Origin: Geoalkalibacter subterraneus
Lineage (GTDB): Bacteria > Desulfobacterota > Desulfuromonadia > Desulfuromonadales > Geoalkalibacteraceae
Assembly: GCF_000827125.1 (NCBI RefSeq)
Contig: NZ_CP010311.1
Span: forward strand, 2,046,001 to 2,110,000
Direction of reading: 5' to 3'
Length of the DNA: 64,000 nt
In this document: positions 1-64,000 of the stretch, in pieces
How positions within the stretch are numbered: position 1 is the stretch's first letter
Layout: each line of letters starts with the position of its first letter
The notes under the pieces: generated by a model
What the model was told of the DNA's origin: nothing
Database searches by the model: none
What the model saw: only the letters and a program-made list of their open reading frames with translations
Translations under genes and position numbers: made by a program

Positions 1-63
1 ACTCCAGAGGATGGCCACAGGCTGGTATTTCAAGTTAAGCGATCGAGCTATCTTGCTTTCCAT
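1..63 (-). CDS. DUF169-like protein, N-terminal fragment (runs off window)
   Basis: Only the first 21 codons are in the window. They read MESKIARSLNLKYQPVAILW and one more residue, which resembles the start of DUF169 proteins (my recollection of the family pattern, not a search). A GGGAGG ribosome binding site lies 6 bases before the ATG. The gene follows the interrupted flavoprotein gene on the same strand with a 33-bp gap, so the two probably formed one operon. The function of DUF169 is not established. Confidence 0.5.
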   Translation of the reverse strand, partial: MESKIARSLNLKYQPVAILWS

Positions 64-262
64 GCCTACACCTCCCTATTTGTTGAATTATTGGCTTTAG
101 GCCCGCTCCTTCCAGTATGCATACTCATAGGGCCATTCTTCCTGATACCAGTTAATCAATTCCTGCATCCTTTTTCGATGCTCCTCCTGCACCTTTTCTA
201 CCATAGCGAAACGCCGTTTCTCCTCCCAGGCCCTTACCAGGGTCCTGCCTGAAGTAAAGAAT

Positions 263-281
263 CCACGCCCACAGGACGTGG
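263..281. repeat. IS200-type end hairpin (downstream of tnpA)
   Basis: The 19 bases CCACGCCCACAGGACGTGG form a stem with one mismatch around a CACAG loop. The sequence is closely related to the hairpin at the other end of the element. Confidence 0.75.
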
Positions 282-358
282 CTTTGTAGTTCGCCCCCCA
301 TAGGGGGGCTGGCCCTGCCCCCAAGGGGGCGGGCTGGAGTTGTGCCGCGGTCCTGTCC

Positions 359-796
359 TCAATCTCCCAACTGAAGTTGCTCCATTTGCCGCTCTTGCTT
401 GTCCTGATAGCGGACATACTTGCGTATCATGTCCGCATCCATGCCGACGGTATCAACGCAATAGCCCTTGGCCCAAAAGTGGTTGCCCCAATAGGGTTTC
501 TTCCGCAAATGCCGAAACTGCTGAAACAGTTTCATCGACGTCTGCCCTTTTAACCGCCCCAGAAAGTTCGAGATCGACACCTTGGGCGGGATCATCACAA
601 CCAGATGGACATGATCGGGCTGAACATTCAACTCCACGACTTCACAACCGGAATAGCCACATATCGCATGAATACCTGATTCAACGGCCTCTTTCACTTT
701 TCCCTGCAAAATCCGAAACCGGTACTTTGGGACCCAAACGATGTGATACTGGCAGTGCCATATCGAGTGTGATAACTTACGAAATCGGCTGCTCAC
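359..796 (-). CDS. tnpA: IS200-type transposase TnpA (Y1 HUH single-strand transposase)
   Basis: This small HUH transposase nicks and rejoins single-stranded DNA at the hairpin ends of its element. The sequence shows HCQYHIVWVPKYR near the N-terminus, the HUH motif in PDHVHLVV, and a C-terminal helix YVRYQDKQERQ that follows the tyrosine of KGYCVDT. I chose the GTG at 796 as start because AAGGAG lies 7 bases upstream and the resulting 145 residues match IS200 TnpA; the frame stays open to an ATG at 898 but that extension has no family resemblance. The gene lies inside the element bounded by the two hairpins and appears intact. Confidence 0.85.
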   Translation of the reverse strand: MSSRFRKLSHSIWHCQYHIVWVPKYRFRILQGKVKEAVESGIHAICGYSGCEVVELNVQPDHVHLVVMIPPKVSISNFLGRLKGQTSMKLFQQFRHLRKKPYWGNHFWAKGYCVDTVGMDADMIRKYVRYQDKQERQMEQLQLGD

Positions 797-902
797 TGTT
801 TTCTCCTTTCTTTTCGATGTTGCGGCACAACTCGAAAGAAAGAATAACAGTGAGCGGCTTTCAGCCATACCCATTCGGGACCGGCGTAGCCAGTCCACAT
901 CA

Positions 903-921
903 CCACACCCACAGGGTGTGG
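903..921. repeat. IS200-type end hairpin (upstream of tnpA)
   Basis: CCACACCCACAGGGTGTGG is a perfect 7-bp stem around CACAG. It mirrors the hairpin at 263-281, and together they define the two ends recognised by TnpA. Confidence 0.75.
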
Positions 922-1624
922 GTTTCTACTTCAAACTAAAGGCCTGCTCGCGGCTTTTCTCAGGCACCTGGGTGTCCGGCCCGGTGGGGCCCATGGCGGC
1001 CCAGACAGCATCAACCGGAACCGCACCGCTTACCATGATGAAATGATTAAGGTATTGGACAATGGGCCACTCATCTCCTCCACCGGAAGTCACCACGCAT
1101 GCCCCGTATTTGCCCTCAAGGGCCATGCAATGAATCAGACTGGAACAACGATCGATAAACATCTTTAATTGGCCACTCACGTTGAAGATATAATTGGGCG
1201 TGGCCAGGATGATCCCGTCTGCCGCCATCATCTTCTCCATTATGGACTCAAACTCGTCCTTTTGGGAGCAGCGGCCCTTTTTGTGGCATTGATCGCAACC
1301 CAGGCACGGCTTTACGGAATCGCCTCTAAGAACAATAGTCTCACATGCCGCCCCTTCACTTTCCGCACCTTTTAATACTTCTCCAAGCAGCTTTCCCGTG
1401 TTCCCCCTCTCCCCATGGGGGCTTCCGATGATGCTAAGAATTTTCATGAGATTGCCTCCTTGTGCATCTAAATTAGTTAGTGAAAATCAATACATTGATT
1501 CTGTGTTTTAGGATTCAAGACTTTTTGCAGGCGAATCTTTACAGGTCGGTGTATAAAATACCGCCCCCTGCCTCTTTTCATAATCCGCCCCCCGGTCAAT
1601 GAAACGCGTCACTTCGTTTATCAG

Positions 1625-2404
1625 TTAATGTAAACTCAGGCCTCCCGACACGCTGATGTTCTGTCCCGTCACGAAAGCCGCATCATCTGAGGATAGCCAT
1701 GCTGCGGCACCTGCCAGGTCATCCGGGTATTCCAGCCTCGGGATTGCGGAACTGTTTGCAAGTACCTCGCTCATCTCTTTGAAATCATGTTCCTGAACCG
1801 TTTCGCTTTGAACAAGCCCCGGAGAGATTGCGTTTACAGTAATTCCGTAAGGACCCGCTTCAAACGCCAGTCCCCTGGTAATGCCCACAACCGCCGCCTT
1901 GGAGGTGATGTACTGAATACCGTTACCCCGTCCTATGAAAACGGTGTCTGAGGATATGTTGATAATACGGCCCCAATTTTGGGCACGCATGTCGGAAAAG
2001 ACCTCGCTGCTACACAACCACATCCCTTTTACGTTTACGTCCATGACACGGTCCCAGTCCGCCTCGTCCAATTCGTAAAAATGCTTTGTTGCCCGCTCGT
2101 AACCGATATGTCTGAGCATTATGGCAGCATTGTTTACCAAAATATCGACTTTTCCAAAGCGCTGGCGGGCTTTTTCCACCATCGCCTTGACCTGCCCGGA
2201 ATCGGAAACATCGCAGACAATGGGCAACACCTCCCGGTCTTCGGAAGCTATCTCCTCTGCAGCCTTTTTTAATACGTCCTCGGTGGTTCCGCAAATGACT
2301 ATATCGGCCTTTTCGGAGTAAAGACGCCTGGCTATGGCCTTGCCGATTCCCCTGCCGCCTCCGGTAATGAGTGCTACATGTCCTTCCAAACGTTCGCATT
2401 GCAT
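1625..2404 (-). CDS. Short-chain dehydrogenase/reductase (SDR) family oxidoreductase
   Basis: A classical SDR of 259 residues that should catalyse NAD(P)-dependent oxidation or reduction of a hydroxyl/keto group in the cytoplasm. It has the cofactor motif TGGGRGIG near residue 15, the NNAA motif, the catalytic serine in NISSDT, the YITSK catalytic Tyr/Lys pair, and the GGLSLH C-terminus. The start is supported by AAGGAGG 9 bases upstream. It lies between the interrupted flavoprotein gene and the 2-hydroxyacid dehydrogenase tail, all on the minus strand, so it probably worked with them on a 2-hydroxy- or keto-acid. The exact substrate cannot be read from the sequence. Confidence 0.85.
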   Translation of the reverse strand: MQCERLEGHVALITGGGRGIGKAIARRLYSEKADIVICGTTEDVLKKAAEEIASEDREVLPIVCDVSDSGQVKAMVEKARQRFGKVDILVNNAAIMLRHIGYERATKHFYELDEADWDRVMDVNVKGMWLCSSEVFSDMRAQNWGRIINISSDTVFIGRGNGIQYITSKAAVVGITRGLAFEAGPYGITVNAISPGLVQSETVQEHDFKEMSEVLANSSAIPRLEYPDDLAGAAAWLSSDDAAFVTGQNISVSGGLSLH

Positions 2405-2431
2405 AGACCTATTTCCTCCTTTTATTAAACG

Positions 2432-2715
2432 TTATCTATATTGCTCGCGGGATACTATCCCGCGAATCGGATTTTCCTGGATGAAATTACGAACATTTGA
2501 AGCCGCCAATTCGACGGCACTTTCAATGACACCGGGAACCATCGCCGAATTGTGCGGCGAGCCAATGAAGTCAATGTTCTGGATCTTCCCATCCTTGCCG
2601 TGGATGTAGAACTCGGTGCCTTGGTTCTGGCTGATCTTGCGCCCGGCATCAACGGTCTCCTGCTTCTTGTCGAAGTGGCCGCTGCTACGGTCGCACGACC
2701 TGTCTCGATTCTACA
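2432..2715 (-). pseudogene. Chimeric fragment: DUF2188-like segment joined to a 2-hydroxyacid dehydrogenase C-terminus
   Basis: This frame is open but has no usable start codon; a TAG lies just upstream. The first half, about 2576-2715, includes RKISQNQGTEFYIHGKDGKI and resembles DUF2188 proteins. The second half, about 2435-2575, reads IGSPHNSAMVPG followed by AASNVRNFIQENPIRGIV. It resembles the last 45 residues of D-isomer-specific 2-hydroxyacid dehydrogenases, with the catalytic histidine in SPH. The two are joined in frame, which suggests that incoming DNA carrying the GC-rich ABC operon and a DUF2188 gene fused into, and truncated, a resident dehydrogenase gene. Family assignments are from memory of the motifs. 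Confidence 0.5.
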
Positions 2716-2749
2716 TACAGGGTAAGTCCTCCTCGGTCAAGGTGCCGGT

Positions 2750-3871
2750 TCACGCCATCGTCCCGATGGTTTTGCGGAAGCGGCCCAGCGCCAGGGCAAA
2801 AAGGACCGTTCCAATCAGGACAATGGCGAGGAATTGCGGCCAGACCGCCGTGATACCCGCGCCCCGGTACAGGATCGACTGAGCCAACATCACAAAATGC
2901 GTGTTGGGCGCGGCGAGCATGATGTACTGGACGGCCTCCGGCATGCTCTCGCGCGGCGTGCTGGCGCCGGAGAGCATCTGCAGCGGCAGCAGCACCAGCA
3001 TGAGCAGCAGGCCGAACTGCGGCATGGAGCGGGCGACGGTGCCGAGGAAGATGCCCATCGAGGTGGTCGCGAACAGATGCAGCGCCGCCCCGGCCAGGAA
3101 CAGCGCGAGCGAGCCCTGGATCGGCACGGACAGCCAGCCCTGCACAACGGCGGTGAGCGCGAAGGCGGTGGCGGCAAGGACGACCAGCCCCATCGCCCAT
3201 ACCTTGCTGCTCATGATCTCGAAAGGCGTGACCGGCATGACCAGCAGATGCTCGACGGTGCCGTGCTCGCGCTCGCGGATCAGCGCCGCTCCGGTGAGGA
3301 CGATGGAGAGCATGGTCACGTTGTTGATGACCTGCATGATCGCGCCGAACCACGACTTGTTGAGCTGGGGGTTGAAACGCACCCGCAGCGCCAGATCGAC
3401 CGGCAACTCCTGAACCTCGCGATAACGCTGCGCGAAGGCGCGCACCTCGTCGGTGACGATGGTCTGGATATAGCCGCTGCCGGTGAAGGCCTGGCTCATG
3501 CGCGTGGCATCGACATTGAGCTGGATCGTGGGCCGCCGCCCGGCCAGCAGGTCGCGCTGGAAGTTGGGCGGGATGTCGAGGGCGAAGGTGTCGAGGCCGG
3601 CATCCATGCGGGCATCCATCTCGGCCTGGTCGATTATCTCGGGGGGAACAAAGTACGGCGGGTAAAAGGCGCTGACGATGCGCCAGGACAGCGGCGAGCG
3701 ATCCTCGTTCACCACCGCGATCGGTGCCTTGTTGAGGGTCTCCGGCATGGCCGTGGCCGCCGTGTAGACCGACAGGGTGAAGGCGTAGACGATCAGCACC
3801 AGCATGATCGGGTCGCGTACCAGGCTGCGCAGCTCCTTGACACCGAGATGGAAAATATTGGCAAGGCGCAT
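2750..3871 (-). CDS. ABC-2 type transport permease, YhhJ-like
   Basis: A 373-residue inner-membrane permease of the ABC-2 family. It has one N-terminal membrane segment (about residues 20-45), a large extracytoplasmic loop of about 130 residues, and five C-terminal hydrophobic segments starting near MQVINNVTMLSIVLTG. The motif REREHGTVEHLLVMPV is typical of ABC-2 drug/lipid exporters. It begins 3 bp after the RbbA-like ORF on the same strand and is presumably cotranslated. The gene order HlyD-like, RbbA-like, permease matches E. coli yhiI-rbbA-yhhJ (knowledge). Base composition is far richer in GC than the metabolic island downstream, pointing to horizontal transfer. Confidence 0.85.
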   Translation of the reverse strand: MRLANIFHLGVKELRSLVRDPIMLVLIVYAFTLSVYTAATAMPETLNKAPIAVVNEDRSPLSWRIVSAFYPPYFVPPEIIDQAEMDARMDAGLDTFALDIPPNFQRDLLAGRRPTIQLNVDATRMSQAFTGSGYIQTIVTDEVRAFAQRYREVQELPVDLALRVRFNPQLNKSWFGAIMQVINNVTMLSIVLTGAALIREREHGTVEHLLVMPVTPFEIMSSKVWAMGLVVLAATAFALTAVVQGWLSVPIQGSLALFLAGAALHLFATTSMGIFLGTVARSMPQFGLLLMLVLLPLQMLSGASTPRESMPEAVQYIMLAAPNTHFVMLAQSILYRGAGITAVWPQFLAIVLIGTVLFALALGRFRKTIGTMA

Positions 3872-3874
3872 GGA

Positions 3875-6658
3875 CTACCGCTCCTGCTTCTTGAGCAGCG
3901 CGGCGGACAGCCCGGTCAGGACCGGCACCGCCAGCGCCAGCGGGAGAAAGGCGGCATGCAGGTCGGAGAAGTCGAGCGCCTTCGAGAAGGTGCCGCGCGC
4001 GATCGTCAGGAAATGCGTGGTCGGATAGACCTCGCCGATCACTCGGCCCACCCCTTCGAGGGACGAGACCGGGTCGATCATGCCCGAGAAGTTCGTCGCC
4101 GGCAGGATGGTGAGCACCGCCGTGCCGAAGATCGCCGCGATCTGGCTGCGCATGAAGGTTGAGATCAGCAGACCCACAGCCGTCGCGGCGCCGATATAGA
4201 GCAGCGCGCCCGCCGCCAACGTCAGGAAGCTGCCCTTCAGCGGAACGCCGAAGACGGTCACCGCCAGCAGCGTGAGCAGCAGGAAGCTCAGGAAGGACAG
4301 GACTACGTAAGGGAGCTGCTTGCCGAGCAGAAATTCGAGCCGCGTGGTCGGCGTGACGTAGAAGTTGGTGATCGAGCCGAGTTCCTTCTCGCGCACCACG
4401 CTGAGCGCCGCGAGCATGGCCGGGATCAGCATGAGCAGCAGCGGGATCACTGCCGGCACCATCGCCACCAGGCTCTTGACGTCCGGGTTGTAGCGGAACC
4501 GGGTCTCGATATTGACCAGCCCCGCCAAAGCCTCGCCGTAGCCGGCCTCGCGCGCCCTGGTGGCAAGCCAGTGGGCGTGAATCCCCTGCACATAGCCGCG
4601 GACGGTCTCCGCCCGTGTCGGCATGGCGCCGTCGATCCAGGCGCCAATCTGGACCCGCCGGCCGCGGGCGATGTCGCGCGCGAAGCCCGGGGGGATCTCG
4701 ATCGCCAGATTGAGGTCGCCTTCGCGCATTCGCCGGTCGAGATCCTCGTAGTCGGTGATCGGCGCCCGCTCGACGAAGTAGCGGGAACCGGCGATGTTGA
4801 GCGTATAGCCGCGGCTGACGGTGGTCTGATCGCGATCCAGCACCGCGAAGGTCAGATCCTCGACATCGAGGTTGATGCCGTAGCCCATCACGAACATCAG
4901 GATGACGCTGCCGAGCAGCGCCAGCGTCAGGCGGATCGGATCGCGGCGCAGCTCCAACCCTTCGCGCCGGGCGTAGCTCGCCATGCGGCGGGGATCGAAC
5001 ATGCGCCGCCAGCCCTGGGATTCGACATGGCCTGCCGACGCGTCAACCGTATCGAGCGAAGCTGTTTGCCCCGCGTCGGCTTCGCCTTCCCCCGACGCCT
5101 CCTCCAGATGCGCCACGAATGCCTCTTCCAGGGTCTCCGCGCCCCGCTGCTGCACGATATTCGCCGGCGTGTCGGTGACCAGCACCCGGCCCGCGTGCAT
5201 CAGCGAGATGCGGTCGCAGCGCTCGGCCTCGTTCATGAAATGGGTGGAGATGAAGATGGTCACCCCGTCGCGGCGCGACAGTTCGACCAGCCTGCGCCAG
5301 AAGGCGTCGCGCGCCACCGGGTCGACGCCCGAGGTGGGCTCGTCGAGGATCAGCATCTCGGGCTTGTGGATCATGGCGACCGCCAGCGACAGGCGCTGGC
5401 GGATGCCCAGCGGCAGCTTGTCCGGCAGGGTGTCGATCACCGCGGCCAGATCAAATCGCTCGACCATTTCGTCCACGCGCCCTGAAATCTCGGCGGCGGG
5501 CACGTGGAACAGCCGGGCGTGCAGCTCCAGGTTCTGACGCACCGTCAGCTCGGTATACAGCGAGAAGGACTGCGACATGTAGCCGACGCGACGGCGGGTC
5601 GCCAGGTCGTGCGGGTCCACCTCCTGTCCGAACAGCCAGGCGCGGCCTTCGCTGGGCGGCAGCAGGCCGGTCAGCATCTTCATGGTCGTGGTCTTGCCGC
5701 AGCCGTTGGAGCCAAGAAAACCGAAGATCTCACCCCGTGGGATGCGCAAGTTCACATGATCGACCGCGGTGAACTCGCCGAAGCGCATGGTCAGATCCCG
5801 GGCCTCGATGGCGGTATCGCCATCGTCTTCCGGCCGCGGCGGAATCTCGACCGCCCGATAATCCCGGCGCTTGTCTTCCGGCAGCAGCCGGATGAAGGCC
5901 GCCTCCAGCGACTCCGCCCCCGTGCTGTGCAGCAGGCCTTCGGGCGTGTCGCTGGCCAGCACCCGCCCACCGTCCATCGCCGCCAGCCAGTCGAAGCGTG
6001 CCGCCTCCTCCATATAGGCCGTGGCCACCAGCACGCTCATGCCGGGCCGGGAACGACGGATGCTGGCGATCAACTCCCAGAACTGCCTGCGCGAGAGCGG
6101 ATCGACGCCGGTGGTCGGCTCGTCGAGGATGAGCAGGTCCGGATCGTGGATCAGCGCGCAGCAGAGGCCAAGCTTCTGTTTCATGCCGCCGGACAGCTTG
6201 CCTGCCGGGCGAGCGAGAAACGGCCTAAGCCCGGTGGCCCCGGTCAGCGCCTCGATGCGGCGCGCCCGTTCGCCGCCGTCATGCCCGAACAGACGGCCGA
6301 AGAAGTCGAGGTTCTCGAACACCGTGAGCGTCGGATAGAGGTTGCGCCCCAGGCCCTGCGGCATGTAGGCGATGCGCGGGCCGACCCGGCGGCGATGGCG
6401 CGCATCGGCCATGTCGCCGCCGAGCACCTCGACCTGTCCCGTCTGGACCGCGCGGGCACCGGCGACCAGCGCCAGCAGGCTCGACTTGCCGACCCCGTCC
6501 GGGCCGATCAGCCCGGCCATGCAGCCCGCCGGGATGTCGATCGTGACCTCGTCGAGCGCACGCACCTTGCCGTAGCGCAGGGACACATCCCGCAGGCGGG
6601 CAACCGGCGCGGCATCGCCCCCGCCATCCTCCATCTGTGCATGTACATCCCGGCTCAT
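3875..6658 (-). CDS. rbbA: RbbA-like double-ATPase ABC transporter with fused ABC-2 permease domain
   Basis: The protein has 927 residues with three parts. The first nucleotide-binding domain has Walker [10 protein letters not shown], signature LSGGMKQK and Walker [14 protein letters not shown]. The second has GSNGCGKTT, a degenerate signature [12 protein letters not shown] and [15 protein letters not shown]-terminal ABC-2 membrane domain starts near the [17 protein letters not shown] segment. The degenerate second signature and the overall layout match RbbA/YhiH of E. coli, reported as a ribosome-associated ATPase but built like an exporter. It overlaps the upstream HlyD-like gene by 4 bp (ATGA) and is followed after 3 bp by the permease. 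Membrane-fusion protein, ATPases and permease may form one exporter; the substrate is unknown. Confidence 0.88.
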
Positions 6659-7740
6659 TGCGGCAGCCTCGTCTGCAGTTCAGGGGGCCAATCCACCCGC
6701 GGATCGAGCCGCACATAGGCCATGCCCGGCAGGCCGGTCTTGACCTGGAGGAGGTGCTCTCTGAGCAGGTCCGGGGCGATCCGCGCCTTGATGCGGAACA
6801 TCAGCTTCTGGCGCTCTTCTTCCGTCTCCACCGTCTTGGGCGTGAACTGTGCGACGTCCGCGACGAAGGAGATTTCGGCCGGGACCACGTATTGCGGAGC
6901 GGCGTCGAGCACGAGCCGTGCCTCGGCTCCGAGCGCGACCCGCCCGGCCTGTTTCGTCGGCAGGAAGAAGGTCATGTAGACATCGGTGAGATCGACCATG
7001 TTCAGCACCACGCCGCCGGGAGGGAGCACTTCACCGGGTTGGGCGACGCGGTACTGAACGCGGCCGTCGCGCGGCGACTTCAGTACGCTATCGTCAAGGT
7101 CAGCCTGGATCCGCTCAAGCATCGCCCGGGTCGCCTCCACATCGGCTTGCGCGCCAAGCACCTGTGATCTGGCCGTGGCAATGGCCGCCTCCGTCCTTGC
7201 GACATCCGCCTCGGCAGCACGAAGCATGGCCTCAACGCTGAGAGAAGAGGCACGATCATCGTCGAATTTCTGCTGGGAAACGGCTTTGCTGACGACCAGC
7301 GATCGCGACCGCTCAAGCCGTATCCGGGCCACCTCAGCCTCGGCCGCGCGTTGCGAGACCACTGCCTGCGCTGCCGTTTTCTCGCTTTGGCGCTGCACGA
7401 CCTGGCTGTTGGCGATCCGCACCGAGTTCTCAGCCTGGCGCAAGCGGGCTGATGCCTCTCTTTTCTGAGCCTCTAAAACGGCGGTGTCCATTTTGGCCAG
7501 AACCATCCCGGCCGGAACGTTATCGCCTTCGTCCGCAAAAATCTCCTTGACCCGTCCGGCTCTTTGCGTGGCGATATCAATTTCCACCGCCTCAATGCGT
7601 CCGTTGCCACTGGCGATACCCGCTTCCAGTCCGTCACTCTGGAAATAACGCCAAAGCAACAGAGCCGCAACCGCTGCCACGCCAAGAAGCAGCGCCCTCG
7701 TACCCCATTTTTTAAATCTTACGTCCAATGGCATCTTCAA
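6655..7740 (-). CDS. HlyD/EmrA-type membrane fusion protein, YhiI-like
   Basis: A 361-residue periplasmic adaptor. It has an uncleaved N-terminal membrane anchor ([18 protein letters not shown]), a first lipoyl half ([17 protein letters not shown]), a long alpha-hairpin coiled coil of about 140 residues, a second lipoyl half ([20 protein letters not shown]) and a beta-barrel domain. It would link the inner-membrane exporter to the outer envelope. The gene lies 25 bp after wrbA and overlaps the RbbA-like gene by 4 bp. The first third has visibly lower GC than the rest, so the gene may be a mosaic. Confidence 0.85.
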
Positions 7741-7765
7741 CCACTCCTAAAACGATCATGGATCA

Positions 7766-8386
7766 TCAAGCGTCTTCTTTGAGTTTCATGGCGATTCGCG
7801 TCACATGGGCACCCTGGAAACGGGCGCCGTTCAGTTCGTTGTCGTTGGGTATCCTCTCTCCCTGGCTTCCGTCGATGGTCGAAGCGCCATAGGGTGATCC
7901 GCCGCTAATTTCGCCGATACCCATTTGACCGGCAAAAGAATAAGGGAGCCCGACCACCACCATGCCATGATGCAACAGTGTAATATGAAAGCTGAGGATG
8001 GTCGTTTCTTGACCGCCATGCTGCGTGGCGGAACTGGTGAAGACACTGCCGGGTTTGCCGATCAAGGATCCTTTCTGCCAGAGGGTGCCGCTGGCATCAA
8101 GAAATTGGCGCATTTGGCCGCACATATTGCCGAAGCGTGTTGGAGTGCCAAATATGACGGCATCAGCCTCTGCAAGGTCATCCATCGTGGCCACCTGGAT
8201 ATGGGTCTGCCTCTTCTGGAACTCCAAGGCGCCCATCTCCTCCAGTACATCGCCTGGGAGGGTTTCCGGGACCCGTTTGACTAAAGCCTCGCATCCAGTG
8301 ACCTGTAATACACCTTTCGAGACCGCTTCCGCCATTCTAAAAATATGTCCATGCAAACTGTAGTATACGATCAATACCTTGTACAT
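7766..8386 (-). CDS. wrbA: NAD(P)H:quinone oxidoreductase, WrbA type
   Basis: This is a flavodoxin-fold FMN enzyme of 206 residues that reduces quinones by two electrons. It shows the FMN-binding start [15 protein letters not shown], the motif [18 protein letters not shown] and the WrbA-specific stretch [12 protein letters not shown], and ends in [15 protein letters not shown] lies 7 bases before the ATG. It heads the minus-strand operon with the exporter genes and is divergent from an Rrf2 regulator, so it is probably induced by quinone or redox stress through that regulator (inference). Confidence 0.9.
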
Positions 8387-8506
8387 GTTTTGTTCCTCCT
8401 CTTTTTTTCAGGTCTTTACTTTTTTGAATCAAACTGACACGACTTTATCCGAAGTTATAACTGTTACAAGGTACTAGGCCCCCCCGAAACCCAAATAGAA
8501 AAATAT

Positions 8507-8546
8507 TTGACTTGACTACCTGAGCCAGTCGATCTATTTAATAGAC
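8507..8546 (+). promoter_or_regulatory. Promoter of the Rrf2 gene with an overlapping operator-like inverted repeat
   Basis: A TTGACT (8512-8517) lies exactly 17 bp from TATTTA (8535-8540). The imperfect inverted repeat TTGACT-N9-AGTCGA (8512-8532) fills the -35 and spacer region, a place where an Rrf2 dimer could block polymerase. With this promoter, transcription would start within a base or two of the ATG at 8548, and no Shine-Dalgarno sequence is visible. The mRNA may therefore be leaderless. Confidence 0.5.
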
Positions 8547-8547
8547 T

Positions 8548-9009
8548 ATGCTTTCAAAGAAGACAAAATACGGATTGCAGGCTCTTCTGCTTCTGGCCCG
8601 GGAGTACGGACAAGGCCCGGTCTTGATCGCGGATATGGCGGCACGGGAGAAGATTCCCAAGAAGTTTCTCGAACTGATTCTCCTGCAGCTGAAAAATGCA
8701 GGAATTCTTGGGAGCCGGAAGGGGAAAGGAGGCGGATACTTCCTCGCGCGTAATCCTTCGCAGATCACAATGGGAAAGGTCGTGCGCATTCTGGAAGGTC
8801 CCCTTGCGCCGGTCCCGTGTGTCAGCGAAACCGCTTATCAGAAATGCGAGGAATGCCATGACGAGGCGAGTTGCGGGATTCGCTTGGTGATGAAGGACGT
8901 CCATGATGCCATTGCCGATATTCTTGATCATACGACCCTCAAGGAGGTCGTCGCACGATCTTCGACAGAAGCCAAGGCATCCAAAAAAATAGTGGATTTC
9001 CAAATCTAA
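8548..9009 (+). CDS. Rrf2 family transcriptional regulator
   Basis: A 153-residue winged-helix regulator. The N-terminal part (MLSKKTKYGLQALLLLA, then KIPKKFLELILLQLKNAGIL) is the Rrf2 helix-turn-helix with its RKGKGGGYFLAR wing. Four cysteines follow at about 91, 100, 103 and 109, a spacing like the Fe-S ligands of IscR/RsrR-type members, so a redox-sensing cluster is likely. It is divergent from wrbA across 161 bp and probably controls that operon and itself. The start has no ribosome binding site and sits at the predicted transcription start. Confidence 0.88.
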   Translation: MLSKKTKYGLQALLLLAREYGQGPVLIADMAAREKIPKKFLELILLQLKNAGILGSRKGKGGGYFLARNPSQITMGKVVRILEGPLAPVPCVSETAYQKCEECHDEASCGIRLVMKDVHDAIADILDHTTLKEVVARSSTEAKASKKIVDFQI

Positions 9010-9040
9010 ATTTTTTTCCTTATTAGTCTATTAAAACGAT

Positions 9041-9075
9041 AGAGAGAGAGAGAGGGAGAGGGAGGGAGGGAGGGA
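9041..9075. repeat. Purine-rich simple repeat (AG)n/(GGGA)n
   Basis: Ten or so AG units pass into GGGAG/GGGA units just after the Rrf2 gene. The rest of 9010-9394 shows no convincing gene. A short GC-rich inverted repeat (ACGCCGC-AAC-GCGGCGT) at about 9369-9385 is the only other structure. Confidence 0.6.
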
Positions 9076-9394
9076 TGACTTGACCAGGAAACTGTGAGCG
9101 CGGCCGCAAAAAATGATGGAAATTTTGTAGGTTTTGGACAAGATAGGCGGGGGAAGAGAAACGGAGCCCCCTCGCGTTTCTTGGCGGAATCATGAAGGGG
9201 GCTCTCTTCTGAACGGGATAGCGGATGCTTCACCAATGACAAAATCGCCAGCTCCCGGACCATGCTATTCAACGGGCACAAAGGCACCATTGTTCAATCG
9301 GCCTCTTCATCCCGGCTGCGACAGCAACCGTAGCGAATTCGGAGGCAAACAACAAGTTACTCTATGACAAGACGCCGCAACGCGGCGTGCGTTG

Positions 9395-9795
9395 CTAATC
9401 AGGTTTCTTTTTGCTGCGATCTCTGACGAAGACGATTTTGGCCATAACCGACTCGCCTTCGGCGTTTGCTCGGCTTTCAGTGGCAGAATGTGTTTGCGAA
9501 TCACCGCCGCACTCAGCAGGTGCAGAAACTTGCGCCAGTTGGCATGGGTCGAGTTCAAAAACCGATACACCGTATCTTTGCCGATCTCGGCACTCGAGTC
9601 GGCAGTTTGCAGATATCGAAATAGGTTCTTGCCGGTTAAAGCCAGGCAGAAGATAAACCGCATCACCGCCACAGGGGCGATGCCACATTGCTTAAGGATG
9701 TTGCTTTGCCTTAAGAGTAGTGCGATGCGCTGATTTTCAAAGAACGAATCAATTTGGTTCTGACATGATAAAGAGTCTGATACAATCTGGTTCAA
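9395..9795 (-). pseudogene. Remnant of an IS4-type transposase gene
   Basis: The first 105 codons (from 9795) read like the N-terminal region of IS4-type transposases: VMRFIFCLALTGKNLFRYL, then GKDTVYRFLNSTHANWRKFL and RKHILPL. The likeness then moves to a second frame ending at 9395, where MAKIVFVRDRSKKKPD resembles the first catalytic Asp region (usually a DD-SLYxRxRSKK pattern) but is altered. A frameshift near 9475 and loss of everything after the first catalytic region make it inactive. Confidence 0.6.
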
Positions 9796-9916
9796 AGCGT
9801 CATCTCCTGGTTTTAGATTGGTTGTTGGGGAATAACCAATTATATCACAGCTGATGGCGCTTTTCTTCAGTTATTTAAACACCTTATGTGTTTTTTTAGC
9901 CTGCGAAAGTTGAGTA

Positions 9917-9953
9917 AGTAACTATCCCCCGGCAAAGCCGGGGGATAGTTACT
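9917..9953. repeat. Dispersed 37-bp palindrome, copy 1 (possible bidirectional terminator)
   Basis: A perfect 17-bp stem (AGTAACTATCCCCCGGC and its complement) surrounds the loop AAA. It lies 38 bp downstream of the hsp20 stop codon and beyond the IS4 remnant. A second copy is at 62829-62865, differing at one stem base. It could end hsp20 transcription, but it has no good T-tract; a REP-like repeat is equally possible. Confidence 0.7.
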
Positions 9954-9990
9954 GTCTTTGTTATCCTCATGGTTGGCTATGGAATAAATA

Positions 9991-10557
9991 TTAAGTGCTT
10001 TTTACCTCGATTTGTTTTACATCCGATTTCGGCAGTGCCTTTCTCGGCATGGTCACGGTCAACACGCCTCTTTTAAAGGTGGCGTTGACCTTGTCCTGAT
10101 CCGCGTCCTCGGGAAGGGAAAGCACCCGCTGGAACGAACCGTAGGAGCGCTCCATCCGGTAGTAGTTCTTTTCCTTCTCCTCCTTTTCCTGTTTCTTTTC
10201 GCCGCTGATGGTCAGGGTGTCGTTGATGATTTCCAGCTTGACATCCTTTTCATCTACGCCTGGCAATTCAACGGTAATCGTGTACTCCTTGTCAGTAGCG
10301 CCTAAATCCAGGGTGGGCTTCAGGATGCCGTCAGCCAGTCGCGGAAACAGGGGCTGATCGAACCCGAATGGGTACAGGCCGAACCCGCGGAACGCCTGAT
10401 CGAAAAGCCGGTCGATCTCATGATGAAACTGCTGCAGCGGATGGGCCGGCACGCCGCTTTGTTCCTTAGCGTTTTCGCGCTTCACCGGCACCATCTTGCC
10501 GATACCCTCTTCTTCCTTCTTGAACCAATTCCAGGGAACCCATTTTTTAATGTCCAT
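9991..10557 (-). CDS. Small heat-shock protein, Hsp20/alpha-crystallin family
   Basis: An ATP-independent holdase of 188 residues that binds unfolding proteins. The N-terminal arm has WVPWNWFKKEEE and the linker HEIDRLFDQAFRGFG typical of bacterial sHSPs. The alpha-crystallin domain runs from about residue 80, with ITVELPGVDEKDVKLEI and the closing signature FKRGVLTVTMPR. The C-terminal tail (PKSDVKQIEVKS) lacks a clear I-x-I motif. It is a single-gene unit followed by the 9917 palindrome. Confidence 0.92.
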   Translation of the reverse strand: MDIKKWVPWNWFKKEEEGIGKMVPVKRENAKEQSGVPAHPLQQFHHEIDRLFDQAFRGFGLYPFGFDQPLFPRLADGILKPTLDLGATDKEYTITVELPGVDEKDVKLEIINDTLTISGEKKQEKEEKEKNYYRMERSYGSFQRVLSLPEDADQDKVNATFKRGVLTVTMPRKALPKSDVKQIEVKST

Positions 10558-10675
10558 CGCATACCTCCTATGATTAAGTTAACCTACTGGTTATATTAAA
10601 TTTGTGTACTGACCCCGAATATGTCAAGGGTGTGATTACCGAAATTTGACCACCCTCGGCATCCCTTCGCTACTC

Positions 10676-10930
10676 TTAAACAATATTGTACAGTGAAACA
10701 TCTCGGATGATCGTGCCGCCAAGCAGCCAGAGGTGGTCGCGATACTGGGCGAAGGTCTTTCGGGACAATCCCTCGTCATAAAGCGCCTGCAGAAAACCGG
10801 CAAACCAGGGCAACAGCTTCTTGCCGTAGGTGAAATCTTCCGCAACGCCCATCCAGCTCGTCGGCCACCTGTCGAAATCCGGTGTCCAGGCGTGGAAACT
10901 CTGCGCTTCACTGTTCCTGTCGACGCTCAT
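10676..10930 (-). CDS. Conserved hypothetical protein (84 aa), last gene of the restriction island operon
   Basis: The protein reads MSVDRNSEAQSFHAWTPDFD, then FLQALYDEGLSRKTFAQYRD and LWLLGGTIIRDVS. The region GLSRKTFAQYRDHLWLLG recalls the N-terminal core-binding fold of tyrosine recombinases, but no catalytic domain is present. I chose the ATG at 10930 because it overlaps the stop of the upstream gene by ATGA; an in-frame ATG at 10942 is possible. I do not recognise a function. Confidence 0.6.
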   Translation of the reverse strand: MSVDRNSEAQSFHAWTPDFDRWPTSWMGVAEDFTYGKKLLPWFAGFLQALYDEGLSRKTFAQYRDHLWLLGGTIIRDVSLYNIV

Positions 10931-12078
10931 TTTTCTCGCCATAATCCCGCTTTGACCAGACGTTGCACCAGGGCTCGGCGGCGCGAGTGTTCGGCCATAA
11001 ACTTCTGAAACTCTTTTTGGAACGCGACCAAGGTGGCATGCTGGATGTAGGCATCGCGCAGATCGACCAGTTGGCGGCACGCTGCGTCATAGGCATGGGC
11101 GTGGCCCTTGTTGGCGTCGCCATGGGCCGATTTCCAGGCCCGGGGGAAATCGGCCGCCAGCTTGGCAAGCCAGGCATTCCGTTGCCTCTTGCGCTCTGCC
11201 TCGGCCTGGCGACGGGCCTTGGCCTCTTCGATGAGCCGCAGGGCTTTGGCCTGCTCGGCCAGCTGCCACAATTCGGCAACGGAGCGGCGCACTCCTTTGG
11301 TCGGCGCAGACTGCTCCTGCCAGGCGGCATACCGTCGTTTCAACGCCCGTTCGGCGCTGGCCCCCTGCCCGTCCAGCATCTGCCGAAGGTAACCCCTGAT
11401 TTCGGCCTTCGGAAGTTTGTCGAGCCAGGCATCGAGTGCCGCGCCATCCGCTGCGTCTGCTTGATTTGTTTGACTCCCGCTGCCCACCCCGGCCAGCAGG
11501 TCGATGTCGACTTCGAGAAATTCCGCCAGAGCCTGCTGCGCTGCCGTCAACTTATTCAATCCTTGTAACGCAAAGGGTTCTAGATCATCCGGATCGGTCT
11601 CCCCGGTTGTCACGGCACGCAGCCAGCCGATATACAGACTCCGCAAATCACCCCGCAGCAGTTCCTCCCGCACAGGAGCAAGAAGGGTCATCAAGCCGGG
11701 CCCTTCATCAACATAACCGAAGCGGTCGTAGTCCTCCGTTTCACCGAGTGACCAGGTCAACAGCCAGTGCTCCGGCAACTTCTCAAATTCCAGATGCGGG
11801 CTGGTACAAAAGGCCTTGAGCGTCTTCTGGTCGATGGCCTCTCTGGGCAGACGCACCATGAAGGTGGCATCCCCCCAGTTGGCGATAAACACATGGACAT
11901 CGAAAAAATGCCGCATGAAATCGCGTGGATCGGCCTTCAGTCCGCCCCAGCTGTATTCGTTGATGAAGCTGACCGGGGTGATTTGCGCCCGGGTTGAAAT
12001 GCCCCGCAGGTGGTCCATCTCCCGAGCCGTCAATGGACGGTCGATGGCAAGAAACTCAAGGTACTGATATTCGCTCAC
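10927..12078 (-). CDS. Conserved protein of unknown function (383 aa) in the type I R-M operon
   Basis: The N-terminal half starts MSEYQYLEFLAIDRPLT and has WGDATFMVRLPREAI and HWLLTWSLGETEDYDRFG. It resembles a conserved family found as single genes in many bacteria (from memory). The C-terminal half is a charged helical region rich in Ala, Arg and Glu (AKALRLIEEAKARRQAEAER), probably a coiled coil. No catalytic motif is visible. It is separated from the 110-aa gene by 9 bp and overlaps the 84-aa gene by 4 bp, so the three form a tight cassette downstream of hsdR. Confidence 0.65.
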   Translation of the reverse strand: MSEYQYLEFLAIDRPLTAREMDHLRGISTRAQITPVSFINEYSWGGLKADPRDFMRHFFDVHVFIANWGDATFMVRLPREAIDQKTLKAFCTSPHLEFEKLPEHWLLTWSLGETEDYDRFGYVDEGPGLMTLLAPVREELLRGDLRSLYIGWLRAVTTGETDPDDLEPFALQGLNKLTAAQQALAEFLEVDIDLLAGVGSGSQTNQADAADGAALDAWLDKLPKAEIRGYLRQMLDGQGASAERALKRRYAAWQEQSAPTKGVRRSVAELWQLAEQAKALRLIEEAKARRQAEAERKRQRNAWLAKLAADFPRAWKSAHGDANKGHAHAYDAACRQLVDLRDAYIQHATLVAFQKEFQKFMAEHSRRRALVQRLVKAGLWREK

Positions 12079-12087
12079 CGGTACGCC

Positions 12088-12420
12088 TCACGCAGATTTT
12101 GTGGCCCGAAAGGCCGAGTCATCAGCCAGATGCAGATAGATGCGACCGTTCAGCTCGCCATTTTCAATGACCGCCCAGCCACGACCGCAGACCGGATCGT
12201 TTTCCTCCTGCCCTGACCAGGAGAACTCGAAACGCGGCGCATTACCGCATTGCTCCACCCGGCCATCGATGTCCCTGGAGACCAGCCCAAACTGAAACTG
12301 GCCGGTGCCATCCGAGCCGATGCGGATAAATCCCGGCACCTCCATGTCGACGTAATCCTGGTCCCAGGGCTCCATCTCGACGATGCGCCATTTTCCGGCA
12401 AACGGTTTCATCTGCTTCAT
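12088..12420 (-). CDS. Conserved small protein of unknown function (110 aa)
   Basis: The protein contains FAGKWRIVEMEPWDQDYVDM, GFIRIGSDGTGQFQFG and CGRGWAVIENGELNGRIYLH, a pattern I recall from a conserved hypothetical family, probably a small beta-barrel. No signal peptide is present. It is cotranscribed with the 383-aa gene 9 bp downstream. This gene pair with a type I system suggests an accessory defence role, but that is only context. Confidence 0.6.
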   Translation of the reverse strand: MKQMKPFAGKWRIVEMEPWDQDYVDMEVPGFIRIGSDGTGQFQFGLVSRDIDGRVEQCGNAPRFEFSWSGQEENDPVCGRGWAVIENGELNGRIYLHLADDSAFRATKSA

Positions 12421-12517
12421 AGGATTCCTTTCAAGAAACTCTCTTTTATCGCCCCGGGGAATGCCATGGCCCGATTGTCACGAGCCATGTCGCGAGTTTG
12501 TCGCAAGTATGCCTCTG

Positions 12518-13177
12518 CTACTCGTCGGCATGGTGTTGCAGCCAACGATGGCCTTTACCGGTCAAGCGATAGCGCTGGGTGGGGCTGCGCGGGGAATCGG
12601 GTTGGGTACGTTCGATCCATTGGTCTTCCTTGGCCGGGTTGAGGTAGTTGTTCCGGAACGTGGGCCGGTGTGACAAACCCAAAGCCTGCATCAAATCGTT
12701 GCTGCCCAGCTCACCGCTCCCAATTGCACGAATCAATGCCGCTACTTGGTCGGCAACTTGGTCGTTCAACACAGCCTCGCGCACGGCATCGCGCAACGCA
12801 CCCAGCATGAACTCGACAAAAGGAGTGGCATCCGCTTGGCTGTCGGCCACCGCGAGGACCCGGTAATAATCCTCCTCGACACTGGCGTCCCAGTCCTCCA
12901 TGGCCTCGTAGGTCGCAAAGGCGTTTCGCACCTCCTGAATCTCGCGGGGGTGCCCCAACACCCGTTTGCCCTCAATCACGGCGGTCACCTGTTCAAGGGT
13001 GAGCGTGTTGTTCTCGATGGCCAGCGAGGCTTGGATGGTGCGGATGCGGTTCTCCCGGCGCAGGCGCGGAGTCAGGTTCTGTTCGGCGAGAACGGTGTAG
13101 CGGCCGATGGTTTCGCCAATCTCGGCGACCAGATTCACTATCGCCGGGGTGATGGTGCAGGGCGGCTGATATTTCAT
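12518..13177 (-). pseudogene. Fic family protein with the catalytic core deleted in frame
   Basis: The N-terminal region has IRTIQASLAIENNTLTLEQV and VRNAFATYEAMEDWD, typical of Fic AMP-transferases, including the inhibitory motif S-x3-E-N (SLAIEN, residues 51-56). The sequence then passes directly from DASVEE to DYYRVLAVADSQADATPFVE, which in full-length Fic proteins comes after the active site. About 100 residues are missing, including the HPFx(D/E)GNGR motif. A C-terminal winged helix (PTFRNNYLNPAKEDQWIER and TGKGHRWL) is kept. The 219-residue product could still be made, but cannot transfer AMP. It lies 18 bp downstream of hsdR. Confidence 0.75.
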
Positions 13178-13195
13178 ATCGTCCTTCGCTGCTCC

Positions 13196-16100
13196 CTACG
13201 ACGCCATGCTGGCGTAGTAGGGTGACGGCACCGTTGGGTACGCCCGGAACACATGCACGAAAACCGCCTCTGTCTTGTCCCGCACGTCCTCCTCTGAATA
13301 GGTTTCCGGCAACCCGGTTTGCTCGCCCCAGAGATAGTCCTGAATCGTCAGTCGGACCGCGTCCCGGGTGGATTCCTTGTCGCGCCAGTGATTGATCCGC
13401 AGTTTTTCCGCCTTGAGGGTTTCGAGTAGATCAACGGCCACGGCCTTGATGCGTTTGATTTCACCGGACGTCAGATCCGGCTTCCTCAGCAAGTCGAATA
13501 CGGCGAGACTTTCCTCATTGAGACCTTCCCGCACGGCGCGGCTCTCCTCATCGTCCATCTTTCCCATGATCTGCAGAAGCTCTTCAAAGGTCTTCTCGAT
13601 GGTCACCCGATCCTTCTCGCGGTTGTACTCGGCAACAATCTCCTCGTAATGCCTTTGGAAATCGGTCCGCAAGGGATTCTGCTGGAGCAGACGCTGCAGG
13701 CGTTGTTCGATGACGGTTTTCAGATTTTGCACGGTGGTGCGTTTGGCCGGGCTGCGCTCGAACTCCCGGCGCAAGCGGTCGAAATCGATCTTGCTGATAT
13801 CGTATGGTGGAGACTCTTCAGCAACAGCCGGTTGAGTTTGTGTTTCAATCGCCTCATCGACCACCTGATGCAGTTGACGGATGATGTCGGTGATATCCGC
13901 CTGTTCACGGTCCTGTTGCAGGCTTTTATAGACGATGTTGATCGCGTCGAAGTCGCCCCGGCAAGCATTGACGCCTTCGATGGTGATGCAGACCTTGAAC
14001 TTCGAGAACACCGCCCGGCACATCACTTCAAAGCGTTTGCGCGTCTCGTCGTTTTCGTTCGCCGCCTCCTTGGCGGCGAGAATTGCCGCATTTCGGGCAA
14101 AACCGGTCTGCCCGATAATCCCATCCAAAGACGCGCTTCGCTCTTCCAAGAAGGATCGGACAAAGGCAATCGCTTCACGAAGATCGGCGAGCAGTTCCTC
14201 ATCGGGCTTTGCCGGTTCGGTCTCGCCGCCATCGCCACCACGACCGTCATCACCCGTTCCGGCAAAGGTCGCCAGCGCCTTGCGCAGGTTTTTCAGGATG
14301 CCGCAGTAATCGACGATCATCCCGTTGTTCTTGCCTTCGCTTACCCGGTTCGCCCGAGCAATGGCCTGCATCAGCGTGTGCGCCTTGAGCGGCTTGTCCA
14401 GGTACAGGGTGGAGAGGCTGGGAACGTCAAAACCCGTCAACCACATGGCACAGACGATGGCAACGCGAAACGGGTGCTCCTCGGCCTTGAACGCATCGTC
14501 CAGCGACAGCCGTTGCATCGGTACGGGCGAAAAATCTTTCGCCCCTACGGGATTCTGCATGGCCTCGGGCAGGTCGATGCCTTCCTTGATCAGGCGGCGG
14601 TGCGGGGTGATGTCCAGCTCCCACTTGCGAAACTTTTCGACCTCGCCCTGTTCCTCGCTGACCACCACCGCCATCTGCGTCTGGCGCATCCACTCGATCT
14701 GACGTCGCCGGTACTGTTCGTCCTGCTCGTCCGTGGCCTGAGGCAACTGCGCTTCCAACTCGCCGATTCTCTCGTTCCAGTAGAACTCGACCAGCTTGTG
14801 CATACGGACGCAGGTGATCTTATCGATGCAGACCAGCATCGCCTTGCCGGTTTCCCAGCCCAAAGAGTAGTGCTGCACAAAATCGCGGGCCACCTGGTCG
14901 AGACGTTTTCCAGCCGTAATGATGTGGTAGTCTCGCTTGAGCTCCTGCTCCAGGCGCTGCTCCACATCGATATTGCCCGTCTCCAGCTCCTCCAGCTCCT
15001 CCAGCTTCTCGGCGATCCGCTCGTTCAGATCGCCGACCGCCACGCCGAGCTTGTCGCCACGCGCATCGTAATAAAGCGGCACCGTGGCCTTGTCCTCGAC
15101 GGCCCGCTGGAAATCGTAGGTGGAGACGTAATCGCCGAACACCCGACGGGTGATCTCGTCGTCCTTAAAGAGTGGCGTGCCGGTGAAGCCGATATAACTG
15201 GCGTTCGGCAGGGCATTGCGCATGTTGAGCGCCAGGGTGCCGTACTGGGTGCGGTGAGCCTCGTCAGTGATGACGATGAGATCGTCACGCCGAGAGTAGG
15301 CCTCACCTTCCACCACGGTCTGGTTGAATTTCTGGATCAGCGAGAAGACGTGCGATTTATGCTGGGCCAGCAGCTTGGCGAGATGCTCGCCGCTCGCGGC
15401 CCGGCACGGGTCGCGGTCGTTGTCCACCACGCCGCATCCGGCAAAGGTCTTGTAGATCTGCGTGTCCAGGTCATCGCGGTCGGTGAGGATCAGAAAGGTG
15501 AAGTTGCCGCCCAGCTTGCGATGGACCTTGCGGGTGAAGAGCACCATGGAATAGCTCTTACCCGAACCCTGGGTATGCCAGAAAACCCCCAGCTTGCCGT
15601 TCCTGAGATTGCGATCGCGGACCGCCTCGATGGCCCGGTTGACGCCTAGGAACTGGTGGTTGCGGGCCAGAATCTTCCGCGATTCCCCGGCCGAGTCGTC
15701 GAAAATGATGAAGTTCTCCACCAGGTCGAGGAAATTGGCTTTCGCGCATACCCCCTTGAGCAGCGTTTCCATGGCCACCACGCCCGGCTGATTCTCGGCC
15801 AACCGTTTCCACTCGTGAAAATGTTCGAACCGGCTGGTGAGCGAGCCGAGTTTGGCATCCACCCCGTTGGCCAGCACCACCATGGCATTGTGATGAAACA
15901 GATGCGGGACGGTGTCCTTGTAATCCAGAAAGTTCCGCTCGTAGGCGGCGCGGATATCCTTGCTGACGTTCTTCAGCTCCATGAACAGCAGCGGCAGGCC
16001 GTTGACGAACCCGACGATATCCGCCCGGCGGCGGTACAGATCGCCGCGCACCCACAGCTCCCGCACGCAGAGGAAATGATTGTTCTCGGGGGCATCAAAG

Positions 16101-16465
16101 TCGAACACCCGCAGCCGCTGGCGCACCCGTTCGCCTTTGGCATTGCGAAAGGTGACCTGCACCCCGTCCTTGATCAGTTCGTACTTCTCGCGGTTGGTGG
16201 CGGCCATGGTCTGCGAGGCGGAGACCGTGACGATCTGGCGGAGGGCGTCTTCATAGGCCGTGGCAGGCAACCCGGGATTCAGTTCCTCGATCTTGGCTCG
16301 CAGGGTGCGGGTCAACACCACCTCACGGTCCGATTCCCGGCCCAGCAGGCTGTCCGGCCCGAAATCCTCGTTGTTGTACGCGTACACCGACTGCCAGCCA
16401 AGCTCTTGCTCCAGGTACTCGGCGGTGGTCTGCTGGACAAGGGTGTCTTCGGTGTAGGCACTCAT
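13196..16465 (-). CDS. hsdR: Type I restriction endonuclease subunit R
   Basis: HsdR translocates and cleaves DNA in the HsdR2M2S complex. The N-terminal nuclease domain has the PD-(D/E)xK residues in GPDSLLGRESDREVVL and LLFMELKNVS. Motor motifs are Walker A WHTQGSGKS, the DEAH box VITDEAHRTQYG, SYIGFTGTPLF and motif VI QAIARANRV. The ATG at 16465 overlaps the stop of the upstream gene (ATGA), so it is preferred to the ATG 15 bases earlier; the product is 1089 residues. A 28-bp palindrome copy at 14521-14548 adds the residues VGAKDFSPV in the helicase region, just before the motif leading to WLTGFDVPSL. The frame is intact, so activity may persist. Confidence 0.92.
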   Translation of the reverse strand: MSAYTEDTLVQQTTAEYLEQELGWQSVYAYNNEDFGPDSLLGRESDREVVLTRTLRAKIEELNPGLPATAYEDALRQIVTVSASQTMAATNREKYELIKDGVQVTFRNAKGERVRQRLRVFDFDAPENNHFLCVRELWVRGDLYRRRADIVGFVNGLPLLFMELKNVSKDIRAAYERNFLDYKDTVPHLFHHNAMVVLANGVDAKLGSLTSRFEHFHEWKRLAENQPGVVAMETLLKGVCAKANFLDLVENFIIFDDSAGESRKILARNHQFLGVNRAIEAVRDRNLRNGKLGVFWHTQGSGKSYSMVLFTRKVHRKLGGNFTFLILTDRDDLDTQIYKTFAGCGVVDNDRDPCRAASGEHLAKLLAQHKSHVFSLIQKFNQTVVEGEAYSRRDDLIVITDEAHRTQYGTLALNMRNALPNASYIGFTGTPLFKDDEITRRVFGDYVSTYDFQRAVEDKATVPLYYDARGDKLGVAVGDLNERIAEKLEELEELETGNIDVEQRLEQELKRDYHIITAGKRLDQVARDFVQHYSLGWETGKAMLVCIDKITCVRMHKLVEFYWNERIGELEAQLPQATDEQDEQYRRRQIEWMRQTQMAVVVSEEQGEVEKFRKWELDITPHRRLIKEGIDLPEAMQNPVGAKDFSPVPMQRLSLDDAFKAEEHPFRVAIVCAMWLTGFDVPSLSTLYLDKPLKAHTLMQAIARANRVSEGKNNGMIVDYCGILKNLRKALATFAGTGDDGRGGDGGETEPAKPDEELLADLREAIAFVRSFLEERSASLDGIIGQTGFARNAAILAAKEAANENDETRKRFEVMCRAVFSKFKVCITIEGVNACRGDFDAINIVYKSLQQDREQADITDIIRQLHQVVDEAIETQTQPAVAEESPPYDISKIDFDRLRREFERSPAKRTTVQNLKTVIEQRLQRLLQQNPLRTDFQRHYEEIVAEYNREKDRVTIEKTFEELLQIMGKMDDEESRAVREGLNEESLAVFDLLRKPDLTSGEIKRIKAVAVDLLETLKAEKLRINHWRDKESTRDAVRLTIQDYLWGEQTGLPETYSEEDVRDKTEAVFVHVFRAYPTVPSPYYASMAS
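14521..14548. repeat. 28-bp GTAG-type palindrome, copy inside hsdR
   Basis: It differs at two positions from the consensus, whose left half is GTAGGGGCGAAAAA and whose right half is the exact complement. It is read in frame as VGAKDFSPV in HsdR. Confidence 0.85.
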
Positions 16466-17132
16466 CGCTGTAGCTCCCATACCCCCAGAACAGCACGCCC
16501 GGTTTCCGTCAGGCGGTAGCTCTGTTTGCTGCTGCGCGGCTTTTCAGGAATAGTCATCTCCAGCAAACCATCGTCGAGCAAAGGCTGAAGGTACTCCTTG
16601 CGGAAGTGCTCACGGTCTTTCATGCCTGCAGCGTTCTGCAATTGCGTGCGAGTCGCGTCACCAGCAAACGCTTCAAGGAGCATCGCCCGGACTTGCGGGG
16701 TACTCGTTCGATACTTGCTGGGTACTTGCTGGGTACTTGTCGGGTGCTTGCCGGGAGTCTCTTCTTCCTGCGTATCCGGTGACAGCGGCCTGGGAAAGAT
16801 CACGGTAAACCAATGCTCCGACACCTCAATTTGCGGTTCGGCAACTCCGTACTCCCGACAGAGGTTGCGGATGCGCTTGATGCCCGAGCCGATATGCTCC
16901 ACCGCAATCGGCGGCTCGGCCGACCGGGCGACGGCCTGCACCTCGGACTTGAGCCGGTTGTGATCTTTCACCCCGAAAATCTCCCCCGCATCCGTCACCC
17001 CGATCAGGATCACGCCGCCGGTGGCATTGGCAAAGGCGCAGATCTCCCGGCCGAGATTCGAGGTGCCGGAACGTTTGAACTCGGTGGTGAAGCCTTCGCC
17101 GAGGGCGAGGAGATTGTGGAGGTCGGAGCGTT

Positions 17133-17136
<4 letters not shown>
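16462..17136 (-). CDS. AlbA_2/Schlafen-type putative DNA-binding protein with internal deletion
   Basis: The N-terminal domain has EGFTTEFKRSGTSNLGREIC and AFANATGGVILIGVTDAGEI, the AlbA_2 (AAA_4) fold of RecG-like/Schlafen-related proteins. After RSAEPPIAVE the sequence jumps to HIGSGIKRIRNLCREYG, which in full-length members lies about 200 residues later. The middle is therefore missing, in frame. A C-terminal winged helix (LTETGRAVLGVW) follows. Start and stop both overlap neighbours by ATGA (RAYT upstream, hsdR downstream), so the gene is translationally coupled; the ATG at 17136 gives 224 residues. An 11-nt tandem repeat lies inside the frame at 16710-16753. Confidence 0.65.
16710..16753. 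repeat. 11-nt tandem repeat (four units) within a reading frame
   Basis: Four units of the type GGTACTTGCTG lie head to tail, the last two slightly changed. The unit length is not a multiple of three, so gain or loss of one unit would shift the frame of the AlbA-like gene and, through coupling, affect hsdR. Confidence 0.75.
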
Positions 17137-17797
<661 letters not shown>

Positions 17798-17801
<4 letters not shown>

Positions 17802-19008
17802 ACCGCCACCTCCCCGTTCATCAGTTTGGGCAGGAGGAGGTCGCGGGCTTTGGCGAGTTTCTCGATTGTTTGCTGAAGATTCGCGATTTGAAGATCTATC
17901 GGGAGCACATGCTCCATGAACATCGCCGCTATCCGATCTGTCGGCTGCATAAGCTCAACACCATGCAGGTCTTTCTTCGTGATCGCTGCGAAGATCGCAC
18001 CACCGCCGATCATGTCTTCTTTGAAAAAGTGGCTCTTGAGCGCGTAAAAAAGATAGTTTTGTAGATCACAGTTCGACCTGATCGCCGCGAGCCCACGACC
18101 AATGACAATTTTATCTGGCGTTATGTTTATGCGTCCGACAGGTGCTCTTACACTGAAAAGTATGTCGCCGGGTTCCCCGATACGACTTTGGACTGTGCAA
18201 TATGTCTCATGCGAGGGGAAGCGAACTCCGAAATTGGTTACACCTTGATGAAATGGCAGCCCGTTGCCATCTTTGTTGTAAAAGATGGACTTGGGGCTTT
18301 GCCCCATAGTGATATCGGCAATCTCGCTTAACGGTTTCTTCTCCCACCCCTCCGGCACGCCGTCGATGATTGGGGTGTGTTCGTGGCCGGGGAAGCGGAG
18401 GTGGACGAACCATTCCTTGTAGAGCAGCCGCGCCGCCTGTTCCAGCAACTGAATCCGCCGCCGGTTGTTCTCGATCAGGTCGTCGTAGGTGGAGAGAACA
18501 CGAGCAATGTTCCGCTGATTTTCAGGAGGTGGAACAGGCACCTCAAAGTTTCGCAATACTGTGAGGTTAATATGCGGAACACCGGATGAGGAGACAAAGC
18601 TCATAATGCGCTCCGTTGCCTCACGGCTCGAAAAGAAATAGTACAAAAACAGTCGATCAGCCTTGTCTTCATCAACTGTGAGCTTCATCTGGCTCTGTGA
18701 TACGACATATCGGTCGGCAATACCATCACTCGGAATGATAGCAACTTGCCCAAGAGTACCTCGCTGCGTAAAGACAAGATCTCCCGGTTTTGCCAAGTTG
18801 CTTGACAGGTCTTCACGAACTTTTGATTCTGTCACGAACACAAAGTCGGTCATATCAAGGTACCGACCATTGTTCATGTTTGACCCACGAATGACTGGGA
18901 TGCCACTTTCAACATAGTCCCTTGTCGTGAGCTTTGAACCGAACGGACCGCCCACGAAAGAGTAAGGCTCCTTGGCGGCCAGCGATTCAAGCTTTAGCTT
19001 CGGCCAGC

Positions 19009-19012
<4 letters not shown>
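17798..19012 (-). CDS. hsdS: Type I restriction-modification specificity subunit
   Basis: HsdS sets the DNA target of the methylase and nuclease. The 404 residues show two target-recognition domains (about 1-155 and 225-340). The first ends in NFEVPVPPPENQRNIARVLS and the second in ELMQPTDRIAAMFM. Conserved helices RRRIQLLEQAARLLYKEWF (centre) and LAKARDLLLPKLMNGEV (end) separate and close them. It overlaps hsdM by ATGA upstream and the RAYT gene by 4 bp downstream. It contains no palindrome copy, unlike its neighbours. The recognition sequence cannot be read from the protein. Confidence 0.92.
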
Positions 19013-21138
<2,126 letters not shown>

Positions 21139-21140
21139 GC

Positions 21141-21374
21141 TCAGGCTTCCTTCCCAAAATACGCTTTATGCAGGGCCTTGCCCTTGTCCCCCAGGCTGCA
21201 CAGCAAGCTCTCGATCTTCTCCAGCGCCAGCGGCGACGGCTTGGCGCGGTCGTTCTCCCAGCGGTTGATCGTGGGAAAGGTCACCCCGAGCCTGGCCGCA
21301 AACTTTTCCTGAGTCAGACCGGTAAGTTCCCGAAGCTCACGGACCAGCTTCGCCATGCTGTGTTGCTCGTCCAA
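21141..21374 (-). CDS. XRE-type helix-turn-helix regulator heading the hsd operon
   Basis: A small DNA-binding protein with an HTH_3 domain (LTGLTQEKFAARLGVTFPTI, then NRWENDRAKPSPLALEKIE). I chose the TTG at 21374 as the start: AAGGAG lies 7 bases upstream, giving 77 residues beginning MDEQHSMAKLV. An ATG at 21356 lacks a ribosome binding site and the longer ATG frame at 21419 has no support. The gene ends 2 bp before hsdM, so it probably times expression of the methylase and nuclease. Confidence 0.8.
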   Translation of the reverse strand: MDEQHSMAKLVRELRELTGLTQEKFAARLGVTFPTINRWENDRAKPSPLALEKIESLLCSLGDKGKALHKAYFGKEA

Positions 21375-22088
21375 TGGATTTCTCCTTGCTGAATCTATCT
21401 GATGTACTGGCGGCACCATTCATAACGCCCGATTTATCACTTGATATATCATCCATGGGGCCGCAAATGTCAAGCGCGACCTTGAAATCCTTACGGAAAT
21501 TCTTGTCCGACTCCGCAATTTGAAATCCCCGTCGGCACATCCCAACGTCACCCGGTAAGTAAGAACCATGAGAGCAGACACGAAAAAATTCAGCCACCGC
21601 CCGACACTTTCTCCATCTCTCCGGTAAGTAAGCGGGGAAGCAATCAAAATTCACAACGAGGAGCGACCAACCATGGACATCAACGACCTGTTTGACTTAA
21701 ATCATGAAGAGTATCAACCAGTTTGCCTTTGATCCCGCCGAGCAGCGGTTGCAGGAAAAAATGCAGGAAACCTGACGAGGTCCGAAGAATGGGGGTAAGA
21801 ATGCGGAGAATTTTGAGGCGAAAGAGAAGCGGGGTATGACGGATTTCCCGAAAAAGGAGTGATCGGGGCGGTAGCGCCGACACCCTGAAAGCGACGCAAG
21901 TCGCTGACAATACGCAGAAAAACAAAACCCTTCCACCAACCGGACGCGGTTAGTGGAAGGGTTTTGTTTTTCTAAATGGTGGGGGGACTTCTATTTCCCG
22001 ATTCCAGTTGTCAGAGGAGTTCCTCGAAATATTTTTCTTCTTATTGCCAAAGCCGGGCAACGCCTCTGTTTAACCATGAGAGGTTTAT
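21375..22088. other. Intergenic region between the hsd operon and the catabolic operon
   Basis: No convincing gene is seen. All open frames are short and lack family motifs; one 23-codon frame from 21704 on the plus strand (MKSINQFAFDPAEQRLQEKM) looks like a peptide fragment but cannot be named. The region must hold the promoter of the hsd operon and contains a strong hairpin (21916-21973). Confidence 0.5.
21916..21973 (-). terminator. Rho-independent terminator, probably of the catabolic operon
   Basis: A 25-bp stem with one mismatch (arms 21916-21940 and 21949-21973) surrounds an 8-nt loop. The arms start and end in A- and T-rich runs, so the hairpin has a U-tract in both directions and can stop transcription from either side. 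It lies about 115 bp past the last gene of the 13-kb minus-strand operon. Confidence 0.8.
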
Positions 22089-22847
22089 CTAACGTTGCGC
22101 CACATTTTCTCCTCTTGCTTCCGGCATGACAGGTTGCTTCTGAAGTCTTTTGTAGTAAAAGCTCTGACCATACAAGACCGCGACGGGATTGTGCCCGGTC
22201 ACCCGGTCTTTGGCGACCAGGGTTGATGCCGGAGCTTCTGAATATTTACTGAACAGCATATCGTGGCCGACGCATAGTCCGACGATCAGGTTCATGTCGG
22301 TGCCGACCTGGTTGAGCATTTTAGCCTGGGCGATGGGGTTACAGGCCGGCTCAAAAGTGCCGGGACGGACCTTATTTTCTTCCGTTAGGCCAAGCTCAAG
22401 CTTGTCGATGCGCCCTGCTTTACAGCAGACAGAGAAAGGTTCCAGCCCTTGAGCATTGAGAATATCGCAGAGGCGGTTGCTTTCCTCAAGCAGTCCGATA
22501 CAAGTGGCGATGCCGATTTTTTTCCAGCCCATCAATTTGATCAGGGCGATGGTATCCTCTACCCGTGTCCAGCGAGCATTAACTGCGTCGCTACCGGGCA
22601 TTGATTGATAACACAGCCCTTCAACCACCGCCGCCACACGGGCCAGGCGTGCATCCTCATCGTTGCCAGTGTAGGCATGAAAGGATTTTTCAATCATTGT
22701 CGCTTCCCTGTCCGACGGGCAATATCCGGGTGCTTTGAGCTTTGCTTCAGGGTCGCTCCAGCAAAAAGTGGTTCCGTTCTTTTCCCAGGCGGCACTGCAG
22801 CGGTTGCAACTCAAGGAAGTCTTTTCCCCATTCTCCCTCAACGACAT
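22089..22847 (-). CDS. DUF1847 family protein (cysteine-rich, putative metal-binding)
   Basis: The protein has 252 residues. It starts with a CxxC pair (LSCNRCSAAW) and further cysteines (TFCWSDP, PGYCPSD), followed by helices and a domain with WKKIGIATCIGLLEESNRLC, EPFSVCCKAGRIDK, PACNPIAQAKMLN and LIVGLCVGHDMLF. The many conserved cysteines fit DUF1847, thought to bind a metal or Fe-S cluster. No biochemical role is established. It is the last gene of the operon, 44 bp after the CoA-transferase beta subunit. Confidence 0.75.
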   Translation of the reverse strand: MSLRENGEKTSLSCNRCSAAWEKNGTTFCWSDPEAKLKAPGYCPSDREATMIEKSFHAYTGNDEDARLARVAAVVEGLCYQSMPGSDAVNARWTRVEDTIALIKLMGWKKIGIATCIGLLEESNRLCDILNAQGLEPFSVCCKAGRIDKLELGLTEENKVRPGTFEPACNPIAQAKMLNQVGTDMNLIVGLCVGHDMLFSKYSEAPASTLVAKDRVTGHNPVAVLYGQSFYYKRLQKQPVMPEARGENVAQR

Positions 22848-22890
22848 GAATCAAACTCCTTTCTCAATCGGTATACAGATTTCTGTAAGG

Positions 22891-23706
22891 CTATTTTGCA
22901 GCCTTTGGAATAAATATTTCATCCGGATCGAGGACGTCGTGGATCAACTGCAGTTCCTCGTAAGTCGGCACAGCGGTCTCCCCTTGCACCCTGGAGGTGT
23001 CCAACTCGAACTGACACTGCTCCTGGATTTTTTCGGGAGTGGTTCCGGGGTGAAAGGTGTCGAGATACATGTGCCCATCTTCCTCGTCAAACCGAAAAAC
23101 TCCGAGGGTGCTGATGATGGCCGAAGGGCCACCACGGTAGGCCGCACCGTAAAGTTCACGCCGATGGACCGTTTCACCTCCCGGCCACTGCTTCACCTGC
23201 CATCCGGGACTGGTGATGTAACTGACCTTTTCGACGAAACGGCGCCTTTCGTGAACCATGACAAAGACCGTGCGTTTGGCAAAGGAATTGATGTCCGGGT
23301 TTCCGCCGCTGCCCGTCAGGCGCAGTTCAGGGGATAGATAATCACCAATGCAGGTAGTATTGACGTTGCCATACTGGTCGACCTCGGCGCCGCCGAGAAA
23401 ACCCAGGTCAACATAGCCGCGCTGGGCGATACTGAAGGCATCATAGAGTCCCGAAGCCTTGGAAGCACCCATTTCACATCGGGCGTCCCCAACAGAGGTA
23501 GGGATTTCAGGGGGGCGGCCGTCCAGAGTACCCGCCTCGAAAATTAGTTTCAGATTGGGAGCATGGGTCTTCTGAGCGAGCATGATGGCCACCATGGGCA
23601 GACCGGTGCCTGCAAACACGACCTCATTATCCTGCACTTCGCGGGCCGCAGCACAACACAGCAGATCGGCCAGCCCATACTCGTCGGGGGATGCAAAGCG
23701 ACTCAT
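22891..23706 (-). CDS. CoA-transferase beta subunit, glutaconate CoA-transferase (GctB/IpdB) family
   Basis: The 271 residues have family I CoA-transferase features: VFAGTGLPMVAIMLAQ, the probable catalytic glutamate in LIFEAGTLDGRPPE (residue 57, close to Glu54 of GctB), and GYVDLGFLGGAEVDQYGNVN with the conserved SGGNPDIN segment. It lies 2 bp from the alpha subunit gene. GctAB transfers CoA to dicarboxylates such as glutaconate; related IpdAB enzymes instead hydrolyse ring-cleavage thioesters. Which reaction applies here cannot be decided from sequence. The start is the ATG at 23706. Confidence 0.82.
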   Translation of the reverse strand: MSRFASPDEYGLADLLCCAAAREVQDNEVVFAGTGLPMVAIMLAQKTHAPNLKLIFEAGTLDGRPPEIPTSVGDARCEMGASKASGLYDAFSIAQRGYVDLGFLGGAEVDQYGNVNTTCIGDYLSPELRLTGSGGNPDINSFAKRTVFVMVHERRRFVEKVSYITSPGWQVKQWPGGETVHRRELYGAAYRGGPSAIISTLGVFRFDEEDGHMYLDTFHPGTTPEKIQEQCQFELDTSRVQGETAVPTYEELQLIHDVLDPDEIFIPKAAK

Positions 23707-23707
23707 A

Positions 23708-24676
23708 TCATTTCCCTCCCTTTCTTTCGCGCGGGCAGTAATTCATGGCGGAATTGGCGCGAAGCTTCAACATGCGAGGCCATCCCAGTTTTTCCAGATA
23801 ACTGGTCTGTTCTTGGCCGTGAATCCATTCTTTGGCGAAGGCGTCAAAGCCTTCCTGAGTGCGGGTCTCGCTGTAGAATTTTTTGAGGAAAGGCCCGTCC
23901 ACATCGTAGCGCCCGAACATCCCCGTGGGATGAGCGCCGTAGGGACACTCAACGATGTAATCGACCTCAAAGCTCGGGATGGTGTTCTGATCCGCGTTGC
24001 GGCGCAGAAATTCCTCCGGGACGATCTCTTCGGCGACAGCAATGGTGATATCTGCCGCCCGGGCGGCCTCCGGATCGGAGTAATACTGGCCATTGACGCG
24101 CACGGTGCCTTCCTCGCCCACCTGCTGAACGCAGAGAAGAGCCACATCCACCTTCACCGCGGGCACCATGACCTGCTGGCCGGCGTCGAAGAAGGGATCC
24201 TCCGTGAAGATATACTTGCTCTTGGCAATCCGCTGGCCGTCGCGCAGCCCCGCTTTGCCGAGCATGTCGTACTCTGGGTTGTGGATGTCGGTGCCCAGTG
24301 AGGTCTGGGTGACGGCATAGGGCGCTCCGGCGGCAGCGGCGGCAAAGCGGAACATCATCTCGGCATGGCTGTAGTCCTCGACGAGGATCTTCTTCTCCGC
24401 CACCTTGCGCGAGAGGTTTGCACCGTACTTGCCGTAGAGCTCATGCCCGACCCAGCAGGACTCCCAGATATCCACACAACCAGCCCCCACCAGAAACTCC
24501 GTATGCGGGCCACCGTTGACTTCGATCAGATGAAGCCCCTTTCTCTGCTGCCGGATAAGTTCATAAACGACTCCAAAGGGGCGCCGCCAGATGGTGAAGC
24601 CGGAGAAAGTCAGGCTCGATCCATCTTTAATCATCTCGGCAGCCTGCTGTACCGATATGCGTTTGTCCTTTTCCAT
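23708..24676 (-). CDS. CoA-transferase alpha subunit, glutaconate CoA-transferase (GctA/IpdA) family
   Basis: A 322-residue partner of the following gene. It shows ISVQQAAEMIKDGSSLTFSG at the N-terminus, LIEVNGGPHTEFLVGAG, and VDVALLCVQQVGEEGTVRVNG typical of GctA-like subunits. Together they would form a heterotetramer or larger complex in the cytoplasm. It follows the second acyl-CoA dehydrogenase by 21 bp, so the pair may activate or release the acyl group that this dehydrogenase handles. Confidence 0.82.
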   Translation of the reverse strand: MEKDKRISVQQAAEMIKDGSSLTFSGFTIWRRPFGVVYELIRQQRKGLHLIEVNGGPHTEFLVGAGCVDIWESCWVGHELYGKYGANLSRKVAEKKILVEDYSHAEMMFRFAAAAAGAPYAVTQTSLGTDIHNPEYDMLGKAGLRDGQRIAKSKYIFTEDPFFDAGQQVMVPAVKVDVALLCVQQVGEEGTVRVNGQYYSDPEAARAADITIAVAEEIVPEEFLRRNADQNTIPSFEVDYIVECPYGAHPTGMFGRYDVDGPFLKKFYSETRTQEGFDAFAKEWIHGQEQTSYLEKLGWPRMLKLRANSAMNYCPRERKGGK

Positions 24677-24697
24677 TGCTCCCTCGCTTTCTTGAGT

Positions 24698-25858
24698 TTA
24701 GGCCACAAGTCCTTTGAGGATTTCTCGTGAAATGATCAGGCGCTGGATTTCACTCGTGCCTTCATAGATCGAGGTTATCCGCACGTCCCGGGTAAATCTC
24801 TCGATGGGGAAGTCTTTGGTGTAACCGTAGCCGCCAAGGATCTGCATGGCCTTGTAGCAGGCCTTGTTCGCAGCCTCAGTTGCAAAGAGTTTTGCCATGG
24901 AGGCCTCCTTGGCAAAGGATTTTCCGACCTCCTTGCGGTAGGCCGCATTCATCAGCAGCAACCTTGCAGCTTCAAGTTCGGTGAAGGCGTCGGCAATCAT
25001 CCATTGAATAGCCTGAAATTGGCTGATCTTCTGCCCGAACTGACTGCGCTCCGTGGCATAGCGTGTCGCATAGTCCATGGCCGCCAGCCCGATACCGAGC
25101 CCGAGCGAACCGATCCCGATACGCCCCCCCGCCAGTTCGGCAACGGCAATCCGGAACCCGTCGTTCTCTTTGCCCAGCATGGCGGAGGCTGGGACCTTAC
25201 AGTCCTGAAAGATCAGCTCGTTGGTGGCTGAAGCGTTCTGCCCCATTTTTTCCTCTTCTTTACCAATGATCAGGCCGGGAGTGTCCGCTTCAACCAGAAA
25301 ACAACTGATCCCCTTGCCTCTGGGTGCATCCTTGTCGGTGACGGCCCAGACCACGAACACTCCCGCGTAAGGAGCGCTGGTGATGAAAATTTTCGACCCG
25401 TTGAGAACATAGCTGTCACCGTCCCTGACAGCTTGGGTAGCCATCCCCGAGGGATCGGATCCGGCGCAGGTCTCCGTCAGGCCAAAGGCGGCCGCGGCAT
25501 ATTCCCCCGAACAGATTCTGGGAATATAGGTGCTTTTCTGCTCCTGCGACCCGGTGGCCTGTATGACCTCGCAGACCATGTTATTCACCGAAACGGTGAC
25601 CGCGGTGGAGGCGCAGGCGCGCGCGAGTTCGGTCATGGCAAGGCTGAAGGCGACAACCCCGGCCTCCGACCCTCCATATTCCTCGTGGACGTTCAATCCC
25701 ATGAAGCCGAGCTCCGCGAGTTTTTTCAGGTTGCCCAGAAGGAGCTCACGGTCTTTTTCACGATCGAGCTTTTCGGCGACCGGTTCAAGCTCGGTTCTGG
25801 CAAAATCTCTTGCTGTGTCCTGGATGATTTTCTGTTCTTCAGAAAGTTCCATTTTCAT
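24698..25858 (-). CDS. Acyl-CoA dehydrogenase (second copy)
   Basis: A flavoenzyme of 386 residues that oxidises an acyl-CoA to the enoyl-CoA and passes electrons to Etf. It has the FAD/substrate motifs AAFGLTETCAGSDPSGMATQ (first signature) and GGYGYTKDFPIERFTRD, and the catalytic glutamate in SIYEGTSEIQR. It lies between the Fe-S protein and gctA. It differs clearly from the first dehydrogenase (31065-32204) and so may act on another chain, for example a branched or dicarboxylic acyl-CoA (inference). Confidence 0.9.
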   Translation of the reverse strand: MKMELSEEQKIIQDTARDFARTELEPVAEKLDREKDRELLLGNLKKLAELGFMGLNVHEEYGGSEAGVVAFSLAMTELARACASTAVTVSVNNMVCEVIQATGSQEQKSTYIPRICSGEYAAAAFGLTETCAGSDPSGMATQAVRDGDSYVLNGSKIFITSAPYAGVFVVWAVTDKDAPRGKGISCFLVEADTPGLIIGKEEEKMGQNASATNELIFQDCKVPASAMLGKENDGFRIAVAELAGGRIGIGSLGLGIGLAAMDYATRYATERSQFGQKISQFQAIQWMIADAFTELEAARLLLMNAAYRKEVGKSFAKEASMAKLFATEAANKACYKAMQILGGYGYTKDFPIERFTRDVRITSIYEGTSEIQRLIISREILKGLVA

Positions 25859-25973
25859 TGTCTTCCCCCGCCGATCATGGTTTGAATGCGATCATCAAAA
25901 ATCGGGACTTCCGTTTTTATGTCCACACCCTTTTGTGAATGCCAGGCTGAACGGCCGTCGCGTGTACTTGTTC

Positions 25974-26702
25974 TTATCCTGGAGTGGACGATGCCGGCTT
26001 TTTGAGTTTCCTGCCCCAGGGACAGACTTTGATGCAGATGCCGCAGATAGGCTTTCCGATGTTTTCCATCGTGGCGAACTCGGTCACCAGTTTGGTCGCG
26101 CATTTCTGGAAATCCAGCGCTTCTTCACGAGACGCATAGTGAAAATCGGTGGACACGTTGCGGATCGCGCCGGCAACACAGGCATCTGTGCAGCAGGTGC
26201 AGGAGCCGCATCGATTCTCCAGCGGCTGGTCGGCTTCAAGCGGCATGTCGGTCAGCACGGTGACAAAACGAACCCGCGGTCCATACTCCGGCGTCACGAT
26301 GAGCAGGCTCTTGCCCTGCCACCCCAATCCAGCCGCATTGGCTACCGCCTTGGCCGAAAGGTGGGAACGAAACTCCTTCATGTCGAGAGGCTGAGAGGCC
26401 GGGATGGGAAGAGCGTTAAATCCCGCTTGCTCGATATGAGAGCAGATCCGCAGCGCGAGCTGATCCAGAAAAGCGTTGGCGGCCAGGTAAGTCTGGGCAT
26501 AAAGCGGTGTCGGGCGCCCCGGGAGCTGCTCAAAGACGGCGTTGGGAATCTTAACCCCCAGAGACAAGGCATACCTGAACGGCTCAAGCAAATCGGAAGG
26601 CTCGCATTCGATCTCCCTGAGAAGATCCAGATCAGCGACTCCGACCAGATCGGCGCCAAGCTCCCGAGCACGTGTTTTGAGCTGTGCGGTGGATTCATCC
26701 AT
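25974..26702 (-). CDS. Double [4Fe-4S] protein related to epoxyqueuosine reductase (QueG-like)
   Basis: The protein of 242 residues begins DESTAQLKTRARELGADLVG and has AVANAAGLGWQGKSLLIVTP, as in QueG and related B12-dependent reductases. It then has a ferredoxin segment CGSCTCCTDACVAGAI and a second set, FQKC ... CGICIKVCPWG, for two 4Fe-4S clusters. It is shorter than QueG and lacks the HEAT-like tail, so tRNA modification is doubtful. The place in an acyl-CoA oxidation operon beside cobO suggests electron transfer or cobalamin-linked chemistry. GGAGG precedes the ATG. Confidence 0.65.
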   Translation of the reverse strand: MDESTAQLKTRARELGADLVGVADLDLLREIECEPSDLLEPFRYALSLGVKIPNAVFEQLPGRPTPLYAQTYLAANAFLDQLALRICSHIEQAGFNALPIPASQPLDMKEFRSHLSAKAVANAAGLGWQGKSLLIVTPEYGPRVRFVTVLTDMPLEADQPLENRCGSCTCCTDACVAGAIRNVSTDFHYASREEALDFQKCATKLVTEFATMENIGKPICGICIKVCPWGRKLKKPASSTPG

Positions 26703-26733
26703 ATCATCCTCCTACTCCGGGGCTGTCGATTTT

Positions 26734-27258
26734 CTACTTCTCGATCCCGATGCGGGCGTCCACGCCCTGCTGGTAGTAGTGTTTGACTTCGCGCATCTCC
26801 GTGACCAGGTCCGCAGCTTCGATCACCCGGCTGTCTGCGCTTCTCCCCGTCAGGACCAGCTCGACATGGGGCGGCTTCGATGCGATCACCTCCAGAAGAT
26901 CCTCGACGGAGAGAAGGCCGAACCAGACCGCGCCGTTGATCTCATCGAGAATCACCAGATCGTAACTGCCGCCGTTCATGGCCTGCCGAGCAAACTCAAG
27001 CGCCTCTTGTGCGATACGGATATCCTCATCCTCGAGCTTGTCCCTGAAGATCCAGCCGTCGCGCCCTGTCTGGTGAATGGTCAGAAGTGGCTCAAGCTGC
27101 CGCGCCGCCAGATGTTCTCCGTAGGCGCCGCCCCCCTTGATGAACTGAACCACGCAGACCTTAAAGCCGCGCCCCACGGCTCGCAGCGCCAGACCCAGGG
27201 CGGCGGTCGTCTTTCCTTTGCCATCGCCGGTGTAAACCTGCACCATTCCCTGTTCCAT
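26734..27258 (-). CDS. cobO: Cob(I)alamin adenosyltransferase (CobO/BtuR type)
   Basis: This 174-residue enzyme transfers the adenosyl group of ATP to cobalamin, giving coenzyme B12. It has the P-loop GDGKGKTTAALGLALRA at the N-terminus, VCVVQFIKGGGAYGE, and the DEINGAVWFGLL segment of the family. Coenzyme B12 is needed by IcmF, encoded 10 kb upstream in the same island, which explains its presence among beta-oxidation genes. It follows etfA by 13 bp. Confidence 0.9.
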   Translation of the reverse strand: MEQGMVQVYTGDGKGKTTAALGLALRAVGRGFKVCVVQFIKGGGAYGEHLAARQLEPLLTIHQTGRDGWIFRDKLEDEDIRIAQEALEFARQAMNGGSYDLVILDEINGAVWFGLLSVEDLLEVIASKPPHVELVLTGRSADSRVIEAADLVTEMREVKHYYQQGVDARIGIEK

Positions 27259-27271
27259 CCCTGCCGCTCCC

Positions 27272-28186
27272 TTACTTCTGAAGAGCTTCTGTCAGTGCCG
27301 GAACGAACTGCATGACATCGGCGACGACCAGAACGTCTGCGACCTCGCCGATCGGGGCGTCCTTGTCCTTGTTGATCGCCACCACGAAATCGGATTTTTT
27401 CATACCGGCCAGATGCTGGATCGCTCCGGAAACGCCACAGGCCACGTACAGCTTCGGCGCCACCGTCTGCCCAGTGGTGCCGACCTGGCGGCTGTGGTCC
27501 ACCCAACCGGCATCAACCACCGGGCGGCTTGCACCCAGCTCCCCTCCCATCACCTTGGCTAGTTCGGCAATCACGGGTATGTTATCTTTTTTCCCGATGC
27601 CGCGCCCGGCGCTCACGATCACCTCGGCCCGAGCCAGATCGACTTCTTTCTTCTCAGCAGGTTCATAACCTTTGAAAACCACCCCTTGAGTGTCAGCCGA
27701 AATGTCGATCCGCTCCACGGCGGGAGCCCCCTGGGGAGTTGCCGCGGCAAAAGCGCCAGCCTGCACGGTCAGAACCGCCTGGCTGGTGGATGGAGTCACG
27801 GCGCGTCTCATCTTGGCGTTGCAGCACCCCGCTTCGAAGCCGTCCTCGACAATGCCCACGATTTCCGTGACCTGCCCGATCTTGAGAGCGGCGGCAAGGC
27901 GTGGGGCCAGGTCCCAGCCATAGGATGAGTGAGAAAGGATAATATAATCAGGCTTCTCCTTCTCGATGGCCGCCAGCACCACCTGTTTATGAACGGCGGG
28001 ATTGTACTCCCCGCAACCAGCCGCCTCGGCCAGGTAAACCGTCCCGTCCATCTGCGGCACTGACTCCTCATCACCGATCAGGATGGCAGCTTTTTCCGCT
28101 CCCAACTGATCGGCAAAAGTCATCAGTTCATACGTTGTTTCGAGGAGTTGACCCTCACGATATTCACACACCAGCAACGCTTTCAT
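27272..28186 (-). CDS. etfA: Electron transfer flavoprotein alpha subunit
   Basis: EtfA carries FAD and accepts electrons from acyl-CoA dehydrogenases. The 304 residues end in the FAD domain with AGRGIGKKDNIPVIAELAKV, GASRPVVDAGWVDHSRQVG, QTVAPKLYVACGVSGAIQH and VAINKDKDAPI. It lies 25 bp after etfB. The partner enzyme is the Fe-S oxidoreductase encoded just upstream of etfB. Confidence 0.95.
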   Translation of the reverse strand: MKALLVCEYREGQLLETTYELMTFADQLGAEKAAILIGDEESVPQMDGTVYLAEAAGCGEYNPAVHKQVVLAAIEKEKPDYIILSHSSYGWDLAPRLAAALKIGQVTEIVGIVEDGFEAGCCNAKMRRAVTPSTSQAVLTVQAGAFAAATPQGAPAVERIDISADTQGVVFKGYEPAEKKEVDLARAEVIVSAGRGIGKKDNIPVIAELAKVMGGELGASRPVVDAGWVDHSRQVGTTGQTVAPKLYVACGVSGAIQHLAGMKKSDFVVAINKDKDAPIGEVADVLVVADVMQFVPALTEALQK

Positions 28187-28211
28187 AAAAAGCCTCCGTC
28201 AGGTTCTGATG

Positions 28212-28988
28212 TTACCTCAGCACGGCTGTTTTCTCTTTGAGCACACCAACAAGCTTCTCGACCATCCCGCTGAGATCGCCTTCCAGGACCATGCCGCCTG
28301 CCTTGCGCTCCGGCGCGTAAAACTTTGTCGCCGGAGCCAAAGCCCCTTCGGAGAGCAATTCATCAGCCGCAATCGTCTCAATCGGCTTTCGCTTCGCCTT
28401 CATGATGTTGGGCAGCGTTGGATAGCGCGGAGTGTTGAGTCCCAACTGGCAGGTCACAAGAGCCGGAAGCTGCAATTCCACCAGTCCCTTGACGCCGCCC
28501 TCCAGCTCGCGTTTACCCTGAATCAATCCATCGGCATAATTGAAATCCACCAGGGTTGTGGCGCTGGCGATTCTCAGCATTTCAGCGACGAGCACTCCGA
28601 CCTGCGCTGAACCGCGATCCTGAGACTGCATTCCGGTGAAAATCAGGTCAAATCCCTTGTCCCCCGCGTACCGCGAGATCATCGACGCGATCTGCCAGGG
28701 ATCCTTGAGATGGGCGGCGTTGTCCTGAATATGCACGGCCCTGTCACCCCCCATGGCGAGGGCTTTCTTCAAGGCTTCCACCACACGGTCCGGTCCGATG
28801 GAGAGAACGGTCAACTCAGGCTCTTTGCCGAGCTGTTCCTTGAGCTGGACCGCCTGCTCGACGGCGTACTCGTCGTATTCGTTCATGCGCCAGGCCAGAT
28901 CGCTCTCGTCAAACCAGAGTCCGTCGGCAGCAGGCCTGAAGCGCGACTCCATATCGGGAACCTGCTTGATGCACACAAGTAGCTTCAT
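28212..28988 (-). CDS. etfB: Electron transfer flavoprotein beta subunit
   Basis: The 258-residue subunit holds AMP in the EtfAB heterodimer. It starts MKLLVCIKQVPDMESRF and has YDEYAVEQAVQLKEQLG, the motif GMQSQDRGSAQVGVLVAEML, and the recognition loop ALVTCQLGLNTPRYPTLPN that contacts dehydrogenases. It follows the Fe-S oxidoreductase gene by 3 bp, so the three are surely cotranslated. Confidence 0.95.
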   Translation of the reverse strand: MKLLVCIKQVPDMESRFRPAADGLWFDESDLAWRMNEYDEYAVEQAVQLKEQLGKEPELTVLSIGPDRVVEALKKALAMGGDRAVHIQDNAAHLKDPWQIASMISRYAGDKGFDLIFTGMQSQDRGSAQVGVLVAEMLRIASATTLVDFNYADGLIQGKRELEGGVKGLVELQLPALVTCQLGLNTPRYPTLPNIMKAKRKPIETIAADELLSEGALAPATKFYAPERKAGGMVLEGDLSGMVEKLVGVLKEKTAVLR

Positions 28989-28991
28989 GGG

Positions 28992-30980
28992 CTAATCTCC
29001 TATCCTTTCGGCGATGACTTCAGCGAGATCCCTGACCCTGAGGGTCTCTTCGCAGTCTCCTGTTTTTATGCCATCTTCAAACATGGTCAGGCAGAAGGGG
29101 CAGTTGCTGACCAGCACAGGGGCCGAGGTTTCGGCGGCCTGCCGAACCCGCTCCACATTAATGCGCGAACCCAGCTTCTCCTCCGCCAGAATCCTGCCGC
29201 CGCCGGCGCTGCAGCAGAAACTGTCCCTGCCCGACTTGTCCATTTCGGTGATCTTCCAGCCTGCGGCGTCGAGCACCTCGCGGGGCTCCCGGTAAATATC
29301 CTTGTAGCGCCCCAGATAGCAGGAATCGTGGTAGGTGCAGAGCTGCTCGTCCGCCGGATTCAGAGCAAGCCTTTCTTCACCCACGAGCCGGTGGATGAAT
29401 TGGGTGTAGTGCTCTGTGGCGATATGGAAATCGAGGTCGCGATAATCACGGCTCAGCGTATTGAAGCAGTGGGGGCAGGCGGTAACGATCCTCTCGATGC
29501 CGGTCGCTTTGATGGTCTCGATATTCTCCTGTGCCAGCATCTGATAGAGGTATTCATTGCCGAGTTTGCGGGCCGGCTCTCCGCAGCATTTCTCGTCCTT
29601 GCCGAGAAGCCCCACCCGGATGCCGGCTGCATTGCATATCTTCACGAAGCTGCGGGCCACCTCTTGATTGCGCTTGTCAAAAGAGGCGTAGCAGCCGACA
29701 AAGTAGAGGATATCGGCCTGTTCTCCCTCATTGACCCGGGCGACATCGAGCCCCTCGGCCCAGTCGCCGCGTGAGGCGAAGGCCATGCCGAAGGGGTTGG
29801 CGTTGACCTCCAGGTTGCCCACGGCCGCACGCACCTCGTCGCCGGGGAAGGCCCCCTCCATCAGGCTCAGGTTGCGCCTGAGCTCGATCACTTTGTTCAC
29901 ATGCTCGTTGTTGGCCGGACAGATGTCCTGGCAGGCAAAGCAGGTGGTGCAGGACCAGACGGCCTCTTCATCAATGGTTTCCAGCAGGGCCTGCTCTCTG
30001 CCCGCTGCGGCCGCCTCGCCGACCTGATTGATCAGCTTCATGGGCGAGAGAGGTTTTTCGGTGACATGGGCCGGGCAGCGATCCTGGCAGCGCTTGCAGT
30101 TCATGCAGGCATCGGCGTCGAAAATGTCTTTCCAGGTCAGATCCGCAACAGTGGCGGCACCGAACTGCTCGGCCTCTTCGTCCTCCAGATCGATGGTTGA
30201 AATTGAGCCTCTCTCATCCAGGGGGGCAAAGAAGGCGTTGGCGCTGGTGTACAGGAGGTGTTTAAGCTTGGTGAAAGGAAGTGCGGCGATAAACCCGAGG
30301 GCCAGCGCCAGGTGCACCCACCACAGGGAGGAATGCAGAGCGCTTAGTCCCTGGGGAGTCATTTCAGGCAGCATACGGGCGGTCGCAAGACCCACGGGGG
30401 AGAACCTGGCCAGCTCGGGATTCTGTACCACCTCGGTGGCGGCCATCCGCGCCCCTTCGAGCAGGAAACCGGTGATGAGGATGGCAAACAGCAGGCCATG
30501 AATCCAATAATCTTCTTTGGCTGTCTCCAGCCCGGGAGGCTTCACAAAGAAGCGGCGTACGAACAGCCCGGCCAGCGTCAGGATCATCACCGCCCCTGCG
30601 ATATCCAGGGCCAGGGAAAATAACAGGTAAAAGTTGCCCTGTAGAAGGTTGGCTTCGAACACAGGGGTCAGCAGATCCGCCTGCAACATGACGAGGAGCG
30701 TCCCTGCAAACAAGATCATGAACCCCAGGAAGAACAGGGCATGGTAGATGCCGCCCTCACGCACGCGGGAGACTTTGCGCTGCGTCAGGACCTCGGACAG
30801 CATTCTTTTTGTCCGCTCCCCGATGGAATTGAAACGGTCCAGGCTTCTGCCCTGCCGCCAATGCGCCGAACGCTTCCACACCCCCCAGGCCATAAGGGCG
30901 AAGGCCGCGATCGCGAGAAGATACATCGGCAACACCACACCTGACCCGACATTCCAGTATATTTCGCGCGTGCCCCCCAT
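28992..30980 (-). CDS. Membrane Fe-S oxidoreductase, probable EtfAB:quinone oxidoreductase (HdrD-like with NarI-type domain)
   Basis: The N-terminal third has five or six membrane segments like NarI/HdrE (VVLPMYLLAIAAFALMAWGV and others), able to bind haem b and reach the quinone pool. Two 4Fe-4S motifs follow (CMNCKRCQDRCP, CTTCFACQDICP), then two CCG domains (KCCGEPARKLGN, CTYHDSCYLGRY, FCCSAGGGR). Such proteins next to etfBA are proposed to pass electrons from Etf to menaquinone. The start is the ATG at 30980, behind AAGGAGG; the longer frame begins inside that site. It links the beta-oxidation genes to respiration. Confidence 0.88.
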   Translation of the reverse strand: MGGTREIYWNVGSGVVLPMYLLAIAAFALMAWGVWKRSAHWRQGRSLDRFNSIGERTKRMLSEVLTQRKVSRVREGGIYHALFFLGFMILFAGTLLVMLQADLLTPVFEANLLQGNFYLLFSLALDIAGAVMILTLAGLFVRRFFVKPPGLETAKEDYWIHGLLFAILITGFLLEGARMAATEVVQNPELARFSPVGLATARMLPEMTPQGLSALHSSLWWVHLALALGFIAALPFTKLKHLLYTSANAFFAPLDERGSISTIDLEDEEAEQFGAATVADLTWKDIFDADACMNCKRCQDRCPAHVTEKPLSPMKLINQVGEAAAAGREQALLETIDEEAVWSCTTCFACQDICPANNEHVNKVIELRRNLSLMEGAFPGDEVRAAVGNLEVNANPFGMAFASRGDWAEGLDVARVNEGEQADILYFVGCYASFDKRNQEVARSFVKICNAAGIRVGLLGKDEKCCGEPARKLGNEYLYQMLAQENIETIKATGIERIVTACPHCFNTLSRDYRDLDFHIATEHYTQFIHRLVGEERLALNPADEQLCTYHDSCYLGRYKDIYREPREVLDAAGWKITEMDKSGRDSFCCSAGGGRILAEEKLGSRINVERVRQAAETSAPVLVSNCPFCLTMFEDGIKTGDCEETLRVRDLAEVIAERIGD

Positions 30981-31064
30981 GGGCACCTCCTTTCCAGGCG
31001 AAAATTCAGGACTTTTTTCGCCTTGCTTTCAAAAAGTCCGAGGTGGCTCGCCGACCGATGGTGG

Positions 31065-32204
31065 TCAGCTCAAGAGCAGCTTTGAAATAACGACCCGCTG
31101 AATTTCATTGGTTCCTTCGTAGATCTCGGTGATCTTTGCATCGCGGTACATCCGCTCCACTTCATAATCAGCGATATATCCGTAACCGCCATGAATCTGG
31201 AGCGCTTCCTTAGTTACGTAGGTGGCAGTCTCGGAAGCGTGCATCTTGCACATGGCCGATTCCATGGTGTAGTTCTGCCCGGCGTCCTTGAGACAGGCAG
31301 CCTTGTAGGTCAGCAGCTTGCTCGTCTCGATGCGGGTTTTCATATCCGCCAGCTTGAACTGGATCGTTTGAAAATCGCAGATCGCCTGACCAAACTGCTT
31401 GCGCTCTTTGGAGTAGGCCAGCGCCCGCTCGAAAGCGCCTTCGGCAATGCCCAGCGCCTGTGCGGCAATCCCGATACGGCCGCCGTTGAGAGTGTCCATG
31501 GCGACGTTGAACCCCTTGCCTTCCTTGCCGAGCAGGTTCTCCGCCGGCACCCGCAGATCATCCAGGGCAAAGGCGGTGGTGTAGCTGCCGCGGATCCCCA
31601 TCTTGTTCTCATTCTTGAGGATGGACACCCCCGGAGAGTTCAGATCGACAATAAAGGCGCTGATCCCCTTGTGTTTCAGGCTGCGATCAAAAGATGCGAG
31701 CACCACTCCGGTGCCGAGGAAGCCGCCGTTGGTGATAAATATCTTGCTTCCGTTGATGACGAACTCATCTCCCTCGCGCCGGTAGGTGGTGGCGGTTCCG
31801 CCGGCGTCGCTGCCCGCATCGGGTTCGGTGAGCAGAAAACAGCCGATCTTCTCGCCGCTGTTAAGGTCAGGAAGCCACTTCTGCTTCTGCTCCTCGGTGC
31901 CGAAGGTGAGGATCGGCCCGGAGCACAGGGAGGTGTGGGCGGAGATGAGCACGCCGCTTGAGGCGCAGGCTTTAGAGACCTCTTCCACCACGATGGCATA
32001 GGAGAGCATGTCCATACCCGCGCCACCGTATTCCTCCGGCAGATAACTGCCGAGCAGCCCCATCTCCCCCATCTGCTGCACCAGAGTGTCGGGGATGGCA
32101 TGTTTCTCGTCGATTTCCATGGCCAGCGGCTTGATCTCGTTATTGACAAAATCCCGCACGCTGTCCCGAAGCACCTTGTGATCCTGTGAAAGTTCAAAAT
32201 TCAT
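31065..32204 (-). CDS. bcd: Acyl-CoA dehydrogenase, short-chain (butyryl-CoA dehydrogenase-like)
   Basis: This 379-residue flavoenzyme should oxidise butyryl-CoA to crotonyl-CoA. It shows the signature FLLTEPDAGSDAGGTATTYR, the domain HGGYGYIADYEVERMYRDAK and the catalytic Glu in EIYEGTNEIQR. The order with crotonase, 3-hydroxybutyryl-CoA dehydrogenase and thiolase upstream and Etf genes downstream is that of butyrate pathways. The flow should be oxidative, because the Etf partner is a quinone-linked oxidoreductase. Confidence 0.9.
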   Translation of the reverse strand: MNFELSQDHKVLRDSVRDFVNNEIKPLAMEIDEKHAIPDTLVQQMGEMGLLGSYLPEEYGGAGMDMLSYAIVVEEVSKACASSGVLISAHTSLCSGPILTFGTEEQKQKWLPDLNSGEKIGCFLLTEPDAGSDAGGTATTYRREGDEFVINGSKIFITNGGFLGTGVVLASFDRSLKHKGISAFIVDLNSPGVSILKNENKMGIRGSYTTAFALDDLRVPAENLLGKEGKGFNVAMDTLNGGRIGIAAQALGIAEGAFERALAYSKERKQFGQAICDFQTIQFKLADMKTRIETSKLLTYKAACLKDAGQNYTMESAMCKMHASETATYVTKEALQIHGGYGYIADYEVERMYRDAKITEIYEGTNEIQRVVISKLLLS

Positions 32205-32233
32205 AACGTCCCCCGCTCATCCTCGAGTAATGG

Positions 32234-33016
32234 TCACTTTCCCTTGAACTCAGCTTTACGCTTCTCCACAAAGGCGCCCATCCCCTCCTTTTGGTCTTCG
32301 GTGGCAAAAAGCACCCCGAACAGCGAAGCCTCGTAGCGAAAACCATCTTCTTTACCCATGTTCAAGCCGTTGGCGATCGCGTTTTTGGCCGAGGCAATGG
32401 CCAGGGTGCCGAGCCTGGCGATGGACCGGGCCGTTTCCTGGGCTTTGGGCAGCAGCTCTTCCGGGGCAAAGACCTCGTTTACGATTCCCCACTCGGATGC
32501 TTTGGCGGCATCGATCATTTTTCCTGTAAAGATCAGCTCATTGGCCCGCGCCACCCCAATGCGCCTGGACAGGTTCTGGGTGCCGCCGAAGCCGGGGATG
32601 ATCCCGAGGGTCACCTCAGGAAAACCGAAGCGTGCTTTTTGCGAGGCGTAAATGAAATCGCACCCGAGAGCCAGTTCCAGTCCGCCACCGAGAGCGTAGC
32701 CGTTGACGGCGGCAATGACGGGCTTGTTCATCTTCTCCATCATGAGGATGACCCGCTGGCCTTTGAGGGCGAACTGCTGCCCCTCGAAAGCGCTCATCGC
32801 GGCCATTTCCTTGATGTCCGCACCCGCCACGAAGGCCTTCTCCCCCGCTCCGGTCAGAATCACGACCTTGACGTCATTGTCGCGGTCCAGTTCATAGAGT
32901 GCGCATTCAAGTTCACCCAGCACTGCACTGTTGAGTGCGTTGAGGGTTTGCGGACTGTTGATGGTCAGCTGGGCGACTCCATTGTTTTTTTCGATAAGAA
33001 GCAGTGTGTATTCCAT
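32234..33016 (-). CDS. crt: Enoyl-CoA hydratase (crotonase)
   Basis: It hydrates crotonyl-CoA to 3-hydroxybutyryl-CoA. The 260 residues have SPQTLNALNSAVLGELECAL, the oxyanion-hole segment AGADIKEMAAM, and GYALGGGLELALGCDFIYAS with PEVTLGIIPGFGGTQNLSR, which hold both catalytic glutamates. The ATG at 33016 (MEYTLLLIEK) is the start, behind GAGGGA and just after the hbd stop; the longer frame would overlap hbd by 160 bp. Confidence 0.92.
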   Translation of the reverse strand: MEYTLLLIEKNNGVAQLTINSPQTLNALNSAVLGELECALYELDRDNDVKVVILTGAGEKAFVAGADIKEMAAMSAFEGQQFALKGQRVILMMEKMNKPVIAAVNGYALGGGLELALGCDFIYASQKARFGFPEVTLGIIPGFGGTQNLSRRIGVARANELIFTGKMIDAAKASEWGIVNEVFAPEELLPKAQETARSIARLGTLAIASAKNAIANGLNMGKEDGFRYEASLFGVLFATEDQKEGMGAFVEKRKAEFKGK

Positions 33017-33026
33017 TCCCTCTCCC

Positions 33027-33875
33027 CTACTGATAAGTGTAGAAACCGCGTCCCGACTTTCTCCCCAGATAGCCGGCGTTAACCATCTTGACCAGCAGCG
33101 GGCATGGACGGTATTTGGGGTCTTTGAATCCGTCATACAGGACTTCGGCAATCGCCAGCACCGTGTCGAGCCCGATAAAATCGGCAAGAGTCAACGGCCC
33201 CATCGGCTGGTTGGTGCCCAGCTTCATCCCTTTGTCGATATCCTCAGCCGTCGCGACCCCTTCATAGAGGGCGAATATCGCCTCGTTAATCATGGGGATC
33301 AGCACGCGGTTGACGATAAAGCCGGGATAGTCCTGAGAGACCGCCATTTCCTTATCCAGCTTCGCAACCAGGTCGGCGGTGACCTGAAAGGTCTCGTCGC
33401 TGGTGGAGTGGCCGCGGATCACCTCCACCAGCTTCATCACCGGCACCGGGTTCATGAAGTGCATGCCGATGACTTGCTGCGGACGCCCGGTCACAGCGGC
33501 GATTTTGGTGATAGGGATGGACGAAGTGTTGGAGGCCAGATACGCCTCGGGTTTGACGAGAGTGTCGAGCTTACGGAAGATCTCCAGCTTGACGGCTTCG
33601 TTCTCGGTCACCGCCTCCACGGCAAAATCCACCGGCGCCAGATCCTCCATGGACTGAGTCGTTTTGATCCGCCCCAACGCCTCGCCGACCAGGCTCTCAG
33701 CGATGGCGCCCTTCTTTGCCTGCCGCGCCAGGTTCTTCTCGATGGTCGCCATCGCCTTGTCCAGCTGCTGCTGCGCGATGTCGAAGAGGACAACCTGGTA
33801 TCCGTGCTGAGCAAAGACATGGGCGATGCCGTTGCCCATCTGCCCCGCTCCGAGAACTCCAATCGTTTCAACCAT
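33027..33875 (-). CDS. hbd: 3-Hydroxybutyryl-CoA dehydrogenase
   Basis: It oxidises 3-hydroxybutyryl-CoA to acetoacetyl-CoA. The 282 residues have the NAD motif IGVLGAGQMGNGIAHVFAQ, the SNTSSIPITKIA segment, GMHFMNPVPVMKLVEVIRG with the catalytic histidine/glutamate pair, and PGFIVNRVLIPMINEA. I chose the ATG at 33875 behind GGAGG; a longer frame overlaps the thiolase gene. It is followed by crotonase after 10 bp. Confidence 0.93.
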   Translation of the reverse strand: MVETIGVLGAGQMGNGIAHVFAQHGYQVVLFDIAQQQLDKAMATIEKNLARQAKKGAIAESLVGEALGRIKTTQSMEDLAPVDFAVEAVTENEAVKLEIFRKLDTLVKPEAYLASNTSSIPITKIAAVTGRPQQVIGMHFMNPVPVMKLVEVIRGHSTSDETFQVTADLVAKLDKEMAVSQDYPGFIVNRVLIPMINEAIFALYEGVATAEDIDKGMKLGTNQPMGPLTLADFIGLDTVLAIAEVLYDGFKDPKYRPCPLLVKMVNAGYLGRKSGRGFYTYQ

Positions 33876-33891
33876 GATCTCTGCCTCCGTT

Positions 33892-35070
33892 TTAAATACG
33901 TTCAAAAATGACAGCTACGGCTTCCCCCCCACCGATACAGAGCGTCGCCAGGCCATAGCGCTTCTGACGGCGATCCAGCTCGTGAACGAGGGTCGTTGCC
34001 AACCGCGCACCGCTGGCGCCGATGGGATGACCGATGGCGCAGGCGCCACCGTTGACGTTGACCTTGTCTATGGGAATATTGTGAGCTTTCATGGCCAGCA
34101 GCGCCACCGAGGCAAAGGCCTCATTGATTTCAAACAGATCAATGTCCTCCACCGAAAGCCCGGCTCTCGCGCACGCTTTTTCGATCGCCCCGATGGGGGC
34201 CTCGGGAAACTCGTCGGGATGCCGACTCGATGTGGCCTGAGCAACAATACGCGCCCTGGCCGTCAGGTTGTGCCGCTCGAGCGCCTCTTTCCCTGCGAGC
34301 AGCAGCATGGCGGCACCATCGTTGATGGTCGAGGCGTTACCGGCCGTGATGGTGCCGTCTTTGCGAAAAACAGGCTTGAGGCAGGGCAGGCGGTCAAAAT
34401 CAACCTTGAAGGGCTCTTCATCGGTCTCGACGCGCACCTCGCCTTTCTTATTCTGCTTGATGACCGGAACAAGTTCGCGAGCAAAGATCCCCTCCTCCAC
34501 CGCCGTCTGGGCGAGCCGATAGGAGCGCAGGGCGAAATCGTCCTGCTCCTCGCGACTCAACCCGTTGCGTTCCACGCTGGCTTCGCCGATCTCCCCCATG
34601 TGGCGACCTGTGTAGGGATCGGTCAGTCCGTCGAAGATCATAAGGTCGATAAGCTTACCGTTTCCCATGCGGTAGCCTGTGCGGGCTTTTTCCAGAAAAT
34701 ACGGTGCCAACGACATGCTCTCCATCCCGCCGGCGACAACCACGCCGGACTCACCAAGACGGATGGAATCTGCGCCAAGCATGACCGCCTTGAGCCCGCT
34801 GCCACACACTTTATTGATGGTCAGAGCCGGCACCTCATCAGGGATGCCAACTCCCCGCATGGCCTGACGCGCCGGTGCCTGGCCGCACCCTCCCGAAAGA
34901 ACCTGCCCGACAATGACTTCATCCACGGCATCGACTGAAACAGATGATGACTCCAGGACTGCCCGCATTGCCGTCGCACCCAGAGTGGCCGCCGCCACAT
35001 CGGAGAGAGTTCCCCCCATTGACCCGAAGGGTGTTCGTTTTGCCTCAACAACAAAAACTTCTGAACCCAT
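33892..35070 (-). CDS. Acetyl-CoA C-acetyltransferase (thiolase)
   Basis: It cleaves acetoacetyl-CoA with CoA into two acetyl-CoA, the last step of butyrate oxidation. The 392 residues show the acyl-accepting cysteine in NKVCGSGLKAV, NEAFASVALLAMK, the histidine in GGACAIGHPIGASGAR and the second cysteine in LCIGGGEAVAV. It heads the 13-kb minus-strand operon; AGGAGG precedes the ATG. Its promoter carries an operator-like sequence shared with the CoA-transferase promoter at 46.2 kb. Confidence 0.93.
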   Translation of the reverse strand: MGSEVFVVEAKRTPFGSMGGTLSDVAAATLGATAMRAVLESSSVSVDAVDEVIVGQVLSGGCGQAPARQAMRGVGIPDEVPALTINKVCGSGLKAVMLGADSIRLGESGVVVAGGMESMSLAPYFLEKARTGYRMGNGKLIDLMIFDGLTDPYTGRHMGEIGEASVERNGLSREEQDDFALRSYRLAQTAVEEGIFARELVPVIKQNKKGEVRVETDEEPFKVDFDRLPCLKPVFRKDGTITAGNASTINDGAAMLLLAGKEALERHNLTARARIVAQATSSRHPDEFPEAPIGAIEKACARAGLSVEDIDLFEINEAFASVALLAMKAHNIPIDKVNVNGGACAIGHPIGASGARLATTLVHELDRRQKRYGLATLCIGGGEAVAVIFERI

Positions 35071-35099
35071 TATGCGAACCTCCTGATTGATTTTTTTTG

Positions 35100-35128
35100 A
35101 GCATAGTTTACATTTACGTGCATGTCAA
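35100..35128 (-). promoter_or_regulatory. Promoter and operator of the thiolase operon
   Basis: On the minus strand a consensus TTGACA (35128-35123) stands 17 bp from TATGCT (35105-35100). The -35 box is part of TTGACATGCACGTAA, which also occurs at 46276-46262. Read on the plus strand it is TTTACGTGCATGTCAA, close to the LiuR (MerR family) operator pattern as I remember it. The probable regulator is the MerR gene at 46621. Confidence 0.7.
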
Positions 35129-35244
35129 ACAAAAATAAAACGGATTTTTATTTTTTGATTATTACATCTTTTAACTTATTTTTTACGATGATTTGAACGG
35201 AAGATCCGGCGGGCTTAAAAAAAGACAATCAGCCCGAGAAAAGA

Positions 35245-36411
35245 TCACATGAAAACAATGTTATCAGGGAGTTCAGTGAGTTTATCTCCTCCCTCTGCAG
35301 TCACTGCAAAGGTGTTTTCGATCCCGATGACGCCTTTTTCGGGAAAAACAAACTTGGGTTCTATCGCCACCGTTTGTCCCTGCTGAAGCGCCATTTTAAA
35401 CCCCTGAGCCAGCACCGGAAACTCGTCGAGTTCCAGTCCCACACCATGACCGACAAAGCGTGCCTGCTCGCCGGGCATGCCCATAAAATTGTCCTTCAGC
35501 CCTGCCTGTGCCGCCATTTCAGCGGCCTGAAGAAACAACTCTTCACAGATAGCACCGGGCTTCAGGGAGGCCCGCAGCATCTCCTGTATGGAAAGTGAAA
35601 CATCGAAGGCGTGCTTAAGCTCCTCATCCAGGTCCCCCATCACGAAGATGCGGGTCATGTCGGTGATGTAGCCCTGAAAAACCCCGGTGTAGTCGAGAAG
35701 AATCGGTGTATTGCGCTCGACTACCTCCAGCGACGCGCCATGGGGCGAGGCGTTGGAGAGACCCCGACCGGTGACCGCGCCGTCGAAAAAACCGAAACTC
35801 GGCCCTCCGGTAGATACGGCAAGTCCCTGGAAAAGTTCCTGATTGAAGGCCCGCATACGTACATATCCTTCGCTGCCTGCCTTGCGCAGTCGGCATTCGA
35901 ATTCGGCGGCAAGATCGATCTCGCGCATTCCGGCGACGAGAAACTGCGGGACCTCGGCAAAGACGGCGCTCAGGGAGGTTCCGCTGCGCCGCAACATCTC
36001 TAGTTCAGCAGGAGACTTGACGGAACGCAGCTGCCGGTTGAACGGCGAGATATCCACAAACTCCCGCCCGGCGAGGAGCCTGGCGTAATAGTCACGCTGC
36101 TGCACCGGCACCACATCGAAGGTCATCCCGATCCTGGTGGCAGTTTCGGGGATCACGCCGGGAAATTCCCGGGAAGACGGAAAAGGCCGGATATCGCTCA
36201 AAGGGCTTTCCCGACGTGCTCTCTCGTAACTTTTTCGGATCAGCAGCGTGGGAGTTCCTTCAACAGGCATCCACAAAGCGCCGTTCTGCCGCGTTGCGCT
36301 GAAGTAATAGACATCGATGGGAAAGATAAAAAGAGCGCCATCCAGCTGTTGCTCCTTCAACAGGGCCTGCATGGCGCGAATACGTGACTGTAGTTCATCA
36401 CCAGTGATCAT
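35245..36411 (-). CDS. M24 family metallopeptidase (Xaa-Pro aminopeptidase-like)
   Basis: The 388 residues have a creatinase-type N-terminal domain (ALFIFPIDVYYFSATRQNGA) and a pita-bread catalytic domain. Metal ligands are visible: two aspartates in LLDYTGVFQGYITDMTR, a histidine in FVGHGVGLELDE and glutamates in AIEPKFVFPE and GIENTFAV. It may trim proline-containing peptides, but members of this fold also act on other small amides. It follows the nitroreductase by 12 bp, behind AGGAGG. Why it sits in an acyl-CoA island is unclear. Confidence 0.88.
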   Translation of the reverse strand: MITGDELQSRIRAMQALLKEQQLDGALFIFPIDVYYFSATRQNGALWMPVEGTPTLLIRKSYERARRESPLSDIRPFPSSREFPGVIPETATRIGMTFDVVPVQQRDYYARLLAGREFVDISPFNRQLRSVKSPAELEMLRRSGTSLSAVFAEVPQFLVAGMREIDLAAEFECRLRKAGSEGYVRMRAFNQELFQGLAVSTGGPSFGFFDGAVTGRGLSNASPHGASLEVVERNTPILLDYTGVFQGYITDMTRIFVMGDLDEELKHAFDVSLSIQEMLRASLKPGAICEELFLQAAEMAAQAGLKDNFMGMPGEQARFVGHGVGLELDEFPVLAQGFKMALQQGQTVAIEPKFVFPEKGVIGIENTFAVTAEGGDKLTELPDNIVFM

Positions 36412-36423
36412 GACATATACCTC

Positions 36424-36957
36424 CTAAAGACCGGCTGGCCAGACATCGTAAAAAACAATTTCATCCAGGCTTTTGCGTGGTCGGGGTTTGGGCTCTCGCT
36501 CGGGATACCCCAGGGGAGTGAATCCTATCACCCGGAACGGGTCGGGGATGCCGAACGCCTCTTTGATTTTGGCCTCGTCGTACCAGCCGATCCAGCAGGT
36601 CCCGAGCCCCAGGGCGTGCGCCGCAAGGCACAGATGCTCAAAAGCGATGGCACCATCGGCGACATAATAGGGGATGCCGTTTTCCACATCGGATTCACGG
36701 GGATCAACGCACAGGACAATCGTCAGCGGTGCGGCTGCAAGCGCCTTTTTGCCGGGGTTGTCGTCGGGAACCGCATCCAGCAGCAGAGCGCGTCTGGCCG
36801 CATCGCGCAGAACCAGAAAACGCCAGCACTGCATGTTTTTCCAGGAAGGCGCCAGGCGCGCAGCGTCGAGGACCTGGTCCACCTTCTCCTGTTCGACTTC
36901 TTTGTTCATGTATTTGCGAACACTTCTTCTGTCTCTGATGACCTGAAAAATATCCAC
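36424..36957 (-). CDS. Nitroreductase family flavoprotein
   Basis: A 177-residue FMN enzyme with RDRRSVRKYMNKEVEQEKVD at the N-terminus, LAPSWKNMQCWRFLVL, and GLGTCWIGWYDEAKIKEAFG with the closing FTPLGYPERE. The start is a GTG at 36957 behind AAGGAGG. It lies downstream of icmF, separated by a long inverted repeat, and 12 bp before the peptidase gene. The natural substrate is unknown; enoyl or quinone reduction is as possible as nitro reduction. Confidence 0.88.
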   Translation of the reverse strand: MDIFQVIRDRRSVRKYMNKEVEQEKVDQVLDAARLAPSWKNMQCWRFLVLRDAARRALLLDAVPDDNPGKKALAAAPLTIVLCVDPRESDVENGIPYYVADGAIAFEHLCLAAHALGLGTCWIGWYDEAKIKEAFGIPDPFRVIGFTPLGYPEREPKPRPRKSLDEIVFYDVWPAGL

Positions 36958-37003
36958 CTTCTCCTCCTTTCCATGGAGATCTATTCACCTCGCGGGGTCG
37001 TCC

Positions 37004-37070
37004 GTCACTCCCATGTCAAGGGTGTTTGGCGCCGGGGAGGGCGAAAAGTGGCCCTTGTCATGGGAGTGAC
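37004..37070. repeat. Long inverted repeat between icmF and the nitroreductase gene
   Basis: Arms of 19 bp (37004-37022 and 37052-37070; GTCACTCCCATGTCAAGGG and its complement with one mismatch) flank a 29-nt loop. No T-tract follows on the minus strand, so it is not a standard terminator. It could be an mRNA-processing or stabilising hairpin that gives icmF and the downstream genes different expression. Confidence 0.6.
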
Positions 37071-37145
37071 GACCCCATGCTGAACAGTTCATTTCATGGG
37101 GGAAAACGGCGCAGAAAGCCCGCAGGGGGGCCTCCCCCAGCGATT

Positions 37146-40100
37146 CTACATATTTCTGCGATAGCGCCCGCCGACCTCGAACAAGGCCTGAGTAATCTGT
37201 CCCAGTGAGGCTACCTTGACGGTTTCCATCATCTCACCGAAAATATTTTCGCCGGCAACAACCGCCTCCTTGAGCCGTTCCAGCGCCTGAGGCCCTTTCT
37301 CGCGGTTCTGATCCTGAAAGGCGCGCAGGTTGCTGATCTGACGCTCCTTCTCTTCGGGTGTCGCCCGCGCCAGCTCGCCGGGAATCTCATACCCGACCTC
37401 ATCGGCGCGGGGATTCAAAAAGGTATTCACCCCTACGATCGGCAGGCTGCCGTCGTGCTTTTTGTGCTCATAAAGCATGGATTCTTCCTGGATCTTGTTG
37501 CGCTGATACTGGGTTTCCATCGCACCGAGTACGCCGCCGCGATGATCCAGACGCTCAAACTCCATCATGACCGCCTCTTCCACCAGATCGGTCAGTTCCT
37601 CGATGATGAAGGCCCCCTGAGCCGGGTTCTCGTTTTTGGTCATGCCGAACTCTTTGGAGATAATCATCTGGATCGCCATGGCCCGCCGCACCGATTCTTG
37701 CGTGGGAGTGGTCACCGCCTCGTCATAGGCGTTGGTGTGCAGCGAGTTGCAGTTGTCGTAGATGGCGATCAATGCCTGAAGGGTGGTGCGGATATCATTG
37801 AAATCCATCTCCTGGGCATGCAGCGAACGCCCCGAGGTCTGGATGTGATATTTCAGCTTCTGGCTGCGTTCATTGGCCCCGTATTTCTCCCGCATGGTGA
37901 CGGCCCAGATCCGCCGCGCCACCCGGCCGATCACCGAATATTCAGGGTCGAGACCGTTGCTGAAGAAGAAAGACAGGTTGGGGGCGAACTCGTCGATGTG
38001 CATGCCCCGCGAGAGGTAATATTCGACATAGGTGAAACCGTTGGACAGCGTCAGGGCCAACTGGGTGATGGGGTTGGCACCCGCCTCGGCGATATGGTAA
38101 CCGCTGATCGAGACCGAGTAGTAATTGCGCACCCTGTTGTCGATGAAATACTGCTGCATGTCGCCCATCATCCGCAGCGCGAAATCGATGGAGAACAGGC
38201 AGGTGTTCTGTCCCTGGTCTTCCTTGAGGATATCCGCCTGCACTGTTCCGCGAACATTCTGCAGCGTACAGTCCTTAAGCTCACGATATTCGGCCTCATC
38301 CGGGCTGCGGCCATGCTGCTCTTTGAACTTCTCCACCTGCTGATCGATGGCCACATTGAAAAACATTGCCAGCATCGCCGGCGCCGGACCGTTGATCGTC
38401 ATGGATACGCTCGTGGAGGGTGCGCACAGATCAAACCCGTCGAACAGCTTGCGCATGTCCTCCACCGTACAGATGGAGACCCCGCTCTCGCCGATCTTCC
38501 CATAAATATCGGGCGGATAATCCGGATCGGCACCGTAGAGCGTCACGCTGTCAAACGCCGTGGAGAGCCGTTTGGCGCCATCCTCCTGGCACAGATAGTG
38601 AAACCGACGGTTGGTCCGCTCGGGGCTTCCTTCGCCGGCGAACTGCCGCTTGGGGTCTTCCTCCGCGCGCTTGAATGGAAAGACGCCGGCGGTGTAGGGG
38701 AAGAAGCCGGGCAGATTCTCCAGCATCAGCCAGCGCAGCAGGTCCCCCTTATCCGAATACCGCGGCAGGCTGACCCGCGGAACCCGCGTACCGGAAATGC
38801 TTGAGCTGTAAAGCTCGGTCGTAATCTCGCGGTCACGGACCCTGGTGACCAGTACATCTTTCTTGTAGGCATCCTTCAGCTCATCCCAGCATTCCAGGAC
38901 ATGGCGGGCGTTTTCATGAAGTCGTGACTCATGCGCCTCGATCTGTTCGGCGATCTCGCGGGCCGCGGCAGATCCTTCCGGGAGCAGGTCCGCCGCACCC
39001 TTTAACTGATACAGGGATCGGGCCACCTCGCTTTGCTGGTGCACGTTTTTGCGATAGCCCCGCACGGTCTGAACGATTTCGCCGAGGTAGTGAATCCGGT
39101 CCGCCGGAATGATCGTCTTGCTCAGAGAGTCTCCGTCGACCACCTTGAGCTTGGACTCCCACCCCAGTGCCTTTTTTTCATTGAGCTTCTCGAGGACCTT
39201 AAGATAGAGCACGGAGGTTCCCGGGTCATTGAACTGAGAAGCGATGGTGCCGTAGACAGGGATCTCCTCGTCCGGTCCATCGAATTGGTTGCGGTTGCGG
39301 CGTACCTGCTTGATGACATTTTTCCTGGCATCTTCCGAGCCTTTGCGCTCGAACTTGTTGATCGCCACCAGATCAGCGAAGTCGAGCATATCGATTTTCT
39401 CAAGCTGTGTGGGTGCCCCGAACTCCGCGGTCATGACATAAAGGGAGAGGTCACAGATCGGCACTACCGAAGCATCCCCCTGACCGATTCCCGAGGTCTC
39501 GATAATAACGAGGTCGAACCCGCTGGCCCGGACCACGTCCAGCGCATCCTCGATGGCGAGGGAGAGCTCGGAGCGCGATTCGCGGGTGGCCAGAGAACGC
39601 ATGTAAACCCGTTTTCCCGCTATGGAGTTCATGCGGATGCGGTCTCCCAGCAGCGCGCCTCCGGTTCTCTGGCGAGAAGGGTCCACCGCCAGGATCGCGA
39701 CACTCTTTTCAGGAAAGTCCCGCAGAAACCGCAGTACCAGTTCGTCACAGAGGGAACTTTTGCCGGCCCCTCCCGTGCCGGTGATGCCGATGACCGCAAC
39801 GGGTCGGGCCATTTCCTTGATCCGCTCGCGCAGTTGCCCGTAGGCCCCCTGGCTCCCCGCATGCACCGAGTCCTCGGCCAGGGAGATGATGGTGTTGATG
39901 GCACGGATATCCTGGTCCGGCAATTTAAGCAACTCTTCTTCCGGGTTGCGTTCCAGGCTGAAATCGCATTGCTGCAGCATAAAGTCGACCATTCCCTGCA
40001 ACCCCATGCGGCGGCCGTCTTCCGGCGAGAAGATCTTGGTCACGCCATAGGCTTCGATTTCAGCGATCTCATCCGGGATGATGACTCCGCCACCGCCGCC

Positions 40101-40424
40101 GAAAACCCTGACATGATCCGCGCCGCGTTCCCGCAGCAGGTCCATGGCATATTTGAAGAACTCGACGTGCCCCCCCTGGTAACTGCTGATGCAGATCCCT
40201 TGCACATCCTCCTGAATCGCTGCCGTGACGATCTCCTCCACGGAACGGTTGTGACCCAGGTGAATGACCTCCGCCCCGGAGGCCTGGAGAATCCTGCGAA
40301 TAATATTGATCGAGACATCATGGCCGTCGAAAAGGCTGGTCGCCGTCACAAAACGGATCTTGTGCTTCGTCTTTGCGGATGCTTTCTGATCCGACGATTG
40401 TTGAATTTCGACATTTCCGTGCAT
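37146..40424 (-). CDS. icmF: Fused isobutyryl-CoA mutase (IcmF), coenzyme B12-dependent
   Basis: The 1092-residue protein fuses three parts. A B12-binding domain (about 20-150) has the base-off motif TSLFDGHDVS. A MeaB-type GTPase chaperone (about 190-450) has the P-loop GITGTGGAGKSSL and AINKFERKGSEDA. The mutase barrel (from about 530) has YGKIGESGVSICTVEDM, ISGYHIAEAGANPITQLALT and HIQTSGRSLHAQEM. Where methylmalonyl-CoA mutases have TMYTFRP with a carboxylate-binding tyrosine, this protein has GVFPFKR, with Phe, as in isobutyryl-CoA mutases. It should interconvert isobutyryl-CoA and butyryl-CoA, perhaps also isovaleryl/pivalyl-CoA. The ATG at 40424 lies behind AAGGAGGG and is preferred to a start 14 codons earlier. 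Confidence 0.93.
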   Translation of the reverse strand: MHGNVEIQQSSDQKASAKTKHKIRFVTATSLFDGHDVSINIIRRILQASGAEVIHLGHNRSVEEIVTAAIQEDVQGICISSYQGGHVEFFKYAMDLLRERGADHVRVFGGGGGVIIPDEIAEIEAYGVTKIFSPEDGRRMGLQGMVDFMLQQCDFSLERNPEEELLKLPDQDIRAINTIISLAEDSVHAGSQGAYGQLRERIKEMARPVAVIGITGTGGAGKSSLCDELVLRFLRDFPEKSVAILAVDPSRQRTGGALLGDRIRMNSIAGKRVYMRSLATRESRSELSLAIEDALDVVRASGFDLVIIETSGIGQGDASVVPICDLSLYVMTAEFGAPTQLEKIDMLDFADLVAINKFERKGSEDARKNVIKQVRRNRNQFDGPDEEIPVYGTIASQFNDPGTSVLYLKVLEKLNEKKALGWESKLKVVDGDSLSKTIIPADRIHYLGEIVQTVRGYRKNVHQQSEVARSLYQLKGAADLLPEGSAAAREIAEQIEAHESRLHENARHVLECWDELKDAYKKDVLVTRVRDREITTELYSSSISGTRVPRVSLPRYSDKGDLLRWLMLENLPGFFPYTAGVFPFKRAEEDPKRQFAGEGSPERTNRRFHYLCQEDGAKRLSTAFDSVTLYGADPDYPPDIYGKIGESGVSICTVEDMRKLFDGFDLCAPSTSVSMTINGPAPAMLAMFFNVAIDQQVEKFKEQHGRSPDEAEYRELKDCTLQNVRGTVQADILKEDQGQNTCLFSIDFALRMMGDMQQYFIDNRVRNYYSVSISGYHIAEAGANPITQLALTLSNGFTYVEYYLSRGMHIDEFAPNLSFFFSNGLDPEYSVIGRVARRIWAVTMREKYGANERSQKLKYHIQTSGRSLHAQEMDFNDIRTTLQALIAIYDNCNSLHTNAYDEAVTTPTQESVRRAMAIQMIISKEFGMTKNENPAQGAFIIEELTDLVEEAVMMEFERLDHRGGVLGAMETQYQRNKIQEESMLYEHKKHDGSLPIVGVNTFLNPRADEVGYEIPGELARATPEEKERQISNLRAFQDQNREKGPQALERLKEAVVAGENIFGEMMETVKVASLGQITQALFEVGGRYRRNM

Positions 40425-40506
40425 AGCGTCCCTCCTTGGAACAGTTCTGAATTGATATTTGTCCACCGCGCGAGGTTACAGGTCCCATTCTGAACTGTGC
40501 CCTGGA

Positions 40507-41052
40507 TTAACCCTGTATTGTGAATTCCCAGGCGCACCAATATCCTGCGGGAACAGGGTCGGGCGGACAGGCGAGACACCGGGTCTGGATGCGGGGGTCG
40601 ACGGTCCTGGCAAACTCGCCGTATTCGACGATCCCCACAGACTTGCAGGGGTGCTCGGCCAGCCCCTTGCGCTTTCTTGCGGATTGGACGCGGCAGTCAA
40701 GCATGCGGAACACGGCTCGATTCTCAGTGACATCAACGGTCTCCTGAAGATTGAGCCGGGCATAGAGCCGATGCTTGAGACATTCCACCAAGGCGGGGAT
40801 ACCCCCTCCCGGTTCCATCCCGAGGCGAGCCATGATCCGCCTGGCTTCAATCACAGTAAATCTACGCCAGGCTTCGGTGTCGGCGTCCACCGCCACATCG
40901 AGCCCGTAACGTTTTTCAACCTCCTGAAACCAGAGTCCGTCATGAGCGAGCCAGTTCTTGGCATCGTCGACAATAATCTGGACCAGCTCTTCCCGGCTCA
41001 ACTCGTAAAGCAGGCGAACACCTTCATCGCCAGGGTGTTTTTCGCTCGACAT
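40507..41052 (-). CDS. DUF6125 family protein
   Basis: The 181 residues have DDAKNWLAHDGLWFQEVEKR, AWRRFTVIEARRIMARLG, RMLDCRVQSARKRKGLAEHP and TRCLACPPDPVPAGYWCAWE, a pattern I recall as DUF6125. The conserved cysteines (DCRVQ, HPCKSVG, TRCLACP, YWCAW) suggest a metal or Fe-S site. No function is known. GGAGG precedes the ATG. It sits 82 bp upstream of icmF on the same strand. Confidence 0.75.
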   Translation of the reverse strand: MSSEKHPGDEGVRLLYELSREELVQIIVDDAKNWLAHDGLWFQEVEKRYGLDVAVDADTEAWRRFTVIEARRIMARLGMEPGGGIPALVECLKHRLYARLNLQETVDVTENRAVFRMLDCRVQSARKRKGLAEHPCKSVGIVEYGEFARTVDPRIQTRCLACPPDPVPAGYWCAWEFTIQG

Positions 41053-41125
41053 TCAACCACCTCCAAAATGCGATAATTAACGACCGGCTGTTTGTCCGCT
41101 CTGGCACGGTCACCGGCAACAGCTC

Positions 41126-41602
41126 TTAGTTCAGATCCTCCGGTAATCTCACCACCAATACAGGGATCGAACTGTGCTGGACCATCTTTCGCGCCGTACT
41201 GCCGATCAGCGCACTGAACAGCAATCCGTGGCCATGGGTACCCATGACGATCATGTCGTAGCCTTTCTCCCTGGCCGTGGTCAGAATGGAGTCCACCGGT
41301 ATGCCCGTCGCCACATAGATTTCGCCGATCAGATTGTCGAATTGCGCCTCTTCTTCGAGATTTTCAGCCCGACAATAGGCGGCCAGGTCTTCCCTGATCT
41401 TCTCCGTCAACTTTTCACGCGCGATATTAAAGGCTTTTGAGCGCATATTTATGTTGGCCTGGGTGACATACTTCTCATAAACATTGATGATCGACACCCG
41501 CGCGTTGCAGGATTTCGCCAGGCTCAACGCATAGCCGAATGCATAATTTGCATTGACGGACAAATCCGTCGCATACAATATCTTCTCAATTCGAGGAATC
41601 AC
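41126..41602 (-). CDS. Universal stress protein (UspA family)
   Basis: A 158-residue UspA-fold protein with the N-terminal strand IEKILYATDLSVNANYAFGY and the ATP-binding motif MGTHGHGLLFSALIGSTARK, followed by SIPVLVVR. It lies 39 bp after the TRAP large permease gene. Usp genes are often found beside TRAP transporters, where some bind nucleotide and tune transport (for example TeaD); that role is inferred here. Confidence 0.9.
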   Translation of the reverse strand: MIPRIEKILYATDLSVNANYAFGYALSLAKSCNARVSIINVYEKYVTQANINMRSKAFNIAREKLTEKIREDLAAYCRAENLEEEAQFDNLIGEIYVATGIPVDSILTTAREKGYDMIVMGTHGHGLLFSALIGSTARKMVQHSSIPVLVVRLPEDLN

Positions 41603-41641
41603 GATATCTCTCCTGACCTGCTGTTTCTGCCGGCGGCTGCC

Positions 41642-42955
41642 TCAGACAAACGACGGCAAAAAAGTGATAATCGCCGGGAAAACGTACATGATCGCCATGC
41701 CGGTGATAAACAGGGCTACCATCGGCCAGGCGCCGGCATAAACATCATCCATCGACAATTCCGGCATGGCCCCCTTCAACGCGAAGATGGTATAGCCGAA
41801 GGGCGGGCTCAGACTGCCCAGGGTCATATTGATGAGAAACAAGGTCCAGAACCAGATGGGATCGAACCCGTAAATCTGAAGCAAAGGTTCATAAATGGGG
41901 ATGGCCACCAGCATGACGGCAAACAGGTCAATGAACATGCACAGGATAAAAGGAACCAGCATCAGCACGATGAATGTACCCAGCACCGGCAGGTTCAATT
42001 CCGAAGCCATGCGCACCAGACCGCTCGAAGCGCCTGTGAACGACAGAAGCTGCCCGAACAGCATGGAGCAGGCGATGATGATGAGAATCATGGCACTGAC
42101 CGAACAGGTCCCGAGCAGCGCCTGATAAAACATCTTCAACGACAAACGCCTGTAAATGGCGGCTGCCACAAGCGCACCGACGACCCCGGTGGCCGCCGAC
42201 TCGTTGGGGGTTGCGATACCGAGAAGGATCAACCCCATGACGGAGAAGATGACCACCACAAAAGGCATGATTTTCAGAAAGGCGATCAGGAACTCTTTGG
42301 CGTTGAACACATGCTTTTCTTCATTGTGTGAGGCATCCAGTTTTGGATTTCGCAGAATTCGCACATAGATATAAATGAGGATCATCGCTGCCAGCAGAAG
42401 GCCCGGCACGATTCCGGCGACAAGCAGCCGGGCGATCGACACATCCACCATGGAACCCACCATAATCACCAGCAGGCTGGGCGGAATGATCGGCGCCAGG
42501 CTTGCTCCACCCACCGCCGCACTTACAGCCAGGCGTTTGTTGGAACCACGGCTGACCATGGTGGGCAGAACGGAGCGCCCCAGCATTGCGGCCACCGCCA
42601 CGGCTGATCCGCTGAGCGCCCCGAAAATCGTCGACAGGCTGGTGGCCAGTACATAGTGGCGCCCCCGTACATTGCCGACCATCTTGTCAACAGACTCGAT
42701 CAGGACCACCACGGCATTGGAGCGAAAAAGAACTTCCCCCATCAGAATAAAAAGAGGAATCGCCAGGAGAGATTCCTGAGTGATTGTCTGATAAATGCTG
42801 TTGGCAAACATACCGAAGCCGTTGGTGCCCATAAGCATGAAGATCCCGGCGAGATTTATAACTAGAAACGCCGCAAACACCGGGATGCCGAAGGCGAACA
42901 GCAACAGCAGAATCATCAGGGCGATCGATAAGGTCAATCCCCATTCCATGAGCAA
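41642..42955 (-). CDS. dctM: TRAP transporter large permease (DctM family)
   Basis: The 437-residue membrane subunit carries the Na+-coupled transport path. It has about 12 hydrophobic segments and typical DctM stretches such as LAIPLFILMGEVLFRSNA, LSGSAVAVAAMLGRSVLPTM and GVIGLILLGIATPNESAATG-like sequence (ILLGIATPNESAATGVVGAL). It overlaps dctQ by 22 bp. Substrate specificity lies in dctP. Confidence 0.93.
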   Translation of the reverse strand: MLMEWGLTLSIALMILLLLFAFGIPVFAAFLVINLAGIFMLMGTNGFGMFANSIYQTITQESLLAIPLFILMGEVLFRSNAVVVLIESVDKMVGNVRGRHYVLATSLSTIFGALSGSAVAVAAMLGRSVLPTMVSRGSNKRLAVSAAVGGASLAPIIPPSLLVIMVGSMVDVSIARLLVAGIVPGLLLAAMILIYIYVRILRNPKLDASHNEEKHVFNAKEFLIAFLKIMPFVVVIFSVMGLILLGIATPNESAATGVVGALVAAAIYRRLSLKMFYQALLGTCSVSAMILIIIACSMLFGQLLSFTGASSGLVRMASELNLPVLGTFIVLMLVPFILCMFIDLFAVMLVAIPIYEPLLQIYGFDPIWFWTLFLINMTLGSLSPPFGYTIFALKGAMPELSMDDVYAGAWPMVALFITGMAIMYVFPAIITFLPSFV

Positions 42956-43494
42956 CTCTCCTTGACCTCATCTGCAGGGGTCGGCGTAGGGAGAAGTCCC
43001 AAACGCAGGAATTGCAGCGCACTGAGTCCGAAGCCAAAAGGGATGACTGCAGATATCCACCATTTTGGAATCGGATTGATCCACAGAGTGGAAATGCCGC
43101 TTTGGTACTGACGGATAGTTTCCATCAGAGTAACGTAACTGGCCAGAAAGCAGATCAGACTGCAGATAAATGCGATCACACGCAGCAGAACCGCTCCCTT
43201 GCCATGGGATAAGCGCTCAATCACGATGGTGATGGCGACGTTGCCGTTGCTTCGTGCCAGTTCCGGCAAAACCAGCATCACGGTCAGAGCGAACAGCCAT
43301 TGGTTGAGATCATTTGACCAGTTGGTCGGGGCATTGAAGAAATAACGCTTGATCACTTCCTGAACGATCAGGAACAGCATAACCGCCAGCGCCGCCCCGC
43401 CCAGGTTGAAACTGATTCTGGTCAGCAGATCGAGGGGGCCGACCACCCACTTAAGAGTGGCCGGCTGGTTACGATTGGCTGATCCGCTGCTCAT
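42934..43494 (-). CDS. dctQ: TRAP transporter small permease (DctQ family)
   Basis: A 186-residue protein with four hydrophobic helices, including LGGAALAVMLFLIVQEVIKR and WLFALTVMLVLPELARSNGN, and the PTNWSNDLNQW segment typical of DctQ. It stabilises DctM in the membrane. It overlaps dctP by ATGA and dctM by 22 bp. Confidence 0.9.
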   Translation of the reverse strand: MSSGSANRNQPATLKWVVGPLDLLTRISFNLGGAALAVMLFLIVQEVIKRYFFNAPTNWSNDLNQWLFALTVMLVLPELARSNGNVAITIVIERLSHGKGAVLLRVIAFICSLICFLASYVTLMETIRQYQSGISTLWINPIPKWWISAVIPFGFGLSALQFLRLGLLPTPTPADEVKESCSWNGD

Positions 43495-44489
43495 CGGGTC
43501 ATCCCCGCTTTGACCGCCAGGTCGCGAAATTCATCGGCGATTTTTTTGCCGGAGGTCTGACCAGCCATCTCCCACAACCCGTCATTCCAGTATTTCTCAA
43601 CATTTTTGGCATCTTCACTGCCCATATAGGTCAGTTCCAGGCCGCCTTCACCGAGGAGAAAAGCGACCTCTTCCTCAATCAGGTTGTTAAAGAATTCCAG
43701 GCTGTCCAGTTCGGTTTTTCTGCCGGCATCTACGATCAGGTTCTGCTCCTCTGGGCTCAGCGAATTGTATTTATCCAGGTTCATGATGATCATCATCGAA
43801 ATAGACCCGAAGTGCGGCCGGACAAGGTAATTCGAGACCTCATACCATTTGAAATCCTTGACGCCGACCATGGTCCAGGGAGCCCCATCAATGACACCGC
43901 GCTGCAGAGCGGTATAGACCTCGCCACCCGCCAAAGTGACCGGAGAACCCCCCAAAGCCAGGATGGTATTCTGCAGGCTCGGATTGCTGCGGATTTTGAG
44001 CCCTTTAAGACTGCCGGACGTCTGCGCGGTGATGGGCGAACGCAGGACGATGTGGTAAGGAGCAACCGGGGCAATCGCAACAAGTTTGACGCCAAGCTTC
44101 TGATACTGCTTGTCCAGAAAATCAAATAATCCGGATTCGCGACGTTTGACCGGATCGACAAGGGTGGCATCCATTCCGACGCCAACGCTGATGGTCCCGG
44201 TGTGATACGTTGCATGAGTGAAGTTCAGATCAAAAATTCCGGCCTGAAGAGGCTGGAACTGCTCGAACGTGGAGATAACGTCGGGTCCGTTGGAAGTAAC
44301 CTTGAACTTTCCATCGGACATTTCTTCCAGGTTTTCGATGAACTTGTGAGAGATTCCGACGTTAAAGATGAAATTTTCATGGTACGCCGAGAGCATCCTC
44401 AGATTCGCCGCGAAGGGCGCAGAACTCAATCCTACCACCAACGCCATTGCAACGATCGCGACAACCATGACTTTTTGTAGCCGTTTCAT
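43491..44489 (-). CDS. dctP: TRAP transporter substrate-binding protein (DctP family)
   Basis: A periplasmic solute receptor of 332 residues with a Sec signal peptide (VMVVAIVAMALVVGLSSAPFA) and DctP motifs: SNGPDVISTFEQFQPLQAGI, LKGLKIRSNPSLQNTIL with the carboxylate-binding arginine, and GEVYTALQRGVIDGAPWTMV. AGGAGG precedes the ATG. TRAP receptors of this type bind carboxylates; with the neighbouring genes, a short or branched fatty acid such as isobutyrate is a reasonable guess but unproved. Confidence 0.92.
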   Translation of the reverse strand: MKRLQKVMVVAIVAMALVVGLSSAPFAANLRMLSAYHENFIFNVGISHKFIENLEEMSDGKFKVTSNGPDVISTFEQFQPLQAGIFDLNFTHATYHTGTISVGVGMDATLVDPVKRRESGLFDFLDKQYQKLGVKLVAIAPVAPYHIVLRSPITAQTSGSLKGLKIRSNPSLQNTILALGGSPVTLAGGEVYTALQRGVIDGAPWTMVGVKDFKWYEVSNYLVRPHFGSISMMIIMNLDKYNSLSPEEQNLIVDAGRKTELDSLEFFNNLIEEEVAFLLGEGGLELTYMGSEDAKNVEKYWNDGLWEMAGQTSGKKIADEFRDLAVKAGMTR

Positions 44490-44581
44490 GTTCTACCTCC
44501 TGAAATGCGTCGTTTTTTGAAAATTGCACCCTGAAAACCGGCGGTGACGGAATTGCCGCAGCCGGCAAAGCCTGCGAATGG

Positions 44582-46141
44582 CTAATCCCAATTTTTGATC
44601 TTCATCGTCCCGTCGGTGGCCAGCGACTCCTGCATCTTGAACGCCTTGAACAGCATGTGGGGCTCATGGCCGATTCCGCGGGCAAAACAGTCTTTTTCCG
44701 CGCGCTCGTAGTATTCGGTGAGGATCGGTTTGTAGTCGGGGTGAGCACACTTGTCGATGATCTCCCGCGCCCGTTCCCGTGGGCAGAGCCCGCGAAGGTC
44801 GGCCAACCCCTGCTCGGTCACCAGAATGTCGAGGTCGTGTTCGGTGTGGTCGACATGGGTGGCGAAGGGGACAACGCAGGTAATCCCGGTGGGATCGGTT
44901 TTTGACGGACGGGTCGAAGGGGTGTGCATGATTGAGAGGGCGGCATTGCGCAGAAAGTCGCCCGAGCCGCCGATGCCGTTGATCATGCGGCTGCCGCCGA
45001 CCAGGGTGGAATTAGCGTGCCCGTAAATGTCGAACTCCACCGGCGTGTTCATGGCGATCACCCCCAGGCGGCGGATCGGCTCAGGGTTGTTGCTGACCTG
45101 CATGGGACGAAGAATCACCTTGTCGACATACTTGTCCCAGTTGTTATAAAGACGCTCGAAACCCGGCTCGGAGAGGGAGAGCGAAGTAGCGGACGCCACT
45201 TCGAGTTTGCCGGAATCAAAGAAATCGAGCATGGTGTCCTGGATGACTTCGGTCCAGACCTTGAGATTTGCGAAGGGGCCATTGACCAGTCCACCGACCA
45301 CCGCGTTGGCAATATTTCCCACCCCAGACTGCAACGGCAGAAGATTGGCGGGTAGACGCCCTGCTTTAACCTCATCACCAAAAAAATCCAGGATATTGCT
45401 GGCGATCCTCTCAGATGTCTCATCGGGCGGCCCCAACGGACGCCCTTTGTCAGGCTTGCGCGATTCGACGATAGCAACGATCTTGTCGTGATCACAGGGC
45501 ACATGCAGGGTGCCGATACGGTCATCCACCCGACTGATGAGGTAGGGTTTGCGGTGTGGCGGTTTCTCAAGCATGACCACATCATGCAGCCCCTCAAAAG
45601 AAGGGATCGCGGTATTGATTTCGATAATCAGCTTGTCCGAGAACTGAATCACCTCTGTCGCAGCGCCGATCGATCCGGCGAGGATGATGCTTCCATCCTC
45701 TGTAATTCCCGAAGCCTCCACCAGGCCGATGTCAAACCCGCCTCCTCGCCCCTTGGTGTAATAGCCGTACCCCAAGTCCTGGGCATAAAGAGAGAGGTGT
45801 TTGTCCCCCATTCGCACCGTACCGTCGTTGACCTGTTTCTGGATGACCTTGCCCGTCTGGTAGGGCCAGCGCTTGTCGGTCATCTGCAGAGAAGCCCAGC
45901 GGTCTTCCACCTCCTGCCCGATGGAGGCACCGATAAAAAGGTTGAAGCGCATTTGCCCCTGCAGATTATTTTTCTCTACGTAATCTGCAAGCGCCAGAGG
46001 CACCACTTTGGGATACCCGACCGGAGTAAAGCCTGACCACCCCAGATCCATTCCGTTTTTGAAAAACCGGACAGTATCCTCTGCCTCCATAACCTTCTTG
46101 TGCAGGCTTTTCTTTCTAATTCGACTCAAAAACTCCGACAT
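44582..46141 (-). CDS. Acetyl-CoA hydrolase/CoA-transferase family protein
   Basis: The 519 residues match the family of succinyl-CoA:acetate and butyryl-CoA:acetate CoA-transferases. Visible are NGMDLGWSGFTPVGYPKVVP, the segment DKLIIEINTAIP that should hold the catalytic Glu, GIGGSGDFLRNAALSIMHTP and VVPFATHVDHTEHDLDILVT. It probably exchanges CoA between acetyl-CoA and an incoming acid, priming the substrate without ATP. AAGGAGG precedes the ATG. It is the first gene of the TRAP/icmF block and has its own promoter with the shared operator. Confidence 0.9.
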   Translation of the reverse strand: MSEFLSRIRKKSLHKKVMEAEDTVRFFKNGMDLGWSGFTPVGYPKVVPLALADYVEKNNLQGQMRFNLFIGASIGQEVEDRWASLQMTDKRWPYQTGKVIQKQVNDGTVRMGDKHLSLYAQDLGYGYYTKGRGGGFDIGLVEASGITEDGSIILAGSIGAATEVIQFSDKLIIEINTAIPSFEGLHDVVMLEKPPHRKPYLISRVDDRIGTLHVPCDHDKIVAIVESRKPDKGRPLGPPDETSERIASNILDFFGDEVKAGRLPANLLPLQSGVGNIANAVVGGLVNGPFANLKVWTEVIQDTMLDFFDSGKLEVASATSLSLSEPGFERLYNNWDKYVDKVILRPMQVSNNPEPIRRLGVIAMNTPVEFDIYGHANSTLVGGSRMINGIGGSGDFLRNAALSIMHTPSTRPSKTDPTGITCVVPFATHVDHTEHDLDILVTEQGLADLRGLCPRERAREIIDKCAHPDYKPILTEYYERAEKDCFARGIGHEPHMLFKAFKMQESLATDGTMKIKNWD

Positions 46142-46247
46142 TTCATCCTCCTTTCACGCACTTTCAACGCCAAAAACCCTGTCTGACCAATTACCCGCAG
46201 GCGTGATTGTCTAGGCGCCTGCCCGAAACGTCGACCTGCTATCGTCA

Positions 46248-46276
46248 TTTTTAATTACCACTTACGTGCATGTCAA
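46248..46276 (-). promoter_or_regulatory. Promoter and operator of the CoA-transferase/TRAP/icmF block
   Basis: On the minus strand TTGACA (46276-46271) is 17 bp from TAAAAA (46253-46248). TTGACATGCACGTAA is identical over 15 bases to the thiolase promoter. The site lies 120 bp upstream of the CoA-transferase ATG, in the region shared with the divergent MerR gene. Confidence 0.65.
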
Positions 46277-46453
46277 TTGTTTTTTGAACGATTTTATATT
46301 TTATATATTTCTCAATTTTTTACATTTTGAAAGTATTTGTTTTAAAATGACTTTTTCTATAAAACATTGTTTTTGTTTTTAAATTTTGTTGGTAGCCTTT
46401 TATGTTTTACATTATTTGCGTTAATGTCATGATGCACTCGCAAAAACTCAGAG

Positions 46454-46580
46454 GATGGCTAAGCAAAAATTTCGTTCTAAAAGGCCTGGTGGTTTTTCAG
46501 GGGCGAAGGCATACATCAGGTATGTCGAGGTCCTGAAAAAACGCCGTAACGCCGTAGGACGGACTTTTTGCGACGCCATC
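46454..46580. repeat. 127-bp nested inverted-repeat element upstream of the MerR gene
   Basis: The ends GATGGC...GCAAAAA and their complement (TTTTTGCGACGCCATC) pair over 13 of 16 bases. Inside, GTTTTTCAGG pairs with CCTGAAAAAAC, and CATAC-ATCAG-GTATG forms the tip. The three nested stems suggest a structured RNA or a small non-autonomous element. I recall similar intergenic sequences in other delta-proteobacterial genomes but cannot verify this here. Confidence 0.55.
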
Positions 46581-46620
46581 ATACTTATCGCTAAAACCAA
46601 CGACGACAGGTGAGAAAACT

Positions 46621-47055
46621 ATGGATAAAACGAATCACGAAAAAGAGGAGATTGTCCCGATCGGAGACCTCTGCAGAACATTGGGGATTTCGACGAGGAC
46701 ATTACGATACTGGGAAGAGGTGGGAATCATTGAATCGGTTGACCGGGTCGATCGCGCCAACCGAGGCTATACGCCGTATATGGTGAGGAGAATCAAATTC
46801 ATTATTCGGTTAAGAGACTTGGGCTTAACCATTAAGGAAATGCAATATCTTTACAAGGTTTACGGGGACGCAAAAAAAACCGATCAAGTCATCCCCGAGC
46901 TCGTCAGAATTTTAAATCACCACATTGGTACTATTGATGAAAAAATTGACAAGCTGACCTCTCTGAGAGCGGAAATTGTTGATTACCGTGAGCGCCTTTT
47001 GGAAAAGTTGGCTGAATCCACCCAGAAAGAAGCAAATGATACTGAATCCTCGTAA
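46621..47055 (+). CDS. MerR family transcriptional regulator
   Basis: A 144-residue protein with the MerR winged helix (IGDLCRTLGISTRTLRYWEE, then GIIESVDRVDRANRGYTPYM and RIKFIIRLRDLGLTIKEMQY) and a C-terminal coiled coil (IGTIDEKIDKLTSLRAEIVD). It lacks cysteines for metal binding, so it probably senses a metabolite such as an acyl-CoA, like LiuR. It is divergent from the CoA-transferase operon and likely binds the TTACGTGCATGTCAA sites at 46262 and 35114 (inference). Confidence 0.88.
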   Translation: MDKTNHEKEEIVPIGDLCRTLGISTRTLRYWEEVGIIESVDRVDRANRGYTPYMVRRIKFIIRLRDLGLTIKEMQYLYKVYGDAKKTDQVIPELVRILNHHIGTIDEKIDKLTSLRAEIVDYRERLLEKLAESTQKEANDTESS

Positions 47056-47091
47056 GATTCACTCACAAAATATACCGACCAGGAGGCTCTG

Positions 47092-47333
47092 ATGAAAAAA
47101 TCGCGGTACACTGAAACGCAGATCGTGGCCATGATGCCGGCATCCCGATGAAGGAGATCTGCCGCAAACATGGCATTTCCGACGCCACCTACTACAACTG
47201 GAGGTCTAAGTACGACGGCATGAGTGCTTCTGAACTCAAGCGCATGAAAGAGATGGAACAGGAACTCTCTCAGTTCAAGCGCATGTATGCCGATATGGTC
47301 TTGGAAAATCGCACCCTGAAAGACCTGATTTAG
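47092..47333 (+). pseudogene. IS3-family transposase OrfA remnant
   Basis: It starts MKKSRYTETQIVAM behind AGGAGG, then a deletion shifts the frame; the remaining frame (from 47148) reads MKEICRKHGISDATYYNWRS, then ELSQFKRMYADMVLENRTLK, the helix-turn-helix and leucine zipper of IS3 OrfA. OrfB is missing, so the element is dead. Confidence 0.8.
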
Positions 47334-47467
47334 CAAATGAGGAATACTGTATGCCGGACAAAAGCCGGCACCAACTCCGCTGTAAACTGGACCGTTTTTT
47401 CTATTCCAGCGCAATCACTGGCCCAGTCCCATACACCTGAAAACGCAGATAAGAAAGCACTGTTGAT

Positions 47468-47932
47468 TTACTCCGAATCAAACTCAAGAGAATGTTCTAT
47501 CCGGATGCAGCCAGTTACGCTCATGGCTGCGGGACACTTTTCGATGTAATTCTCCATTGCCCAATGAGCATCGTTTTCTTCTTCGTGGCTCAGTTTCAAG
47601 ACATAGTGAACACGAATCACAGTAATTTTGAGTACACCATCGACATTTTCAATATCGCCTTCGACATCAGCGCGAAAACGGTCGGTATGGGTTCTTATCT
47701 TTTTGGTCGCCAGCACGCTGGCGAAAGTGCCCATCATTCAAGCAGAAACTGCGCCGACGATGTGATCTAAGGTCGCTGCATGCTCTTCGATAGGATCCAC
47801 TTTGTAAAATTTCTGTATCCCTCCGTGGACGCCATAGAAGACCGGTTCGGAAAAACCTTCGATATGGGCTATCCTGACCGGCCCCCGGTCTCTAGTGATC
47901 GTGATTCGTGATGTATGAATGATCTCCGCCAT
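47468..47932 (-). CDS. OsmC family peroxidase, candidate selenoprotein (in-frame UGA at the catalytic cysteine)
   Basis: Two adjacent frames separated only by a TGA (47738-47740) make one OsmC-type protein of 154 residues. Before the TGA it reads HAATLDHIVGAVSA and after it MMGTFASVLATKKIRTHTD, so the TGA takes the place of the peroxidatic cysteine of OsmC proteins (usually GC-x2-GT). The second conserved cysteine is present in YIEKCPAAMSVTG. An SECIS-like hairpin lies downstream at the expected distance. The start ATG has GGGAG upstream. The enzyme would reduce organic hydroperoxides. If the cell lacks selenocysteine insertion, the gene is instead a nonsense mutant. Confidence 0.72.
47707..47724 (-). 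promoter_or_regulatory. SECIS-like hairpin after the OsmC UGA codon
   Basis: TCGCCAG-CGTG-CTGGCGA is a perfect 7-bp stem with a 4-nt loop having G at its second position. The loop begins 20 nt after the UGA, within the range usual for bacterial SECIS elements (about 16-37 nt). Confidence 0.6.
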
Positions 47933-47971
47933 CGCAATGCTCCCTTCAGTCTATAAATGTCGACATTTGAA

Positions 47972-48091
47972 ATGCTACCACATCTCAGCGACCGTGCTCT
48001 TCTTTGGATGATTCATTCCCTGAACAGGGAAGCCCGACGACTCGGGGTCCCCCGCCAGTCAATCACACCGGCAGAGCCGGTGGTTTACTGA
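47972..48091 (+). pseudogene. Fragment resembling a BrnA-type antitoxin
   Basis: The frame of 39 codons contains WMIHSLNREARRLGVPRQSI, close to the C-terminal DNA-binding pattern of BrnA antitoxins (DREARRLGVTRQS). The usual continuation is replaced by a short hairpin sequence (CACCGGC-AGA-GCCGGTG) and a stop. No toxin gene is present. The call rests on one motif. Confidence 0.35.
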
Positions 48092-48130
48092 AAGTCTCAA
48101 TTAACATTACCATATCTATGAGCAAGAGCA

Positions 48131-48557
48131 CTGGCCGGCGCACTCTTCTCGGCCGAAGTTCTCTACCGCGAACCGGAGTTCGAGCATGAAGCCTTGATTC
48201 CCTGCATCATTGCTTCAACCACCGCCTATTCCCTTTTCGGCGCGGTCACCGGCTGGCAGGCTCTGCTGGTAACACCGCGCTTTGTTTTTCAGCAACCACT
48301 GGAGCTTTTTTCTTTTCTTGTTCTCGGCATTTTCTGCGCCGCCATGGGCGTGGTGTACGTCAAATCATTTTACGGCCTGCGCGACCTGTTCAAAAAACTC
48401 AACATGCCGCCCGCACACTGAGCGCGGCCTTGAAGAGATCCCTGTGGTCGACTCCACCGCCCCGGGAAAGGTTCTTTTCATGCTGTCACGCCGCGCGCTG
48501 CTCGCACGCTATGCTTCCGAACTTGAAGAAAAACGGGGCACCTATGTCGAAATTTAA
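48131..48557 (+). pseudogene. ClC-type chloride channel/CBS remnant
   Basis: From 48131 the sequence reads LAGALFSAEVLYREPEFEHE, then IASTTAYSLFGAVTGW and FLVLGIFCAAMGVVYVKSFY, the region of the last ClC helices. It stops at 48421. In another frame LEEIPVVDSTAPGKVLFMLS and SRRALLARYASELEEKRG follow, like the second CBS domain of a ClC-CBS protein. The N-terminal two thirds and the middle are missing, so this is a deleted and frameshifted relic. Confidence 0.7.
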
Positions 48558-48639
48558 TCTTTCGGCCTCAGCCCCTTTACAATGGCCCATGGGCTTCATA
48601 TATTGATTGTATACCTCAACTTCTCTGGAGAATCTGAAT

Positions 48640-49230
48640 ATGAACCGACGCATTTTTCTGCTGCTGCTCAGTGCCCTGCTTGTCATGCCAGCCCTTTCGG
48701 GGTGCGGCTACAACCAAATTCAACGCAATGAGGAAGCGGTGATCGCCGCCTGGGCCGATGTTGAAGCCACCTACCAGCGCCGCGCCGACCTCATCCCCAA
48801 CCTGGTGGAAACGGTCAAAGCCTACGCGGCGCACGAACGCGAGACCCTCGAGGCCGTCACCCAGGCACGCGCCTCCGTGGGACAGGTCAACCTCAGCAGC
48901 AATGACCTGAACGATCCGGCTGCACTTGAAAGGTATCAGCAAGCCCAGGGGCAGCTCAGTTCCGCCCTTTCGCGCCTGCTTGTAGTTGCGGAGCGTTATC
49001 CCGACCTCAAAGCCAGCCAGAATTTCCGCGACCTGCAGCATCAGCTTGAAGGGACTGAGAACCGAATCAACGTGGCCCGTCAGCGTTACAACGATGCGGT
49101 TCAGACATTCAATACATCCATCAGAACCTTCCCCAACAACCTGACCAACAAATTTATACTCAAGCTGGAACGTAAAGAACCTTTCAAAGCAGACCCCGGC
49201 GCTGCCCAGACCCCGAAAGTGCAGTTTTAG
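48640..49230 (+). CDS. lemA: LemA family lipoprotein
   Basis: A 196-residue protein with a lipoprotein signal ending in the lipobox LSGCGYN and the LemA fold: [40 protein letters not shown] and [20 protein letters not shown]. The ATG at 48640 behind GGAG is chosen, giving an N-terminal [10 protein letters not shown] signal; an earlier ATG would break it. LemA proteins are helical and membrane-linked, with unclear function. It is followed after 2 bp by a TPM gene, a common arrangement. Confidence 0.9.
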
Positions 49231-49232
49231 GT

Positions 49233-49943
49233 ATGCGTTCTTCAGCCCTGTTGTTTCTGTTCCTTCTGCTGCTGCCGTCTCTCGGCACTGCGCTCGATGT
49301 GCCCCAACCGAGCGGCTATATCACAGACACCGCCGATTTGGTCGACCATGGGACGGAACTCAAAATCGAGCAGTTTCTCAAAGATTTCGAGAAAAGCGAT
49401 TCAACCCAGATTGCCGTATTGACGATTCCTTCCCTCGAAGGGGAATCTCTCGACGAATATGCCCTTCGGGTCGCCGAAGCCTGGGGCATTGGACAGGAAT
49501 CAAAGGATAACGGTGCGTTGCTTCTGGTGGCGCACCAGGATCGCAAAATCCGTATTGAGGTTGGCTACGGCCTGGAGGGGCGTTTAACCGATCTGCTCGC
49601 CGGGCGCATCATCGACAATGAGATTGCTCCGCGATTTCGCGCAGGCGATTTCGAGGGGGGCATCGTGGCCGGGGTGGTCGCCATGGCTGAAGCAGTCCGC
49701 GGCGAGTACCAGGGAACCGGACGCACCGGCGAAAAAAAGGAACGCAATCCTCTTGGCATTCTGGCCCTGCTGCTCTTTCTCGGCCCCGGAATGATGTTCC
49801 TCGGCGGCGGTCGCAGCCATCGTCGTGGGGGGATCTGGTACGGTGGAGGATTCGGAGGCGGCGGCCGAGGCGGCGGCTTCGGTGGAGGCTTCTCCGGAGG
49901 TGGCGGCGGTTTCGGCGGGGGCGGTGCCTCCGGCGGATGGTAG
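49233..49943 (+). CDS. TPM-domain membrane protein (YgcG-like) with glycine-rich tail
   Basis: It has a signal peptide (LLFLFLLLLPSLGTALD), a TPM domain (GYITDTADLVDHGTELKIEQ, IAVLTIPSLEGESLDEYALR, IRIEVGYGLEGRLTDLLAGR), a membrane helix (PLGILALLLFLGPGMMFLGG) and a tail of glycine, phenylalanine and serine ending in GASGGW. TPM domains have been described as phosphatase-like and in photosystem assembly; here the role is unknown. It is cotranscribed with lemA and the next TPM gene. Confidence 0.88.
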   Translation: MRSSALLFLFLLLLPSLGTALDVPQPSGYITDTADLVDHGTELKIEQFLKDFEKSDSTQIAVLTIPSLEGESLDEYALRVAEAWGIGQESKDNGALLLVAHQDRKIRIEVGYGLEGRLTDLLAGRIIDNEIAPRFRAGDFEGGIVAGVVAMAEAVRGEYQGTGRTGEKKERNPLGILALLLFLGPGMMFLGGGRSHRRGGIWYGGGFGGGGRGGGFGGGFSGGGGGFGGGGASGGW

Positions 49944-49991
49944 TTACCCACCGATCGCCATAATTGAACACTCTCCCGACAGGATAAATAA

Positions 49992-50627
49992 ATGCCCGAA
50001 CCCAGAGCAGCAACTTTTTTCAGCGAAGAAGAGAAGAAGCGCATCGAAACTGCGGTACGCAAGACCGAAGCCCGCACCAGCGGGGAGGTCGTACCGATGG
50101 TGGTCGATCAATCCTATGATTACCCGCGCGCCGAAATACTTGGTGGCGGGATGTTCGCACTTGCAACTGCTACAACCCTGAGCTGGGCATTTGGGGGGTC
50201 GTCCATATGGGCCTTTCTCCCCCTGTTTTTTATTTTTTATTTTCTTTTCAAGTGGCTGATCCGAACCACGCCGGCCCTTAAACGCCGTCTGGTCAACCCC
50301 GCCGAAATCGATGAAGAGGTTGAAGAAAAGGCAATGATCAGCTTTCTGGAAAACGGTCTGCACAGCACCCGCGACCGCACCGGAATCCTCATCCTGATCA
50401 GCCTTTTTGAGCACCGCGTGTACGTTCTTGCAGATCAGGGGATCAATGAAAAGGTTCCCGCTGCAACCTGGGATGAAATTGTCGCCACGATTACTGCCGG
50501 AATCAAGGAGGGGAAAACCTGCGATGCGCTTTGCTCAGCCATTGAACGCTGTGCAGAACTTCTTGAAACAAATTTCCCGGTGAGAAAAGACGATACCAAC
50601 GAACTGCCGAATCTGATTATCGAATGA
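49992..50627 (+). CDS. Second TPM-domain membrane protein
   Basis: The 211 residues lack a signal peptide but have TPM motifs (IETAVRKTEARTSGEVVPMV, then GILILISLFEHRVYVLADQG and INEKVPAATWDEIVATITAG) around two central hydrophobic helices (GGGMFALATATTLSWAFGGS and WAFLPLFFIFYFLFKWLI). The gene follows the first TPM gene by 48 bp. LemA with two TPM proteins is a repeated set in many Gram-negative genomes (knowledge). Confidence 0.85.
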   Translation: MPEPRAATFFSEEEKKRIETAVRKTEARTSGEVVPMVVDQSYDYPRAEILGGGMFALATATTLSWAFGGSSIWAFLPLFFIFYFLFKWLIRTTPALKRRLVNPAEIDEEVEEKAMISFLENGLHSTRDRTGILILISLFEHRVYVLADQGINEKVPAATWDEIVATITAGIKEGKTCDALCSAIERCAELLETNFPVRKDDTNELPNLIIE

Positions 50628-50785
50628 AATAAATCTTTCAGGTCTGAACGGAATCGAGACCCCTTCGCGATCAAAAGAGAAATGATGATTGAATTTCATG
50701 ACCTTTCGTCTAGGCTTTATAGTTGAAACCAGTAAACAAATCTTTTCGATTTTATTAAAAATCCCTAGACCCGGAGGTTATTTCA

Positions 50786-51238
50786 ATGTCCTTTTCAACT
50801 CTCGATGATGTCATCAAATACGCCGTCCAGCGCGAAGAAGAAGCTTATCAGCTTTACAAGAAAGCAGCAGCTCAGACAAAAAGCATCGCCGCTCGAAAAC
50901 TGTTCGAAGAAATGGCGGCAGAGGAAGCCGGCCATAAGGAAGTTTTCGGGAAAATGAACCTGGAACGAGCCGAACATTACAGGAAAAAGACTTTGCCGGA
51001 CATGAAGATCAGCCAGTTTCTGGCGGAAACCCCTCTCAAGCCCGACGCCAGCTATCCGGAGATTCTCGCCTATGCCATCAAGGCCGAAGAAAACGCCTAC
51101 AATCTTTACCTTGCGGCTGCCAACGCCATAGATGATCCCGATCTGGAAAAAGTGCTGCGCGTTTTCGCCGACGTCGAAAAAGGTCACAAGATTAAAGTCG
51201 AGCGAATCTATGATGAACACGTGTTGAGCGAAAATTGA
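50786..51238 (+). CDS. Rubrerythrin-like ferritin family protein
   Basis: A 150-residue ferritin-like diiron protein with two E-x2-H helices: QREEEAYQLYKKAA and AAEEAGHKEVFGKM, then IKAEENAYNLYLAAA and FADVEKGHKIKVER. There is no C-terminal rubredoxin domain, so it is erythrin-like and probably reduces peroxide or stores iron. GGAGG lies 11 bases before the ATG, and 158 bp of AT-rich sequence upstream must hold its promoter. Confidence 0.9.
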   Translation: MSFSTLDDVIKYAVQREEEAYQLYKKAAAQTKSIAARKLFEEMAAEEAGHKEVFGKMNLERAEHYRKKTLPDMKISQFLAETPLKPDASYPEILAYAIKAEENAYNLYLAAANAIDDPDLEKVLRVFADVEKGHKIKVERIYDEHVLSEN

Positions 51239-51309
51239 TTTGGTGGGCTGTTTTTTCTCTCGCCCCCACTCCAACTATCAATGCTTCAACTGAAGCATCC
51301 TCAAGTTCC

Positions 51310-51636
51310 TCAGGTACTGCCCGGTTCAGGCGCAGGCCTTTCGGGCGGCGCCGTTCCACCGGACGCATCATCCTCGGAATGAGGGCCAAATTTGCGAGTA
51401 AAGAGTTGTCGGGTTCCGAATGCGCTCACCGTCATAGCGATGGCGGCAACCTCTTCGATCTCGTTTTCCGTGGCGCCGGCCTGCCTCGCAACTGCGAGAC
51501 CGAAATCCGTTCAGGGAGCACACCCTGCTGCCAACGCAGCGCCGAGCGCCACGAGCTGCTTCGTTTTGTGGTCAAGAGCCCCCGGACCCAGCGCGGCATT
51601 AAAGGCTTCCTGAAACTTCTCCATCGAATTATTCAT
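51310..51636 (-). CDS. Carboxymuconolactone decarboxylase/AhpD-like protein, candidate selenoprotein (CxxU)
   Basis: The frame has MEKFQEAFNAALGPGALDHK and TKQLVALGAALAAGCAP, then TGA (51511-51513), then TDFGLAVARQAGATENEIEE and VAAIAMTVSAFGTRQLF. The TGA stands at the second position of the family's CxxC redox motif, giving C39-x2-U42. A stem-loop follows at SECIS distance. The 108-residue length and the CMD fold on both sides of the UGA are intact. AhpD-like selenoproteins are known in delta-proteobacteria. The reading frame is continuous with the upstream methyltransferase frame, so the ATG at 51636 is a likely but not certain start. Confidence 0.72.
51483..51500 (-). promoter_or_regulatory. 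SECIS-like hairpin after the CMD UGA codon
   Basis: GTCTCGC-AGTT-GCGAGGC forms seven pairs (one G-T) with a 4-nt loop having G at its second position. The loop begins 17 nt after the UGA. Confidence 0.55.
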
Positions 51637-52325
51637 CTCTGTTATTCCCTTCTCATGCGCTACTGCAGATTTGCGTAAAGTGACACAGAAAAGATCCCGA
51701 GGAAGACTTCCCTCCTCCAGCCGGTCCACCGCCAGGAGCGTATATCCTCTCGCCAGCTGCCGTATTTTTTCCGCGGTGAAGAAGTGAACGGCGAAACCGC
51801 CAATCTCGTAGACCTCTTCGCGCAGATGCCGGCCGGTCCGGTAATGCTTATCGAAATTGCTGCGTACAGAGAATACAGGGCCAGGCCGCCGGGGCGCAGA
51901 ACACGCCTTATTTCGCCGAGAATGAAAGCTATCTCGTCGGTAGCAAGATCCATGCACAGCAGCATATGAGAGTAGCAGGCGTCGAAGGAAGCATCAGCAA
52001 AAGACAGAGGCTGGCGCACATCGTAGGCGCAGACATCAATAGAAGCTGAAAGACCAGCCGCAGCAGCTTTCTCCCGCAGGGTAGCGACGGCAGTCTCCGC
52101 GTAATCCAGTGCCGTGACCCGCAGGTTGTTGCGAGCGAAATAAAAAGTATCGCGCCCCTGGCCGCAGCCAAGCTCGAGCACCTCGTGTACCCCCTCGCGT
52201 CGAAACAGTTCAAGAGCTTTCCTGGAGTAATCGCTTGGCTCTTCTCCAAAAAAAGCCGCCTCTTTGGCGAAAATTCCATCCCAGTGCGTTTTCTGGTCGG
52301 TTTTTAATTGTTTTTCAGACCGCAT
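51637..52325 (-). pseudogene. SAM-dependent methyltransferase (TehB/UbiE-like) with a frameshift
   Basis: The ATG at 52325 follows GGAGG. The first frame gives THWDGIFAKEAAFFGEEPSD, the SAM motif VLELGCGQGRDTFYFARNNL and MLLCMDLATDEIAFILGEIR, then EIRRVLRPGGLALYS. At about 51870 the likeness moves to another frame: VRSNFDKHYRTGRHLREEVY, FFTAEKIRQLARGYTLLAVD and LPRDLFCVTLRK. An extra CT in a TCTCT run explains the shift. The second frame has no stop before the CMD selenoprotein, so restoring the frame would give a methyltransferase-CMD fusion. Sequencing error is possible. Confidence 0.7.
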
Positions 52326-52361
52326 AAGACCTCCTGAAAGACCAATTCTTCCCCTGAACAA

Positions 52362-52714
52362 AGCATTTCATTGGTAAAGAAAACAGCGAATAATCCTTCC
52401 CACTCAACCATAATACTATGCCTGTCACATGTTCACCCACCTGATTGTCGCTTTTGGATTACAACCCGAGACACCCCTAAGTAGCTGAATTTCAAATCAA
52501 ATCAATTCCCATCTGATTTTAACCCGTCATCCTGTCGTTGCAAGACGACATTACCTCTTCTTCACAAATTTAGACCGATCAAACAAAAACCCATAAACCA
52601 TTAGAATTGATAACGTTTTCATTTTGGTTCGAAACTTGCCTGAAAAGCTACACGTCTTGATCTTTCTTTTTTATTGCCATGAACCAAAGATTAATGGGTA
52701 TCTGAGGAGGAAAA
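52362..52714. other. AT-rich intergenic region
   Basis: No gene, repeat or strong hairpin was seen. It must hold the promoters of the divergent methyltransferase and 98-aa genes. Confidence 0.4.
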
Positions 52715-53011
52715 ATGCCATATCATCCCTTTAAGGTAAGATGCCGAAGTTGTTTTTACTCAAACAGAATCGAGGTTGCAGAAGTCAACTGTCGAGATAT
52801 CTTCATCTGTTTACAATGCGGGAAACAACTGGGGACTTCAGAGGTTTTGAAAAAGGCCGTCGAGACCCTGGATCGATCCTTAAACATTCAGCCACTTAAA
52901 CCGTCGATAGAAAACCACCCTCATCATCAATGCATCGCGCAGGCAGAAACCTCAGCCCTGCGCGATGCATATCTCCTCCCCCTTAGAACTATCATTTTAT
53001 TGCCTGAATAG
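52715..53011 (+). CDS. Small zinc-ribbon-like protein (98 aa)
   Basis: It starts MPYHPFKVRCRSCFYSNRIE and has FICLQCGKQLG; the two CxxC pairs are spaced like a zinc ribbon. GAGGAGG lies 5 bases before the ATG. The C-terminal 30 codons cross a 14-bp-stem hairpin (52930-52970), and this part may be a later addition. I do not recognise the family. Confidence 0.55.
   Translation: MPYHPFKVRCRSCFYSNRIEVAEVNCRDIFICLQCGKQLGTSEVLKKAVETLDRSLNIQPLKPSIENHPHHQCIAQAETSALRDAYLLPLRTIILLPE
52930..52970. repeat. Strong inverted repeat in the 3' part of the 98-aa gene
   Basis: ATGCATCGCGCAGG (52930-52943) and its exact complement (52957-52970) form a 14-bp stem with a 13-nt loop. No T-tract follows. It may be a former terminator or a small repeat element inserted in the gene. 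Confidence 0.6.
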
Positions 53012-53035
53012 GCCGCCCAAGTCCCTGCTCCCCAA

Positions 53036-53377
<342 letters not shown>

Positions 53378-53452
53378 TCAGCGAACGCCACGTGTTTTTC
53401 GGCGGAGGCCGCCGGAGATTGGGGAGGGGACTTCACTCTCAGGAGTGTGGTG

Positions 53453-53917
53453 TCACGAGGGGCGATGCGTCAGCTTGGGGATTAATCCTTCTGCCATCGC
53501 GAGAGCTTGCCCTTGTTTGCTCAGCATGACCCGCTGAACCATTTTCCAGTCGGGTGCAAAGTGTATGAACCCCTTCCTGCGAAGGGAGCGCAGCGCTTTT
53601 TTGATCAATTGCCTGTCCATATGAAGGCTTTTGGCCACCGCTGCCGGAGTCATTCCTTTTTTACCCCCCTGGGCGAGTCTCGTAAAGACAAAATATTCAA
53701 TGTCAGTCATCGGCGAAGACGTCGCAGAAAAACGCTCCTGTACCGGCACCTCTTCACCCATTCCAGGCATATCAGGGCGGCCCAGGTTACTTAAATAGTC
53801 CAGAATCTTCGACAGACGCGTTTTAAAATGGGGAAGCAGCCCAAGTATCACGAAGGCCGCCAGAAAGAGCCTGACAAGGATAGGAAGATCATCACTGTTT
53901 TGCAGGATATCGGCCAT
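53453..53917 (-). CDS. Membrane-anchored winged-helix protein of unknown family
   Basis: The 154 residues begin with a hydrophobic helix (LPILVRLFLAAFVILGLLP), then a linker, then a winged helix: DIEYFVFTRLAQGGKKGMTP, AAVAKSLHMDRQLIKKALRS, LRRKGFIHFAPDWKMVQRV. The layout suggests a membrane-tethered DNA-binding regulator, though the domain could also bind protein. The ribosome binding site (AAGAAG) is weak. It is a single gene downstream of the ttr locus. Confidence 0.55.
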   Translation of the reverse strand: MADILQNSDDLPILVRLFLAAFVILGLLPHFKTRLSKILDYLSNLGRPDMPGMGEEVPVQERFSATSSPMTDIEYFVFTRLAQGGKKGMTPAAVAKSLHMDRQLIKKALRSLRRKGFIHFAPDWKMVQRVMLSKQGQALAMAEGLIPKLTHRPS

Positions 53918-54131
53918 AGCTTCTTGCCTAAAAGCAGTTGGTTTGCATGGAGCGTGAGAATAACGATATGGGCGTCTTCCTCGTTTCTCCCTTTCACATA
54001 AACCTTATCCGGCTGGTCTATCATGTCAACAATACAGTTTACATCCCGGCGTCAAGACCCTGGTCCGGATAGACGTTGACTTCAACGCTCCGTGCAGTCC
54101 GCTTAAAACCTCGGTCAAACTCTGAACCAAC

Positions 54132-54174
54132 GATTCGGCCCCCTGCATGCACCAAAGCATGAGGGGACCGAATC
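54132..54174. terminator. Terminator-like hairpin downstream of the ttrA-type gene
   Basis: A stem of about 15 pairs with two bulges (GATTCGG...CCCC...CATG against CATG...GGGG...CCGAATC) surrounds an 8-nt loop. TTTT follows on the plus strand. It lies 55 bp past the stop of the molybdoenzyme gene; the rest of 53918-54227 holds nothing else visible. Confidence 0.6.
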
Positions 54175-54227
54175 TTTTCCTGCAGGTTGAATGTCACCCA
54201 GTCCTTAAAAACCCGGGTTCAAGGATC

Positions 54228-57200
54228 TCAGGACGGTAGCTTGCGGATTCGCACCGGGATCACCTGACGCGAGTTGGATCCGACGGCGAAGTCGGAGAGA
54301 GCAATCCGCCCGGGCCGATCAGGGTCTGCAAAGCCCAGGAGGTTGATGCTTGCGCCGCTCTTACGGAAGCGCAACCCCTCCAGGGTTTCGTTGCCGATCT
54401 GCACGGTTATCGCCCCCTCGCCGCTGCGGCCAAATCCGTGCTCCACGCCAATGGCTTCCGGATGCATCCCTTCACGCACCCGCAACAGCCCCTCGATGCG
54501 GCCGCCGGGAGAGGTCAACTCGACGACATCGCCGTGGGCAAGACCGAGGCTTTCGGCCGTACGAGCGGCGATGTCGATGGTACTGGTGTAGCGCAAATCC
54601 CGCAACCGAGATGAGGCTGTATTGGGAGATGAGACCACGTTCGACTTGAAACTGAAGGCGGTCAATGGGTATTCGGAACGGGGAAAACGCTTCACCAGAA
54701 GATCGCCCTTGACCAGACGCGCTCCGTAGAAGGTCGGCACGCCACTGTATTTTTCCGCTGTCAATGAACTGCGGCTGGTGCCGACAGTCTCGCTGTAAAT
54801 ACTGATCATCCCCGGATATTTTTTAGCCAGATGTGACTCTTTGTAGGCACCTTCCTTCCCTTCGAAGCGCCCACCGCGTGCCATGACGTAAGCGACTTTG
54901 CGCCAGTTCTCCGGGCTGACCCTGCGCAGGCGCGGAACATAGTCCTGCAGACCGGCCAGGCGGATTTCCTCGTCGTCGGCATTGGGCACCGACTTAGCGT
55001 CCAGGGCCACATTCTCGAAGACGCGCAGGTAGAAATCTTCCGGCCGTTCCAGCGGGTGAAGACTGCCGTTGGAAGCCTTGATGGCCTGGGGGCCGAAACC
55101 GGGAAGACCGAGTTTTTTCCCGATTTCGATAACAAAACTGTCCATGCACACCGGCTCTCCATTAGCGAAAGTTGCCTGACGCGGGGTCACCACCGGGTAA
55201 CGCACCGCGTTGGTCTTGGTCAGCCAGGCCCCCCAGGGGTTGAGCTCGCCCCATGTTTCGTAAAGCACGCTGTCAGGCACGATGTAGTCGGCCAGACGGC
55301 TTGTTTCATTAATGAACGGGTCGATAGCGATCATCAATGGGATGGAGGCCTTGGGATCTTTAAGCGCTTCGGCCAGGGTGTTCTCGCCGCCAGATTCACC
55401 GTAGATAAAGTTGGCATTCCAGCTGATAAGGGCCTTGAGGGGATAAGGGTAGTGGTTGATGGAACCGGTAATCAGACCCGTCTCGATGGCGTTGGTAAAG
55501 GGATACCACTGATCCTTGGCAGGATAGGGTTTGCCCGCTGCCTGGTTGCGCTTGAACTCGCTGGTCTTTTCATAGGCAATGCGGGTGCGGTCGATGCGGA
55601 TGCCGGGCTGCTTGGGCTTGCCGGGATAGTCGGTCAAATCGTAGGCTGCCCCTTTCATGTCCGTGAACTTGCCGCCGCCGGCGCTCATTCCGCCCTTGTA
55701 GTTGAGGCTGCCGACCAGGGCGGACAGGGACAGGATGGCCCAGGTGGTGTAAAAACCTGTCGTGTGCATGGTGTTGCCATGACAATCGACCGCGACCTTG
55801 CGTCCGTGACTGGTGAACTCGTGCGCCAGATCGGCAATTTCCTCAGCGGGGATGCCCGACTCTTGGGCGTACTCCTCCAAGGTGAAGCGGAAGGCAGACT
55901 CTTTCAACAGCGTGAAGGAAGATTTCACCGCCAGGCGTTCACCGCCGTAGACGATCGTCTCATCCACCTCAAGACGGGCCGCATCGACCTGATCCGCAGA
56001 TTTGAGCTGTCCGTCAGTGCTGTCAATCACCAGAAAATCCTCTTTTCCGGCATCACCGGATGCCTTGAGCACACGCCCTTCCAATTGATGTCCCGGGGTG
56101 ACGACAACCAGATGGCTCGAATTGGTAAAGCTCGGCTCCCCGACCCGTTCCATCGAAGCCTTGCTCGGCACGCTGAGGTAGGCGGCGTTGTGGCGGCCGT
56201 TCTCGATGATCCAGCGGATCATCCCCATGGCCAGGGCAAGGTCGCCGCCGGGGCGGATCGGCATCCAGCGAGAGCGGTCACCAGCGGCGATACTGTCGCT
56301 GTTGGTGAGCATGGGAGTCACCGTAACGTAACGCAGGTTGCCTTCACTGCGGGCCCTGGCCAACAGCTTTCCCTGGCGCTTGAAAGGATTGCCGGCCTGC
56401 CCGGGGGAGGTTCCGAAATTGATGAGGAACTCGCAGTGCTCGAAGTCTGGTTTGAGATGAGGGTACTTTTTGAAATCGCTTAGAAACGCCGCGTTGCCTG
56501 CCCGCATGGAGAGCCCGCAGATAGAAGAATGCCCCGAATAGTTCTTGCTGCCAAATGCCTGCAGAAAGCGGAACACCATGAAATCCTTGCGACCTTCGTC
56601 TGCGGTTCCCAGGATACCCAGTTGGTTGGCGCGGGTCCCGTATTCCGGGTTGTCCGGATCGATAAGTGTCTTAAGGTCACGAATCGCCGCCAGGCCGTCC
56701 ACGTGCCCCTCGCCGAAAAGGTTTCCGCCGTTGACAACTTCCTCAATCAGCTGCTCCGGTGAGATAGGGATCCACTTGTCCTCGCCGCGTTTGCCTGCCC
56801 GCTTAAGCGGGGTAAGCACCCGGAACCTGTCGTGGATCTTATCGAAAACCACGTTGCCGCGGGCACAAGCCGTTGAACGGTTTTCCAGACCGCTTTCGTC
56901 ATGGTTCGAGGTCCAGCGCAGACTTTCGCGGAGGGGTGTTTCGTAGGGAAGCCAGGGGTCGCTTGACAGGGGGTGATAGGGGTTGCCGGCTGCCCGCACC
57001 ACCGTACCGCTTTTGTTCTCCACCTTGACCCGCACGCCGCAGTGGGTCGTGCAGCCGATGCACACGGTGCTGGCCACGGTGAAATCCGCATTGGGCACCA
57101 CCTGGCCGGAATCATTGATGCGGGCCTCGGGGGCGGGAGCATTGCCATAGATGGCATCAGGCGCCGGATTTCCGCGCCGGCGCAGACGCGCGGCGGCAGT

Positions 57201-57284
57201 CAGGGTATCGCTATAACCAACGGCGGCTCCGGCCGCCGTGGCCAGGCCGGTAATTTTGAGAAATTTCCGTCGACTCTGTTTCAT
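54228..57284 (-). CDS. ttrA: Molybdopterin oxidoreductase catalytic subunit, tetrathionate reductase type
   Basis: A 1018-residue periplasmic enzyme with a Tat signal (QSRRKFLKITGLATAAGAAV). Cysteines 75, 78, 82 and 140 (CIGCTTHCGVRV, STACARGN) bind a 4Fe-4S cluster, and Cys256 in SGHSSICGLSM is the probable Mo ligand. Later motifs are ASIPLMIAIDPFINETSRLA, DYIVPDSVLYETWGELNPWG and the C-terminal VGSNSRQVIPVRIRKL. Length and the gene order FeS-NrfD-Mo match ttrBCA of Salmonella; selenate, arsenate or polysulfide reductases of the same family cannot be excluded. It overlaps ttrC by ATGA. Confidence 0.82.
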   Translation of the reverse strand: MKQSRRKFLKITGLATAAGAAVGYSDTLTAAARLRRRGNPAPDAIYGNAPAPEARINDSGQVVPNADFTVASTVCIGCTTHCGVRVKVENKSGTVVRAAGNPYHPLSSDPWLPYETPLRESLRWTSNHDESGLENRSTACARGNVVFDKIHDRFRVLTPLKRAGKRGEDKWIPISPEQLIEEVVNGGNLFGEGHVDGLAAIRDLKTLIDPDNPEYGTRANQLGILGTADEGRKDFMVFRFLQAFGSKNYSGHSSICGLSMRAGNAAFLSDFKKYPHLKPDFEHCEFLINFGTSPGQAGNPFKRQGKLLARARSEGNLRYVTVTPMLTNSDSIAAGDRSRWMPIRPGGDLALAMGMIRWIIENGRHNAAYLSVPSKASMERVGEPSFTNSSHLVVVTPGHQLEGRVLKASGDAGKEDFLVIDSTDGQLKSADQVDAARLEVDETIVYGGERLAVKSSFTLLKESAFRFTLEEYAQESGIPAEEIADLAHEFTSHGRKVAVDCHGNTMHTTGFYTTWAILSLSALVGSLNYKGGMSAGGGKFTDMKGAAYDLTDYPGKPKQPGIRIDRTRIAYEKTSEFKRNQAAGKPYPAKDQWYPFTNAIETGLITGSINHYPYPLKALISWNANFIYGESGGENTLAEALKDPKASIPLMIAIDPFINETSRLADYIVPDSVLYETWGELNPWGAWLTKTNAVRYPVVTPRQATFANGEPVCMDSFVIEIGKKLGLPGFGPQAIKASNGSLHPLERPEDFYLRVFENVALDAKSVPNADDEEIRLAGLQDYVPRLRRVSPENWRKVAYVMARGGRFEGKEGAYKESHLAKKYPGMISIYSETVGTSRSSLTAEKYSGVPTFYGARLVKGDLLVKRFPRSEYPLTAFSFKSNVVSSPNTASSRLRDLRYTSTIDIAARTAESLGLAHGDVVELTSPGGRIEGLLRVREGMHPEAIGVEHGFGRSGEGAITVQIGNETLEGLRFRKSGASINLLGFADPDRPGRIALSDFAVGSNSRQVIPVRIRKLPS

Positions 57285-58462
57285 GACTCCAACTCCTTTC
57301 CATAATGGCGGTCCATCTCTTCATCCCAGGGAAAAACCAACAGGACAGCGCACAGCAGGGCCACGAAAAGAAGCCAGTTGGCCATCACCGCGCCGATGCT
57401 GCCCGCGCCGAAGAGATGAGGATGGTAGCTAAGCAGACCCGCCGTCGTCTTGCCGATCGTCTGCCCGCCGATAACCGTGTTCCAGCGGAACAACCAGACG
57501 CCCACCGCCGCCACAAAGCCGATGGCGAACTGCCAGGGCAACCGCCGACCGAGGCGGGAAAAGGCGATGATCATGGGGATCAGCAGACAAAGAACATACT
57601 CGACCCAGAGGATCTCGTGAAAGTGGTACCCGAAAAAGTCCATCAGCCGGTAGCGTTCATTACTGTTGAAAGCGACGGCAAAGGTCAGCCAGAAGAACCG
57701 TACAACCAGATCGATGATAATCGACCAGCCGAGCAGACGGGCCAGGGCTGTCATCACCTCCTTGTCGATGCGCCCCGTCGTGGTAAAGAAGCGTTGCGCC
57801 ACCGGCAGAATCACCAGCAGAAGCCCGGTGCCCGAAACCATGGCTGAAGCGAGGAAAAGAATCGGCATCAGCGGCGTATGCCACAGCGGACTGGAGTGAA
57901 CAACGCCGAGAATATAGCCGGTGTAGCCATGCACGCAGAGAGCCAGGGGAATGCCGACAGCACCGAGAATAAAGCCGAGCCGCTCATCTTTATGCAACGC
58001 CTCTTCCGATAGGTCGGTGCGGCCCAGGGTCAGCCCTTTGTAGAAAGCGCGCGTGACCCCTCTGTTCGCCTCTTGCAGGCGCCGCACCAGAAAAGGCCGG
58101 TAGAGCACCAGGGCTTCAGCCAGAATAAGAACGGGATAGGTCGCCAGCAGCAGCACCCCCCATTTCATGGGAGAAGTGCCGAAATTTTCCCATCCGTAAA
58201 GAAAGAAGTTGATCATCCGCCCGGGCTGGCGAAGATCATCGATAAGGTTAAGAGGAGCCGCGACCAGCAGCACAAAGGCGACCAGCAGAGAAAAACCGGC
58301 GATGGGTTTGAACTTCTTCATGCCGAAGACATGGGCGAAGCTCGACACAATGAAGGCGGCGGCGCTGCTGCCGGTGAACCAGAAGTAGTTGGGAATATCG
58401 AGCCCCCAGGGTCTGGCCGGGGTGATCGATGTAAGGGTATGAACGGTCTGCATCATATCCAT
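57281..58462 (-). CDS. ttrC: NrfD/PsrC-type membrane subunit (TtrC-like)
   Basis: The quinol-oxidising anchor, 393 residues with about nine hydrophobic helices. It contains RPWGLDIPNYFWFTGSSAAA, then MKWGVLLLATYPVLILAEAL and ALCVHGYTGYILGVVHSSPL, all typical of NrfD family proteins. AAGGAGG precedes the ATG at 58462 (MDMMQTVHT), which is preferred to the start 10 codons earlier. It should pass quinol electrons to the Fe-S subunit. Confidence 0.85.
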   Translation of the reverse strand: MDMMQTVHTLTSITPARPWGLDIPNYFWFTGSSAAAFIVSSFAHVFGMKKFKPIAGFSLLVAFVLLVAAPLNLIDDLRQPGRMINFFLYGWENFGTSPMKWGVLLLATYPVLILAEALVLYRPFLVRRLQEANRGVTRAFYKGLTLGRTDLSEEALHKDERLGFILGAVGIPLALCVHGYTGYILGVVHSSPLWHTPLMPILFLASAMVSGTGLLLVILPVAQRFFTTTGRIDKEVMTALARLLGWSIIIDLVVRFFWLTFAVAFNSNERYRLMDFFGYHFHEILWVEYVLCLLIPMIIAFSRLGRRLPWQFAIGFVAAVGVWLFRWNTVIGGQTIGKTTAGLLSYHPHLFGAGSIGAVMANWLLFVALLCAVLLVFPWDEEMDRHYGKELES

Positions 58463-58473
58463 GGTAATCCTCC

Positions 58474-59265
58474 TTAAGCCTTGGTCGTCCACTCGGCGGC
58501 GGGCAGACCGTCGCGCTTACGGGCCAGATCATCAAGTATGGGTGGTCCGGACGGTTGCGCCTGCAACTCGCCGGCCAGACCCAGGTAATAGGTCTGGGGA
58601 CGGGTGCCTGAAGCTGGATTGAGCACTGTGCTCGGGGCGCCGGAGACCAGACGTGACACCTCGCTCTTGGGGTCGTTGAGATCACCGAAGATCCGGGCGC
58701 CGCCGACACAGGATTCGACGCAGGCGGGGAGCAGCCCCTCGTCAATGCGGTGGGCGCAATAAGTGCATTTGTCGGCCACCTGGGTCAGGGGATTGAAATA
58801 GCGCTTGTCGTAAGGGCAGGCATTGAGGCAGTAACCACACCCCCAGCAGATCTCGCTGTCGACCACGACGACTCCATCCTCACGGGCAAAGGTGGCGCCG
58901 GTCGGGCAGACCGAAACGCAGGAGGGCTTTTCGCAATGATTGCACAGCTGCGGCAGAAAAGCCTTGCGTACCCGCGGATAGCGCCCGAGTTCGTATTCCG
59001 GCACCCAGGTGCGAAAGACCCGGTCAGGGATCGTGTTTTCCGCCTTGCAGGCAGCGGTGCAGGCCTGACAGCCGATGCACTTTGAGAGGTCCATGACCAT
59101 CCCCCAGCGCTTGTCTTCCTGTCCCACGTATCGGGGGTCTTTGGCGTCGCGCCCCGGGTTGCGGCTTGAAAATGCCTTTGCCGGGCTGGCGGAAGCCATC
59201 GTCGCGGCGGCGGCAGCCACCACTGCCCCCAGGCGCTTCAAAAAATTTCTTCTAACATTGGACAC
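58474..59265 (-). CDS. ttrB: Four-cluster ferredoxin subunit (TtrB-like)
   Basis: A Tat-exported electron-transfer subunit (VRRNFLKRLGAVVAAAAATM) of 263 residues with four cysteine groups: CIGCQACTAACK, CNHCEKPSCVSVCP, CWGCGYCLNACP and CTYCAHRIDEGLLPACVESC. The start is a GTG at 59265: AAGGAGG lies 5 bases upstream, whereas the upstream ATG would put nine extra residues before the Tat motif. It is the first gene of the ttrBCA-type operon. Confidence 0.88.
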   Translation of the reverse strand: MSNVRRNFLKRLGAVVAAAAATMASASPAKAFSSRNPGRDAKDPRYVGQEDKRWGMVMDLSKCIGCQACTAACKAENTIPDRVFRTWVPEYELGRYPRVRKAFLPQLCNHCEKPSCVSVCPTGATFAREDGVVVVDSEICWGCGYCLNACPYDKRYFNPLTQVADKCTYCAHRIDEGLLPACVESCVGGARIFGDLNDPKSEVSRLVSGAPSTVLNPASGTRPQTYYLGLAGELQAQPSGPPILDDLARKRDGLPAAEWTTKA

Positions 59266-59469
59266 AGGAGCCTCCTTTCCTTGTTGAATCACTCAGCATT
59301 TAATGCAACTCATTCGTCATGTTTCGTTTTTTATCCGGCCTCCAGGAATCACCGGATAATTCCCTTGGCTCTTGTCCTCTTTCAGGAGATGTGCCAGCCA
59401 GAGGTGAATTTTCAACAAGTTGTTTTTTATAGGTTTTACATGGAACAACATCACCAGCTAGATTTAAAT

Positions 59470-59518
59470 ATTGCATTTTGCATTGCATTTGATGCAGCAT
59501 GACATTGCATTTTGCAAT
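59470..59518. promoter_or_regulatory. Array of palindromic sites between ttrB and the histidine kinase gene
   Basis: ATTGCATTTTGCAAT (59504-59518) is a perfect inverted repeat. Related sites are at 59470-59484 (ATTGCATTTTGCATT) and 59482-59496 (ATTGCATTTGATGCA). Two to three sites about 205-255 bp upstream of ttrB fit an enhancer for the sigma-54 response regulator. A TGGCAC at 59396-59391 (minus strand) could be the -24 box, but the -12 box is poor. Confidence 0.5.
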
Positions 59519-59558
59519 ACACACAGGCTCATCTGACAGCCCCCTGCGAGGCTTCTCC

Positions 59559-61487
59559 ATGAAAAGACTGACCATCAGCCGCAAGACACTGCTGGCCATG
59601 ATCGGCCTGGCGATCCCCTCCCTGCTGATTTTTACGGTGCTCACCCTCACCGCCACCGCCAACATCCTGCGCGCCAACAGCACCCGACAGATCGAGGAAC
59701 TCGCCGAACACTCCGTCCAAAGCCTGCAGCAACTGGTCAGGCGTTCCAAAACCACTCTCATGACCATCGCCGCCACCCAGAATGTGAGAGACTACCTGAG
59801 CTGGCGCAGCGGCGGCGAGGTCACGGCCTGGCCCCAGGTTCTCAGTCGGTTGGAAGAAAGTTTCCTCGATTTCCAGCAGCTTGACCCCAGCATCCAGGCC
59901 ATCCGCCTCCTTGATGAGGAGGGAAACGTCCTGGTCAAGGTGCGGGAGGGCGTCGTCATCCCAAGACGGGAAACGCCCCCTTCCGAGCAAAGCCTCCCCC
60001 TGGTGGAGTCGCTCAAGAACCGGGATTTCTTTCAAGGGACCATGGTGCTGCAACAGGGAGAGATTTGGACGTCCAACATGGAACGCGGGAAGGTCGAAGG
60101 CGAGGAATACTGGTGCCCGGCAATGGTGCGCTTCTCCACCCCCCTGTTTCTGGAAGATGGCCGCCGCGCGGGGGCGCTCATCATCAATGTCTGGGGAGAG
60201 ACGGCCGGCAGGCTCATCAACCAGCTGATATCGCCTGAAGAAGGCGCCGCGTTTCTGGTCGAACGCAACCTCAATCAGCCATCACGCAACGGCATCTACC
60301 TTTTCCACCAGGACAGGACCTGCGAATTCGGCAACCAGACAGGAAGCGAGATCACTGCCTTTCAGCAATTTCCTGATGAATTAACCTCCGCCTGGATGTC
60401 TCAGCCCCAGGGGGTGAGCTTCCACCCTGACACGGGGGACATCCTCGCCCACCGCTTCTATTCCCCCTATAACGACTCCCGCCATGGCTGGGTGCTGGTT
60501 ATCAACGCCAGCCGCGACTTCTTCCTCGCCCCGCTGGCGAACCTGAAGCAGCACATCTTGGTCTCCACCTTTGCAGTCCTTCTTTTCACTGTCCTGGCCG
60601 CAGGATTTTTCGCCCGCACTCTGACCCGTCCTCTCCAGGCAGTCATCGACGGTACTCACCGCCTGAGCAAAGACTTAGGTTACCGCATCCGCATTGGCAG
60701 CCGTGACGAGGTCGGTTTTCTCGCCGATGAAATCAATCGCATGGCCGATACCCTGCAGAGCAATCTGGAAGAACAGGCCCGCGTCGAACAGCAGATCTGC
60801 CACACCGAGAAACTCGCCTCGGTCGGGGAGATGGCTGCAGGCCTGGCCCATGAACTCAACACCCCGCTCGGCAACATCCAGGCACTGGCCAGCCTGGCGG
60901 GGAAAGAGCTCGACGGCGGCAAGCTTGACACGGCCGCCCTGCGCCAGGATCTGGCGGACATCACCGATCAAACGGGCAAGTGCAGCCGCATCCTCAGTGG
61001 TCTGCTCAGCTTCGCCCGCAAGCAGCATCCCAACCTGGCCCTGCAGGACATCAACACTTTGATTGAAGAGGCTCTGAGGCTGGTCCGCATCCGCCAGGAA
61101 AAGGAGGATATCCGCATCGACTTTTCTCCCGATCCCGCCCTGCCCTATGTGCGGGTGGACGGCCACCAGATCCAGCAGGTTTTTGTCAATCTTCTGCTCA
61201 ACGCCTTCGACGCAATGCCTGACGGCGGCACGGTGCATATCACCTGCACCGACGAAGAACAGCGGATCGCGGTGCGTATCCGCGATGAGGGGGATGGCAT
61301 CCCCGCCGAGAACCTGCGCAAGATCTTCGACCCCTTCTTCACCACCAAGGAAGCGGGTAAAGGCACGGGGCTTGGTTTGTCTGTGAGCTACGGTATCGTG
61401 CAGAGCCAGGGAGGTACGATCGAGGTGGAATCGCCGCCGGGGCAAGGAGCAACGTTCACCCTGCGGCTGCCTAAAGGAGTCTACTGA
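59559..61487 (+). CDS. Membrane sensor histidine kinase
   Basis: The 642-residue kinase has a membrane helix ([20 protein letters not shown]), an extracytoplasmic sensor domain of about 280 residues of Cache type, a second helix ([20 protein letters not shown]) and a HAMP domain. The phosphorylated histidine is in [16 protein letters not shown], the N box in [15 protein letters not shown], and the ATP lid in [14 protein letters not shown]. The ATG at 59559 gives a proper cytoplasmic N-terminus. With the next gene it makes a two-component system, probably sensing the electron acceptor of the adjacent reductase. Confidence 0.9.
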
Positions 61488-61489
61488 CG

Positions 61490-62833
61490 ATGAGTGGAAA
61501 AATCCGCATTCTGGTCGTCGATGACGACCCGCTGACCTGCCGCATCCTTGAACGCATGCTCAAGAAGGACTACCAGGTCAGCAGCTATACCAGCAGCGAA
61601 GAGGGGCTGCAGCATCTCCGCAGCCAAGGGACAGATCTGCTGTTCACCGACCTCAAAATGCCCAGGATCAACGGCTTCGAACTTATGGCCAAGGCTCACG
61701 AAATCGACCCGGCCATCATAGTCTTCATCATCACCGGTTTCTCCTCCCTGGACAACGCCGTGGCTGCTGTCAAAAAAGGAGCCTACGACTACATCGCAAA
61801 GCCTTTCGAACCCGACGATGTCCAGCTGCGCATCGCCCGCGCCCTCAAGGAGCGGACCCTGGAAACCCAGGTCGACCGCCTGCAGCAGGAACGGCAGCGC
61901 GGCCGGGAGCAGGAGACCCCCCTGACCTGCAACGCAAGGATGGAAGAGCTGTTGGAGCTGGCGCGCCGGGTGGCGATGACGGACAGCAACGTCCTCATTC
62001 AGGGAGAAACCGGGGTCGGCAAGGAAGTGCTGGCCCGCTTCATTCACCGGCAAAGCCCCCGTTCCGCCGGCGCCTTCGTACCCGTTAACTGCGGCGCCCT
62101 CGCAGAAGGGGTGTTGGAAAGTGAACTCTTCGGCCACGAAAAAGGGGCTTTCACCGGGGCCACCTCAAAACGCAGCGGCTACTTTGAGCTGGCCGATAAA
62201 GGCACCCTGCTCCTTGACGAGATCGGCACCACCAATGCCAACTTTCAGGTCAAGCTGCTGCGTGTTCTGCAGGAGCGCCTCGTTCATCCCGTCGGCAGCA
62301 GCCGTCCCGTTCCCGTTGACGTGCGGCTCATCGCCGCCGCCAACATCGACCTGGCAGAAGCCGCCCGCAGCGATCTTTTCCGCAGCGACCTCTACTACCG
62401 TCTCAGCGTTGTGACCCTGCACATCCCCCCTCTACGGGAACGGTGCGAGGACATCCCCCTGCTGGCCCGGCATTTCCTCGAAAAATACCGGCATATCAAT
62501 CCCAGGGTGCAGGACATCACCCCCGAAGGGTTGTCCCGCCTGCAGGGCTACAGCTTCCCGGGCAACGTGCGCGAACTGGAAAACATCATCGAGCGCGCCA
62601 TGATCCTGGCCACAGGTAACGCCCTTTGCACCGACACCCTGCTCCTCGGCGGCATGACGCCCGCACCGGCCCAAACCTCAGGCGGCAAGCCCCTCGCCAT
62701 GGAAGAGGCGGAGAAGAACCACATCCTCCAGGTGCTCGCCCAATGCGGCGGCCGAAAAGGAGAAGCCGCCGATCTGCTCGGCATCAACAAGAGCACCCTG
62801 TGGCGCAAGATGAAACGCTTCGGAATCGAGTAA
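61490..62833 (+). CDS. Sigma-54-dependent response regulator (NtrC family)
   Basis: The 447-residue activator has a receiver (phospho-acceptor Asp54 in LLFTDLKMPRINGFELM), an AAA+ domain (GETGVGKEVLARFIHRQ, ESELFGHEKGAFTGATSKRS, with the GAFTGA loop that contacts sigma-54) and a Fis-type helix-turn-helix (GRKGEAADLLGINKSTLWRK). It starts 2 bp after the kinase gene. It is the probable activator of the ttrBCA-type operon; the stop codon TAA is part of a dispersed palindrome. Confidence 0.92.
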   Translation: MSGKIRILVVDDDPLTCRILERMLKKDYQVSSYTSSEEGLQHLRSQGTDLLFTDLKMPRINGFELMAKAHEIDPAIIVFIITGFSSLDNAVAAVKKGAYDYIAKPFEPDDVQLRIARALKERTLETQVDRLQQERQRGREQETPLTCNARMEELLELARRVAMTDSNVLIQGETGVGKEVLARFIHRQSPRSAGAFVPVNCGALAEGVLESELFGHEKGAFTGATSKRSGYFELADKGTLLLDEIGTTNANFQVKLLRVLQERLVHPVGSSRPVPVDVRLIAAANIDLAEAARSDLFRSDLYYRLSVVTLHIPPLRERCEDIPLLARHFLEKYRHINPRVQDITPEGLSRLQGYSFPGNVRELENIIERAMILATGNALCTDTLLLGGMTPAPAQTSGGKPLAMEEAEKNHILQVLAQCGGRKGEAADLLGINKSTLWRKMKRFGIE

Positions 62834-62865
62834 CTATCCCCCGGCTTTGCAGGGGGATAGTTACT
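62829..62865. repeat. Dispersed 37-bp palindrome, copy 2
   Basis: It matches the copy at 9917-9953 except at one stem base and in the complementary loop (TTT). It begins at the regulator's stop codon and marks the point where the integrative-element remnant begins. Confidence 0.7.
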
Positions 62866-63345
62866 CCAAGCTTGGTTCCCAGGATAAATCCAGTCCTTTC
62901 TCGGAACTTCGACGGGTTTCTCCTGGGACTCGGGACGAAGCGCAGGTGGCTGGTAGTTCTTCGGGGAAAACGACTGCAGGACATCCTGCAGGCGTTCCTT
63001 GCCGAACTCCCGAATGGCCAGTTCCTGCATGGCGTTGAATCTCTGCCGTAGCTTGTTCCAGGCATCGTCGGGGAGCTTCCCGGCCTTGTGCGCGGCTTGG
63101 GTGGTGGCCATGCGGGAACGTAGCCAGGCAAAGTATTCAGGCGACAGACGGCGACACAGCGTGCCGTCGATCTCCATGTCTTCAGGCCAGTCGCGTGCGT
63201 CTTCGATCTCGTGGACGTTGAGCCCAGTGGAGACATAGATTGCGGGCTGCGGTGGTATTTGGGGAATGTCTCTCACGCTGGACTGGAATTTCTCTGGTGG
63301 GAGCCGCCGAAACAGTGAGTCAAAAAAATATTTCAGCCCATAGGG
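62866..63345 (-). pseudogene. Integrative-element protein of unknown function, truncated at its 3' end
   Basis: The frame reads LKYFFDSLFRRLPPEKFQSS, VRDIPQIPPQPAIYVSTGLN, WPEDMEIDGTLCRRLSPEYF and AWLRSRMATTQAAHKAGKLP, a pattern I recall from hypothetical proteins of conjugative elements. At codon WIYPGNQAW the palindrome (62829-62865) begins exactly, so the true C-terminus is lost; the frame runs on by chance. The start is uncertain, as the frame stays open through a repeat-rich region to 63552. Confidence 0.5.
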
Positions 63346-63364
63346 GGTGAGACCTCTGGATTTA

Positions 63365-63467
63365 CCACCGCAACCACCGCAAAGGCCATGAAAGCCTTGC
63401 CTGGCAATGGTTTGGCGTGCGGTGGTTATCCACCGCAAGGGACAGCGGTGTTCACCGCACCACCGCA
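63365..63467. repeat. Iteron-like cluster of CCACCGCA repeats
   Basis: Four direct copies (63365, 63374, 63430, 63460) and one inverted copy (63418-63425) of CCACCGCA occur within about 100 bp. They may be binding sites for a replication or control protein of the integrative element. Confidence 0.5.
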
Positions 63468-63474
63468 AAAGAAA

Positions 63475-63494
63475 AGGACGCCCGAGAGCGTCCT
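63475..63494 (-). terminator. Rho-independent terminator of the CHC2-fragment gene
   Basis: On the minus strand AGGACGC-TCTCGG-GCGTCCT is followed by TTTTCTTTT. It lies 28 bp after the stop at 63522. Confidence 0.8.
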
Positions 63495-63521
63495 GGATGA
63501 TTGGGTCAGTATGGCGTGGAA

Positions 63522-63939
63522 TCAGAGATTGGCGGTCTTGACGATCCGGCACTCGAAGTTCTTGGTGTGGGCGTTGCGCTGCCGGTCGATGTCAAACCCG
63601 GCGTCCCGGATGACGTCCAGGTCGTTGCTGATGCGCCGACCGAGCTGGGCGGGCTTCTTGTATTCGAACTCGAGGTTGAATTCCCGGCCGACCCTGCGCA
63701 GCGCCGCGAGCAGCCGTCCCGCCGACACCGCAGCCGAAGCAGTACCAGCCCTGTTTGTCGAGCATCACGTGCAGCGACAGGCGCGACTGGCTCTGATGGT
63801 TGGGGCAGTCGCACATCAAGCGCTGGCCGGTCTCCTGGGTGATCCGTCCCGGCAGGAGTTCCCGGGCCACGTCACCGATGTCCATCTCGGTGACGAGCCG
63901 GTAATACTCCCTGACGTTATCCGTTCCGCCCATACTCAT
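63522..63939 (-). pseudogene. CHC2 zinc-finger (primase-like) fragment joined to an unrelated tail
   Basis: The first 70 codons have YYRLVTEMDIGDVARELLPG, CDCPNHQSQSRLSLHVML and GWYCFGCGVGG, a CHC2-type zinc finger as in DNA primases of mobile elements. At about 63720 the coding sense passes to another frame reading LLAALRRVGREFNLEFEYKK, then NDLDVIRDAGFDIDRQRNAH and TKNFECRIVKTANL, the tail of another element protein. The primase body is missing, so a deletion fused the two with a frameshift. The ATG overlaps the stop of the upstream gene by ATGA. Confidence 0.65.
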
Positions 63940-64000
63940 TCGGCCTCCGCGACACGGGCGAAATCGGCATCCGCGTGCTGGGCTGCGTCCAGAAACAGGG
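63936..64000 (-). CDS. C-terminal end of an upstream integrative-element gene (runs off window)
   Basis: Twenty codons read LFLDAAQHADADFARVAEAE and then TGA, which overlaps the ATG of the CHC2 fragment. The coupling suggests an operon. The protein cannot be identified from this end. Confidence 0.45.
   Translation of the reverse strand, partial: LFLDAAQHADADFARVAEAE

Follow-up and report, generated by a model that had tools for sequence, protein, structure and literature searches.

The locus at positions 51301–52325 (minus strand) of the 64,000-nucleotide stretch of Geoalkalibacter subterraneus Red1 DNA analyzed here (the window) is, as judged from its sequence, a real mduS gene of the already catalogued NF045649 family, encoding a methyltransferase-CMD-TUGx double selenoprotein, in a copy whose reading frame is interrupted by one frameshift. 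The best overall explanation, and one that we consider likely from the comparisons below, is that the gene specifies a class I SAM methyltransferase followed by a CxxU-containing CMD/AhpD domain and a TUGx tail, with two UGA codons for selenocysteine (Sec), and that Red1 has suffered a recent 2-nt frameshift. The Red1 genome is 3,717,645 bases with a chromosome of 3,475,523 bases, and a search of plasmid records gave no match.

All of the mduS features lie on the minus strand, where the methyltransferase frame begins with the ATG at 52325, which has an SD site of -10.9 kcal/mol, and the N-terminal part of the domain (51870–52325, 152 codons in the start frame) matches PF13649 with 74.6 bits as well as other class I methyltransferase models. 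At a TCTCT tract (51868–51872) a codon-level comparison reveals a 2-nt length difference; the start frame continues past this slip to a TAG stop (51660–51662), and the homologous sequence runs on in another frame, uninterrupted by a stop, into the CMD domain (PF02627, 60.2 bits). An internal ATG at the methyltransferase/CMD junction (51634–51636) is a possible separate start for the CMD-Sec part. The first UGA (51511–51513), at residue 42 counted from the ATG at 51636, gives the CMD motif GCAPU, i.e. CxxU, and it is followed by a SECIS-like hairpin (51483–51500). The second UGA (51310–51312) is in the C-terminal TUGT tail, where it is followed by GT and then by a TGA stop (51301–51303), two codons past the Sec, with a second SECIS-like hairpin (51280–51299) beyond the stop. 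The preliminary description of this DNA had already read the CxxC motif as CxxU through a UGA, and had recognized the nearby hairpin and the fusion of CMD to a methyltransferase, all of which are borne out; however, it allowed for only one Sec residue where there are two, and it ended the feature at 51310, which is the last base of the second conserved Sec UGA and not the end of the gene.

The assignment to NF045649 comes from the two pieces either side of the slip. The N piece (155 residues) scores 257.7 bits over model positions 2–149 and the C piece 307.3 bits over positions 146–336, such that the two abut at the slip, and the CMD is contiguous with the methyltransferase by model positions although in a different frame in this copy. 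A whole-genome profile search with the same model gives 255.3 and 298.2 bits for the two pieces, and the next model for the N piece is far lower at 63.9 bits. Each piece, scored separately, is below the NF045649 cut-off of 380 bits, and the locus is filed as a disrupted copy.

The two UGA codons are predicted to be read as Sec through the two SECIS-like hairpins. UGA is kept at the first position in all 13 aligned copies and at the second in all 17, in which two further codons and then TAA, TAG or TGA follow at the same position. The CMD homologues examined have either U or C at the first site, with CxxC in L149, L037, L039, L017 and L018, and there is no Cys version of the second site among the 17 copies. 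The C-terminal tail is TUGx in eleven of the 12 intact copies and TUSR in the other (L110).

Rfam models at their gathering thresholds have no match in the window, and the hairpins were found by comparison instead. The first begins 10 nt past its UGA and has its loop 18 nt past it, a loop spacing seen in 13/13 copies; the loop of the second is 19–21 nt past its UGA in 17/17. The folding energy of hairpin 1 in the window is unremarkable (z -0.65, with 48 of 200 shuffles as good), and its support is the comparison of the 13 sequences, in which 100% of cells pair and six cells are changed on both sides, a number reached by none of 500 shuffles. In all six the innermost pair goes from A-U to G-C, and they are common to related copies, so they may be a single event. 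Hairpin 2 has both a favorable fold (z -3.30, one of 200 shuffles as good) and covariation, with 89.9% of cells pairing in an alignment where the Desulfopila row (L036) is misaligned by one base, and eight two-sided cells over three pairs, again reached by 0/500 shuffles. Other counts are less discriminating: the number of pairs changed on both sides is equaled in 310 of 500 shuffles for hairpin 1 and 16 of 500 for hairpin 2, and the number of further pair types in 500/500 and 313/500 respectively. Since hairpin 2 lies past the stop codon, protein coding does not explain its conservation.

The preliminary description suggested looking for Sec machinery, and a full set is present in the genome, with tRNA-Sec (76.3 bits), SelB (403.6), SelA (611.2) and SelD (370.8) each above the curated cut-off. 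The SelD gene itself carries a UGA, and there is a second CMD gene with a UGA in the same genome at C1:450134. We also note a candidate OsmC-like selenoprotein (47468–47932, minus strand) located 3.4 kb from mduS, with an in-frame UGA (47738–47740) corresponding to U65 and a PF02566 match of 38.3 bits against a cut-off of 27.5; a hairpin past this UGA is only mildly stable (z -1.13). The earlier claim of a second Sec candidate within 4 kb is plausible.

Fused methyltransferase-CMD proteins are found elsewhere. In eleven genomes there are 12 intact copies, each of which encodes the methyltransferase and the CMD in a single frame that includes both UGAs, and none of these homologues ends before the CMD region. 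Full-length two-UGA copies score over the NF045649 cut-off in 4 of 136 genomes of the order; in the class, six of 277 genomes are listed over the cut-off, these being the same four and two that match in the methyltransferase part only; and in a phylum sample of 395 genomes there are eight listed, two of which are also in the order search. The highly scoring Desulfopila copy (L036) reaches 614.2 bits. There are also departures from this architecture. Four relatives in three genomes (L086, L087, L099 and L111) have an MduS-type methyltransferase and a TUGx Sec tail without a CMD, and two of these CMD-less single-Sec relatives score over the two-Sec model's cut-off (G215 with 431.1 bits and G261 with 398.4). 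In these rows it is thus the tail, and not the CMD, that is the constant companion of the methyltransferase. No stand-alone CMD gene with a TUGx tail was clearly found in the loci examined.

The 17 Sec-tail rows form one group (100/98) in a tree of 30 methyltransferase domains, and no tail was seen in the remaining 13, one of which is cut by masked bases; L104, L109 and L092 were left out because they were not extracted or are fragments. Gain or loss of the CMD needs three changes on this tree, in which key forks are open. AlphaFold2 models of the Desulfopila MduS together with four other rows (the two window pieces, L037 and L039) have a mean pLDDT of 47.7, which is too poor to use.

The role of MduS can be proposed by analogy. 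The methyltransferase would methylate a soft substrate, either a metalloid or a chalcogen, and the CxxU site and the selenolate tail would hold the substrate, reduce it between methylation steps, or both. This coupling of reduction to the methylation of a metal(loid) or chalcogen is a tentative proposal, and we regard it as somewhat less than an even prospect. One pointer is that the C piece, once MduS is set aside, scores highest with NF041537, the arsenite methyltransferase/AhpD fusion model, at 98.8 bits (117.3 for the Desulfopila copy); part of the lead of this model over plain AhpD models, however, reflects the fact that it is longer. All five of the fusions examined also have a UGA late in the frame. 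A further pointer is the surroundings of some of the sister methyltransferases that lack both CMD and tail: a heavy-metal ATPase gene and MerC are near one of them (L131), CDF efflux genes are nearby in L132, L136 and L142, and another (L134) has genes for thioredoxin, DsbD, rhodanese, DUF2703 and an LMWPc-family protein close by; we take LMWPc to be the family of one type of ArsC. These surroundings come from a scan of chosen neighbors in six of the 16 sister stretches and from examination by eye of the other ten, in which L133 repeats the L132 neighbor set and no metal operon was recognized in the rest.

The surroundings of mduS itself are less informative. Across 15 stretches, the window and the Desulfopila locus, apart from mduS and overlapping or antisense frames, no neighbor is shared by more than sets of two or three loci, and there is no arsenic or mercury gene among ten chosen mduS neighbors that were scanned. 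The metalloid role hence depends on the sister families. A different explanation would make MduS a general antioxidant enzyme of the AhpD kind, in which the methyltransferase is only incidental. AhpD proteins take part in peroxide reduction, and a rubrerythrin-family gene adjoins mduS in the window; however, this rubrerythrin gene matches nothing in the other 16 stretches that were compared, and the four CMD-less relatives have the methyltransferase and Sec tail but not the AhpD-like domain. We consider a general antioxidant function to be unlikely and favor, tentatively, the coupled methylation described above.

Several other genes around mduS can be noted. A DJ-1/PfpI gene is directly after mduS in L123 (7162–7827, plus strand), where it is followed by a gene for a sulphur-transport family protein, and the same arrangement of mduS and DJ-1/PfpI is seen by eye in L093 and L098. 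In two other loci a second, different methyltransferase gene is just upstream of mduS (L118, 7428–8015, and L130, 1510–2295, both minus strand). The window also encodes a TtrA-like molybdopterin reductase (54228–57284, minus strand) that scores 1029.5 bits with a tetrathionate reductase model, below its cut-off of 1750, and contains two short frames at 47148–47549 (plus strand), the first of which by eye resembles the start of an IS3-type transposase.

The 2-nt slip noted in the preliminary description is real relative to homologues, as all 16 relatives keep one frame across the position of the TCTCT tract. That description treated the slip as something to be corrected, and this part does not stand, because a read error is unlikely and the lesion is probably in the genome. 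If it arose instead in sequencing or assembly, Red1 would make an ordinary full-length MduS. The gene has only this single lesion, is otherwise about as conserved as the intact copies, and retains both UGAs and both hairpins, all of which would be expected of an intact gene misread. However, the usual PacBio error is of one base, and this lesion is a dinucleotide. The assembly was moreover polished with PacBio (250x) and Illumina (100x) data using Pilon (PMC4357744), which makes an error unlikely, and we give this explanation only a small chance. The frameshift is thus likely to be a real feature of the genome, and the strain as sequenced then has no one frame that encodes the whole fusion; the methyltransferase would be truncated.

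The break also appears to be recent, as suggested by the low divergence of the sequence on both sides of it. In an alignment that includes nine of the 16 relatives, the identity of the window to L059 is 0.69 before the slip and 0.61 after it, compared with 0.70 and 0.66 between the intact genes L056 and L059. In the methyltransferase tree the window has an end branch of 0.23, where the median is 0.21. The CMD part is somewhat more diverged, with identities of 0.59 to L059 and 0.68 to L056, versus 0.76 between those two.

Two further explanations have very little to recommend them. In the first, a programmed frameshift would enable the ribosome to join both frames, which are both open through their overlap and lead to a conserved downstream domain, but none of the 16 relatives has a shift, there is no X_XXY_YYZ heptamer near the slip (the single one in frame is at 52254), and we think this highly improbable. 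In the second, equally remote, the CMD UGA is a plain stop ending a truncated CMD protein with no Sec inserted, as the ordinary code and the unexceptional energy of hairpin 1 would allow, but coding and the C-terminal tail go on past this UGA in 13/13 copies, the hairpin is at a fixed distance, and the Sec machinery is complete.

At the junction between the methyltransferase and the CMD, all 12 intact genes open the CMD part with a start codon, ATG in 11 and GTG in one, and it is preceded by an SD of -8.1 to -12.7 kcal/mol (mean -9.9), a range that can be set beside the -5.3 to -10.3 kcal/mol of the genes' own starts in the ten relatives measured. Other internal ATG and GTG codons in the same genes have a mean of -3.7, and 16 of 193 reach -8 (Mann-Whitney P 4.7e-8, with the proviso that these are related and not independent sequences). 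When synonymous codons are shuffled, the fraction of shuffles as strong at the junction ranges from 0.02 to 0.76 and is below 0.05 in just one of the 12 genes. Most genes thus regain an SD of this strength after shuffling, so that the junction SD is in large part set by the amino acids, and selection on the SD as such is no more than suggested by these sequences.

In the window the junction ATG has a weaker site of -5.3 kcal/mol, with AAGGGA at 51646–51651, and it sits 23 nt past the TAG at which the shifted frame terminates, a layout that might permit re-initiation. As this start codon and its modest ribosome-binding site are retained, the CMD-Sec part could still be made alone in Red1. More generally, mduS may be a nested two-product selenoprotein gene, in which the junction start yields a free CMD-Sec partner or reductase alongside the full enzyme, the Sec tail being constant and the CMD an optional cassette; the frameshift in Red1 would then leave two separate products. 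We offer this as a speculative possibility, on balance rather doubtful. It might perhaps extend to the ArsM-AhpD fusions, where four of the five examined have a junction ATG with an SD of -6.6 or stronger, a count made without control codons.

No title among the literature matches listed concerns a junction start in such a gene, and we found no description of either the junction start or the CMD-less single-Sec relatives, although the family's source paper (Haft and Tolstoy 2025) may cover them. Taken together, the CMD-less relatives and the junction start lead to specific predictions as to how the Sec tail, the CMD and the methyltransferase cooperate, and how many proteins are made from each gene. 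The guess from raw sequence of a fused, frame-broken selenoprotein proved to be right, and it is now tied to a named family, MduS.

Several known systems resemble parts of this locus. TehB tellurite and selenium methyltransferases are in the same class I methyltransferase neighborhood (PF03848, 38.3 bits versus a cut-off of 20.4), but the window methyltransferase is far below the TehB equivalog cut-offs, and neither a CMD nor a Sec tail is known in TehB. The GSU3128 family (seleno)protein and free AhpD-like selenoproteins share the CMD fold and a CxxU read through UGA, but they stand alone without a methyltransferase, and the window C piece scores 36.2 against 110. The ArsM_AhpD_UU fusions (NF041537) are closer, as they join a methyltransferase to a homologous CMD, in which the motif is CxxU (CxxC in L149), and have a UGA towards the end of the frame in all five members examined (L147–L151; these are the full-length ones of 22 matches, and four are over the NF041537 cut-off). 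However, their methyltransferase is of the ArsM type with its own Sec, unlike that of the window, where the methyltransferase piece scores 21.7 bits against the NF041537 cut-off of 510 and the C piece alone matches well. Closest is MduS (NF045649) itself. The preliminary description thought such a fusion unusual, but the family is already catalogued, and Table 1 of a review (PMC13188914) lists MduS with two Sec and CxxU, citing Haft and Tolstoy 2025. The methyltransferase, the CMD with CxxU and the C-terminal Sec tail are the same, and the window copy belongs to the same family, differing in that it is split by the frameshift.
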